Assembly: GCA_947034885.2 (NCBI GenBank)
Contig: OX344750.2
Location: forward strand, 16,362,053-16,426,052
Source: Thuidium tamariscinum
Lineage: Eukaryota > Streptophyta > Bryopsida > Hypnales > Thuidiaceae
Reading direction: 5' to 3'
DNA length: 64,000 bases
Positions 1 to 64,000 of the stretch are shown here, in pieces. Every line of letters begins with the position of its first letter. The stretch's first letter is position 1. The position numbers and the translations under genes were made by a program. The notes beneath the pieces are model-generated. The model was not told where the DNA came from. It ran no database searches and worked only from the letters and a program-made list of their open reading frames with translations.

Positions 1-1602
1 AAGTAGCCTACACAAAGGCTCCAGAAGTGAAACCCTCCGCGTTGTGACTTGAAGAAGCGGCTTTAATCCTTTAGTCTCCATGATTTCTACCAGCTTCTGG
101 TATTCGGACAGGCGTTTAGGGCTCTTACTGAAATATGCATGAACCTTCTAAATGAGCTGTTCCACAACTCTGAAAATCGGCAATGCAGACAATGATTTTG
201 CTGCAAGGTTGCAGCGGTGCGCCATACAATGAATTCCCGCACAAAAAGGGGCAAATTTAGATTGGAGTTGCGTGGTAACACCAGTTCGAATACCCTGAAA
301 TGCATTGACTCCATCGGCACCAAAGCAGAGCAACTTCCGCGACATCTGTTCAAAGTTCACATCCCCTCCACATTCCAAGGCTTTTACTATCACCAAGTTA
401 AGAACATCAGCAATAGATCCATTAACTAGACGCTGGAGAGAAATAAGATGAGGAACTCGAACATAGTTTTCAACAATGTACACATGTATGCAGAGCCAAT
501 TGCCATTATCCACCGATGTCACTTCGTCACATATAATAGCAACAAAGTGAGCAGTAGAATTTTTTTTTTTAATGGACTCCTTCACCTGCAAGTACATAAA
601 TTCGGCCATCTTCCATCCAGAGCTGTCTGACCAATGCATACGAGGAAGGTTTGGAACTTTGAGGAAAGCATAAAGCCCCTCCCTCTCTTCAAACTCCAAC
701 ATTGGGCGACCAGATGAAAGAATTTGAAAGATAGTGCTCAACTGCACTATCTTCTTGGACTTCGATGTGGAAGTGGTCACATTAACCTGTTGGAGAATGG
801 AAGTAAGTTGTCTGGCTGCAAAGTGGCGGAGGTTGATTTGATGACGGCAAGTTCTTGAAATATACCACTCCCCGGCTTTAACCTTATACTTCGGCATGTC
901 AAACACAACCTTCCTTCTGCCCTCGTGATTTGTAAGTGTGTCCCACTTTGGACCTAAAATCTTAGGTTTCTTTTCGAATGTAGAACAAACCTTGCACTTA
1001 ACGAGCTGCACTTGAACGTCATTGCCTCGTATTGGCTCTGCCCATACGAGTTTCGCAGCCCACTCATTTTGGAAGCGCCTAGTGCAATCATAATTGACCT
1101 TGGGTTTCTTGGGAGGAGGTATTTCTTGGAGGTCATCGTCACTTTCAATTTCTTCTCCATCGGAAATTTCAATGAGATCAGCCCATAATTGGCGATGTGT
1201 GTCAATTTCTGGTTGTACAAGAATTGGGGACTCCAACATCACTGTGTCTACAGACATAGACGTTGGGTTGGAAGATGCACCCAATACAATGAGAGGCTCC
1301 GAATTGCTTGTATTCCACGAACTGTTGAAAAACTTCGCAATCGATACAGCCTCCCGTGCACTTCGTTGGGCCTTCGAGTCTTCCTGACATATAGCCTTCC
1401 CTTTCATCTCACGCCGACGCACCGCAGCTTCCTTTTCAACTTTCTTCTGAGTCGCACGATGAGCCCTTGCAGATGAAGCGGCAATCAAATTGTTGTGAAG
1501 GGTAATGCTAGCCTCCCGCAAGGGAGCCTCTGCTTCATCTACAGCTGCATCGCCCATGTTGTCTGCATCTATCATGTCCAAATTGGCAATTGTGTCCTCC
1601 AT
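1..1602 (-). pseudogene. hAT-like transposase (ZNF862 type), truncated by the window edge and holding one in-frame stop
   Basis: Reading starts at the ATG at 1602-1600 (MEDTIANLDM) and is open for 484 codons to a TAG at 148-150. The same frame then continues to the window edge with clear homology (YFSKSPKRLSEYQKL, then METKGLKPLL). Order of parts: an acidic, low-complexity N-terminus; a TTF/BED-like zinc-finger region with CKVC; then the RNase-H-fold transposase core. The core has a first catalytic Asp in CDEVTSVDN (about residue 358), a second in FGADGVNAFQG (about 427) and the family block HCMAHRCNLA just after. These blocks are typical of hAT-derived ZNF862-like proteins. The third catalytic residue and the dimerisation domain would lie outside the window. 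The TAG replaces what is usually Gln in relatives (LLQxLYxYF against LI-stop-KVHAYF). Otherwise the frame is clean, so this is a recent nonsense change or a read-through codon. No terminal repeats were found on the 5' side. Confidence 0.8.
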
Positions 1603-2540
1603 TGCCAAATAAGCCAAGAAAAGCTTCAAATAAACACACAAAACGGAGTAAGGAAAAAAACAGTAAAGCACGCTACAAAGAAAATATAAGCAACCTGAGA
1701 TTTAGAAGCACCATTGGCAACTACCAGTCAAGCCATGGCGTTCCTACACAACTATGACTACAACATACAGAACCACCATTGGTGGTCAATAATCAAACCA
1801 TGGTGAACTGAAGAAAATGTATAACCAAAAGCACAACTCAGTGATCAAACACAACACAAAGCACAAAACATTTCAAATCAAAATTCATTTGCGCTACAAA
1901 GCAAAAACATACCTTCAATGCTACTAGCACACCAAGATATACTCCAACAATGTTTGCAAAGTTCCATCCCCAAGACAACCCCTGCATAGTGGATACAAAT
2001 GCAAACTATCTTCATTGCGTCAAGGCGGCTGAGTATAGAAGGAACTATGCAGAGTGGTAGCAAATGCACCAATACACCCTCAAACACTATACAGAATTGA
2101 AATTAACGAATCACGCAACATGGAACTGCAGTACTACGGAGAGAAACAAGGAGTGGCTATAAACTCTATGTGGGCGGAGTTCAATGGGCGAAAGAGTGGA
2201 ATGACTTGGCCACACTCTAGCGATAGCAATTTGAATGCTCTTCCAAACCCGGGTGATGAACAAAATCTGTCCTGGTGCTCGATTGGCGATGAATGTGCAC
2301 CTCATTAGTGCAATCCAGGCGAGGCAAGACTCAAGATCGAAGGAATTTGGCACGAGAGTTTAAAAAACAATCGCCCGGCCATCCTCAAATTTGGCGATGA
2401 AGGTAGAGGCGGCCGCCGCTTTCGGGCATCTCCCTGGAAACCCTAGGCTTCAATCTGGCTTGTTTTTAGGGTTTTTTTTTAAAACCCTTAATGCTTTTTC
2501 GCCCACTTTTTCTTCTTGGTGCTTTCTGGCCACAGGGTGC
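1603..2540. other. upstream region of the hAT-like gene with a GC-richer telo-box segment
   Basis: No convincing coding sequence. On the minus strand this could be the 5' leader and promoter of the hAT-like gene. A GC-richer stretch at about 2390-2460 holds AAACCCTA at 2438-2445 and a second TTAGGG-type motif near 2467. These motifs resemble the 5' ends of the two splicing genes in the window. Splice-like motifs are present but no exon is supported by homology. Confidence 0.35.
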
Positions 2541-2559
2541 CAGAAAAAAAAAAGGCTGA

Positions 2560-2945
2560 TAACTACCTATAAGCTATTCCAAACTAGAATCCCTTATAAC
2601 TTTTAACTCATTGATAAAAATAGGATTATTCAAATCTTCCCACTTAGATACAAATCTAAAAAAAGAATTTCAAAATAAATTTTTTATTTTCTTAAAAAAA
2701 AAAATTTAATGAAATTTTTCTTATTGCCCTGGCTACCTATTGAGTAATAGAAACTACATATCATACAATAACTTTTAACCATATAATTGAAAGTTATGAA
2801 AATTGTTGGGCCATAAAGTTACCCCTTCAAAAGATGTTCAAAAATGTCAAAGAAATAAAACAAAAACTCCATTCATAGTGAGTTGCTCAAAATTGCTATG
2901 TTGCTAAAAAAACACAATTTAGTACTTTAGTGGTTAATACTTAAT
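2560..2945 (+). repeat. dispersed repeat, direct copy of 14965-15350
   Basis: About 390 bp align in the same orientation with 14965-15350. Shared blocks include GTTATGAAAATTGTTGGGCC, then TAGTGAGTTGC and a closing run ending TTAATACTTAAT or similar. There is no coding potential and no clear terminal inverted repeat. It is probably an old transposon fragment. Confidence 0.6.
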
Positions 2946-4885
2946 ATTGATATAGAATTAGAATTTATAAATTGGTTTGGATATTTATGACACAAAATAT
3001 ATATTACTTATTGCTAATAATATATTGTCAAATAATATAATGTAGAATTCACTCCAAAAAATTGTATTTAAAATTATGAAAAGAAATCTTTGTAATTGCA
3101 TTTCAAAATCAATAAAAGTCAAATTGCCTTTTTTGAGGACATTGTTGTATAACAAAGTGTCAATTCTACACATGAACTTGTTGCTTTTAACAAACGAGGT
3201 ACATGTATCAATCCTCCAATTGCTAATAAAAGTTCTAGGTTGGTTTTTTCTTCTAAAAATCTAAGCATAATCCCTTATCAAATAAATTTGCAAATAGTCT
3301 TTGAAGACATTGTATTTTCAAACCCATCCCAACTCTTCATACTTGTATTCTTGTCCAAACTATATAGATTCCAATTAATATAGGATATATCTCCAATTTA
3401 CTAGATACATATGTACTCTCTCTATATATATTTTATATTTCAAATCATATATCTTTATATTGTATGTATATAATATCCATATATTATAACTATCTATTAT
3501 GTTAATATATATATATATATATACTTTTATATCTTGATTTTCTTTAGAGGGAAGGGGTGGGGCTAGAAGTTGAAATGTAAACACTATTTGCTTCTTTTTG
3601 TATGATTATCATTGTGTTATTGTCATTGTTTCAAACTCATGTTCTAAAACTATAGAAGGAAAATTCAACATAACAAATAAATTCATTCTAGATACATTGC
3701 TAATACAAACAAGCAACATTTTGTTTCCAACTACATTATAAATAAATTGCAGTTCACTTTATCTATACTTGCATCTCTAATTTATTTTGAATAGAATTTA
3801 GTATGGATCTTGATTAATAATGATCTTAATGAATTCTTTTTACTTTTGCAAATTCATTCAAAATTTATTTTTTCTAAACATTAAATTCAAGTGTTTGGAG
3901 ACATAAAAATTAGAGATTGAAAAATATGTCAATAAAAAAATTTCATCATATCTATATATATAGATTTAATATTTCAATAAAAATTTAAAAAAATTGATTC
4001 AAACTAAATTTATTCAATATTCTGTAATAAATCCAAAAAAAATTCTAACAAATGTTTATTGAAGGAAAGAAATGAAAACCTATGAATAAATATAAACCAT
4101 TTCTTGTAATTATTTTTCTATAAAGTGTATGTTATATAAATATATGATAATTTGAAAAAAAATTCAAAAAAAATTCCAATAGTTTCAGAAAAAGTTAATA
4201 AAGAAAGACAAATTCTTCATCTCTAACAATTTTGAAGAAGAAATAACAATGCTATTCTTTTTCAAAGGTTTGTTCAATTTTAGTCTATCACTTTTCAAAT
4301 AGGGCAACTTAAACAACTGAAATCCTTTTGCAATTACTTAGTATACTATATTGAATGGAATAGTCTACATTTATGCAATTAGAAAATGTATTAGGACATG
4401 ATAACCAAAAGACCTTCACATGACCCAAAACTTCTCTTCCATACAATTAGAAAAAAATACATCTAAGATGATTAAATAAACTTAAGTTGTATATTCTAAT
4501 ATGTTACATGTCATCTTTTGATTGGTCCATGGTATTATGAAGCTTTCAATATATGCCATATCTATTCCTCCTCTAAAGCAAGGTGTTGTTAAAATGACCT
4601 TCTAATAACTAATTGCATTCTAGGTGAAGCTAAACTTCATAAAATAATTTTCAATAAGGTTTCCTAGGAAGAAAATTAAAATTGACATTCAACCCAAGTT
4701 GTTTCCTATTTTTTGGATCATAGTGGAATTAATTTCAAATTCCTTAAGTTGAAATGCAATACATTCTAAAAGCAACCCCATCCTATGATGTACACTATTG
4801 ATCCATTGAAGAAAGCAAAATCTACCTATGTTAGAGGTCCCTTTCAAGAACTTAAAATCATACAAATACAAACTACATTCCTCAA
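2946..4885. other. AT-rich intergenic DNA without a gene
   Basis: Very AT-rich, with homopolymer runs and a short TA tract near 3500. Only short chance reading frames were found. A decayed relative of the 5677-6002 repeat family (CAACCCAAGTTGTTTCCTAT) lies at about 4620-4860. Confidence 0.6.
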
Positions 4886-5611
4886 TTAACCCTTAAAGGA
4901 CGGACCTATAACCACTGATTTGAAGCCTCCTTGTTTGGCACTCAATTTATTACCATTTAGGAAGCAAATATGTATAAAAAAATTTATTTTTATTTTTTAG
5001 AGATGAAAATGCATGTCTTCTATACTTCACAAAAATTTAGATTTTTTTGAAGAAAATTGATTTTTATGAAATTTTTTGAAGAAAAAATGAAGAAAAAATC
5101 ATATTAAATAGAAAATTATCTCAAAAAATCTGAAAATTACACCATGTGTGTACATTATAGTGACAAATATCATGGTCGAAATCCAATTTTCGTGTACTTC
5201 TATAATTAGGATGCAATGGACATTAAAAACGCAGCCAAAGTTTAAAATGCAATCAAATATTCATTTTAGCGAATTTTTCCAAAATTCGAATTGGAGTAGA
5301 GACTAGAGTATAGGACCTTCATTAGTTGGATTCAAATTCAAAAAATGCCATTATCAAGGAGAAATTTCAGATTTACTCAATTTCTCAAAATACACTAAAA
5401 TGGCAAATTTTGCCATCTATTTCCTATAATTACTTCTCAACTATATGAAAACAAACATTAGTTAGACTAAAAACTCAATTGGAGATTCTTTACGACTGAA
5501 CACGAAAAGTTATAAAAACAATGAATGAGAAAACTACGATTACAATATTCTTCAGACCCTTCAAAATCAACCCAACGCCAAAAATTGGCGCTGGTGGCAC
5601 TACCGGGTTAA
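4886..5611 (+). mobile_element. piggyBac-type non-autonomous element (TTAA MITE), copy 1
   Basis: It is bounded by TTAA at 4886-4889 and TTAA at 5608-5611. The element itself (4890-5607, 718 bp) starts CCCTTAAAGGACGG and ends GGCACTACCGGG, so both ends begin with CCC as in piggyBac. Its full length aligns with 57705-58437, which is also bounded by TTAA. It has no coding capacity. The terminal repeats beyond CCC are only loosely matched. Confidence 0.8.
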
Positions 5612-5676
5612 CAAAAAGACCTAATTATACACCTACAAAACATTGTCATGCACACCATCTAATTATTTCAAAGCTA

Positions 5677-6002
5677 AGGTAAGAGGTCCTATAATGCACA
5701 ATCTAAAGGTTGAAATAGAATTTCAGGGAGGTAAAACTTCTAGAAGTTTTTTCAATTAATTTTTTTTGAAAGACGAATAGAATTGACATCTAACCCAAGT
5801 TGTTTCATATTTTTTTGAGCGTTGTGGAATTAGTTATCGAATTTTGAAGTTGAAAGGGCGTAGGGCTTTAAAATGGTGCCCTAGCTAAAATGTACACTTT
5901 CATTACACTACTGGAGGCTATGAAAGAGCAACATGTACAAATAATGTACATTTAAAGTAGGACACCATTTCAGAAACCGCTCCATTTAAGAACCTTCTAC
6001 CT
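5677..6002 (+). mobile_element. TA-flanked MITE, AGGTRRRAGG family, copy 1
   Basis: Left end AGGTAAGAGGTCCTATAATG; the right end read on the minus strand is AGGTAGAAGGTTCTTAAATG. Each end is flanked by TA. The internal block CCCAAGTTGTTTCATATTTT is shared with copies at 6210-6522, 17589-17901 and 17972-18236. The copies occur in both orientations. No protein is encoded. Confidence 0.7.
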
Positions 6003-6209
6003 TAGTCATTTCAAACCCTGGATTCAAGATAGTCACCCTTGTCTTCTGAGATTTGAACCACATGAAGAGTAGAATGGCGACGCAAGATTCAAGTCAACAA
6101 ATGAAAATGGTCCTATAATGGAGCATCTAAAGGCAACAACTAGTTTTTTGGGAGGTGATTTATCTTGAAACATTTCTCAATCAATTTTTCTTAAAAGACA
6201 AGTGGAATA

Positions 6210-6522
6210 AGGTAAGAGGTCTTAAAATAGAGCGGGTTCTAAAACTAATCAGGCTCTAGAGGTATATTTTACACTTTCCAATGTACAAGTGGTGTGCATT
6301 TGAGGAGGTGGTCGGTTTTAGAGCCCACAAAAATGCACTTTTCTGCAGCTTCAGAGATTCATAACTAATTCTACAAAGCTTAAAAAAATATGAAACAACT
6401 TGGGTTAGATGCCAATTTCTCTTGCCTTTCAAGGAAAATTTACTGAAAAATATTTTAAGAAGTTCTACCTCCCCAAAAGTCAGCTTCAGCTCTTAGATGA
6501 GCGGTTTATGGACCCCCTACCT
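6210..6522 (-). mobile_element. TA-flanked MITE, AGGTRRRAGG family, copy 2
   Basis: Ends are AGGTAAGAGGTCTTAAAAT and, on the minus strand, AGGTAGGGGGTCCATAAACC, each flanked by TA. The internal block is inverted relative to copy 1 (ATGAAACAACTTGGGTTAGA). It appears to have landed in an older copy, whose left half is visible at about 6100-6200. Confidence 0.7.
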
Positions 6523-7800
6523 TAACATGTAACCCAAGTTGTTTCACGTTTTTTAGAGCTGTGAAATTAATCATACAATATTGAAATTGTTTCGCATTTT
6601 TCAGAGCTGTGAAATTAATATTACAATTTTGAAGTTGGAAGTGGCAGAGGGCTCTAAAATGGTGCACCTCCTAAGATGTACATTATACATTGTGGAAGAC
6701 TGTGAAGAAACATGTACAAAAATGTTCATTTCAAGAGCTCCACTTTAGAGCCCGCTCACTTTTAGCACCTCCGATCTTGCACTTTCTGATGGAATTGCAG
6801 AGAATGCAAGTGTGTACACTTCATTTTTTGTTGGCTTGCAGAGTACTGTGGAAATCAGAGGCACTTCTCTCATTAGAATAAAAAAGGGTTATAACTTAGC
6901 TTAAATCGTTACCCTCTGAATGCTTCACGTGGGACATGATTTAAGTAAATTACAAATTTCCGAAGTGCTATAGAAAAGGTAAACCCAAAATCGGCCTTGA
7001 ACTCTCACCAAATTGGAGCTACAAGTCAGGAGAGGGCAAGTAGGTCGCAATTAAATGTCAAGGTCTGCGAGTTTGAGATCATCTGTGAGAGTGACAGAAT
7101 TTAAAGCGTGAACTTGCCATAGACGTCGAATTTCCATAGGTAAGAAATTCTCCACAAACAAATCTAAAGAAATTCAAAATAGGCTTGAGCAAGTGACGCA
7201 GAGAGCGAGTTCTTCTGCCCAAAATTTATGACACTTTAGAGAGAGCAGAACGTTTAGACAGCAACTAAAAGTCGAAGACAAGAAAACAGATTTTATAACC
7301 AAACGTGAAATACGGAGGCAAATTGACGAACTTGAGTCAAATTCTTGAATTAAGTAATTTGACCGAAACTCTCCTGTGAACAACTGTCTCCGGCTGCTGC
7401 CCATGTCACGAGCTATTAGTGGTCAAAACATAGGGTTATGAACCTAGCAAAATACTCTATAATTGAGTTAAAATCTAGCATTGTGGGAATATCATGTTAG
7501 AAGATAAAGCACGCGGTTCCAGCAAGCCTTATCGTAACCACCAAAAGTCTACGGTATGTACTTGCAAATAGTGCTGTCACAGCTAAACGTTTTAATATCA
7601 CAAGCCACATTGTTATATATCATAACATACGTAAAACAAGACAACTTACTTGGACAAGACGATAATCGGCAGAAGCGAGGTGGTGATCACAAGAAGCCAC
7701 ATGCTATGCAGATTTCAGAAGCACCAACATTGCCGGATGAGCCGAGCAGAAATGTGATGAAAACGATGCAGGAAATGACACCCAAGGACTGAGGGAAAGT
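6523..7800. other. non-coding stretch with repeat remnants
   Basis: At 6530-6690 is a partial AGGTRRRAGG-family copy holding an internal duplication of the block GAGCTGTGAAATTAAT. From about 6900 to 7800 base composition is more balanced, and it lies downstream of the SR gene. No reading frame there has recognisable homology. Confidence 0.5.
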
Positions 7801-7802
7801 CT

Positions 7803-7938
7803 GCAGTACATCGCAGAAGCCAGGAAGAAGAGCAGAGCAGAGCAGAGCATGCAGTAGTATCGCAGAAGCCAGGGGGAAGAGCAGAGCAGAGCATGCAGTC
7901 TATCGCAGAAGCCAGGAGGAAGAGCAGAGCAGAGTACT
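7803..7938. repeat. tandem repeat of about 45 bp, three copies, 3' of the SR gene
   Basis: The core CGCAGAAGCCAGG followed by GGAAGAGCAGAGCAGAG occurs three times in direct order, twice followed by CATGCAGT. It lies about 0.5 kb beyond the SR gene stop codon. Whether it is in the 3' UTR is unknown. Confidence 0.75.
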
Positions 7939-8426
7939 GTCGTGCCCTGCCGTTTCAGGCAACCACACCTCACAAAAACACCAACAAATGGCAACATGCC
8001 TGAGTAAGTTCATCATCCTTATGCCAAACAAGGATTTCAAGCACTCGCCATTGCCACAAAAAACAGAATATTGTATAACGAGGATTTTAAAATATACCGA
8101 GCAATGTTCAAAATCCATTAACAAAACCACAACAAGAAAAGGAACTTGTCACAGGTCGGGAGGCAGCTGAAGCTTCAGCAAAAGATACAGTCCTACTGAA
8201 GCAGCCAGCAAAATTAAATGGACGTCCAAAGCTTTCACAAGTCTAGTATTGTGAGCTCATGGCAACTCAAAAAATAGTAACAAGCCCACCTCAGCATGCG
8301 CTCTAGGACCTGCAGGGGCGTGAAAGTGCAGACAGCAGAAGCAGAAAAGACAGTTTTCCTCACAAACCAACTCCAAGACTTCAGGAGGCACAAAGTGCAC
8401 CATAAACCTGCAGGTGCATGACATCT

Positions 8427-10532
8427 TCAGGGGCTTCTGCTCCTGCTCCGACGGCGGTCCCGGGCAGCTATCGGGCTTCTGCAAGTCCATTCAATTATAC
8501 ATTGAATTAGCCACCAAAGTTCAATTCCATGCACGAATACAAATGACAACTTCCAAAATACGTACATAAAACTGACACAAAGACTCCAACATACCCATTC
8601 GGAACTGGCGATCCACGTCGGTCACGTCTTGGTGGTGGTGATCGACTGGGGCTTCTGCCGCGGCGAACCACAGGCGAGATACTTCTCTGGCGCGGGGAAG
8701 ATTTGCTCCTTCCCCGAGGGCTTCCCCGAGGAGGTGGGCTGGACAGCCAAAAAAACACAAAAAGACAAGCTATCAATTGATATGCCCAGCTTACATGAAC
8801 GCAAATGTACACCCGACTAAGAAAAAGGGAATGTTATCAGAAACATGATCTGTTGTTCCGAAACAAGTAATAATGTGTAAAAAGATGATTGAACCATCAA
8901 TTTGCTCATATTTTACTGGGAAAGACCGCAAATGCAACGTACCTGCGAGCACCATAGCCATAGCTTGGGCTGCGACGATATCGTGGGCTGGCAGAGGAAT
9001 GGATCCCATTTTTCACCGTCAGATACCAAGGCCGAGGAGGCCGTGCGATAAACGAAACAGAACCAAAAATAAAATATTCATGAAATCCAGAGGAACCCCG
9101 AAAAGGACCGTGATTTCGTGGATTATAAAAAAGACCTACGCACTTGAAGGATATACTTCGGAGGGTCTCCATTACGAGAGTCACTGGAGAGCATTGCAAG
9201 CGGAGATCAACAGTACAAAAGAAAGAGGAGAAAAAATGTTCTTCCATGACGCACTCAAAAGGTGTAAAAAAACACAAGGCTCAATTTGGGCCTTCTTGGT
9301 TCTCCAGGGTGGGTTGGAATGAGAATGAAAGTGACGGTACCTTCGGGCACCGTAGCTTGGGCTGCGACGGTATCTTGGGCTTGCACGAGGGCTCTTACCA
9401 CGGCCGCCAGTGCCCAATCCTCCGGCCCCAATACGAAGGCGGCATTCTCGTGCAAAATGACCAGGCTCTCCACATTCGTAGCATTTCATGTCATCCCCTC
9501 CACGACCACGAGGTCCACCGCCTCCGCCTGAGCTGCGTGAGAGCTCGACTCGCCAACCATTCTTACCTGCATGCCAAAACCCACATAAAAGGCATATTTC
9601 CACTTCAATCGCTAAAAGGATTCTGGAAGGTGTGTAAGATGAGCCTTAATGTTCTGTGACCCCTTACAATAACTACAGAACCACTCACTACGGACTTACC
9701 ATCCAAAACCCGAATTGCATCTCGAGCATCTCGTATGTCATCGAACTCCACAAAAGCAAACCCCGCCGGTTTCCGGGCGACCCAGACACTGTGTCACCAG
9801 ATACATACAACAATGGCATCAAAACCATGATGAGGCACATACCATTCAAGTCACGTATGGCATCATCTGCATCTCTTCGATCTTCAAATTCGATAAAAGC
9901 AAAGCCCGGCGGTTTGCGTCCCACCCATACACTGAAATTCATAGGTCAGACAGCAGAACGACTTTCAGCAGCATACCTCCAAAATGAAAAAAGGTACAGC
10001 CCTCCCTGCATGTGCTTCCCTAACTGCCAGTATAACACATCCGAAATCCCACTCAACTGAAAACTCCATTACGACTAAAATATATTAAAATAATCACGCA
10101 CATCCTCCTTGATAGAGGCGTTCGTTCACAGGATCCAATCCACAACGCCTTTCATTCAGATTCACATCTACATTCAGACAACTTCACCACGCATCGACAT
10201 CGCTCTGAACCTCCGAAATCTAAAAACTCCATAATCATCCAAAAAACGAAACCATAAACCGAAGAAGGAAAATCAAAATCACCAAAGAATCTCCAAAATA
10301 CGAACTTCAATCACCACGGAAAAATAGATGGAACATTCAGTAAAGTAGAAAAGGGACCGAAACCCTCATCCCACAAACCCTCATCCCCGTTTCGAAACGA
10401 TGATGACTCTTTCCGGAGGCGCAGACAGAAGTGGGAAACGCACCTGCGAAGCACGCCGTAGACACGGAACTCATCCTCAAGCTCGCGCTCGGTGGCGCGC
10501 GGGTCCAAGTTGCCGACGTAAACACGCGACAT
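8427..10532 (-). CDS. RSZ-type SR splicing factor (one RRM, one CCHC zinc knuckle, RS domain)
   Basis: Nuclear SR protein of the plant RSZ21/22 class (relatives of SRSF7/9G8), expected to act in exon recognition. Exons (minus strand): 10444-10532, then either 9843-9931 or 9700-9788, then 9341-9566, 8943-8987, 8595-8738 and 8427-8478. All have GT-AG borders and phases fit. With one copy of exon 2 the CDS is 645 nt, 214 aa. The RRM starts [20 protein letters not shown] (RNP2 VYVGNL) and exon 2 supplies RNP1 ([10 protein letters not shown]). Exon 3 gives NGWRVELSR, a Gly-rich hinge and the knuckle [25 protein letters not shown] and RS repeats follow, ending RSRSRSP and TGA. The start is the conserved MSR; an ATG four codons upstream is in frame but not conserved. 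Exon 4 (45 nt, phase 2-2) repeats the 3' end of exon 3. Confidence 0.93.
9700..9788 (-). other. SR gene alternative exon 2b (RRM core)
   Basis: 89 nt with the same phases as exon 2a. The acceptor AG is read from 9789-9790 and the donor is GTAAGT. It encodes [15 protein letters not shown] then [15 protein letters not shown]. This is closer than 2a to plant RSZ22 (ARDAIR, LDG). Using both exons would shift the frame, and only 54 nt separate them. Confidence 0.85.
9843..9931 (-). other. SR gene alternative exon 2a (RRM core)
   Basis: 89 nt, entering in phase 2 and leaving in phase 1. The acceptor AG is read from 9932-9933 and the donor GTATGT follows 9843. It encodes [15 protein letters not shown] then [15 protein letters not shown], covering RNP1 and the second RRM helix. 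It is interchangeable in length and phase with exon 2b, which lies 54 nt downstream. Confidence 0.85.
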
Positions 10533-10752
10533 AGCGCGCAACAAGAAGAGCGCGCAAGACGCCGCAGCGGCAGAAAAAGAAAAAGGAAACGAGAAGAAGA
10601 AGTCGAAGAAGAATTTTAAGAACGATACTAAGAAGATGGAGCTTTCCTAGGCAGCTCCGAAGGGCCGCTGCGAGACCAGAAGCACGAAGAACAAAAAACT
10701 CAGGCCGGAGAAAGAAAATAGAGAGGACGAGGGGGAAGGGTAGTCGAGCGTG

Positions 10753-10760
10753 AAACCCTA
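10753..10760. promoter_or_regulatory. telo-box AAACCCTA at the 5' end of the SR gene
   Basis: Located 221 bp upstream of the start codon, at the edge between the GC-richer leader and AT-rich DNA. In plants this motif is common near the starts of genes for translation and RNA processing. Its role here is inferred. Confidence 0.5.
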
Positions 10761-10911
10761 AAGGCCACACTGTAGAGATGCTGACTCATTTCTTCAACTG
10801 AACGTTCACGTAACCCTTAACCCACGCCTTAACCAACTAACCACCCTATGTTAACAACAATAAATATAGAAATTACGTTGCCCCTCACTAATTTCAGGAC
10901 ATTCCACACTA

Positions 10912-11184
10912 AGGTGGGTACAGCTAAAATGGCCACTTATTCTTGCTGTGCCTAGTTCCTGTCATCATGCTGATCTGATTTTTATATAGTCTTGTTGGCA
11001 AGTGAAAACATGTTCCAATGCACCAAAGAACATAGGATTTGGATACCGTATGCAAAAGTTATTAACAGTCAAAGTCTGTTTCTGAAATGGCCATCTACAG
11101 TCCGGTTACATGACTGATTTTGAAAATGTATGCACATTGTAGATGGCGCTTTAAGGTCAAGTGCCATTTTGGGTGTACCTACCT
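10912..11184 (-). mobile_element. 273 bp TA-flanked MITE, AGGTGGGTACA family (complete copy)
   Basis: Begins AGGTGGGTACAG and ends GGGTGTACCTACCT, flanked by TA on both sides. It aligns in inverse orientation with the two halves of the MITE at 31837-32068 and 38398-38437. Shared blocks include TTGGATACCGTATGCAAAA and TTATTAACAGTCAAAGTCTG. It is non-coding. Confidence 0.85.
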
Positions 11185-11665
11185 TATATAAATATTTGTT
11201 GTTCTTGTCCAAGAATATACAAAGTACCATTTTTCAATTAGTTATTAATGTAGTTCAAAATCATAAACCTCCATGTGTACAAATAGGAGTATTTGTAAAG
11301 CTATTTGTTGATTATGATGGTTTGCAGACTAATTTTCTTGGGGTAAGGCAACTTAATCCTTAAGGCAACTTATTTTCACTATTTTATTTAATGGATGATT
11401 GAGTTCAAGCATATATTCCCTTTGTTCTATTAGCACCTCCACTACAGGGAATTAATTGTATTTTTAGTCTTTGTGCCAAGAATACATGCATTTAAGAACC
11501 AGTAACTAATTTTTAAGATCTACGTAAAATCTCCACCTTAGGCATTATTGTTTAGGCACCCAAAATTCAAGTGAAAAGTATCATATCTATACAAAGTTCA
11601 TACCTATTGCCAACTCAGTAGGCCAAAAATAGGGCTTCCAAGAGGCCTCTACTTTTGCATCAATA
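11185..11665. other. AT-rich DNA, nothing identified
   Basis: No gene, RNA or repeat border could be supported here. Confidence 0.5.
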
Positions 11666-11945
11666 CATTAGAGGATTTTTGAGGCCATTAGAAGACTGCA
11701 GGTTCTCGGATTGCGGGAACGTAGTTTCTACCACGTGAATAAAAATCCAACGTGGTCAAGTGAGTGCCACATCATTAATTTATTTATTTTTTGAAAAAAA
11801 ATTTGGGGCTTTTTTTCATATTTCAAGACCTAAAAATATTTATTTATTGGATAAATGTTAGCCTAATAGCGGCTAGCAGTTACGGGAACAGTTTCAGGGA
11901 ATGGCCCTGAAACGACCCTTTGGAGGCCTCAAATCCCCTCTAATG
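11666..11945 (-). mobile_element. MITE-like repeat with CATTAGAGG ends, copy 1
   Basis: Starts CATTAGAGGATTTTTGAGGCC and ends GGCCTCAAATCCCCTCTAATG, an imperfect terminal inverted repeat. Its whole length is an inverted copy of 26350-26628. Shared internal features include TTCCCGCAATCC and TTGAGGCC. No exact target duplication was seen. Confidence 0.7.
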
Positions 11946-14900
11946 GTTGAATTCAATTGCTGAATTTCTTTTAAAAATATGAAAAATGGTGAGAAGAAAT
12001 GAAATAAATAATTATTCTCAAATTTTTTTGTGGTTTGACATGGCCAACAATCGACCATACAGTAGTGCAAATTTTTTTTTAAACTTGAATTGTTTTTAAT
12101 ATTTTTTAGTTTTGGCCAATATTGTTCATTGGGGAATTTAATTTTTCACTCTTGAATTCATTTATTTAAAGGAAAGAGGTCTTCTAGAGGTCTTCTATTT
12201 CTTGCCTAATGTGCCATTTTGGAGAATGTTAAGGTTGGTAGCAACAATGGGATTCTAGAAATATGTACACCAAACTAAATACTTGCAATAAGGAAAGATG
12301 GCCTACTTCAAGAACAAATCTTCATAGTCCCCAAGTAGTCACCAAACTTCTCAACACTATTGTTTGAGTTAGCAACAAGTACAAGGTGTCTTATATCAAC
12401 AAGGCCAAGCTTGCTAGGATAAGAATGCTCCTAGATCATTTCACTTTCTTCAACGAGGTTGTTCAACATGGTGAAAACTTATGCAATAGTTGAGATGAAA
12501 ATTAGTAAATAGAAGTCTTTAGTGAGATATAAATTGTGCAATCTATTGCTAGATTTAGCCTTCATGTAAAATACACCTAAATGCATCTAAATAAGCAATT
12601 TAGTATAGTCTGTATTATAAAACTCTCTAATCTTTTATGGATCTTTTTGGAAGTTAAATGCATAAACTAGATCCCTTCCTTATGTATTTTTGGATCTCTG
12701 TATGAATGTATACATTTTCAAAGTTTTACAAAATATTGTGTCCAAAAGCAACCTTAGACTCTCATTAATAGAAGTAGTTTCGTAATAGCAATGGTTTTAG
12801 AATGGATCATAGTCAAGTGCACTAAAGGCTTCAATCAATTTGTATATATATATATATTTTTTAATTTTGTAATGAAGGTCATATGTGAGTATAAACAAAA
12901 GAAGTTTTTTCAGGGCACTAAGAAACTACTCAAGTCCCATTCTCCAATCTATGAACTAGTCACTAATGGTCAAATTTTAAAATAATTAAAATATATATTT
13001 TTAAATTAAAAAATCTTAAATTAAAAAAAATCAGATGAAAATAATAAAAATATTAATAAAACATTATTATCCAATGTGGCAATCTCTTGGCCACATCAGA
13101 TCATTTGTGGAATAGTTTTCAACAAGTTCCCACAGTTTGAGAACTTGCAATCACCCAATATAGCAAAAATAACTCTTATAGTATATAAGATCGTAAGCCA
13201 AGGACTCTATACTATAGACACTTGAGGAGGTCACTCTACTAAAAGTAGAAAACCATATGAATTAAACTATAGGGTGCATTTTATTCATTGGAGGAAAAAT
13301 TTATAAATGATTTGGATCTACATTAACATAAGTTTAATTTTGGAAACATCATTATATATAATATAGGGTATTAAAAAATGTCTTGATTTTAAATAAAGTA
13401 GCTATAAACTAGTATGAGAAATAATATGTTTTTATCCATTTAACACTTAGCATATTCTAGCTAGATGCACTAAATTTTAGGCACTTTAATTTCAATATTG
13501 ATACCAATAAAATAACATTGATTAAAGTAGATATTAACCTTACAATTGTATTCTTAATTGGAGTGAAAGTATTTTGTCAAAATTAAAAAATCATTCTATG
13601 GTGAAATTGAAGATCATAGAGTGTATTTAAACTAGATTAGATCAATTCTCCACTACAAACATTTTTTTATCAAGAATAATAGGCTTACAAACAATTAATT
13701 GTAAAGTTCATAAGTAAAAGTGACTTTTGAGTTAAATAGAATTTTGGTTTGATTTTCAAAACTAAAAGTATCGTAACAAGTAGAGAGATTATGCAATGTT
13801 GAATTTTTTCATATTAAGAATTGAGTCCCACACAATTGGTTTATAAGTGAGAATGATGTTTGAGTTAAATTTTAAAAAATAAAAGTAAAGTGATATGGCA
13901 ATGTCTAATGCCATCACCTCTTATTGCAACCTCTCAAATCAACAACCATCTCACATACCATTATTGTGTAGTTATGACTAAAAATGACTTTTCAATTATT
14001 AAAAAAAATTTATATGTTGAAAAGGGTCAAAACATTGATTAAGATTAGAACACCTACATTGCTAGAACATGAACAACAAAACACAATTTAAACAAGCAAA
14101 TGAAGACAATAAACTTTCAAATATAAAAAAATACAATGTAGTAAGTTAGTTGTATTTGTAAGTATTTGTTGTGTTTTCAATTATCTGTAGTAATTTTTTT
14201 TTCACAAGTACTTTGATAGTTGGGGAACTCTATGTTTGTTTGTTTTTTATGATGTTTACATTTTGGACACTAAAATGATCACAATGTGGTTGTTTGACTA
14301 CTAAAAGATTAATGCAACACATTGGTGAAATTAATCTCTAAATACCACCAAAGCCAACAAAAAATAGTCATCTAGTCAATGGATAGTTTAACCCCTATAA
14401 GTTTTTGACTATGTTTCCACCAAAATCACTACAAAACTGTGATTTCTAGTACAAGTGCAATTTTTTTGAAAAAAAACATTTTTTGATGTATTTAACCATA
14501 GGATCTTGTAGTTAGGTGGTTTGAAAAGATGTGGAAAAATTTTCAGAAACTTTCACCGTGTAGATTGTAAGATATTAACATTTGAACTAGCAAAATTTTT
14601 TTTTTATCCCGGCGAAAATCCGGGCACTTGCACTTCACAAGGTCACATTTGTATGAAAAAATATTCAAAATTATGGTTACTCTTTGAATTAATTTTACAA
14701 TTCAAGTTGGCTATTTGGTTAAAAAATTTCAAATCATTTGGAATTGTACAACAAATAGGAAAAAAATAAATAGGAAGTAGAAAGAAATAGAAAATGCTTG
14801 AAAATACACTAAATTGTGAACAATTTATTTTAAAAGTGAAAAATAACAATCCCAATCGTTAAAATATTTCAATAAACAATATTCACCCAATGTTTCAGTT

Positions 14901-14964
14901 TTTTTTCAAAAATATTAAAAATTGAATTAAATATAGAATTTCAAACTTTTTTGTAGAGTAGAAA
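11946..14964. other. AT-rich intergenic DNA without a gene
   Basis: Only short low-complexity reading frames. A TTAACCCC at 14398 has no convincing partner. Confidence 0.55.
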
Positions 14965-15350
14965 CTCTATAACCACCCACAAACTACCCCAAATTGAGAT
15001 TCCTTATTATTTTTGCCTCATTTATCAAAATGGAATGATTCAAAGCTTTCCACATAGATAAAAATCTAATAAACTTATTTCAAATTTTTATTTCTTAAAA
15101 AAATAATTCTTAAAGAAGTTTTTTTTGCTGCTTAGGTTGCCCACAATTCAAAGGAAACAACATGTCATGCCAATACTTTGAAACCATGTAGTCAAAAGTT
15201 ATGAAAATTGTTGGGCCTTAAAGCTACTCCTTGAACACATGTTCTAGAAAAATTTGAAAGAAAAAAAATAAAAATTCCAATCGTAGTGAGTTGCCCAAAA
15301 TTTCTATATTGCCAAAAAAGAAAAATTTAGGGCTTAAGGATTAACAATTA
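14965..15350 (+). repeat. dispersed repeat, direct copy of 2560-2945
   Basis: Same order of blocks as 2560-2945: GTTATGAAAATTGTTGGGCC, then CGTAGTGAGTTGCC, with single-base differences throughout. Non-coding. Confidence 0.6.
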
Positions 15351-16748
<1,398 letters not shown>

Positions 16749-16779
16749 AGTCATCATATACTTACAATATACACCCCAT

Positions 16780-16908
16780 CAGGGCTTTTTTTTTGGACCA
16801 GTATCCCCCTTGCTGGCTTCATTGCAGAGGCCAGATTTTGGAGGGACGAACCAGGAGAGGTCAGAATTCTGACAAACTAGCGAAATTTCGCCAGAAAAAA
16901 AAGCCCTG
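16780..16908. mobile_element. 129 bp hAT-type MITE with perfect 8 bp target duplication
   Basis: The direct duplication CACCCCAT occurs at 16772-16779 and 16909-16916. The terminal inverted repeats begin CAGGGCTTTTTTTT and, on the other strand, CAGGGCTTTTTTTTCTGG. CAGGG-type ends with an 8 bp duplication are diagnostic of hAT. A decayed relative lies at 29247-29371. Confidence 0.9.
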
Positions 16909-17114
16909 CACCCCATAGACAATTTTGCTTCTCTTATTGGTCCTCCTCTATATAAACTATCACATAAACATATTGTCTTACACATGCAAGAATAAAGAAC
17001 TAATCAATAATGGTTGATTTCCCTTTTAAGTGGAAACTTAGTATTGTTTCTAAAGCTTACTGCAAAAAAGATCTTGTGGGATTTTAATCCTTAAAGGACA
17101 CAATAGACCAAATT

Positions 17115-17310
17115 GGTCCAATGGATGACAAATAATTCTTATACATAAAACATAATCACAATTGTTCATCCTTGAAATTTTGTGCAAAAAGGAAGGTTAA
17201 GTATGTAAAGGAGGTCAATTTTGGTCCAATGGATGACAATAAAGTCTTACATATAAAACATAAGTGCAATTGTTCATCCTTGAAATGTTATGCAAAAGGG
17301 AGGTTAAGTA
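17115..17310 (+). repeat. tandem duplication, period 108 bp, two copies
   Basis: GGTCCAATGGATGACAA at 17115 recurs at 17223, and AATTGTTCATCCTTGAAAT is repeated in each unit. Non-coding. Confidence 0.85.
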
Positions 17311-17588
17311 AACACTTTGATCTCCAATGATTACTTTTAAATTGCTTTGAGAAGATGATTCCAATAGTTTCAAAAATGATGATTTCTTCAAAGACCAACA
17401 CATCCTTCCTAGCTGAAGGATTAGAAGTGGATCTACAGGCATAAGTAGGTACTCTATGCTCTTAACTTTTAAAATTCACCAATTACTACCTGAGTGCTAA
17501 AAAATTCATAAACTTTGCCAGGATTTATGCAGAGATCATAAAACAAACTCATAAATAATAAATTGCGATTTGACCTTCCGAGACAGTA

Positions 17589-17901
17589 AGGAAGGGGGCT
17601 CCAAAACCGCTCATCTCTTGAAATGTATATTTCTGGTACATGGTGCTTTTTGATCTTTACAGTAATGTACAAACAGTGAACATTTGAAGGGGTGGACGGT
17701 TTTGGAGCCCTATGCCATATGGACTTTAGAAATTCATAACTAATTCTACATAGCTCCAAAAAATATGAAACGACTTGGGTTAGATGCCTATTCAAGCTGT
17801 CTTTCTAGAAAAGTTCATTGAAAAACATTTAAAAATGTTTCACCTGCCCAAAATTCTCTTGCAGCCCTTAGATGGTTGGTACGTATATGGACCTCTTTCC
17901 T
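17589..17901 (-). mobile_element. TA-flanked MITE, AGGTRRRAGG family, copy 3 (diverged ends)
   Basis: Left end AGGAAGGGGGCTCC; right end on the minus strand AGGAAAGAGGTCCATATACG, with TA on both sides. It contains ATATGAAACGACTTGGGTTA in the inverted orientation. Confidence 0.65.
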
Positions 17902-17971
17902 TACACCAGAAAAGGTCTCGATTTTGGTGCTGCACTGTTGTTTAGTTACTTACGCTAACTTAGTACAAATA

Positions 17972-18236
17972 AGGTAGAAGGCTCTTAAGTGGAGCCTTCA
18001 GCAGTGTACTGACAGTGTACATTGTAGCTAGGGCACCATTTTACAGCCCTATGCCCTTTCAACTTCAAAATTTGATAACTAATTCAAAAAAGCTCAAAAA
18101 AATATGAAACCACTTGGGTTAGATGTCAATTTTACTTGTTTTTCAAGGAAAATTTACTGAAAAGTATTTCTAGAGGTTTTACCTTCCGGAAATTCTGTTT
18201 CAGCCCTTAGATGGTCCATTATAGAATCTCTTACCT
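17972..18236 (-). mobile_element. TA-flanked MITE, AGGTRRRAGG family, copy 4
   Basis: Left end AGGTAGAAGGCTCTTAAGTG; right end on the minus strand AGGTAAGAGATTCTATAATG, TA on both sides. It holds the inverted internal block with CCACTTGGGTTAGATG. Confidence 0.7.
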
Positions 18237-20410
18237 TACTCAAAGCTTCTTCCACCTTCACAAATCACAATATAGCCAACTTTTATAACACAGCCTACCG
18301 TAACTGACAGTCAGTACTGTAAGCTTACTCTGACTTATCCAACTAGTGCGTGCGACTGATTTACCAAATCACACTGTTGTTCAAGTGGTGCAGGCAGAAG
18401 TACAGGGACTAAATCCAAAGGAGACACGGTTTCGTCCTCAGTATCCATCCTGAGGGTTGTGGCCATGGTAGAAACATGTTCAAAAACATCATAGCTTTTG
18501 AAGCCTTATAGATCTAAATGTCACAAAGCTATACAAATCTCAACCGTACAATCAAGTAGTAGACATGTTGTAGATGATATGTACAAAATTTGGAGTCATT
18601 TGACCACATAGATTGCAAGATTATAATGTTTTAGTGCTGAAAATGGATGCTGAAATTTTCCCAAAAACACATTTGGAGGTGAAGTTTGATTTCTAATCCT
18701 ACTCAAAAGAAAAAACTTTATACTACAAAGTGATTCAAAAGTAGTATACGAACATGTTGGTGGAAAAAAAATTCTCTCAATTAACTTATTGTGTTTACAA
18801 AATAGCTTTGAAATGCCAAAAATTATCAAGAAAAACTACAAAAACTACATCTACGGCTGAACCTCCATTTACTAGAACGCTTCTCAATCTTCTTGGATTG
18901 ACATGAAACTTTAGCCACACAAACTACACTAGTACGCACAACTTTTCCAACAAGTTTGATTAAAAATGGACTTTGTATGAAGAAGAAACAAGCCATCAAA
19001 GTTTACTATATTCCAAAAATGACAAGGTTTTGAAGTTTGAATTGCTTCCAAACATTCAAAACATCTTGGATTGACACAAAAATTTTACCACACGAACTAG
19101 TCTTCAAGGGAAACAAAACCCGAAGCCCCCGAAGTTGCAGCCCTAAAATGCAATTTCTGAACTCAAATTGAACCTGCGAACTCTGATTGACTGCGAAAAT
19201 ATCATCACGTTTTGAAACGATCTGAAAATTGTATCACACAAACTAGAAGACAACGCGCAACTTTCCCAACAAGTTTTGTAGAATTCGGACATTAGATGCG
19301 AAAGTTATAGCAGTTTGAATTTGACTGAAAACTTTGAAAGGCGCTATTTGCACCCCTTGGGCGTCTAGGGGTTAAGCAGAATTTTGAAATCCTGAACATT
19401 GTGCATCTGTAGTATGGCAAGCTGTTGAATTCCGCCTGCATAGTCAAGATGATCTGGCTTCAACAAGCTCATTGGAGAGGTGAAAGCTTCTTCAAAATTG
19501 GGAAAATTGCCGGCAATGGGGGAAGTCTGCACTCAGGTCTGGTCCATGAATTCAATTTCAATTCCGATGACATATCAAAGAGGTGTGCTTTCCAAACTTG
19601 GATAGTTCACCTAAAATAAGTTCATCTTGGCCCAGGAATCAATGTCTAGATCTGGACAAAAATAAGGCACAAAGCTTAGAGAGAAATAACACTAACACAG
19701 AAATTGAAAGACAGAAATTGTTCAGGAAAATAGGAAGTAACTAGGTTCCGGGTAACTCCTCTAAGATCAGCTGAAGGCTTTGAGTTGAGAACCACCAGGA
19801 TTGCCTGTCAAGAAGATTCGACGGCAGTCAACGAGGTATCTCCAAAAGCTTACATGATACAATTCTACTGAAATGCAGAAAATTCATGAAGCGCAAATCT
19901 ACACCCTAAAACTTTCAAAAGCCAGATAGCCTAGGTGTTCATTGAGACACCAAAAGAAACGATTCAACTAGCAAACAGACCGACAATGTTAAATCATATC
20001 TAAAGTCAGCTCCAACATACCAAAAATACATTTGTAACCTCAATATAGAAAACTTGAAACATTTTTGGTTCCTCACAGAAAGAAAAGGCTCTACACTGAA
20101 AAACACAATTGCCACCAACAAACCTGGAGCTCGTCGTACTCTCCAGATTCCTCATCCCCTTAACCTACATTTCAGTCCATAAACCAATCTGATTGGCAAG
20201 AAAAAATTTTAAAGCAGAAAACCACAACCATCAAAGTAGCTATGCGAAACTAGTGTTTGATGACAGACATCAGTGCTTTTCTTTTTGGCCCCAACTCTGG
20301 TGGACACAGCAAAGTACTCAGAACCCCGTACATGCTGTGTAGGAGTGGGTACATTGGCAATCCTCCAAGCCAGTCAAAATCGAGTCACCAGAACAATTGG
20401 TCACGTTGAA
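18237..20410. other. intergenic stretch and probable 3' flank of the CC1-like gene
   Basis: From 18490 to 19380 degenerate internal repetition is seen (ACAAACTAxxx and AACTTTxCCAACAAGTTT recur). The stretch is followed by CTAGGGGTTAA at 19365-19375, a possible TTAA-element end without an identified partner. From 19400 to 20410 no exon is supported; part may be the 3' UTR of the minus-strand gene. Confidence 0.45.
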
Positions 20411-23400
20411 TCATCTGCTTTCTGGAAACTTTGTTTGGTATGCGACCGCACTCTGCAAAGATATAATCTAAATTAGAACCCATGATAAAATGAAGTCAGA
20501 GGCAGTTAAGAAAATCATTGTGTGGAAATGTATCCATAAGCAAACTCACCATATAAGTGGCTGTGATCATTTTCCCAGCAAACCATCGCCCATGTAAAGC
20601 CCGTTGAGCAGCCATGGCAGCAGTTACGGAATCAAAGCAGAGATAGACATGACCAGCGCTGTTTCTGCACAAAAGAACCAAGGAAATTAGATACGGCCCC
20701 AACTCCAAAATCCATGTAAAATACTGATGTAATGTCTTATGAAGGTAAGGTAACTAGCATCTCAGTCGGAGTATCAACATTCCAAAACCGAATAAGACAT
20801 CGCAACTATTTACAATCGAGTTGTCAACATCCCTCACAAGATAAAATTCTAAAAACCAAACTCTCGACTCGAGATAACTTAAACTGGAATGCAGACCCTC
20901 AATAAATGGAGCCTTCTAAGTACAGAATTTGTGAAGCAGTGTGAATAATAATGAATACATGAGCAGTGGAATATGTTCAAGAATTCTTGGAATATGACAG
21001 AGCAGCAGAGAAAAGACATATACATTCCAGCGTACTTACTTGTCAACGAAGATATGCTTTACGGCACCAAACTTCGAGCATTCCTCTTGCACATCCTCCT
21101 TGATATCGAGGTCAAAGTCCTGATCAGACTGCCCAATTCGTGTCCCACCAAACAAAGGAAAAAATATTAGCATAATCGTATAAGACCTACCAAACCATCT
21201 ACTTTGCATACATTCTTGACGAACACAAAGTACCATAATCAAGAGGTCATGTCTAAAGCGAAGCACCTTGAAAAACTTAATAAGCTAAACAAATTGCACC
21301 ACAGAGGACATGAAACATAAAAGGGAAGAACTAACCTCGCTAGTAGGGTCGAACATGTTCTTTAGAAGTAAATATTCACTAGGCTGCCCAATTGCGTCAA
21401 CTGCACCAGTTACAGGAGGAACCACAAGACCAGGAGATCCAAGAGCAGCAGCCCCCAATCCGGCGGTTGCACCCGCTACAAGCATTGGATTCTGGACAAA
21501 AAAAGGCGGCCTTACTAAAGGAGTAACAGCAGGGGGTACAGCTGTTCCAAGAAGGCCAAGTGCTGGGGCTGAGGTAGCAGGCAAAGGAGCAGGGGCATTG
21601 CTGACGGCACAAAAGTCTCAATGTTAGTGAAACGTGTTTGAATTTCAATACAAATACAAATAACCAGGAACGACAATCAAGTCACCGGGATGTTCAACAC
21701 CTTCGGTCATTCGCAAATCAGGTTTTGAAGATACAGATAGGGGCCAGTAAGAATACCTAGTGCCACTTCCACTCCGATCCAGTTTCTGCATGAGGAGGGC
21801 TCTGGAACGCGCATTCAAAGACTGAAAACATGGCAAGCAAGAAACGATTATTAGTCAGATGGTTTTCACAACCATAGATGTTGGCTATCGCAAGTCAGTA
21901 CCTAGAATAACGTAATAATAAAGCACGAGGTTGAAGTTCAGTATCAAGTACTCACCAGGCCTCCGCCTTCATCATCGTCAAGTTCCCCAGGATGAACGCC
22001 CATGTCTTCCATGCCAATTTGGTCAGAGACTGCAGACACCTGGAAGGAAAATAACTTGACAGTCAAATAGGATATGATAATTGAACAGTCAAGAAACAGA
22101 ATATTCCAACCTACCCGTTTGTCCAACACAGAGAAGGCAAAGATCAAGTCGTTCCCGGGAAGTAGACTGGACCTTAATTGGACGTCCTGCAAGCTCCAGA
22201 CCATTCAGACTTTGTTGCGCAGCACGGGCATCTTCCAGTCTAGCATACTGCATTAAGTTGCAACAAGCATATACTGAGTGATATGAACGACTTCACTGTT
22301 TCATACGATTCGATGAACTACACCAAAAAGAAACCAAGACAAATGAAACCCAGTTTTCAAAAACATACCCTAACCTGGCATGAGGAATCGCAGAACCACA
22401 TAATACTGCAATGACTGGTGTGCAATAGAACACGTGACAAAAAATTCTTACCTGCACGAATCCAAAGCCTTTGCTTTGTCCGGTTTCGAGATCAGAAGGT
22501 AGTTGCACTAGCTCAACGGGTCCAAAAGGCTCAAAAACCTGTTACAAATCACACAAAATCCACGTAAAGTGAAAAGATCAGAAATTTAATACTACCATAG
22601 ACGTCACATATGGTAACCATTTTTTTTACTGTGACCAGCTCTTTGAACTTAGTCAAATAGGAAATATTAACGTGAGGATGTCCACGACCAAAATAAAGTA
22701 AGAAAAGTCAAATCAAAGTACTCAAAGCACAATCCACACGCAATCACTGGCATCAACCTTACAGACACAACCCACTGATCTAGACACAAGAACCCTACGC
22801 CAGCAATGCAAGGAATAAGTGATTGAAAAAATATTACCTGGCGTAGCTGATCCTCTGTCATGTTGAAATGAAGATTCCCAACATAAAGACGGCGGGCACC
22901 TCCTGAGTATGGACCAATAAAGCCACCAGCAACTCCTGGAACGGCAGTTGTGGACTGTACGAGATTCTTCTCAGCTTCAGAAGGTTTTACCATGACCGGT
23001 TGATTCAATAGCAGCTGACCTGACAAAGCTATAGCCATCGGGACTGACATGGCATCATAGAACTCAATATACCTGAAATAGGCATCACCATGCGGTAAGT
23101 TCGGCGATACTGATTATCGACTATCATCTAGAGGAATAACATCTCATGGAGAAATATGACATTCATCAAAGTTGCAGCATGAAAATCAGTGACGAAAAAA
23201 GTTAAGAGAACAGCTTACCCAACTCCTTTGGAACGCCTCGAATTCCGGTCCATGATTAGCCGGACATCCCGCACCTAACAAACATGAGCCGTTAGTAAAA
23301 ACCTTTGCAGAATCTGTTACTCTGGAAAGTGAAAAGGAGTACCAGTAGAAAAGGATCCAAACCATGGGACTTTGACAGTACACTGACATCCTCATGGATC

Positions 23401-25939
23401 ACAACCCCTCACACCTGAGGAGGGGCCCCAAAGAAGCTACTTACGCAAGTAAATCAGTTTAGCGCTCACCACAAGCTCCGGTCCAGAATCACAAAGAAGG
23501 CCACAAGTCTGACCTCATTGCAAGCAAACTCAGGTATGTGCACTGCAAAGAAGCAGAGGGTTTGATTCATACTCATTGTGCAATCAATGAACTCTCTGTT
23601 TTCCACAGAAGATTACAGAGTAAGAAAGCAACAACATCCTAGTGAACCTTCGATTTTTCTCTCCATACAAACCCAGATCAGAGTTTGTGACTTTGGGTAT
23701 GAAATGAGACATCCATTGCTAAGCAGACACGCACTAGCAAAGACACCACGAGTATTATCACTGTACGTGTAGCTGATGAACGTTGAGAGAGTGAGCCTTT
23801 GTTTTACCCCCTCACCGCAGCGCTTTACAAAACCAAAGTTCCGTAGCTCTGCTCTTACAAAAAGACAACTAGACCAACTGGTATGACAAAGGTCAGGCCT
23901 CACCTTTCCAGCCCGAGAGAAAAAATCGTAAACATCTCGCTCATCCGCTTTCAAAGAAATCTGCATCATAAACACAATGAAATCCCAATTAATTGATTAT
24001 CAGGGAAAACAGCTGAGTATCACTACATTCATAATTGACCCCATACGGATGTACAGCCCGTCTACGAATGAAACTTTCGGACACTGTTAGAAGTAGTCGC
24101 CAATTACAGCAACTGCTGGAACCCAAGGGAAGCCAGGAGAGTTACAATGTAACAACTCAGGCCAGTATGAGGGGTCAGGTTTTGCTTCCATGTAACTGCC
24201 CAGTTAGCACCTTCAGGTAGCAATAGAGGTTCCTGTAAGCTCTGAAGCAGTCACAACAGGAAGTGGGAGCTTACACTGCCTGAAGCAGAGATAAGATTAT
24301 TTGACCAATCGAATAAACCTGCATGACCAGATCCCCCTCGGTCTCATTGCTGTACCCCTAAAAAATAATCTCCTGGGTGCAAGGACTCCTTAAGTTCAAC
24401 TCAATGTGACCACTGGCGCAAATTATTCCCAGGGTCACAAAGATCGAGTCCTGCATTTACATGTGGGGATAATCCACTACCATCAGTTTCAGGGTAACCT
24501 GCCGGACTTAAACAGAAGAAACGAGGACCTACTTCTTTGAACATTTAAGACTTCACATCGTCCCCTTCCATTTCAGGGTACTAACTTTGGGGCTCGTTTA
24601 TGGAGGGTACTAAGAAGAAGACCAACACATTTGTAGTAATTCACCATTGTCACTGCCATATATCTATGCAAGAAGCAGGCTGCTCATTCACACAGAAATT
24701 TACCCACAATAAGAGGCGAGTGACCGACATATCGATGTGGATATAGCAACCTCTAGCTTTGATAACGGTTAAAAATAACTCGGTTACAGCCTGGAAATCA
24801 TTTACTTGACATTGTGATGATTGAATGAACCTCAACAACTCAGATACTTTTAATTATGGGAAGTGCAGAGCGGAACACATATAAAATTAGGGGAAAAAGG
24901 TAGTTCGTCATTCACCTGATACGCAAAAACTGTCCTCTGATCCCGTTCAGGATCAGCCTCAGGTTCATTGGCCACCTGCTCCTCCTTACGCTCCTTGAGC
25001 TCTCGAGACCGTCTCCTGTGAAGCCCACAAACCAAAACTACTGTCAGACAAGCTAGCTCATTCAGACGTTCAGGGAAATGAATCATGGACATTGCCGAGT
25101 CCGCAACGCTAAAGCGTTCCCAAACAATCGAGAGAAGCCAAAATTGCCGAGGCATTCGTTCAAACCTAAAAACTATTAGCTGATACATTTGAAGAGCTCA
25201 TAATACGTAAGCAAGAAAGCATGGCTATTCCATTTCAGTACAAGGTCCAGATACTCTTCATAAACGAGCTGCAAGTGCCAAAACAATACCGGTGCTCTCG
25301 CTCTCGCTCTTTTTCCCGTTCTCTTTCTTTCTCTCGTTCCTTCTCCCTCTCCTTTTCCCTCTCCCGCTCCTTCTCGCGCTCCCGCTCGCGGTCCTTATCC
25401 CTGCTGCGATGCCGATCCCGCGACCTGTCCCTCTCCTTCTCCTTTTCCTTATCTCGCTCGCGCTCCTTCTCCCTCGACCGCGGCTTCTCGCTGCTCTTCT
25501 TCACACTCCCTTCCCTCCCTTCCCGCTGTCTGGACGCCTCCTTCTCCACCTCCCCTCCTTTCTCTCTCCCCTTGTCCGACCTGCTACTCCTACTTCCCCG
25601 CTCCTTCTCCTTCTCCTGGCCCCTGTCATCTCCATGATCCCCCCGCACACTCCTGGAAGAACGATCCCGCTCTTTCTCCCCTCCCCCGCGCTCCTTCTCC
25701 CTCTCGTCGTCCTCCGCGCGCGTGCGCTTGCTGCGGTGGTCGTGGACGTCACTGGTGTCGCCGCTGCGGCGCTTGTAACTGGAGTTGCGTCGGCTGTCGC
25801 GATCGTTCCCGTTGTGGTTGTTGTTGCCTACTTCGCTTGTTCCATGGCTGCTGCTGTTGTTGTTGTTGTTGCCCGCTTTCGTAGCGGTGTCGTTCGCTTC
25901 AGTCATCTTCTCCAGATACTCGTACTCGTCGAACTCCAT
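20411..25939 (-). CDS. CC1-like splicing factor, RBM39/CAPER homologue (RS domain, two RRMs, UHM)
   Basis: Nuclear U2AF-related factor expected to act in 3' splice-site recognition. Thirteen exons: 25290-25939, 24916-25015, 23904-23960, 23219-23274, 22838-23072, 22452-22538, 22173-22247, 21956-22039, 21757-21821, 21336-21600, 21040-21128, 20550-20664, 20411-20452. They total 1920 nt (639 aa), all in phase, ending TGA. The start MEFDEYEYLEKM matches plant CC1-like proteins. Residues 1-240 are an RE/RD/RS-rich arm. RRM1 (about 244-326) includes ERDQRTVFAYQ and SRRSKGVGYIEF. RRM2 (about 349-425) has RRLYVGNLHF and SKGFGFVQYA. A hydrophobic Ala/Pro/Gly-rich linker follows. The C-terminal UHM (about 563-639) carries GRWF, matching the Arg-X-Phe motif that binds ULM tryptophans. 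The donor of exon 7 (GTCCAG) is weak. Telo-box at 26033. Confidence 0.95.
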
Positions 25940-26032
25940 GATGGCGGCGACGGAAGAAGAAAAATTAGGCGCTCCGCCGTGCAACCGCAAGGCCGGGCGA
26001 CACCGAGATGAGACACACCACTGGCTGCTACC

Positions 26033-26040
26033 AAACCCTA
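26033..26040. promoter_or_regulatory. telo-box AAACCCTA at the 5' end of the CC1-like gene
   Basis: 94 bp upstream of the start codon. The same motif stands at a comparable place in the SR gene. Confidence 0.5.
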
Positions 26041-26349
26041 GAAGACGGGAGGGACAGACGGGCGGGGGGAAAGGGTAAGGGAAAGGGAAAAGGGGGCGGG
26101 AGAGAACGCAACGGAAGTCTGCGAGAAGCCAAGACTTGCGAAACGAAGCCCCATCTCCACTCAGCCCTTTTTTTTTTTTCTTGCACCATTTCAATTTTTA
26201 TTTTTTTTAAATGACTATTTTTCGCTAAATGAAAGTAATTTTTTTCGCCAAAATATTCTCATTTCTATTCAAAATGTGAACAAAATTGTCAAATTTAGAT
26301 AAAAGAGTGCATGATAAGGTCTTTGCGGGTCTAGAAGATGGTCTTTCCA

Positions 26350-26628
26350 TTCAATAGAGGGGATTTGAAGCCTCTAAAGGGTTGTTTCGAGGTTGTTCCC
26401 CAAAACTGTTCTTGTAATTACTGGCCGTCGTCAAGTCAACATTTACCCAAAAAAAAATTGGGTCTTAAAATATGAAAAAAAGCTCAAATTTTTATTTTTA
26501 TTTTTTCAAATTTTTTTAATGACATGGCACTCTCTCAACCATTTAGGATTCCTATTCACTCGGCAGAAACTGCATTCCCGCAATCCAAGAACCCAAAGCC
26601 TTTCAATGGCCTCAAAAAACCCCTAATG
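26350..26628 (+). mobile_element. MITE-like repeat with CATTAGAGG ends, copy 2
   Basis: Starts CAATAGAGGGGATTTGAAGCC and ends CCTCAAAAAACCCCTAATG. It is an inverted copy of 11666-11945 with the same block order. Confidence 0.7.
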
Positions 26629-29246
26629 CATGGAAAGAAAAATAGAAATGATGTACAATAGTTTAAAAGTTGTGCAAATAAATGAAAGTGAAACATGTAT
26701 AAAAAGAAATATTGTAAACTACCATAGATGTAGAACATTATTGACAAGAAATAAACTTTAAAAACATGTCAAAAAATATTGATGAAATTATTTTTCTAAA
26801 AAACAAAAAAATACATACGGTAAAAATGAAAACTATTGGCAAAAAGAAAAAAAATATTTTTAGAATTTATCAAATCTTATAATAATAAAAATTATTATTT
26901 GACAAAGAAGTGTTGTCCTTGTTCTACTCTTAATATGTGGTAGCCCATCATTCTCAAGATCTTTTTTTAAAATCCAACAACTTTTCGACAATGAAGTTTT
27001 TTAGTGAATTGTGCCACTTTGATTTCTTTTTACACATATGTGTAGTTGAAATTTTTAATTTCAATTGTGCAAAAGTAAAGACTACTTTGTCTAGTATACA
27101 TTGAATTAATTGTAGAAAATTTTGACTGTTGGATTTTTAGATTATAATATAACAATTATGGATGATCAACTTCATAGGTAGAAAATGTAGATTTTGGAGA
27201 GAAAGCTTGTGAAGAAGGTGAATAATGCCTTTTTATCCCCTTAAAAAAATTGTCTTGGAATTTAATACAAATTTATTATTTTTTTATCTAAAATTTTGAA
27301 AAATAAAAAACTCCCTCAAATTTGTACACATCTTCAAACAGAAGGAGTAGAAAGCAAAAATTGACCAAATTGGATCCTAATTTTTTTCATAAAACTAGAT
27401 ATGTGTAAAGTTTTAAAATTTAACAATTGTTATTATCATCATATTGTTTGAAACATCTCCAAAAAAGAATTTGTAATCATTCTAATTATTTTGTGTTACT
27501 TGTTACACTAGATTGAACCTTTTATTTTTTAAATTGCTAAAAATAAAAATTTGAAAAAAAAATCTTCAAATATTGTTTTTTTTATGAAGAATAAAGACTA
27601 AAAATCTCCCAAAAAACTTTTTTTATCTACCTTGACAACCTTTCACTGAAAAAGCATTATATTTACTCCTTTTTTCTACTAAATTACATTTCCTAAATAA
27701 AATTTTAAATTCTTCTTACATTCAAATTTTGAAAATCAAACAATGCAAGAAGTGTGAAAATTTGTTATTCTATAAGGTCCTTGTTTACAAAATATTGAGA
27801 TTTGTTTCATCTTATTGAGAATTTTCCATTTAAAATTTGAAGAAGATACATTATGTCCCCTTGATCCTTGAGGGGTTAAGACTAGTATAATCAATTAGGA
27901 GATTGCACTAACAATCATATGAAAAGAAATGAACAAAAGTAACATACATTTATTTGGGTAGAGATGCTTGCATTTTACGTCTATTTTTTTTAAATTTTAC
28001 ATCCTTTCCAAAATAAATATGATTGCTATAAAATGCTCTAGATACCTATATCTATACAAATGAAAATTAGAAAACAACCAAACATTTCCTTCCAACTAGA
28101 CCTAGTACACTAAACATTCTCCTATATCTACAATCAAACATGTTGACATTCTAATCATGGAACATAACCTACCTCCCCTACAATTTATCCAACTCCTTTA
28201 TGATTGAATATCCTTATCATCATTGCAACTTTTCTACTCACTTCACCTTCTAATCACAAATACTAGATATTATCTCCTTTGTCTCTAACTTCATGTTCTT
28301 TAACTCTTTATGATAGAACATACTAGACAACAAATTAAAAAAGAAGTCTCCTTTTCAACAAAGAATATATATAACTTAATTATTAGTTGTATGTGTTCAC
28401 GAATTGAAATACTAACTTCTTTTGTTCTAAAGTGATTGTCTAATTTGAATGTCATACTTTTTAAGTTGTTTTAGGAGACTTTCTAGTGGCTAATTCTATA
28501 AGGTTGCAATAAATACATGCAATGTTCTGCATTCATACTAGTGATATAAAACTTGAAACCTTTTCTAATTATGTTTTTCACAACATGATCAATGAAATTG
28601 GCATAAAAAAATCTCAATAAATTTGTAGATAATCTTTTTGGAATGAAGGGAATATACAATAAGGTACATCAATCCATCATTGTTTATTTGTCATTTGGTG
28701 TTTATGTTTACAATATCTATCATTTTCTAAGTGGTTTTATACAAACTTGCAATGAATGTAGTTGGTTTACAATTGAATTATAAATTAGTATTATTGGGTG
28801 AAATAGTATGCAAATATAAGTCTTAGGATTGATGTCTAATTAAACTGTTATGGCTATGACTTCATGTAATAAGATTTGTAAGGATTGAAGTCAATCATGG
28901 TAGCTTACCAAACTATTTAAGCCATATAATTGAAAAAATAAGATTTATTGTTGGAATTTACCATAATATTGTAATTATAGATTGAATATACATTAATTGA
29001 TTAACAAACGATTTAATTTGCATATAGATAGGGGAATTAGGGCAAAAGAATTGGATGGTGTAATATGTGTCGTGACAATGAAATTTTGCTCTCTTCATCA
29101 TTTGGGCTTTGGTTTAGACTTATTTCTAATAATACATTCATAGAGTAGTCATGGGTCAAAAAGGGGGAGAAAGATATTGACATTTGAACAATTAAAGATG
29201 ATGCAAGTGGTGATAAACTCAACATGGAAGTGCACATATTGTGATC
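26629..29246. other. AT-rich intergenic DNA without a gene
   Basis: Low-complexity AT-rich DNA. An isolated GGGGTTAA at 27872 is a possible TTAA-element end with no partner found. Confidence 0.55.
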
Positions 29247-29371
29247 AACGTTTTTTTTAATTTTACCAGTGTCCCCCTTATTGGCTTCATTGCACATGCT
29301 AGTTTGGGGAGGGACAAATAAACAGTGGATAGAACTTTGACAAATTTGGCAAAATTTTGCCAAAAACATCC
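29247..29371. mobile_element. decayed relative of the 129 bp hAT MITE
   Basis: Same internal order as 16780-16908: TTTTTTTT, CCAGTGTCCCCCTTATTGGC, TTCATTGCA, GGGAGGGAC, TTTGGCAAAATTTTGCC. The CAGGGC ends are lost. Confidence 0.6.
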
Positions 29372-29878
29372 TTGATTGTACTAACGTCAATCTTGATTAT
29401 AGTAAACAATCCCATTCTACACTACATAGGAGCAAGCCCATTGTAGACAATCTAAATTATGTTAGAGGTGTCACATTTCAAAACATGAATGTTTACCACT
29501 ACCATAATTTGGACTCCAAAGGAAGTGCTTCTATTTAGTAAGGAATGCAGTAGTTTACTCTACACAAAGAATAATACAAAAATAAAGATTAGAAGCCTCA
29601 TTCTTTGTGAGGGTCAAAACAAGAAGAGAGATTAGCTCTATAATCTTGAAGTGTCTATAATCAAGATTATGAATTTGATTAAGACTAAAAACATTGTAAT
29701 TATAATCAAATGAAATTCAAGAAATCAATACAAGGCATAGATTGACAACTAATAAAATTTAGAATAGCTTAAACATATTAGAATGATGAAAATCCCTTCA
29801 CCCACATGCCAATTGCTAGTCAAAAAGACAAACAACGTATACTATCTTTAAGTTCGGCTATTTGTTTGTTTTGTATTG
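29372..29878. other. AT-rich DNA without a gene
   Basis: Nothing identified. Confidence 0.5.
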
Positions 29879-30611
29879 GGGCAATTGCAAGAAACACTTG
29901 TCCTATTTTCTGTCACACGTAGTGTGCTCATTTGTTTTTTGGCCATAACTTCTATGTTTTGGCTCCAAATGACTCAAGGTTTATAGGAAAGATACTAATA
30001 GGTACCATATACATTCTTTAATTTCTTCATAATTTTCAAAAATAGTTTGATTCCAAAATAGTACTAGTGATTGAATGTCACACTTTGCAATTTAGGGGTT
30101 TTTAGTCACTAAGGAGTACCTTTTTTAATGATTTTGAGATGAAATTTGGATGAGATGGTCTTCTAGTAGACTTACAGCTCTCCACATGAGGTATTTTACA
30201 AAAAATTATTTTTATATTGTGTAGAAGTCTACAAAGTGAGCTTCCTTCTAGTTGCATTTTTAAACATATAAAGTATTATTTTAGTGATTTTTTTGATGAA
30301 TAACCATCTCCATAGAGTTGTTGCAAATGCACACTTTTTATTTTTTGTATTTAATTATTTTTACTAATTTTACTGAATTAAAATATGAAGATATGTATTT
30401 TCTTGAGGTTTGGCGTTTTTTAAGTTCTCCTACTTAGAGAATTTTTCTATCAATTTCCTTTAGTGAAAACCTTCATTTTAGAGGTTTATATATTATTCAT
30501 ATTTTTCAAAAAAAATTCAAATTAATTTTCTAATTTTAAAGTACTCCAGAAAAAGTCACGAGTACTATAGTAAAATGCAACAAATAGGACAAGTGTTTCT
30601 TGCAATCACCC
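29879..30611. mobile_element. ATTGCAAGAAAC-family element, copy A
   Basis: Terminal inverted repeats: left CAATTGCAAGAAACACTTGT, right (minus strand) TGATTGCAAGAAACACTTGT, continuing with CCTATTT at both ends. It is 733 bp and non-coding. An internal block with ATTTAGGGGTTTTTAGT and GGAGTACC is shared with copies at 51103, 55151 and 60877. Confidence 0.8.
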
Positions 30612-30920
30612 ATTGTTTATTTGTTACATTAAGATCTCATGGACCCTGTGTCTTCTAGTCATATTCTGGGTACCATCAAAAGGCTTTCTTTGAGGAGGGA
30701 TGCATGGGCTTTATTTTGTAGCATTGGGACATCTAGTGTGAAAGTTATGAGATTTTCAAGTTTTTCTAAAGTAAAAAAATGTAAATATTACTTTTAATTT
30801 CATTTTGACTTTAGCAACAACACAACACTCACTTGTCTAGGTTAAACAACAAAAATTAAAACTAAAATAGACACTCCATGGACATTTAGTGTCTTATGAA
30901 TGACAAAGAATCTTTCCTTA

Positions 30921-31262
30921 TAGGACAAAAGTGCAACTATTCATCCTCGGTATTTGGAGTAGAGAGCAGAGATCTTCTACAATTCTTTGGCTTCCAATGA
31001 GTATATTTGGCTTATTCTAAGTAGATGATGTTAGACAATATGAAAATGTATGATTTCCATGGCCACTAGTCCGTCTTTTAAGGGTTATTAACCCTTGAAG
31101 GATGGTGTGTGTGTATCTGTGTGAAAATCATTTTTTCTAATACCATGGGAATCATTGGAATAAAAAACCCTATAGAACTCATTTGAAGTCAATGGCCTAT
31201 TGTAGAAGATCTCCACTTTCCGCCTCTAATTCTGAGGATGAATAGTTGTAGTTCTATCCTAA
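30921..31262. repeat. inverted repeat with arms of about 170 bp, centred at 31087
   Basis: The left arm, read on the minus strand, starts AACCCTTAAAAGACGGAC and ends near GAGGATGAATAGTTG. The right arm starts AACCCTTGAAGGATGG and has GAGGATGAATAGTTGTAG near its end. Both arms begin like the TTAA-flanked elements (CCCTTAAAGGACGG), so two such ends seem to lie head to head. A possible closing TTAA end is at 31726-31732. Confidence 0.6.
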
Positions 31263-33720
31263 GGTAGGACCACCTATATAACCAATCATTTAAGATATTC
31301 TAGACATAATCTAGTTTAGCGTAAGGCAAAACAAATATTTTTAGAGGTGCCAGGATAAAAATGATGGGGATTGCAATATCTTTGGTAGTTTTATCGCATG
31401 AATTGAAATTGCTATGAATTTTGAAAAGCAAAAAGTATGTTGGATCCATTGCCAATCTATGGACTCTTTAGTCTAATTCCGATCACATGATAAACTAATT
31501 TTTTACTCACTCCTTCCTACTTTGTTGCATACTACTTTGGGATATGTGCCATGAACTTTTAGTCCCAAGTTTAAAAAGGAGAAAAAAAAACATTCTAGAT
31601 TGGGTTGGAAATACATCCATCAACAAGTTGGCTATCGGGTGGTTGGTTATAGGTGGTTCTGTCCTACAGTACGCAAAGAATTTCTTGTCATTTATCAAAC
31701 ACTAAACGCCCACAACGTCCTTTCAGGGTTAACGAGCAATATTAGGAATCGCTTTGAAAAACCATGGATTACGTGGAGCCGAAAGAGATGTAAAGAATTT
31801 AGGCTTGATTTATATAAACTAATCACTTGCAACTTAAGGTGGGTACACCCAAAAGTGCCCTGTTCCTAAAAGCACCATCTACAGTGCACATACATTTCCG
31901 AAATCAGTTATGTTCACAGATTGTAGATGGTGCTTTTAGAAACAGACTTTGACTGTTAATAATTTTGCATACGGTATCCAAATCCTACGTTCTTTGGTGC
32001 GTTGGAATTTGCTTTCACTTGCCAACAAAACTACATAAAAATTTGAACTAATTAATAGCAGGAACTAAAGGTATGTTCCCACTTGAGCTTAAGGTAGCAC
32101 TTTTAGGGGTATGAAAGTGTGAAGATGAAGATTTCCGTAAGGCAATCCAACGTAGAGGGGCGGTGCCAGGGCAAAAGTAGCAGCATCGGTGCGTATGGTA
32201 CGTTCCAAAGTGAAATATTATAAAGCAGTATTTGTGCCATTAATTGAGCTCCAGAACTCACACTGTTCTTCTGAACAGCTCTACATTTGACACGTCTTAA
32301 GATATGTGCTCGCTTTCAATGAAGGGTTTATGTAGCTTTGAAAGACTGCGGGGGCAACCTTCTGGGGTCCCACAGCCAACGTATTGGTTACACTGCCGTC
32401 ATGGCAGTGGGCTTGTGGGCCTCCAAATACACTGAAAAAACTCTGATCAAACTCTTTTTTTCCAGCGAATCCAGGAGCTCTGCTGAATTGGAGGACGTCT
32501 ACTCACAGGAATGTGAAGAACGAAGTATTGCCGTCCAGCGAATTATAGGTAAGAATACCAATTATTACACGTGATTTTGCCTATGCCTGAGGAACTGCTA
32601 TGATTATGCGATGCCGAAAACTGCACTGACAACTGGAAGGCCATGTTAGTGCTATTCGGCATGGACGTGCATGAGGGTTTGCACTTTATTGTCAGAAGTT
32701 ATAATGCTGTGAAACTTGGCGCCCACATGACACAGTAGTAAATGTGAACCTCGTGTCACTACGTTCATGAGTTCTTACTGTATTGAACATAACAAATGTA
32801 GCCTTGGATAGAAATTCATAGTGGTGCTGACAAATGTGGCAGCGCCTCTACTGTGCAGATCCAATCTCCTTAATGGTGAACATGGCCTCCAGACGACGTC
32901 CGGCTCGTGCAACCCCCTTGCCGTCTGTATATACTTCAGGTATGTCCGTTCACTACTCCCCAAGTTTGCTTTGTACATTCAAATGGTCAGTGCGAAGATT
33001 ATATATGGTTGTAGCTGTACTTTAGGCAAGGCTACTACGTTATGAATTTCGAAAGTGCAGTGGGGCTTCTAATTGCACACGATCAGTATGTAGGCCTACA
33101 AGTGAAATGCTTGGTCACATCAATACTGGAAAACAATGTTATCATGCGAAGAGAAACTCTAGGAAATTTCAGTGTCATGGCCGTCTTCGATGAGAGTGAT
33201 GATCAGCTCTCTTGAGGCTTCTTACATGTGTAATTCATGTCTCCTGGTCGAAGCCTTGTCGTCGAATTGTTGTTGTTTCACTCGGAGGCTAACTACAGTA
33301 CTACTGTGCTCATTCACTCTTTAGATTCGGTTTATTAATGGTCAGTAAACGGGTCATGCATGGACTGCGTGTTTTAATCAGTAGATTACGAGAACTTCAT
33401 CTGATCGATGAACACACACGTCTAACTTGTGTGTGCGAATCCGATCAGTTCCCATGCACACGCTTTAACGTGCACTCTCTTTATGCAGCTGTCATGCGTT
33501 ACTTTCTAACCATGTCGCCCTCCTGAGCGGACGATCACAAAGACCCTATTGTCCGCGAACGACGCTAACGGCCGCAACGGCACCTCATGGCAGATGCAGT
33601 GAACTTCGATTAGCGGCTCCTATACCTACTTTCACGCATGCATGCAAAAGTTGTTCATTACGTGAAAAACATTATTGGCTCTCCGAATCAGAACTAACCT
33701 CGTGCGGATCTTCATTGCAG

Positions 33721-35068
33721 GAAACACTTCCCCGGCGGCAAGAACTCCTACTGTAAGTGCCGCTAGTCTCCCCCCAAGATCAGCTAGTAACGGCGACAGG
33801 GCGGAGGAAATTGCATTCGATCATAATACTGGCAGGACAGTGAGAAGAGAGCGTGCTCCGAATTGGTCATATGTCGAAGTGCTTCTCCTCATTCAGGAGG
33901 AGCGCGATCAGCATCTCACAACTTTGGACACTCCGGACGCACGCCACTTGATGAAATCCGATACTGCCAAATGGGCAACCATTGCACACGATGTTCACCT
34001 CGCAGGGCACTCAACGTTTTGAAGAGACGGACAAGCATGTAAGACCAAATGGAACCAGGTGCATACGCAATACAAGAACATTGTTGATTTTTGCAAGAGA
34101 ATGGGATTGAATGCATCGCACTATTGGGAGATGTCGACTCGGCAGAGGAAAATCGAAAACCTTCCACGTGACTTCCAGCGCCCATACTTTGACGCCATTC
34201 ATGAGTGGAATGGTAAATGTCCGTAGGTGAGACTAGCCTACGGCCGTGACGTGCGATCTAGGCAGGACCAGAACTGCAGTGTAGTGGGATGTAGTGCTAT
34301 TAACAGAGCACGGCAGGGCAATTCAAACCCCGATCCTGTGGACAATAAAGTTGATGCAACGGCGACTGAGCCTCGCAGTGTTCGTCAAGAGTATGTTCGA
34401 CGTCCTGGGAAAGAGAATGAGTTGCCTATGCCGGATGCAGCGCAGGCAGGTCCATCCAAGCCGAGAAAGCGAACAGGGAATTTTGCAGGCTTACCAACAG
34501 GAACTGTGGCTCACACCCTCACTTCGTCAATCAATGCCTCGTTGTAGACCGACGAGGGCACGGCAACACGGGCATGAGGCGGAAGAATGTCGTAGGTCAT
34601 ACAATAATGGCGGAAGCTACAAAAGCGACAGGGAGTGTCATGGCGTCGTAGATGCAAGGCATTGCAGACACTAGCCTAGCCGTCGAGAAATCAAAAATTG
34701 AGGTGCAAACACGACTGTTTCGTGAGCAGATTGCTTACCAGAAAGAGCGAAACAGGAAAATTCATGAAACGGCCAGTGCTACAAATGCTAATGAGAAGCT
34801 ATCCATAGAAAAGCAAGATGAAATGGTCAACTATCTGTCGCTTATGACAGAAGTTCTAGGAAGAGGGTTCGCTGCCGCGACATACCACAAAATGCAGACA
34901 ATGGGGGTAGGAAGTCCACGCTCCCAAAGCACGGCCAGTCCTTGCAAACGTGCCCATCTGGATGCCGACTGCGGAGGAGAAGATGACGGTAGTCCCCATG
35001 TCAACAAGCAGCCTTTCCATGATGCCGAACAGGATGGGCCTTCGAAGTAGAGTAAGCGCCGAAGGTGA
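33721..35068 (+). pseudogene. Harbinger MYB/SANT-like (trihelix-type) protein, disrupted
   Basis: DNA-binding partner of Harbinger transposases. It probably starts after the acceptor at 33720 (CATTGCAG). The MYB-like domain runs from PNWSYVEVLLLIQEE through KWATIAHDVHLAG to CKTKWNQVHTQYKNIVDFC and is interrupted by TGA at 34020-34022. A Pro/Lys/Arg-rich middle follows, with a frameshift or intron at about 34500-34570. Then comes a helical tail (SKIEVQTRLFREQIAYQKE). Further in-frame stops: TAG at 34224, 34649 and 35048. Past the last, the frame gives SKRRR and TGA, a nuclear-localisation-like end. The first exon was not found. Confidence 0.65.
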
Positions 35069-35651
35069 TGAAAATTTTTGAGTTGTACAGGTTTCGAAGG
35101 TCTCTGCGATCCATGGTATCGGGACCCCACCTCCAAGTGCTGATCTCTAGCAACCACAGCATAGCACAAAATATTGTCATTTTAGTTTATGTTCTGTAAA
35201 TCGCTTGAACATTGTGTTCACGCTACAATAGAGATTTCTCTACGGAGGCAAAAGCCATACAGGATTATGAGGATGTCACTTGTATAGCATATAAAGCTAC
35301 TTTGAAAAGCAAAAATAAATAAAAAAATAAAAAATTGTACAGAAACTCAGATGTGCTCATGCCACTTTTGCCGTTGTAACCGACGTGCCGCTCCTGAATC
35401 AGGACATTCACAAATATGTTGAATGAGTGGTTGGTCTGCCTTGAAATGAAGCAAACCTTCAGAACTGACCACTCTTTGCAAGTGAATCATGTGTAGGCAA
35501 AATGGTCATGACATGTGGAAACGAAGGTCATAGACAGTCGGAAGACTTACATTCACAGTACCAAGCGACGATGTCGACGGGCAGCAAGGTAGAGTCCCAA
35601 GTCTCTACGTTTGGCGGACGCTTCTTCGGCCACCAGTGCCGGTTTGTCGCG

Positions 35652-36908
35652 TCAGAGTTGTCCTAATGGCGGCTGAGGTGGCACCTCATCAACTTCCGGC
35701 AATCCTTCTTCATCCAATACTCTCAGCAGTTCTTGAACATCTTCATGGGAACCGCGTAGCAGAATATTGTGGAAGATGGCGCAGCACAATACCACGTCAG
35801 GCAGGAAAGTGAGATGCAATTCTGACTTTCCCAACAATTCGCGGAAGGATTGCTTCATAATCCCAAAGGCATTTTCGACCACCACTCGACCTTTCTTCAA
35901 CTTTTGGTTTAGCAGTGCATCAGCTGGGGACAAACGTGTAGTCTCCCTATGTGGAGTGATCAACCAGGGAAGCAACGGGTAGGCTGAATCTGCAATTAAG
36001 TAAGGTGAGAATCCTCCTATAGCAATGTTAGGGTTGAAGAGCATATTGTGTGTACCCAGGTGGAATAGAGTAGACCTGCGAAGAACCCTACTGTCGTTAG
36101 TTGAACCGGACATGCCAACGCATAAGTCCAAGAAACGCTTGTCACTATCAACCACGGCTTAACAATTCATGCTGTAGCCACCCATTTTGAAGTAGTAGTA
36201 GTCCACAGGTTCATATTGAGGCTTTGCAATGGAGATGTGGACACCATCGAGAGCACCGACAATACCTGGCAGTGAACAGAGTGACTCAAACTTGGCTTGT
36301 GTGCTTCGAAGCTGTTCACCGCAGGGCCAGGCTATTTCAGGCTTCAAACAGTCGTTAATGGAGTGAACCACCTCCCTCAAAATTTCGGAGACTGTACTCT
36401 TTCTAATGGCAAACATTTCGCTACATATGGTGAATTTAGCACCGTGGCACAATTTGAATAGAGCACATGCCACTCTGACCAGCACCGGAATTGCCAAACG
36501 ATACCTCGTGTTTTTTTTCTCAACGTGAGGTCTGATTACCTCTGCCAGTGCAAAGACAGCCGCTTTGGTCATCCGAAACATAGAGATCCAGCAACTCTGA
36601 TCGTACTGCTCCATAACGAAAACTGAAAACCACATTGTAGATCGTGGCTTCACCCAGTACATAATCTCATCGTGGTATACATTGAGTGATGTGCAGAGCC
36701 TGAAATTCTGGAAAGTGGTCCGCATGAAGTACAAAGTGTCACAAGTAGAGGCTCCATCGAAAAGAGCGAGCGTTGTTGTATCTTGGTCGTCTTCATTGCC
36801 AACTGCTTCCACTGTAGGTTGCAAAGCGAATTCGTCCGCATTAAGCAGAATCACGAGCAACCACAAAGTCACGGTGAGTGCCGTGTTGGGATCGATGTTG
36901 GGATCCAT
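35652..36908 (-). pseudogene. Harbinger DDE transposase with one nonsense codon
   Basis: Nuclease of the PIF/Harbinger (HARBI1-like) family. The frame opens upstream at 37058, but that part lies in the hAT insertion. The best start is MDPNIDPNTA at 36908. The catalytic triad is present: D in GALDGVHIS, D in LIADSAYPLLPW, E in VVENAFGIMKQSF. The frame is broken only by TAA at 36159-36161, between YYYFKMGGYSMNC and AVVDSDKRFLDLC. Relatives have Gln there (NVQAVCD in HARBI1). The stop of the whole frame is TGA at 35652. Length about 417 aa counting the interrupted codon. Confidence 0.88.
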
Positions 36909-37008
36909 GAGTGATGTAAGCTGATTGGATCGGTGATGACAGAATGTCTCCACCACACAGTTGCGAAGCAGCAGCTGTCGATCAAATAACGCAATGTTGT
37001 CCTGCCAG

Positions 37009-37601
37009 TAGGGTTGTCTATCCCGACGTGACGTGGGCTTTTCTCGTCCGGATGTCATGACGCGTCAGTCGTGACGAGTCAGGATGCGTCAGAGGCCGTC
37101 CCGAATGCTGACGGCGTCGTCGACGGCCTGGATGAAGTCCGTCGACTGTCGACAAGGCCGTCCACCATCGACAGGGCTGTCGAGGAGGCCGTCCACCGTC
37201 GACAGGGCCGTCCACGAGGCCGTCCACCGATTAGGGCTAGCCGGTTGCAAACTTCAGAGCCTTGTAACTTTTGCAAAAAGTCTTCAAATTGGGCAAATGA
37301 GATGTTTTTCGGCATCTACAGTTTCTGCAGATGCCGAAAAACATCTCATTTGCCCAATTTGAAAACTTTTTGCAAAAGTTACAAGGCCCTGAAGTTTATA
37401 GCCGGCTAGCCCTAATCGGTTCGATTCTATCCTGGACGGTCCGGTCGACGGTGGACGGCCTCGTCGACGGCCCTGTCGACAATTTTTCATCCTCTGTCGC
37501 GGATTCTGTCGTGAATTTCATCCTGACGGACGCTCGGCTCCCCGTCACGTCAGCGGACGGACATCCTGACGGACGGACGTGACGCGACGGAAGCAACCCT
37601 G
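37009..37601. mobile_element. 593 bp hAT-type foldback element inside the Harbinger
   Basis: Perfect 8 bp duplication CCTGCCAG at 37001-37008 and 37602-37609. Ends are TAGGGTTGTC and, on the minus strand, CAGGGTTGCT, typical hAT termini. The centre is a near-perfect hairpin: arms 37227-37316 and 37330-37419, both with GCAAATGAGATGTTTTTCGG. The outer part is GC-rich, with many GTCGACGG units. It sits about 100 bp upstream of the transposase start and could have cut off its promoter. Confidence 0.9.
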
Positions 37602-37609
37602 CCTGCCAG

Positions 37610-38394
37610 CTTCAAGTTAGTTTCCATATAATCATTTGAAATTTTCGGGCAGAACTGTACCATACATGAGAAACACCAAGTGCATTCAGAAGACACTGAT
37701 CACGGACTAACTCATTCCTTCACACCATGACTCCCGTCGGGACAGTTGAGAGGTCGTGCACAAATGTGGCAATGAGTACTTCCATGCACTTCAGTTCACT
37801 TCGTTCATGAAAACCTAAAAAGTGATAGAGGTAATCGGAAATGAGCAACATACCTTGCAGAAGGGAGCACACGCAGCAGCAAAACGCCTCCACAACGAAC
37901 AGACTCTGCCTGGGCAAGCAAGTACTACCAAACAGAAACGGTCGCGTAATGTTGAGAACGATTTCTACAGAATTGAACCACGCTCATCAGTAGATGCTCT
38001 CGCTGAAAACGCCCTCAGTATGCGCACTCCCCCCAATGTCAGCCTGAGAAAACAGAAAGCAAGCTTCTCTCCGCACAGAAGAAACTACAGCATGCTCGCT
38101 TTCAAGTTCCATGAGCTGAAGCGGACGCCGAAGCCCCTCCGTCAAGCTACGTCACGGAAGAGAGAAGGGCCCCACCAACAGCCTTGTCCTCCACGCAGCT
38201 GCCTCGCTTTGTTCGTGTACAACGCCCTGTATGTAACCTTCTACGTACGCAACCGTATGTCTACCGTATGCTTCCCGAACCAGCTCTGAAGCCCAGCCGA
38301 ATCTCATTTATCTTGTCGTACACAGACCTTCGCCACATAGCTTTCATACAACTTAAGTCTGCCTTCTGCCCTAAGCTCATGTGGGAACATACCT
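37610..38394. other. Harbinger right subterminal region
   Basis: This is the original upstream region of the minus-strand transposase. A 155-codon plus-strand frame at 37822-38289 has no recognisable homology and is probably chance. Confidence 0.4.
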
Positions 38395-38655
38395 TAAGCT
38401 CAGTATGAATAAGTGGCGCTTTTGGGTGTACCTACGTTAATTGAAAGTGTCAACTAATATAGTCACATTCACTATTGGAAATGTACTCCATCGCCATTGA
38501 CAGCATCTTCCCCCAAAATCTCTGACAATTCGCAACGACCAGGGGCCGCAAGCAGATTTCACTTCAAGCTCTTGGAGGTGCAGGCTTGAATTGCATCGAG
38601 GTCTCGTACCAATGTCGCAGGTTATGGGCCATGAGAGGATTCAATTCTTCCGATG

Positions 38656-38838
38656 TCATTTGCTGATCGACGAGGACATGGGCACATGGCGCGGCCGGGA
38701 CATTTGGTAGGAGCTTGGGGTTCCGACTAGCTGAAGAGGTTCGAGTCTAAGAATGTCGGCAGTCAGATCGACTTTGTGCAGCAGTTCTCGGATCGTGGTC
38801 TCCTTCCCTTGCACGAATTGAAGTAGTCGATGAAAAGA
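38656..38838 (-). CDS. possible terminal exon of an unrecognised gene
   Basis: After an acceptor-like CCCTTTTTGCAG, a 60-codon frame encodes SFHRLLQFVQGKETTIRELL and then HKVDLTADILRLEPLQLVG, ending in TGA. Its composition looks protein-like. No family was recognised and no upstream exon could be joined with confidence (a candidate region lies at 38950-39180). Confidence 0.25.
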   Translation of the reverse strand, partial: SFHRLLQFVQGKETTIRELLHKVDLTADILRLEPLQLVGTPSSYQMSRPRHVPMSSSISK

Positions 38839-40807
38839 CTGCAAAAAGGGTCACAAGAGTTGAGGTAGTAGCGGCGGGATGTCCACCCCATATTCTTAAA
38901 GCCCGGATCCCCTTCTCCTGCAGTGCTGGATTGTGGTGGAGCGTTGTTGACCATGTTTGGGATTGGAGAAGTCCTTGCTTGACAAGAAGGAGGGGAAGGT
39001 CAGCATTGGGGGGAGCGAAGGCCGGGGGGAACGTGTAGATGCCTATCAATGTTCAAATGATTCCGTGCTTCAGATCGATACAAGGTTTTGCCGACCTTAA
39101 ATATGAAGGTGTAATTAAGCTCCTGCCATGCTGATGAAGCCCTCGATCGGTCCCTCCATGACGATCCCGATATTCCTTCCACACTTACAAAAATCAGTTC
39201 CTCCTATCCGTGCGCTGGCTGACGCCAAGCCGACTACGAGCTTTTGTGCGGCTAGCTTCTCGATCTCGCCGAATTATCGAAAAATCTAAACTCAAGTCTC
39301 TCGATCCATCTGTACGGGATCATACCCCTCAGCATGATAGCCTATTGCGGTGCGCTAGAGGGAGGATGCGGATACTTATTGATACGAAAGCGCAACCCGA
39401 ATTAATATAACCTCTTGGCCTCAGATTTTTTTTCTCAACTAGGTCCGGTTCCGAACTGTTCAACTCGAAAGAGGCTTCATAATTCTCGGCTCTCGGATAT
39501 GTTCTGGTCATTCATCAAGACATCTCCAACGTCATTCAGATCACGGAAGTAGACACTTTGAATTGAAGAAGCGTTGCCATGACTGCCGCCAACTCCGCAT
39601 GGGCGTAAGCATACGTTCGGCTGCCTTGCCCTTTCTCTTCCAGATTTCATGGTATGCAGCTACAATAATTATTAACAACGTACAGCAACTCCGATCCCCC
39701 CATTCTGGTAAACCGCAATCTCAGCTATTCTAGCTGCTACTTCAGCTTCTTCCATTGAGATCGCTCTCAAATCATCCTAGAGTTGAACTCAGTCAATGTA
39801 TCAGGAATGCATAGCCCACATATGGAGGGCATATTTACATTCCAGATATACATGCAATGAGTACGCACATGCACAGGAAAATTAAAAAAAACTTTTGAAA
39901 GTAACCGTTCAATTTTATATATGTCGGCTACAGGGCAGAGTCCAACAAGATTACAACTAAAATCTATTCTATATTTACTTTTCATCCTATTTAAATGACC
40001 CATAAATTCCGAATGCCGCCTGGGAAGCTCGTTCGAGGAACCCCATGAACACGTCGCGAATTGTTTGAATCACCGACAATCAGGCTCCCGATCAAGCTAT
40101 GCTTTGAAGTAAAATTGAAAAAACCTAAACTATAGAAAACAAATGATTCAATGGAGAGGGAAAAATATCTCAGGATAGAGGAATTTTGTGCGTAGAGATC
40201 AAATTCACAGGTATACGAAGCAACACCAAATTACTTCCTGGCTTTCTAATGATGCTCAGGAGCGAAAGCACAGGCAGCAAACAGGGTTACATACCCTGGT
40301 ACTACACCTAGTCTTAATTAATGAAAACGAGATTTTGAAAGTTCATGTAAGACAGGGTTGAGATCGAGAGACTATCGCTTGAATTACTTGTCCAGTAACT
40401 CGATAGGAGACAACGGAGGCATAGCTACTGAAAATTAAACACATGCACAGAGCGAGGTCCCGAATTGATCAGATCCACAGGGAAGGTAGGAAGCTTTACC
40501 CGATGCAGCATCAGGCAAAATGCATTATCTTTCCCACATTCTACTGTTCATGAAAGGGGAAAGTATGAATTCATTAGTTGACCATGTGGTAAAGTGTGAG
40601 TTCAACACATGAAGAGGGAAATCTTTGTATCTTTCCCACATGTTAAAATACTTCCCAAAAAAATGTGAATTTATCATGTGGTTCTTTGTTGTAGAAATTA
40701 TCCTATAAGCATTGTCGTTGGTGAGACTCTCATGAAGTATAAGAGGCAAGTCTTTCGAGAGTAATTTCATGGAGTTCATGTGGTGATTTACCTTATGGTA
40801 TTCCCTC
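38839..40807. other. stretch without a confident gene
   Basis: Base composition is more balanced than in the AT-rich blocks, so undetected exons of the plus-strand host gene may lie here. No frame is supported by homology. Confidence 0.4.
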
Positions 40808-40901
40808 CACAATTTCCCTCAAGGTATTCACTTCACAATTGTCCTCAAGGCATTCACTTCGTAGTTTTCCTCAAGGCTTTCATTTCATAGTTTCTTCAAG
40901 G
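40808..40901 (+). repeat. degenerate tandem repeat, about 29 bp period
   Basis: CCTCAAGGxxTTCACTTC-like units recur three to four times. Confidence 0.6.
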
Positions 40902-41039
40902 TAATACTATCATCATTTTCCTGTTTCATGAAGTGGGAATGGTCCAATTTTTACCAGGCCTCATGAATGGAACAAAGAGGGAAAGACCAGGTAATTTGAT
41001 TTTTTTTTTCACCGGAGGTAAAGGCTCCTATCTCCCCTG

Positions 41040-41950
41040 TGGATTTGCCGTTCATCAGACGAGAATGGTTGTGTGCTCGATGAAATACCGAAGGAAGAAG
41101 CTCTGATTGGGAAAGGGCTCTATAATGCTTTGGTCTATGTTCAGAATCACAATTTCCTCGATGAGATGCGGCAGCAGCCCAATGCGGCGAAAGAGCGGGT
41201 ACGTGTGATTTGTGAATTGTCGAACTGGAATATTCACATTGTAGCAAATATTTTTAATTTTTTTGGTATTCTGAGAATGAGGATTATATTTAAAGATTTT
41301 TTGTTAAAAGTTACTCAGATGGAAGCTATGGAAGGTAAGGAACGGATTGCAATGCCAAAAGGTACAGCCCATAATCCTTATATTATTCGATCTTCTGCTT
41401 GAGAAATTTGCTATGAGCCGATCGAATGATTATTTGTTGTACGTTTTGTTCTTGAAATTTGCAATCGAATGACTGTTCGTTGTACGTTCTTAGCCGAAGC
41501 TTGCATGGTTCTTGAAAATTGCACTACTAACACCGATTTGCCGTTCATCAAACGAGGATGGTTTTGTGCTAGATGGAATGCCAGAAGAACCTCTGATTGG
41601 GAGAGGCCTCTATAATGCTCTGGTCTATGTTCGGAATCACAAATTCCTCGATGAGATGTCACAGCAACCCAATGCAGCGAAAGAGCCAATACACGCGATT
41701 GGTGAGTTTGTCGAACTGACATTGCTACAATGTGAGTCCATAATCCTTAGATTATTCAATCTTCTATTTGAGAAAGTATGTATTTGCTATGAGCCGATCA
41801 AATGACCATTCACTGTACGTTCTGAGCCCAATCTTGTATGGTTCTTGAAATTCGCTATGAGCCGACTGTTCACTATACGTTTTGAGCCGAATCTAGCATG
41901 GTTTTTGAAATTTGCGCTACTAACACTGATTTGCCGTTCATCAGATGAGG
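41040..41950 (+). repeat. tandem segmental duplication carrying an exon and its flanks
   Basis: GATTTGCCGTTCATCA starts units at about 41043, 41536 and 41929 (spacing about 493 and 393 bp). Between them recur exon-like blocks and intronic blocks such as TGAGCCGA and TGTACGTTxTGAGCC. Confidence 0.75.
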
Positions 41951-44900
41951 ATGGCTTTGTGCCAGAGGAAGAACGAGCAATTTGTGAATTCACAAGCTCT
42001 TACTTGAATGGCTACGATGGAAAAAAGTGCGAGGTTCCTGCCGGTGCTCATGGGGCTGTGAAACCTCCCAGTGGTAAGTTTCTGGATTTTGAGTTTAACC
42101 CCAGAATGCCCCTAAGGACATAATCTGTCCTCGAGGTTTTTTCAAAGCTCAATAAAGCAAAATTGGAATTCTATTTCGAAAATTTCTCAACTACACAATT
42201 ATAGGGCATAAGTTGTGAATCTGAAGGTATTCATTGATCTGCATGTTGATGTGTCTATTGATTTATAGGGCGGTTTAGATTGAGCAAGGTCTGTGAACAA
42301 CGCCAAAAACGAGGTGCCACATCAGTTGTCACTATAAGGTGACGGGTTGGGCGACCCGGAGAAAGTCCGTTAGGGAGACAAGTATGTCCTTGTTGCCACA
42401 GGGCTTCCCACCTAGGGTTTAAGATTTTATAATGAGTCTACTAAAGCCGCGCCTCCTTCCAAGTATTAGAAACAATATTTTAGATTCAATTTCGATGTCG
42501 AGGGTTTAGGGTTGCCATCCACAACGGCAAGAGTCGTTGTGGAAAAGCTTTGGATTCGAAGAAGTACATCTCAAGTTTAGGAGTGTAATCTTGGGGGAGA
42601 TACTAACCTGTCCTGGCGATGGCAATGGAGCGGGAGGAACGGCGGAGAAGGTGGCAAGGTCATAATCCAGAGCTTGGAGGTACTGCTTGCATATCATGAT
42701 TCAAGAGAGTGGAATTAGTTGCGTGCAATTGTTTGCATTTTTTGTGCACCCCACTACTTCTAATGTTGTAGTTGCACTGTAATTTGTACCTTTCCTCGAG
42801 GAGAGTCTCCAACGCCATGTCAAATTTAGGTAGTGCTCCACCTTCGCTAGTCCCCAACTCTTGCTTGAAGCAGGCACGACTCATTGATACATGGTTGATA
42901 GACATTGACGCCACTCCAAATCAAAGGAAGTAAGTCCTCGATTGCTTGGACGAGGGTCACTTGTTGTCATTGCCTCAATGCAAGAGGATTCACCAGCTGC
43001 CAGAGGTGTTGAAAGCAAGGAATTGGAGAATTTTATTCTACAGTAACCTCGCATTCATTTTAGGGTGGAGAAAGAAGCAGGATTTCCCCGACGAGGTGTT
43101 CCATGCTGTGAGGGAGGTTTGGCCTAACGAAAATGAGCACTCAAGTATCAACAAAATCCACGACTCGCTTGGCAGTATGAGACCGGCTCCTCCTTCGATC
43201 GCCGACCTGCCAACGACGAGTAAAACAACGAGAGCAAGAGCGGACGAGGGCAACGGAAAGGCAAAATTCACCAATTCTGGCAACACCACAAAGTCCAAAC
43301 AATGCATCTTCTCCTTTGCTGCACCCACCCACAAATCGGCGGAGGCTAGAGCTATTCGCGATCGAAAGATCATCAACATTGGAGGAGGACCTTGCGCCCC
43401 AAAGTCTCCCGACAGTTTGCAATCAACTGGGTGCTCAACTCTCCGACGTTGTTGCCGCAAAAGAGAATTCTGTCACAAGCAATCAGAAGATAAGTACCAA
43501 CACGAAAGGGAGGTGCTCCAGTGGACTAGGAAGAGGGCACGAGTTATAGGGGAGAGGGGTAATTCCCCTACTCTCTAAAGGACGCGGAGGTTGTAATCGG
43601 GCAGGGGGGGGGCGGTAAGGGCGTGGCAAGGATATTGGAGGGCAAGTTCAAGAGGGTGTTCAAGGGAGGAAGGGAAATTTAGAGGGCATTGAGGATCAAA
43701 TTCGAGGGAAGAAAGGGTATTGCCGGGAGGGGAAACGGTCTTGTCGAGGAGGAAAGGTATGTAAATATGGTGAGGAAATTGTAGAAGAGTTGGGAAGAGT
43801 GGATACAGAGTGCACTGAGGATCAAATTCGAAAAGCGCTTGGTTGGAGTAGGCCAAAAATTCACGTAGATCCACTACAAACACCACAGCTTTCTAGAAAT
43901 ATCTCTGTGAACTTGATGTTCAAGATGTAGGACGAACGCCACGGAGTTCACAGATTGGGTTTGTGCGAGCCAGAAGAAGAGGAAGTTGGTGGCTTTGACT
44001 CAGAAGGGGCCACCAATACCCTCTTCGATTGCAAGGAGACTCCTGGGTCAAGGTGTGAGAGCGCAGAGCGTCTCAGAGTAATTCGTGAAGGCAAGTGGCA
44101 TGTTGCTGATAGTGGAGAAATACGAATTCCTACAAGCAATTGCGACAACACAAATTGCAACGACGGGGGAGGTTGCTTGTATGTAGGTTTGTGAAGATCC
44201 AATGACGTTTTCCTTCATTCTGTCTCTCTTTTACAAATCGTTCCATTGGTTGTGAGGCTTTCTTGAAATTTGTGCATTTTGTCATTTGATTATTGGCAAT
44301 CTTATGACATTGGTATAGGGGTTAGTGGCTTTCAAGTTCAGTTTAGGATTTATTTTTGATGATTGCAAGAGATTGAATGCTCATCTTTAGCAAGGTTGTT
44401 TTCATGGCGTCTGAGGTTTAGGGCCCTTTTGGGTTTGGAACTCAATTAGGGTTTATCATTGCGGTTTAGGGAATTTGGTGGGGGATCAATCTTGTCATCT
44501 TCGTTTCATCCTCTAGCGCTTTTCTTCGATTATAGCATTGTTCACTGATTTGAATTTGGATTAAATTGCGCTTCTTTGCTTAAGGTTTCTTCGCTGTGAC
44601 TTTTGACTCATTAGAAGGCTCTCTATTATTTCTTTTCTTTTGGTTTTGGTCGAGGAACATATTTAAATATTGCGAGAGACAAGATAGAGTCAATAAGCTT
44701 AGGAGTGGGTTTACCTTCTTAGGTGCCATCTAAAGCAAGCTAGCTACAGTTTGATTTCTTGTTTCTGCTTAGTCATGCACACAGTCATGTAAGTGTATTT
44801 TCTGCTCAGTCATGAACGTGTATTTTCTTCAAGCTTGTCAGTTTTCAATCAAGCTCATCTTGCTTTCCAAGGTAATACTGATTCACTGTTGGTTAGGAAA

Positions 44901-47900
44901 CTAGGGAATAACCCTGTACGTATAGACTTCTGTCACAGATTGGGAAAGATCGATGCAGGTTCAAAACTATTCAGAAATACTTTAGAGTTAAATTTTTTGT
45001 AACACTGCAATCATGTGCTACTTCCATCTAGTCAATCGCTGGTTCATATTGTAAGAACATACTGCTTTCTGCTCAATCACTAGCTTCCTGTCAATCGCTG
45101 TTTTTGGGTCAATTGACCAAAACCAAAGCATGTGGTCAATCGCCGGTTTATTCGGTAGTATCATCACATTGTTTCATATTTTTATGGGGAAGGCTACTTG
45201 CATGCAGGTGAAATTGCAGGAGCAGTGACACCATCTCAAGCAACTGAAGACATGGTCATCACTTTTGTATGGGTGCCACGTCCTCAATTGGGATTGAGCC
45301 CAAGTGTTGGGTCGACAAATATGTTGTTGGGGAAAGTACTCAGGGATTTTGAGCATGCAATTACAGGGGCACGAATGTACAAATTGGATTTTGGTGGGGT
45401 CTTGGGAACGCAAGTTGTCTCCAAAGAGTTCTGTGAACCTGCTACCGAAGAAGACTTAGTCGCTGTATCTGTGAAGGTAAACAACGGCGCTAATTAAGCA
45501 AACCATGTGGAAACTGAAGGCAACACTTTTACATTGGACCTACCAAGTTACTTGGCCAGTATGGGAGATAGCAGCGATGAGGAAGCCTCTGACTCAGATT
45601 GGGAGGTAGATTTCATCGATTGGAGAGGCAACTCCGACCCAGGTAACTCTGATTGGGTATTGTCTGATAGTGGTAGTAAACCTAAGGTTGTTGAAGACAC
45701 TATCCTTTCACAACATGATATAGATTTTGATTCGTTAGACTTTGAGCATCAATATGCCCCTCAGCATTAGGAGGAGCTGAGTACGACCCTTCTTTCTAAC
45801 TGCCATCCTTTCACAGGACCAACGCCTGGACTTGTGGAGCGTCTAAGTCATCGCCCTGTAGGTGTACATGAATTTTTTGATCCCTTTTGGCTAATTGGAA
45901 CCTTGAATCGAATTTGCAAGCAGACAAATAAGTATGCTCGCCAACCTAGCTACCATAATCCAAAAAAATCCAATGGGGGCTTGGATTGGATTGATGTTTC
46001 CCCGAGAGAGATTCAGTGTTGGTTAGGCATTTGTATTATGATGGGATTGAAAAAGCTTCCCAATAACCGCCTCTACTGGTCTCGTAGGAATTTTTTTGGA
46101 TGCCCACTTGTAAAGGCAACTATATGCGGAGAGCTCGTTTTGAAAAGATCACCCGCAATATACATCTCGTTGATAATGCCGCACTAGCTACAAATAAGGC
46201 CAATGCTAACTATGATAAGATTGCAAAGGTGCGTTGGTTATTAGATGGCTTTGTGCAAATTTTGAAACAGTTGTATCGGTGCGAGCGTTACATCTGTATC
46301 GATGAGATTATGATTCCTTATCGGGGTAGGCGTTGTAATATAAAACAATACATGAGAAATAAGCCTATCAAGTATGGTATCAAGGTTTGGTGCTGTACGA
46401 ACAGTAAGTCCAGATATGTCTATAACCTACAAGTTTATACTGGCCGAAAGGGTGCAAAAGCAGAGAAAGACCTTGGGCTGAAGGTCGTGAAGGCACTTGT
46501 CTCTGATTTGAAGGGTCTTGGGCATATTGTAGTCACAGATAGATTTTTTTCTTCGCCCAAGCTTTTTGATGAGCTTCTAAAAAACGGGTTCCTTGCTACG
46601 GGTACAGTTTTGTCCAATAGGGTTGGTATGCCACCAAATTTGGCGGCGTATGGACATGTTCATGGTGAGCGTGGCGGCCTAATTGTTCAGATGCATCGTT
46701 CTCGCTGCATGTCATGAGTGGTTTGGTTCAATGTCATTCCTGTGTGCTTATTAAGTACATCAGTAGACTCGATTGCCAAGGGAACATTGTGTTCCCAATG
46801 GACAAGTCGTAAAGGCCGTCGTGAGTATCACACTTCTCCCATCCTTCTTGAATATCAAGAAATGATGCGAGGGGTAGACTTGGTTGACCAGTGTCGGATG
46901 GAGTACATCGCACAGTTGCGATTGCACAAATGGTGGCATCGGTTGTTATTGTTTGTCCTAGATACTAGTTTGCAAAATGCATACATGCTATACAAGGCTC
47001 ACGCTGTTAGCTCTGGCCAAAAGCGCATGATGTCTCAGGTGGCTTTCCATTACGCAGTCGCTAATTGGCTTTGTGACTCTGAAGTTAACCTTGGGCGCAC
47101 AGGGGCCTCTTTCAATCGAACAGACCATGGCCTTCATTACTCAGCCCATCATAGCAAACTCCGTTGCAAGTGCATCATATGTGGGTGCAAATAGATTCGT
47201 TATTGCCTGGGATGTGGAGGAGCAAATATGTGCGAAGGGAAATTTTTTTTGAAGGTTCACAACGTTCCGAAGTATGCCGCAAAAGTGTTGAAGTGACTTT
47301 GGGCATTTTGCAGATTTACTACAGGCGCGTGGAGGCAACATTTCTGGCGTGACTTCTTGTTGCATGTTGGTGGAAGATGATGGAAGACACCTACTTGGGC
47401 ATTCCTGAATTGCAGTTTTGAAGAACCTATCCTTGATGTGTGTAGCAATGTTAGAGTAATTTTCAGGTTCCCCCATCTTTTTGATATATAGATTCGGCTT
47501 TTCATTTTAGTCACGTGAATTTTGTTGAGCAATGATGTTCTTCGTTCTTTCTACGTGAAGCAAACACTGTCATTGGAAGACTTATGAATGTGATGCCGTT
47601 ATTTTAAAATTTATTATTGGCTTTTCTTTTTCAATCTTTGGATCTTGTAGTTGCCTAATTTTCTTCCACATCTGGTAGTGCAATCTGTCTAATTTTCTTC
47701 CGACGGTTGCTTACTCAAAGCAGGGACTGAAAACCTCCTGTAGGTGCGTGCCAGGTTCACGTGAAAGGGAGGAAACGGTTTGTCCTTCCTTGTCAGTACG
47801 CGTCCACAACAGACAATAGTTGTATCCCGCCCGTTTCGAGTAGGTGCCAACGGTTCCCGCCACCTTGACCCTTGCATTCACCGGGTCATCCTTATGAATG

Positions 47901-48963
47901 TCTGTGTTGGTAATTGTTCTCCAAAGTGACTGTCAGATTGGGCTGAATTTTTTTCTATAGGTTTTCATCGTTGGAACTAAGCTGTTCACCGTTTGGATCT
48001 GGCCTTGTGATTACCAATTGTTTTTAGCATTTATGTGTTTGGAATTCTCTTGCAAAGGCCCAACTTGGCACCCTAAACTTTGAAGTCATGTCTACAAAAT
48101 AGTCCTGCCACTAGTGCCATAATTTTTTTACTGAATCGTGAGCCATGCCATGAACTCCAGAATCCCGAAATTTTCTCTCAATTCGGACAAGTGATCGACT
48201 TGTGGTATCAATCGAGGTGTTCGGCAACATCGCAAGCAACATATTTCGGCACTTGTATCCTGTATTGAACCTCACAATCCTGGGCCTTTTTCAAATCTTT
48301 TGGGGTCACAATTTTTTTTGCATGTTGTACTATAACCATACTTTCCATCTGTACAGTTACTTCTTCTTCCCAATCTATTTTGTTATTGCAAAAATTCAAA
48401 CTGTTTTGGCATGTCTGTTGCAATTGTACAGGAACGGGAATTGCAGGGGCATTCTGGGGTTAAGGTACTAAAGGAACCGAGTTTCAGTTGCACTACTTTA
48501 CCAAGTGTATTGAAGGGATTGTAGATAGACAACCCCATTTTCATTTGAAGATGAGTGGCCATAGCCATTTAGTCATGTTTAAACCTGTTTTTTTAATCAA
48601 AACGCAACCCACTGTCATTAGGAGATAGATCCGATTCCTAATAGTGTTAGTATCCTCTAACTTAGTTTGCAATCTCAATTGCACAAATTTTAGCCATCTT
48701 ATCTTCTATACTCACTTTATATGCACCTACGTGTGTTTGACTGGAGTTTTCTTGTTGTTTCCCAAGTTTCTTGAGAGCTGGAACGAATCCCTATTCTTCT
48801 CTGTTCAGGTCTAACTTCCAATTGCAATTGCACCGTAGGTCACGGTCAACCAAGTGAAGACGACGAAGATTCTTACCCTTCCAAGTACGACTCCGAAGAA
48901 CCCGAGTATCATCCTTCCAAGTATGAATCGGAGGAGTCGGATATCCCGCTAGCTATGAACTAA
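41059..48963 (+). CDS. 3' exons of an unrecognised host gene, split by a piggyBac in its last intron
   Basis: Candidate exons: 41059-41211, 41552-41701, 41945-42073 and 48839-48963; the last could start at 48809 after a better pyrimidine tract, still in frame. Each internal exon enters and leaves in phase 1. Exons 1 and 2 are duplicates (LIGKGLYNALVYVQNHNFLD against LIGRGLYNALVYVRNHKFLD). Exon 3 starts like them but continues EFTSSYLNGYDGKKCEV and ends GAHGAVKPPS at a GTAAGT donor. The last exon completes Gly in phase and gives an acidic tail with YPSKYDSEEPEYHPSKYESE, then TAA. The acceptor of exon 2 is mutated (CATCAA instead of CATCAG), so that copy is probably skipped. No domain was recognised. 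Upstream exons were not found. Confidence 0.55.
42817..43578 (+). pseudogene. unknown ORF inside the piggyBac element
   Basis: ATG at 42817 (MSNLGSAPPSLVPNSCLKQ). The frame is open to 43578 except for a TAA at 42931-42933, which falls inside a donor-like AAGTAAGT. It continues with LDCLDEGHLLSLPQCK and NWRILFYSNLAFILGW, later basic and Ser/Thr-rich. No family was recognised. It may be an accessory gene, a captured host fragment or an upstream exon of the transposase. Confidence 0.4.
43931..44194 (+). CDS. possible upstream exon of the piggyBac transposase gene
   Basis: An acidic frame (LGLCEPEEEEVGGF, later GKWHVADSGEIRIP) follows ATG-TAG at 43925-43930 and ends near a GTATGT donor-like site. 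The acidic composition fits piggyBac N-termini, but no join was proven. Confidence 0.3.
   Translation, partial: DERHGVHRLGLCEPEEEEVGGFDSEGATNTLFDCKETPGSRCESAERLRVIREGKWHVADSGEIRIPTSNCDNTNCNDGGGCLYVGL
45198..47296 (+). pseudogene. piggyBac transposase with three catalytic Asp and a Cys-rich tail, interrupted
   Basis: Order: variable N-terminus, acidic segment (DSSDEEASDSDWEVDF), then the DDE_Tnp_1_7 core. The catalytic Asp residues are seen in CIDEIMIPYRGR, VVTDRFFSSPKLF and MMRGVDLVDQCRMEY, matching the DDD of the family. After KWWHRLL a Cys-rich domain begins (RCKCIICGCK), and past a TAG it continues YCLGCGGANMCEGKFF to TGA at 47294. Interruptions: TAA 45495, TAG 45768, a one-base frameshift at the T7 run 46091-46097 (one more T restores the family alignment), TGA 46715 and TAG 47192. 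The remaining sequence is well preserved, so decay is recent or some interruptions are assembly errors. Confidence 0.85.
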
Positions 48964-49473
48964 CTTAACATTAAACAAAAAAACCCGAAGCATATGAACT
49001 GGGTTTCTTCGATCCACAACTTCATGCAGAGATCGAGCGACCTTGTGAGACACTTCGATCATCATGCTAGCTCGAGGACGTACTTCAACTAGCGACGCCT
49101 TCCGCTTCAATCCTTGTTCTAGCTAGCTAGTTCTCAGATCCAAAAGCCAGTTTCTAAACCCAGCTACAGTTGGATACGTGCAAGCACACTGATAGCAACG
49201 TCGTCGATCATGTACGTGATGAGAGGAGAATTTGTATGTCAGGACTTGGATGATTTGGCAGGATATGATGGAGTTGGAAGATAGTCTTGGTCCAAGTGTT
49301 TGGCGACTTTAGTGCAAACGCTATTTTTCTGCTAGCGCATTGGACAATTCAACTGATCAAGATGATGACCTGGTTGGGATCTACGCGCAGGAACAGAGCA
49401 TTGATCGAGGTACTAAGAACAACAATTTTCTGCATGGTGAATAAGCTAGAGCTAGTTTGGAATGATTGGACTA

Positions 49474-49598
49474 GGTACTCGCAAAGCAGCCCAAGTTATC
49501 AAAAATAATCACCGGTTAGTACCTACTGAGCTGCTAGGCGGCGAGGTAGGTACTAATCAGTGATTATTTTTGATAGCTTAGGCTGCTTTGCAGTTACC
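49474..49598. repeat. long hairpin, arms about 53 nt, loop 19 nt
   Basis: Left arm 49474-49526 and right arm 49546-49598 match at about 46 of 53 positions, with several of the rest giving G-U pairs. Both arms contain ATCAAAAATAATCAC and TTAGTACCTAC. It lies between the host gene's last exon and the Crypton-like gene. It could be a tiny foldback element or a hairpin RNA precursor. Confidence 0.8.
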
Positions 49599-49834
49599 GA
49601 ACATAATGTCGATGCACAGTTGTTGAGCGGTTTGACTTTTCTATAATTCAAGAAAAGATTTGTCTCATCAATATGAGTAGTTGACATACCAACCAAAATT
49701 TTAGATAAAGATACTAGAAGTGGAATAATTGTCGTTACAACCCAGGTTCGTAAGGTCACGGCATTGTATTCGTCATTTGTTTGGAAATCGTGAGTTGTGA
49801 GTGACTATGAGTGTATGAATTGAGGTAACCCAGC

Positions 49835-52800
49835 ATGGAAAGAGTCAAGAGGACAAGAATTCCTTCTGTGAAAGGACTAGAGTTGTGTGCCTCTCAATAT
49901 TTTCCAAGAGGTCGTGGAGGTGGACATGGGCGTGGTAGGAATAGGGATGATGCGAGAGAAGAGGCAATAGCTCAAAAAATTGTAGAAGGAAGATCTTCAA
50001 ATCCTTACATTTCAGTTGTATCTCCATCTATCGATGTTGAGGTCATTCCACTGAGCTCCCTTCCTGAGCAAGTGCAAAATGCTTCAAATGAAAATCTCCA
50101 ACCTGATCCATTCAACATAGGAATAGATTTTTCTTCTCCAAGTCTTTCTGGAGTTGACTTATTGGAAGAGCCAAAATTTGATTTGATATTATCAAACTTT
50201 GGTTTTGCTAATAACTTCGACGACAATGCCTCTGCATTTTCAGAGAGTGAAATCAATATCGATTCTTTCATTCCGATGTCCCTTGCTAACGATGAGAAAT
50301 TTGCCAATGTAGTTCCTTCATTTCTAGCAAATCAAAGTGATTCTTTGCCTACTACAAGTTGGTCAAGTGAAAACCTTTCAATTCCATTGGAATATGTTTC
50401 ATCCCAAGCAAGTAGTGAGAAACTAGTAGGTGGTTTTTTAAAATATGACCTAGCAAGAGTACAAAGCATTTTGAGTAGTAGTGAAAATCCAAGTGTCAAA
50501 GCAGATACATGGCAAAGAAATTGTTTTGACCAGTGGAGAATAGCTTGCGGATTGCAAACATGTGACTCTATAGAGAAACTACCATTGCAAGAGTTTGGAA
50601 CTTTGCTTACCAAATTTTTTAGCATGCTGTACAAGAAAAATGGAGAATTATACCCAAGTGGAACCATTATAAATCTCCTACAAGCTTTCAATAGGATCCT
50701 TTGTCATGCACAAGAAGAACATATAATCTTGATTGGAGTTAGTGAACCTCAATTTAACATTAAAAAACACCCTTGGTTTATAGGTGCAACTAAAGTAGTA
50801 GTAGATGCTATAAAACGTAGCAGAGATGCAGGAGCCACTAAGAAGAGACGTAAAGTAGACGGCATTAGTTTCCAACAAGAGCAAATTTTTCTCTCACATC
50901 CATGCAACATGGCCGTGCATCCTTCTGGCTGTCAGAAACGGTTTGCTTGGTTCTGTGTTACAGAATTCTTGATAAGAGGTGGTTCAGAGTTACACAAACT
51001 ACTTATTTCTGACTTCTCTTTAGAAAAAGATGAAAATGGTGAAGCATTTTTAAGGTGAGTCATACCATAATGATTTTTTGTGATTAAGTTCCTTTATATC
51101 TAGGTCATTGCAAGAAAGGGCGTCCGTTTTTGTAGCGTTCTGGATTTGGACGCTTTTTTTTTCGAGAGTACTATTTAATTAGAAAAACAATTTTAAAAAA
51201 ACATGAAAAATATACAAAATGCATATACCTTAAAGAAGAAGGTTCCCTATGAAGGAAAAGCTTTGGAAAATTCTTTAAGTAGGAGAATTAGAAAAGTGCC
51301 AGAACTCATGAAAATGGGCATATTTAGATTTTAATTTGTAAAAAATAGGAAAAGTTATTTTTCTCAAATCTAAAAATTGGCCATTTGGTTAGAGTTGATG
51401 GTGATGAGATTTTACCAAAAAAATTATCTTAATACCATCATCAATGTTCAAAAATTGCATGCAATGGGAGTGCTGTTTGCATGCATGTGGAGGACATAAA
51501 ATAATGTATTTTTAGATTCCCTTTGGTAGGAATATGCTTTCCTACTATGCAAATGCACCATGAAAATTTCAGCTTTAGATCATTAAATTTGGGGACTCCG
51601 AACGTAGTAAGAATCCCTAAACCTCTGTTTGTGACAAATTAAGAAAAATGATTTTTAAATGTAAAATTATTATTTTTAATTTATGAAAAATAAGGGATGT
51701 GAAAACCATCAAGTTAGAGAGGTCCAATAATTATTTCATATTGTTAGATCTTTAGATTCAAAAGTTATAGCAGAAAAGAATGACGTCACTTCCATTGTGA
51801 CAGAGAATAGGACCGGCGTTTCTTGCAATGCCCCATTTCATATATTTTTACTTGATGTTTCAATTTTTAGGAATATTATTGTCATTTAATATTGTATTGA
51901 GTTTGTTGGTGACTAGTTGTAGATATGATGAGCGGTTGTCAAAAGTGAACAAGCCGTCAATTAAACGCTTTCAATAGGAGCATTTCCGTCCCCCGATTTC
52001 ATCTTGCAATAGAGATGTTATAGAAACATTTTCTACCTTACTAGCACACATGCCAGAAGAGTCCAAGAATGTTGGCCCTCTTTTTTTTGTCACCGATTCA
52101 AAATGCTAGATTGGTTATTTGGTATAAAAAAGGTATCCCCGTAGGTGAGAGTACAATTAGAAGGTGGATTTAGGGTATGATGGCCGATGTAGGAATAGAA
52201 GGGGATTTTACTAATAAGAGTGGTCGAGTTACAGCAATTACACGCATGTCAATTGCTCAAGTTCCAAGAGACATCATAACAAGAGTCACTGGTCACCGTA
52301 ATGAGAAAACTCTCGCGAGGTATGATCAGAGTGCTTCTTTAAAGCAAAAGGCAGCACAAGCTTTAAGTCGTCAACCGTACGACACCATTACAGGAGGAGC
52401 AGTATTGAGTTTTAATGATCATTATGAGAAAGAGCTCGAAGGTTGGCATCGCAAGCAAATTTTGAACCCAAGTAACCAGAGTGAACTTCCAAGTCAACTA
52501 CATTTACAACAGTTCAACATGCTTAGTGGACCAAATGCACAAGGTAAATATTTTATTTATCAATATTTGATTAGATCAAGCCTCCTATATCTTCAATCAT
52601 TATTTTATAAGGTATACATGTTTTGAATTGGTGAATTTGATTGCATGTAATCTTGTGTGATTTTCAAATGTTCAAGAAATTATATATGGTGGACCAAAAG
52701 ATTCAATTGAACGTGAAGTCCGAAGTCTGGATGATGATTTTTAGGAGACTCTCGATTTGGATCTCCTTGAGAGGACTTTAGAAGCCTCAAGGAAGTCTAA

Positions 52801-53065
52801 GTTATTCAAAGAGAAGTGGAAAAAATCGATGCTTGAGCACTCAATTAAACATCAAGCATATGGAATCCCTGAAATTTCAAGTTCAATCACTCCTGATTTC
52901 AGAATGTCTCCAGGTCCATCAGTAATTGCAAGTCCAGCAATAAATGTAAGTCCCATCAAGCTCAGCACACCTACAAGTAATCAACAACCATTTGAAGCGA
53001 AGAATGTTCAAGTTCTAATGAGTTGTGTTGAAGTAATTGTGCCAAAGGATATTGGAGGCAGTTGA
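49835..53065 (+). pseudogene. Crypton-like (DUF3504) tyrosine recombinase, three exons, interrupted
   Basis: Exons 49835-51054, 51917-52543 and 52677-53065 join in phase (2, then 1). The N-terminus has an RG-rich patch and acidic Ser-rich linker. The core-binding part includes KADTWQRNCFDQWRIACGL and FFSMLYKKNGELYPSGTI. The catalytic part shows Arg in LIRGGSELHKL, then PIQNARLVIWYKKGIPVGES, SGRVTAITRM, TGHRNEKTLARY with the Tyr nucleophile. This order is that of the DUF3504/Crypton family. The first His of the His-x-x-Arg box is Lys (TNKSGR). Interruptions: TAG 51975, T8-run frameshift 52081-52088 (T7 restores LSPIQN), TAG 52171, TAG 52742. The end is TGA. No terminal repeats are expected for Cryptons, and the element borders are unknown. 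Confidence 0.8.
51103..51833. mobile_element. ATTGCAAGAAAC-family element, copy B, inside the Crypton intron
   Basis: Left end GGTCATTGCAAGAAAGGGCG; right end on the minus strand GGGCATTGCAAGAAACGCCG. 731 of the 862 nt of the intron 51055-51916 are this element. The internal block is in the opposite orientation to copy C. Confidence 0.8.
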
Positions 53066-55070
53066 ACCTTCCACAGTTCAATGGAAACTTTTCAAATTGT
53101 GTTTTTCATATCAACATTGGTGATGCAAATCATGATGAGAGTAGGTGCAACAAAAAATAGTGATTTTGTTAAATTCATAAATAGGTGGGTAATTGGAAAT
53201 AGATTTTGGATGTTGAATGGACATTAGTGAAGTTTCAATGTTGCATTGAAGTTCAATAGTCTCATGAACTTACTACACAAAGTTAGGTGAATTCAGCAAA
53301 CTCGTGAATTCAGTAGTTGAAGCTACATGGATTAGTAGTGACAGCTAAGATAATACCACTTGAAAGTAACAATTAAAGAGATTTTGAAAACTTGCTATTT
53401 TTTTACATATTATATGATATTTTATAACATAACACAAATTGATCATTGTTGCGATCATTGCCCATGGGTTGAGCTTCCAATACTCCATTGCATATATGAT
53501 TATCACAATCAAATGGTTACACTTGTGATGGACCATGCCAATTTTACTTCCCATTGTATATTAATATTGCAATTGAATTGATATGCCTGTAATGGACCAT
53601 GGCAATTTAGCTTTTGAACATTGAATTCATTAGAGCATAAGATATCTGGAACATAATTTTTGCATGGAATTGTAAATTGATAAACAAGATATTGTCTTCA
53701 AGGAATAATTCCAAAGGTAGTTTTCTAACATGTTGTACATATTGCATCCTTCCCTGGTACATTAAAATCTCAAAATCAATTGTTGTGATTTACAATACAA
53801 ATTATGGTTGCATTTACTGTAATGACTTAGATTCAAGTCTATCAAAAAATTTATCATAATTCATCAATTTGAATGAATCGAATGCAAAGTCACGAGCATT
53901 CTACTTTTGGATTGAGAAGGACCCGAAGATACACTGTGAAATCCAAATTATTGAAGAATCGAATAGAATCGCACAGTTTCGATCATCCTTGAATGTAAGC
54001 TTGTAAAGAATTAGTTTTATAAATTGATGTATTCTTGGTGAAAAGTTAGGTAAGTTCAGGAGTCACTAGATGAAATTAGGTAAATCCTCACTCATTGTTT
54101 ACTAAATTCACACTGGTTGGTGTTAAAATTAGGTGAATCTTCACTCATTGTTTACTAAATTCACACTAGTTGGTGTTAGCAAGATATCTGTTAGATTTCT
54201 CACTGCGGACCAATGAAATTTCTGCTTTGTACCATCTTGTTGGAAATTTGCACAACTGAGAGTGAGCATTATCAACCTTAATCTCCTTCTCCTGAACCAA
54301 TTGAAACATGCCACGATGGTGAAACTCTCTTGGATCGACATTATGAATTAAGTACAAATTGTTCTAGATCGGAATTGTTAAATTATGTTCGGTGCCCTCC
54401 TGTGGCGGAATCTCTAGATCGAAGGATGTGTACGTCTTAAGCTTAGAATTATAGTATAGCTACTTCGGAGAAGTCACGTTTTACGTGTCTTATATTTGCA
54501 ATTAAGCACTCTCAGGTCATTTCGAAGTTCACAGCAAGCGAGCTAGCGACTCAAAGGAAAGATCTGCGACGTACAGGATATGCATAGTTGGGTGAAGTAA
54601 TTCAAGAAGACTGAAGAATGATCAATTGGCACCTTCAAAAACTGCTACCTGAAGCTAAACTCATGATTGAGAACATTATGTTTGAACAACAGATTTCTGG
54701 GCTTTTTTGTGTTTTTTTTGCGATTTGTCGTCAATTTGCACCAAGGTAATTGGTGCCTAGCCCACCAAGCCCTTGGGACTCACTTAAACAGTAAAATCTA
54801 GGATGAATTTGTTAAAAAAAAAACTTCAAATTGATGAAAACAAAATCTTGGATGAAATTGCCAAATTGTGGATGAAAACATAATTATGGATATGTGATAT
54901 GTGTTATTCTCCCTCCAATATGTGGATGAATGTTGAAATTTGGAGCACCACTATAACATTTAACATCACCACTTTGGCACTTCATTGAAAAAAAATTTAA
55001 GACTTAAAAAAACCTTTTCTGAAGGCTAGCCTACATTGAGTTGTTCTACAAGGTCACTTCTTAAATTCCA
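53066..55070. other. AT-rich DNA downstream of the Crypton-like gene
   Basis: No gene supported. It holds the 53 bp duplication at 54073-54178. Confidence 0.5.
54073..54178 (+). repeat. tandem duplication, period 53 bp
   Basis: AAATTAGGTAAATCCTCACT and AAATTAGGTGAATCTTCACT start two near-identical units. Confidence 0.9.
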
Positions 55071-55150
55071 CTAGTACAAGTACTCATTTTTACTTGTGTT
55101 TGAACTTCAACTAGTACTAGTACTCATTTTTACTTGTGTTTGAAGTTCAA
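55071..55150 (+). repeat. tandem duplication, period 40 bp, next to a MITE
   Basis: Two 40 bp units starting CTAGTACAAGTACTC and CTAGTACTAGTACTC. The second ends exactly at the left border of copy C. Confidence 0.9.
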
Positions 55151-55929
55151 GGTCATTGCAAGAAACGGTGCTACTATTTTGTTGTCACAATTGGACATAC
55201 TCTCTCATTGTCCGCAATAACTTTTAGAGCACAAGTCGAATGACCATGAAATTTTTATTGAAGATGTATAACTTTATTTTTATCAAATCTCTTATTTTTT
55301 AGAAATTAAAAAAAATCATTTTATATTTAAAATCTATTTTTGTTAATTTGTCACAAGTTGAGGTTTAGGGGTTTTTACTACGTTATGAGCCCCTAAATTT
55401 AAATATTTGGAGTTGAAACTTTCATGGTCTACTTCCATAATAAAAAAACTTGTATCTACCAAAAGAAATCTAAAAATACATTATTTTATGTCCTCCACAT
55501 GAGTACAAACAACACTTCTGTTGCGCACAATTTTTGAACATTGAAGATGGTTCTTGGATCTTTTTTTTGGTGAAATGTCATCAATATCAACTCTTCCTAA
55601 ATGAAATATTTTTAGTTTTTAAGAAAATTCCTTTTTGTATTTTCTATAAATTCAAATGTGAAATTACAATGACAAAACTACTATCATGAGATTTTGCACT
55701 TTTCTAGTTTACCTACTGAGGAAATTTTTCAATACTTTTCATTCTTAGGGTACTTTATTTATTTATTTATATATATATATATATGTATGTATGTATGTAT
55801 GTATATCTATATGAAACTTATTTTTTACCTTTTTTAAAAATTATTTTTAAAATTTTAAAGTATTCCCAAAAAAAATAGGAGTACTGTGAAAAATGCTACA
55901 CTTTTTGAACGCTGTTTCTTGCAATGACC
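55151..55929. mobile_element. ATTGCAAGAAAC-family element, copy C
   Basis: Ends GGTCATTGCAAGAAACGGTG and, on the minus strand, GGTCATTGCAAGAAACAGCG. It includes the family block with ATTTGTCACAAG and TTTAGGGGTTTTTA, and a TTTA/TA/TATG microsatellite at 55754-55806. Confidence 0.8.
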
Positions 55930-56329
55930 CTTTAAGTCTTCAATCTACATAATTACCACAATGACAATGAGTGATCAAGGCCATTGTTTCTTAGATTAAG
56001 CTTAAACATGGATAAAGTAGGCAAATTCTATATCAATCATTAACCTAATACCATCCAACTGTAGCCTATCCATCATTGAATCTATAGAGAGAATTTGTTG
56101 TCGTACTACATGCTTTAGCTTCACTTAATATGAAATTAAGGTAGCATTTATTGTTGTCATAGATTCTCATTCTAAAATCAACAAAGGTCCTACACTTATG
56201 TAATATTAGGTCAATGGTTGGTATTCGCTTTGCCTCTCTTATATAATAATAAGTGTGTTTGTATTAGATGGAAGATGTACTCTTCATGATGAATAGAGAT
56301 TTCTCTTATGCTTTCTTTTTTCGTAGTGT

Positions 56330-56920
56330 ATAGTGGGGTACCAATCAAAATGTCGTTTTCGAATTCGAAGTGAGAAAATTTTTAGTACTGCCAACTTTGA
56401 AAGCCTCTCGAGAGCTCAAAAACTGGTATTTTACCACGAAATTTTTTCCATAGCATCATCTTTAAGTTAATTATATGTATCCCAAATTTCAAGGCCAAAA
56501 GATTCACCCAAGAAAAGTTATTCAAAATCTACCAACATGGGTAGTGGTGAGAAACATTTCACTACTTTCAACTTTGACACCTTCCTAAGGATTGAGTTTT
56601 TTTTTCTTTTGACTTGAAATTTTTGTCATGAAACAATCTCTATGTTTTTAATATGTATAAAAATTTCAAGGTAAAACAATAAATTCATAAAAAGATATTT
56701 GAAATCTCCCAACAAGTGTAGTTTTGAGAAAATTTTCACAATTGCCAACTTTGACACCCTCTCAAGGGCTGAAAAATTGGTTTCTTACCATGAATTTATT
56801 TTTGTGAAGTCATCTCTATGTTGATAATATGTACTACAAATTTCAAGTTCAAATGAATAACTAAAACTAAGATATACAAAATCTCCCAACATGTGTAAAA
56901 CAGTCAAATCTAAAACAGTC
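56330..56920 (+). repeat. tandem array, period 177 bp, about three copies
   Basis: CAACTTTGA marks units at 56392, 56569 and 56746, exactly 177 bp apart. Units share AAATTTCAAG and AAATCTxCCAACA. It lies in AT-rich non-coding DNA and is followed by a degenerate array of about 33 bp units (GATGTTTGAAATCTA) to 57060. Confidence 0.8.
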
Positions 56921-57060
56921 ATAGATTTTTGAAATCTACATGTGTTGTAGATGTTTGAAATCTATACTTGTCCAAGATGTTTCAAACCGTGCAATTTGAA
57001 ATCCACATGTGTCCTAGATGTTTGAAATCTATACCATTCCTAGATGTGAGTTTTCAATTT

Positions 57061-57704
57061 AGACCTTGCGGTTTAAAAAATGGCATAAGAAATACCACCA
57101 TTTTAATAAAATTCACCATTCTGGCATTTCATTGAAAATGAACCCCTCCAAAAGAAACCTGTTTTTGAATGTTGGTCTACATTGAGTTGTTATGCAAGAT
57201 CACCTCTTAAACTCAAGAAGGAAGAGAAAAGCATGAGAATCAAAGATAGAGAGAGCAGATATACAAACCTTCCTTTCTTGCATCCCTACCTACATCTACA
57301 TGTCTTTATCTTCTTTATTCTTAGTCTAAACGTCTATAAATCTAAGGTCATTTTTTGGGTCAAAAAAACACTCAAATTTGCCATCTATGCCCGGGGAGGA
57401 CACTTCCCGTTTTTTAATAACCTACGTGCGGCGGAATATAGGGTACATTTAAATAATCTTAGGTAAAATTTATAAGAAATTTACATATAAATTAGGGGAC
57501 ATTAAAAGTGGCATGTCCTTTATAAGTAATATAGGGAACCAAAAAATATGGTCCATTAGAATTTAGGTAGATATAAATTAGGGGCAAAAGAATGGAATTC
57601 TAGGAAAAAAATCTAGTAGGTTCAATTAATATTTATAGTACTAGTCAGATACAGCTCAAGATACAGGTACTATAGTGTATCTACAGCTCATCTACGGCAT
57701 ATCT
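57061..57704. other. AT-rich DNA without a gene
   Basis: Only a chance 94-codon frame; no homology recognised. Confidence 0.5.
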
Positions 57705-58437
57705 TTAACCCTGAAATGTCGGGCCTATGACCACTGGTTTAAGGCTGCATTCTCTGCCACTCAGTTTGTTGCCATTTTGTAATCAGATGCGTATGAAAAA
57801 TTTTATTTTTATTTTTCAGAGATGAAATTGCATGTCCTCTGTACTTCACAGAAATTTCAGATTTTTTTGAGGAAAATTGTATTTTCTGAAATTTTTTGAA
57901 GGAAAAATGAAAAAAAATCATATCAAATAGAAAATAACCTCTAAAAATATGAAAATTTCACCATGTGCAAAAATTACAGTGAAAATTATCATGGTGTAAA
58001 CTAATTTACCGTGTACATCTATAATTAGAAAGTAATGGACATTAAAAATACAACCAAAGTGCAAACTGCAATAAAATATTCATTTTTATAAAATTTTACA
58101 AAATTTCAATTGGAGTAGGAACTGGAGGAGAGGACCTTGATTTCATTAGTTGGGCTCTAACTCAAAAAATGTCATTTTCAAGGAGAAATTTTAGATTTTG
58201 TCAATTTCTCAAAATACATTAAAATGGCAAATTTTGTCATCCGTTTTCTCTAATTACTTCTCAACTACATAAAAACAAACATTGGTTAGACTAAAAATTG
58301 AATTGGAGACTCTTTACAACTCAATATGAAAGGTCACTAAAATAAAATGAAAAAAAAAACTATTGTTCAGGTCTTCTTGGGCCCCTGTAAAGCCTGCCGA
58401 ATGCCAAAAATTGGTACCGGCGGCGCTTAGGGGTTAA
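57705..58437 (+). mobile_element. piggyBac-type non-autonomous element (TTAA MITE), copy 2
   Basis: TTAA at 57705-57708 and 58434-58437. The element (57709-58433) starts CCCTGAAATGTCGGGCC and ends GGCGGCGCTTAGGGG. It aligns end to end with 4886-5611 in the same orientation. Confidence 0.85.
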
Positions 58438-60876
58438 GTCATATCTTTAAGTCATATCTAACTCCATTGATGTTTGCAATCTGGTTGGGTGCAGGAGTTT
58501 GTGCTATGAACGACCTCTCTGAAGTTTGGGTAGCACCATGTCATAGAGCTTGATTTTGTTTTTTCACATGTAATTGAGGGCATTAGAACGGTATATTTTT
58601 GATGTAATTTTTTTATATGAGGCATATATTTGTGGTCATATTTCACAAATGAACTTCATGTCTGTGTTTTTAAACACATTTTTGTCCCTAAAATCTCTTC
58701 AATACTTTTTCAACCCTAATGTCTTGCTTTTCATGCATGTATTTGTGTTGTATTTGTATTCATGCATTGTTATAACTTGAATCTTTTTTTCTATAAGGTA
58801 TTTCTTAGTTACTTGTATTTTCATTAGTTTTTTTGTTAGTTTTTTTCCTTACAAAGAAAATAGCCTCTAATATATTCCTTTGGCCTACATATTATAAGTA
58901 ATGATAGATATGATAATATGGGTAATTTTTTTGCTTTATGTAATAATAGGGGTCCTTTAAATGCTTTTTAGGAGGTAAATAGCCCCCCAAAAAATACCCC
59001 ATCGCCACACGTGGGTCCCCCAAATACACAAGAAGTGTCCTCCCTGAACCATTAGCATGCACAACTTAGATAATTTAATCATTTTTGCTAAATCAATGCA
59101 CATATCTTGACTATTAAGTTTACTATAGCTAATGGCTTTGTTCAAAGCTCTAGGAATTGATTTTCCTAGAGTGTGTAACTTCTATGTATTGCTATCCACA
59201 TCAATTTTTTTTTTCATTTATTTTTTCAAAAATGGATTTATATTTATTCCCCCCCCCCCCCCGCCCTATATGAGCTCTCCATTATTCTTTAGAATTAAAA
59301 TTTTTACTACAAAGGAGACAAATATGTTTAATAGAAGACATTTTGTTTACTAAATTATTTTGTATACCACCAATTTGGCTATAATTTTTGAGTATTGTTG
59401 GATATAGGTTTTCCAATGATTCTATCCAAGATTTGAAAGTTGGTTGTAAAACCTTGTAAAACTTTGTTGTTTGAGGGTTGTTTGAGTTGTTTGTTATTAA
59501 AGAAATGGTATATTTTTTTAGAGTTTGATAATCCCATCTTTCCTTTTCTCTTCATGAGAATTGTATGTATATTTTTTCTTGATCATATGTAGAAAAGAAT
59601 GTTATTCATGTTCAATGGCCAATTTAAGTCTCCCATCTCTCATTCAATTATCTATTACTCAATATTCTTATATCATTTTCAAAGCCATTTTATACACTAG
59701 CATTGCAACAAAAGCAAAAAATTTAGAGCCATAATCCCATCTCCTAATTCCTCACATTCTTGTATAGAGTAAAAGATCAACAAGTACTTAGGATTTCAAT
59801 ATAGTTTGAAAAAAAAGATTATGTATGAAACCCACTTTGGATCTTATGATCCCTATCTAGTTTTCAAATAAGGTAGAAGTATACAAGTGTGACACTTATT
59901 CAAGATTAGCACATCTTGACAGTAACTATAACATAAAATGATGTGTAATTGTTACGAAATGGCTTAGGAAACCAACAAAATTGGTTTTGTATTTTTTTGA
60001 GTTTGTATAAATATAATATTAATTTTTGAAATCAACTATATAGATTCACTTCCTATGGTCAATAAACTAATACCAAAGTAGGTATGAAAAGATCCAATTA
60101 ATAGTGATACACTCTAACCTAAACCAAGCGTATGTGACTTATTAATTCTTAAAAGAATTCTTGGAATCATTCTTGTCTACTTTGGATTCACTTGCAATTG
60201 GATTTGGGACTTTTTATAGGTGTCAAAGAACAAATTGTGTTACATATAGGTGCTTCTATCTTATAAAAATGTCTATTATCATTTTTCATTAATATAGACC
60301 ATAGGGTGCGTGATAAATGGAAAAGACCAAAAAAATTTGGAATAAAAATCCCATGATCTTTCTTACATTATTGAAATGAATTGTAAATCTCATAAATGTT
60401 ATATATTTAATCTAATTTGGCGGAATGGATTATAGATGTGAGGTTATATCCAAGAACAAACTTGCACATTTACTCTTGCATTTTGTTATCTAATGCATAA
60501 GTATTGTTGCCATTATGCAACCTTAAGATATAACACACAAGTTAGAAGAAAGAATACATAAGTCAACATGCTTTAGATTCCCTATGCCTTACTGATTTGT
60601 AGGATTTCAAGAATGATAATGTATAGAATTAGAAGAGGCTAAAACTCTAGTTACATCCAAAAATATACTAGAACCATCTAACCAACATCTAAATATTTTG
60701 TACATGACTTTCACCTAAGTCAATTTTGCCAACTCCATCAAACCCAAATCATAATATACATAAAAAATCGTCACCTTGTGAACATTGAAAGAGACTACAA
60801 ATAAATACTTTTAAACACCACAATGGATTTTTAATATATGACTTTCATTCAAATCTTTGTTTCAAATTCTTAGAAA
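58438..60876. other. AT-rich DNA without a gene
   Basis: Low-complexity DNA, with a run of 14 C at 59249-59262. Confidence 0.55.
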
Positions 60877-61605
60877 GGTGATTGTAAAAAAGGGTTATTT
60901 TTTTTGGCATCACAATGGAAGTGACTTTCATGCCATCGATTATAACTTTTGGGGCATTAAGCCAATTTACTTGAAATTTTTATTGAAGATGGCTAACTTG
61001 ATAATAATGAGGATTTTCATTTTTCAGAATTTCATTACAAATTTCCAAAAATCATTTTTTAATGAAATTTTAAATTAGCTAATTTGTCACACTTTATGAT
61101 TTAGGGTTTTTTTAACCCCCATGGAGTACCCAAAAATAATAATATAGACTTAAAATTTTATATGGTTTATTCCCACAGTAGAGAGTCATGTGTCTACCAA
61201 ATTTTTTTAAAACACTTTTTAATATCCTCTACATTCATGCAAACATAGACTTCTTATGCATGCAATTCTAAACATTGAAAACGATTTCAAAATCATTCCA
61301 TTGGTGAAATTTCATCACCATCAATCATTCCCAAATTTCCAATTTAAAAAAAAAATTCCAATTTTAAAAAAATTAAAGTTTAAAGGTACTAATTTTCATG
61401 AGATTTTGCACTTTTCTAGTTCCAGTAGTTAAAGAATTTTTTTAAGCTTTTCCTTGCTAGGATATCTTCTTCTTAAAGGTTTATACATTAAACATATTTT
61501 TTACATTTTTACGAAACTATTTTTCTGATTTTAAAGTAGTCTCAAAAAATTTATAAATACTATGCAAAATGAAATAAGAAGTGAGAGGCCGTTCTTGCAA
61601 TCACC
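60877..61605. mobile_element. ATTGCAAGAAAC-family element, copy D (decayed left end)
   Basis: Right end on the minus strand GGTGATTGCAAGAACGGCC. Left end GGTGATTGTAAAAAAGG is mutated. The family block with TTTGTCACACTTTATGATTT and TAGGGTTTTT is present. Confidence 0.7.
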
Positions 61606-63956
61606 TTGCATCCTCTAATCATGAGATCATAAAAAATTCAATATCTGCCATCTCAAGATTGACAACTAATTACATCAAAAAATCATATTAAAAAATTTAG
61701 TGTATAACTTTTATTTGAATATATATTGCAAGGAAGAGGGTGGAGTGAAGGTGTCTAATTTCTACCAAAATGAAGTGGCACGTGATACATTCTTCACCAT
61801 GTTTTTTCAAAGCAGAGGGCAACCATTCAATGCATCCAAAAAAAGAAATCACCTCCTAGTTTGCCATTAATTCCCTCCTTCTCTCAAAAATCACAACCTG
61901 TTGATTTTTTTTAAGAAAAAATGCTTGCCCTCTAAAATGTTGTTGATTTCTTAGAAAATCTCAAGCCAATGATCTTTGTGAGATTTAATTTGAGTTGTCC
62001 AAATATAAATTCAAAACACAGATATAGCTTCTTTATGAATATCAAATATGGCTATGCATACTTGATATCGGTACATGTATGAATAGTAAATATAGGTACA
62101 AATATGGGTATGGAAATGGATACGGATATGGGATTCATGATTTTGAATTGTCAAATAAACTAGGTTCTCATATTTATAAGTATGCTGGGGGAAGAGAGGG
62201 AGGGTAGGCAATTAATTTTAATTAATTAATTTTTTTAAATCCTAGGGATTTTAAGGGGATTTATTTATTTTCATAAAAATTGAATTTCTTTTTTAGATGC
62301 AATCCAACCAAAGGGCACTTGATCCATGTATAGTTACCCCAAGTTGTGTGAATAAGGTAGCAACACCTAATACAGACATTTTGTGTTTTCTAACACCAAA
62401 AAATGGCTATTTTTTGGGATCATTTGACCTTCAAAGGAGTGAGGCTAAAAAAAATGCAGTTCTTGCCTTATTCACTAGAGCTATCCTAATTTATAATATT
62501 GTACCCTCCTAATAAAGAAAGTCATGACATATTCAAGATTATTCAATGAACTGACCAAAAAATTAACCATCTTCAATCTCAACCACTAAAGAATTCTTTT
62601 GTGAGATTGCCAAAGTTCCTAGCATATTTTTTATTAGATTGGTACATTACATTTTCAATGAGTTTAAGGGGAAGAGTTTATATATGGTAAGACACCTACA
62701 TAAGGATTTTTTATATGAAAGGTGCTGTACTCAAAGGATACAAGACAAATCTTGATGCACGTAGACCAAAGTACCTTTCATATATAAGGATTAGCTTACA
62801 AAAGTGTCACAATATAAGGTGGGAGCAAGATGGAGGGAGCTTTTGCAAAGAAGATGCCTTCCAATCAAAGGGGACCTAATTATAAGAAAAGGGGTGTTTT
62901 AAGTGCAATCCTAGCAATAATGATTTGAAAGGGGTGTTTATAGCAAAATTTTGTTGAAACACATGTTTCGTAGTCAAATTTCACTAAGAGCACACTTTTC
63001 AAATCATTAGTTAGTATAGGACTATACCCGTATGACTATATCTCTAAATACCTTTTTCTTATAGTACTTGCCTCCACCCAACATGTCTTTGAAGGTTTAA
63101 AATTTATTGAGTCTAATGTTATGTACCCTCCATATCTAAAATCTTGAAAGTAAAGGATGTTTAAAATCTAGTGGACAAGTCCATTCCCCTTGAGACCGAT
63201 TATACAAATTTCAACCTTTTGTCCAATTACAAGTGAAGATTTCACGCCTTTTATACAACAACTTAGCCTTGCCATTAATTGCTAAATGCCCAAGGCACCA
63301 AAATTTGGTATTTGCAAAACTTTGAAGTTAAATAAAATCTAACCAAGTTTCTATTTTTAGTATTTTATATTTCTGAAAAGTTCTTTTTAAAGTCTAGTTT
63401 TAGTGCCAAAAATCTGATTTTGAAAATGAATGATAGTAATTTTTCTATTCAAGAGTTTGTGCAAGGGTACCTCTTGCAATGATCTTGATTTTCTGTAGTG
63501 TTGAGAGCTCTTGAAAATGAGCCTCAAATACACTAAATCTTCAAGAAAAAATCACATTCAAAATCCATTTAAAAAAGTTGTAGAGTAGATTTTAAGAAGC
63601 CATAAATTGGTTGGAGTTATGTATGTTAGGCTTTTTAACCTCATATTTTTTTAATCACCAACTTATCAGATTTGACTTGCAAAAAGAGGATAGAAAGACT
63701 TCACATTACTTTTGCAGTTTTAACACCCTCATGGTCAAACATTATAATCTTTCATTCTATAAGTGATATTATTATCTTTTCTTGTCCTATGCAATCTCTA
63801 GCATCTCTAGTTTGAGTTTATACAGTTACATTTTTCAAAAGATTGATACAACTTATCAAAATGTAGTCATTTTGTTCAATTTAGAGCAAATTCCAAGAAG
63901 CTCAAAATAGGCCTTGGGCATTTAGGGGTTTAGTTCAAAACTTCCCTAAGTTACTA
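61606..63956. other. AT-rich DNA without a gene
   Basis: Only short chance frames. A CTCTTGCAATGATC at 63470 may be the end of another ATTGCAAGAAAC-family copy whose other end was not located. Confidence 0.5.
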
Positions 63957-64000
63957 AGGTAGAAGGGTCTTAAAATGGAGCGGGTTCTAAAATGGTGCCC
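63957..64000 (+). mobile_element. TA-flanked MITE, AGGTRRRAGG family, copy 5, cut by the window end
   Basis: Starts AGGTAGAAGGGTCTTAAAAT after TA and continues GAGCGGGTTCTAAAATGG to the last base, matching copy 2 and its relatives. Confidence 0.7.

Follow-up and report, generated by a model that had tools for sequence, protein, structure and literature searches.

The RSZ gene and its two versions of exon 2

The window, by which is meant the entire 64,000-nucleotide stretch of Thuidium tamariscinum DNA that was analysed, carries an RSZ-type SR protein gene on its minus strand at 10532–8427. Each mRNA would contain six exons, and the gene has seven when both versions of exon 2 are counted. The exons, with the introns that surround exon 2, are arranged as follows.

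10532–10444, minus strand: exon 1, coding part, 89 nt; starts with ATG and encodes β1, α1 and the start of β2 of the RRM; placed by frame and a CAG/GTGCGT donor
10443–9932, minus strand: intron 1, 512 nt; ends in ATTTCAG before exon 2A
9931–9843, minus strand: exon 2A, 89 nt, 31 residues with the split border codons; A-type segment, flanked by AG and GTATGT
9842–9789, minus strand: gap between exons 2A and 2B, 54 nt, GT to AG; candidate branch points at about 9831 (CTCAT) and about 9819 (TTGAT)
9788–9700, minus strand: exon 2B, 89 nt, 31 residues with the split border codons; B-type segment, flanked by ACACAG and GTAAGT
9699–9567, minus strand: intron between exons 2B and 3, 133 nt
9566–9341, minus strand: exon 3, 226 nt; rest of the RRM, Gly-rich linker, CCHC zinc knuckle and start of the RS region
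8987–8943, minus strand: exon 4, 45 nt; RS cassette that keeps the frame and is similar to the tail of exon 3
8738–8595, minus strand: exon 5, 144 nt; RS region
8478–8427, minus strand: exon 6, coding part, 52 nt; ends in TGA

Exons 4, 5 and 6 were added to an earlier model and complete an open reading frame of 214 aa, with either 2A or 2B and with a common TGA. An earlier note on this DNA had described the tandem 89-nt exons, 54 nt apart, in matching phase and with intact GT–AG sites, and all of these coordinates hold; the exon ends behind the five splice junctions it named were likewise exact on recheck.

Both predicted isoforms matched the Pfam RRM_1 family over residues 4–61 (59.3 bits with 2A and 58.3 bits with 2B, cut-off 20.7) and zf-CCHC over residues 87–102 (32.3 bits in both, cut-off 20.8). 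The protein has a single N-terminal RRM and one CCHC knuckle following a Gly-rich stretch, as expected of an RSZ protein, and shares the arrangement of one RRM, Gly-rich linker, CCHC knuckle and RS tail with plant RSZ21/22/23 and animal SRSF3/SRSF7. By the definition in passages of PMC7105729, the RS region of an SR protein is C-terminal, spans 50 aa or more and has an RS/SR dipeptide content of 20% or higher. The RS tail of 108 aa contains 14 RS/SR dipeptides, and its best stretch of at least 50 aa scores 18.9% when dipeptides are counted per position or 30% when the residues lying in dipeptides are counted, the outcome depending on the method of counting.

A protein-level search for RSZ sequence across the 363-Mb genome (19 contigs), which scores best candidates only, gave 84 matches at E values up to 10. 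Four are the exons of this gene, each at about 1e-7 or better; the other 80, with E values of at least 0.0064 and identities of 29–63%, include a stray copy of exon 2A (described below) and revealed no second RSZ gene. Rfam gave no match in the window at the gathering score, and the plasmid collection gave no match.

Frame and sequence constraint of the exon pair

Exons 2A and 2B are identical at 63 of 89 bases and, counting the split border codons, at 23 of 31 residues. A repeat finder returned the same pair independently (98 nt, 72% identity, 143 nt apart), and the two have the configuration of a mutually exclusive pair, being neighbouring homologous exons of equal length and identical phase with compatible GT–AG sites. 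A third copy of the exon was sought by a motif scan of 10532–8427 in three frames, which found 2A and 2B only. When both exons are included the frame stays open for 115 codons and then stops within exon 3, and when both are skipped it stops after 30 codons, whereas either exon alone gives the 214-aa protein; the earlier prediction that both or neither would break the frame was thus borne out.

Comparison of the two exons gave a dN of 0.16 and a saturated dS of 2.3 (dN/dS about 0.07), with 16 of the 26 differences falling at codon position 3. Neutral drift was simulated by holding one exon while the other drifted to 26 differences, in one run starting from A and in a second starting from B. None of the 20,000 simulated exons in either run kept 23 of 31 residues; on average 14.9 and 15.2 were kept, and 47–49% of the exons stayed open in frame. 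The residue identity, the low dN/dS and both simulations agree in upholding the description of the pair as two phase-matched alternative exons, both under constraint.

The sequences flanking the two exons are near shuffle level, with 27 of 300 shuffles scoring as well upstream and 211 of 300 downstream. Because the flanks are hardly more alike than shuffled sequence, the duplication must be old, and a recent duplication was ruled out by this result together with the saturated dS.

A stray copy of exon 2A (L003, G000:C2:16348645-16348708) lies about 23 kb from 2A and 22.7 kb from the 9341–10532 stretch. It shares 85% DNA identity with 2A over 65 nt and carries part of the upstream intron; it contains gaps and has lost both splice sites, and one of its frames, which has no stop, remains 52% identical over residues 31–62. 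A DNA search found no other piece of 9341–10532 at this locus. The relic is a picture of an unused copy, though it is closer to 2A in DNA than 2B is. The reading of an exon of the pair as a pseudo-exon was ruled out by the simulations and by the contrast with this decayed copy.

From the sequence evidence, 2A and 2B very probably form a working mutually exclusive pair, which stems from an old tandem duplication and belongs to the single RSZ (SRSF7/9G8-like) gene of this moss, and we assign this reading a probability of about 0.83.

A-type and B-type segments in other plants

RSZ protein records were collected by database searches, comprising the best 120 of 1,101 matches, the best 120 of 289, and a further 107 matches. 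Clusters formed at 90% identity would merge the A and B isoforms of one gene and, given this and the sampling, an absence of B records says little. The closest organism-named protein among the matches listed was Physcomitrium patens RSZ23 'transcript I', at 90% identity; P0002, which comes from JGI/lgn sources with no organism given, was closer at 93%.

The sequences of 13 bryophyte records, three of them without an organism name, were compared, and the annotated proteins carry either an A-type or a B-type exon 2 segment. Eight are A-type: two from Physcomitrium, those of Marchantia paleacea and Calypogeia fissa, three diverged Sphagnum records and P0002. The five B-type records are two from Riccia sorocarpa, one of which ends within the segment, one from Sphagnum troendelagicum, and P0011 and P0065. 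The unnamed P0002, P0011 and P0065 were placed with the mosses by similarity, the latter two being Sphagnum-like in sequence. Both organism-named Physcomitrium records are A-type, and P0002, the nearest relative and a single sequence, has the A form only. Outside the bryophytes, P0009, P0010 and P0037 of the lycophyte Diphasiastrum are B-like and P0014 is not. Exon 2B of the window is identical at 26 of 31 residues to the B-type segments of Riccia, Sphagnum and Diphasiastrum (P0009), compared with 22–24 of 31 for the A-type segments compared.

The clearest contrast is between the liverworts Marchantia (A) and Riccia (B), which differ at six of the 31 exon 2 residues and at none of the 74 elsewhere in the RRM and knuckle (Fisher p = 4.6e-4). 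In the RS region the two share 93% identity, against 65% between Riccia and Sphagnum, and the order is reversed in the exon 2 segment, where Riccia and Sphagnum agree at 30 of 31 residues and Marchantia and Riccia at 25. Because RS regions change faster, an identity of 93% indicates that the Marchantia and Riccia records represent the same gene, and it disfavours the explanation that the A and B proteins of liverworts are paralogues. Proteins that match elsewhere but have exchanged a single exon would be expected if both exons exist in each of the genes and only one of them was retained in each gene model. The figure of 0/74 is weak evidence by itself, as the window protein and Marchantia also have no differences at these 74 positions. 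Similarly, the B segments of the window and Riccia differ at 5 of 31 residues with none of 74 elsewhere (p = 0.0018), so that confinement of changes to exon 2 is alone no proof of a swap. Exon 2 is the most changeable part of this RRM.

In the JGI records P0011 and P0065 the B segment is joined to exon 3 sequence, which then runs into other sequence, and both records look like partly spliced transcripts. The Sphagnum records P0026, P0059 and P0074 belong to a diverged RSZ paralogue with an A-like exon 2, found beside the conserved, B-annotated gene P0007; in Sphagnum the two exon versions may possibly have been split between two genes. The Calypogeia fissa record P0005 has an extra Ala at the exon 2/3 border (LNAGKNG against LNGKNG), which would fit a tandem NAGNAG acceptor. 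Among bacterial and archaeal genomes, 596 stretches matched the search pattern and none encodes a relative, and the viral collection gave one locus with 50% identity over 28 residues, which is not usable as a relative.

Age of the pair

Trees were built from the 31 exon 2 residues using a set of 22 rows and a set of 14 from which 8 rows had been dropped; P0003, P0059, P0065, P0074 and P0200 were compared but lie outside alignment A1 and the trees. In the 22-row tree the window B segment groups with those of Riccia and Sphagnum (support 81/66), and in the 14-row tree the B rows group together with Diphasiastrum (89/96). No fork passes the star of the tree tool in either set. With 14 rows, the B rows without Diphasiastrum do not form a clade in the best tree and are not rejected as one (p = 0.373). 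The trees on this segment are only suggestive of antiquity.

The comparisons, made at the level of protein records, suggest that the A/B pair predates the split between mosses and liverworts. That the pair was already present in the moss–liverwort ancestor, perhaps even in that of land plants, and has been kept as a switch of which gene models show one exon each, is the account we moderately favour. The older date is considered because Diphasiastrum too has a B-type segment.

It is also conceivable, if rather doubtful, that the pair is real but was born within this moss lineage, and that 2B resembles the segments of Riccia, Sphagnum and Diphasiastrum through convergence or through ancestral residues in common. 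A moss-only clade survives an approximately unbiased (AU) test with 22 rows (p = 0.169) but is rejected with 14 (p = 0.0015), and this favourable value comes from the set that was picked after the first tree. Two of the B residues, D46 and D59, are also present in Chara and may be ancestral. A moss-lineage origin would nevertheless leave the Marchantia/Riccia swap unexplained, with its RS identity of 93%, its 25 of 31 shared exon 2 residues and the agreement of Riccia with Sphagnum at 30 of 31.

Probable exclusion of joint inclusion

Two branch-point-like motifs, predicted from sequence, lie in the 54-nt gap, 12 and 24 nt away from the donor of 2A. According to passages of PMC6161759, a test of 30 candidate Arabidopsis introns of 31–59 bp verified none smaller than two of 59 bp. 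Animal work has prompted the proposal (excerpts of PMC7969005) that joint assembly on a donor and a branch point has a steric limit of about 50 nt. The suggestion that the gap is too short to be spliced out is therefore probably right, being below the Arabidopsis minimum and having its branch-point candidates so near the donor. Joint inclusion should be rare on the same grounds. Under such a mechanism, U1 at the 2A donor and U2 at a branch point within the gap would be unable to bind simultaneously, the pre-mRNA would be spliced with either 2A or 2B between exons 1 and 3, and stray products containing both exons or neither, with their early stops, would be removed by decay. This steric block combined with frameshift and decay appears the likeliest route of exclusion for 2A and 2B. 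Control of exon choice by RNA pairing was also considered: a single fold of 894 nt showed nothing unusual (z = −1.78; 2 of 20 shuffles reached a fold as good) and one short palindrome was detected, in intron 1, neither of which gave any hint of it.

Exon 2B could instead be a decoy or poison exon, whose inclusion alongside 2A would serve solely to disrupt the frame and thereby lower RSZ levels, with no use in protein. SR genes commonly self-regulate through unproductive splicing, and the stop produced in exon 3 by joint inclusion would suit such a role. Passages of PMC5457400 likewise assume that most new moss SR isoforms are unproductive. A decoy would, however, have no need of the protein constraint seen in 2B (23 of 31 residues, dN/dS about 0.07), the 54-nt gap disfavours the joint inclusion on which it depends, 2B alone restores the full reading frame, and full-length proteins with a B-type segment are annotated in Riccia and Sphagnum, so that we regard this explanation as improbable. 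Least credible of all is that 2B is a recent or decaying duplicate, rarely or never used, as its longer end branch in the exon 2 tree (0.27, compared with 0.057 for 2A) might suggest, given that 2B is free of stops and indels and retains both splice sites despite saturated dS, that the near absence of flank similarity speaks against recent origin, and that real decay is seen in the 2A relic, though one frame of that copy still reads at 52% over residues 31–62.

Differences between the two isoforms

For a working mutually exclusive pair, the products would differ at eight positions of the RRM: G34A, P38A, I43V, E46D, R48I, D52R, D57V and N59D, written from A to B. These were placed on a single model, that of the A-type relative P0002. 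The P0002 model has a mean pLDDT of 64.5, with RRM blocks at 87–95, and shows strands at residues 2–9, 28–34, 39–45 and 65–69 and the second helix at 48–58. On this model most of the eight differences fall in helix 2 and its surroundings, or in loops.

The solved RRMs of SRSF3/SRSF7 align with that of the window, and by analogy with SRSF3 we take Tyr5, Trp32, Phe40 and Phe42 to be the aromatic residues of the RNA face. All four are identical in the 2A and 2B isoforms. Helix 2 of an RRM normally faces away from RNA. The earlier note had proposed two SR proteins with different RNA-contact surfaces, and this part of its interpretation is not supported, as the expected RNA-face aromatics are unchanged and the changes cluster in and around helix 2. 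Given the shared aromatics and the position of the changes, a difference in protein partners or in the finer points of RNA preference is more likely between the isoforms than one in basic RNA recognition.

Relation to known exon pairs

The either-or exon architecture itself is already known, from vertebrate U2AF1 and, in plants, from FLM/MAF1. Exons 3 and Ab of U2AF1 (U2AF35a/b), as described in passages of PMC5224494, are 67 nt each, encode seven residue changes and lead to stops and decay when both or neither are used. The likeness to the RSZ pair extends to tandem duplicated exons of equal length not divisible by three, which with few changes encode part of an RRM-like domain in a core splicing factor. 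The same source reports that the U2AF1 pair has been maintained through vertebrate evolution and that features upstream of exon Ab, of branch-point and stem-loop kind, take part in its control. Effects on 3′ splice sites that are specific to one isoform or the other are reported in the available text of PMC6821156. U2AF1, in contrast to the gene of the window, encodes animal U2AF35, which is not an SR protein and has a UHM rather than a canonical RRM, and the two pairs would have arisen independently.

A block arising from a branch point too close to the upstream donor, at less than about 50 nt, has been proposed for OGDH exons 4a/4b (excerpts of PMC7969005), and α-tropomyosin, an example of the same class, appears in the reference list of that paper. 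Passages of PMC5740500 count 57 potential cases of a short donor-to-branch-point block among 629 human clusters. The RSZ pair differs from OGDH and α-tropomyosin in that its entire intervening intron is 54 nt, its branch points are predicted and it belongs to a plant. Arabidopsis FLM/MAF1 offers a plant regulatory gene with either-or exons, for which translatome reads support both isoforms, but it encodes a MADS transcription factor and its second exon was judged recent within the MAF1–3 group (both from passages of PMC3266260). The RSZ exon, by comparison, clearly duplicates a conserved segment of the RRM, and it is probably much older than the second exon of FLM/MAF1.

A term search of the available main text of three papers on Physcomitrium splicing (PMC7105729, PMC5457400 and PMC4054894) returned no 'mutually exclusive', and the available text of the first two, which treat its SR genes, mentions no alternative RRM exon for RSZ. 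According to passages of PMC7105729, the Physcomitrium RSZ gene models Pp3c11_26740 and Pp3c11_26750 share one position. The term 'exclusive' is absent from the text available of a survey of SR genes in 27 eukaryotes (PMC3173450). In the available portions of four further plant SR papers (PMC11798799, PMC8583155, PMC2375911 and PMC10837019), 'mutually exclusive' appears only in lists of splicing types and, in one of them, also in genome-wide event counts. Across the open-licence literature, searched by title and the start of the abstract, with subscription papers outside the scope, no either-or exons in the RRMs of plant RSZ or other SR proteins were found. Alternative splicing in plant SR genes is usually treated as an unproductive process, and in flowering plants RSZ genes are noted for little or none of it, with none found for poplar RSZ genes (passages of PMC8583155) and no significant alternative splicing for some pepper RSZ members (passages of PMC11798799).

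A conserved switch in the RRM would give two SR proteins per gene in plants with a single RSZ gene, and many splicing decisions further down could then depend on the ratio of 2A to 2B. Were both exons present in Physcomitrium or Marchantia, removing each separately would make the question of functional isoforms directly testable. If the pair is ancient, it would be an independent plant counterpart of the vertebrate U2AF1 switch and among the oldest either-or pairs of plants, and would warn that standard annotation, with one exon per model, can conceal such pairs.

Further features of the locus

Exon 4 repeats the RS-coding tail of exon 3, near 9341–9381. A counterpart is present in P0001 (Physcomitrium) and absent from P0003 (Physcomitrium) and P0002. 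Because the records of relatives occur both with and without it, exon 4 is probably an alternative cassette, which would have arisen by a second small duplication within the same RSZ gene. Near the start of the window, a 507-aa open frame lies at 148–1671 on the minus strand. About three copies of a tandem unit of 43–44 nt occupy 7802–7934, downstream of the RSZ stop codon and possibly within its 3′ UTR.
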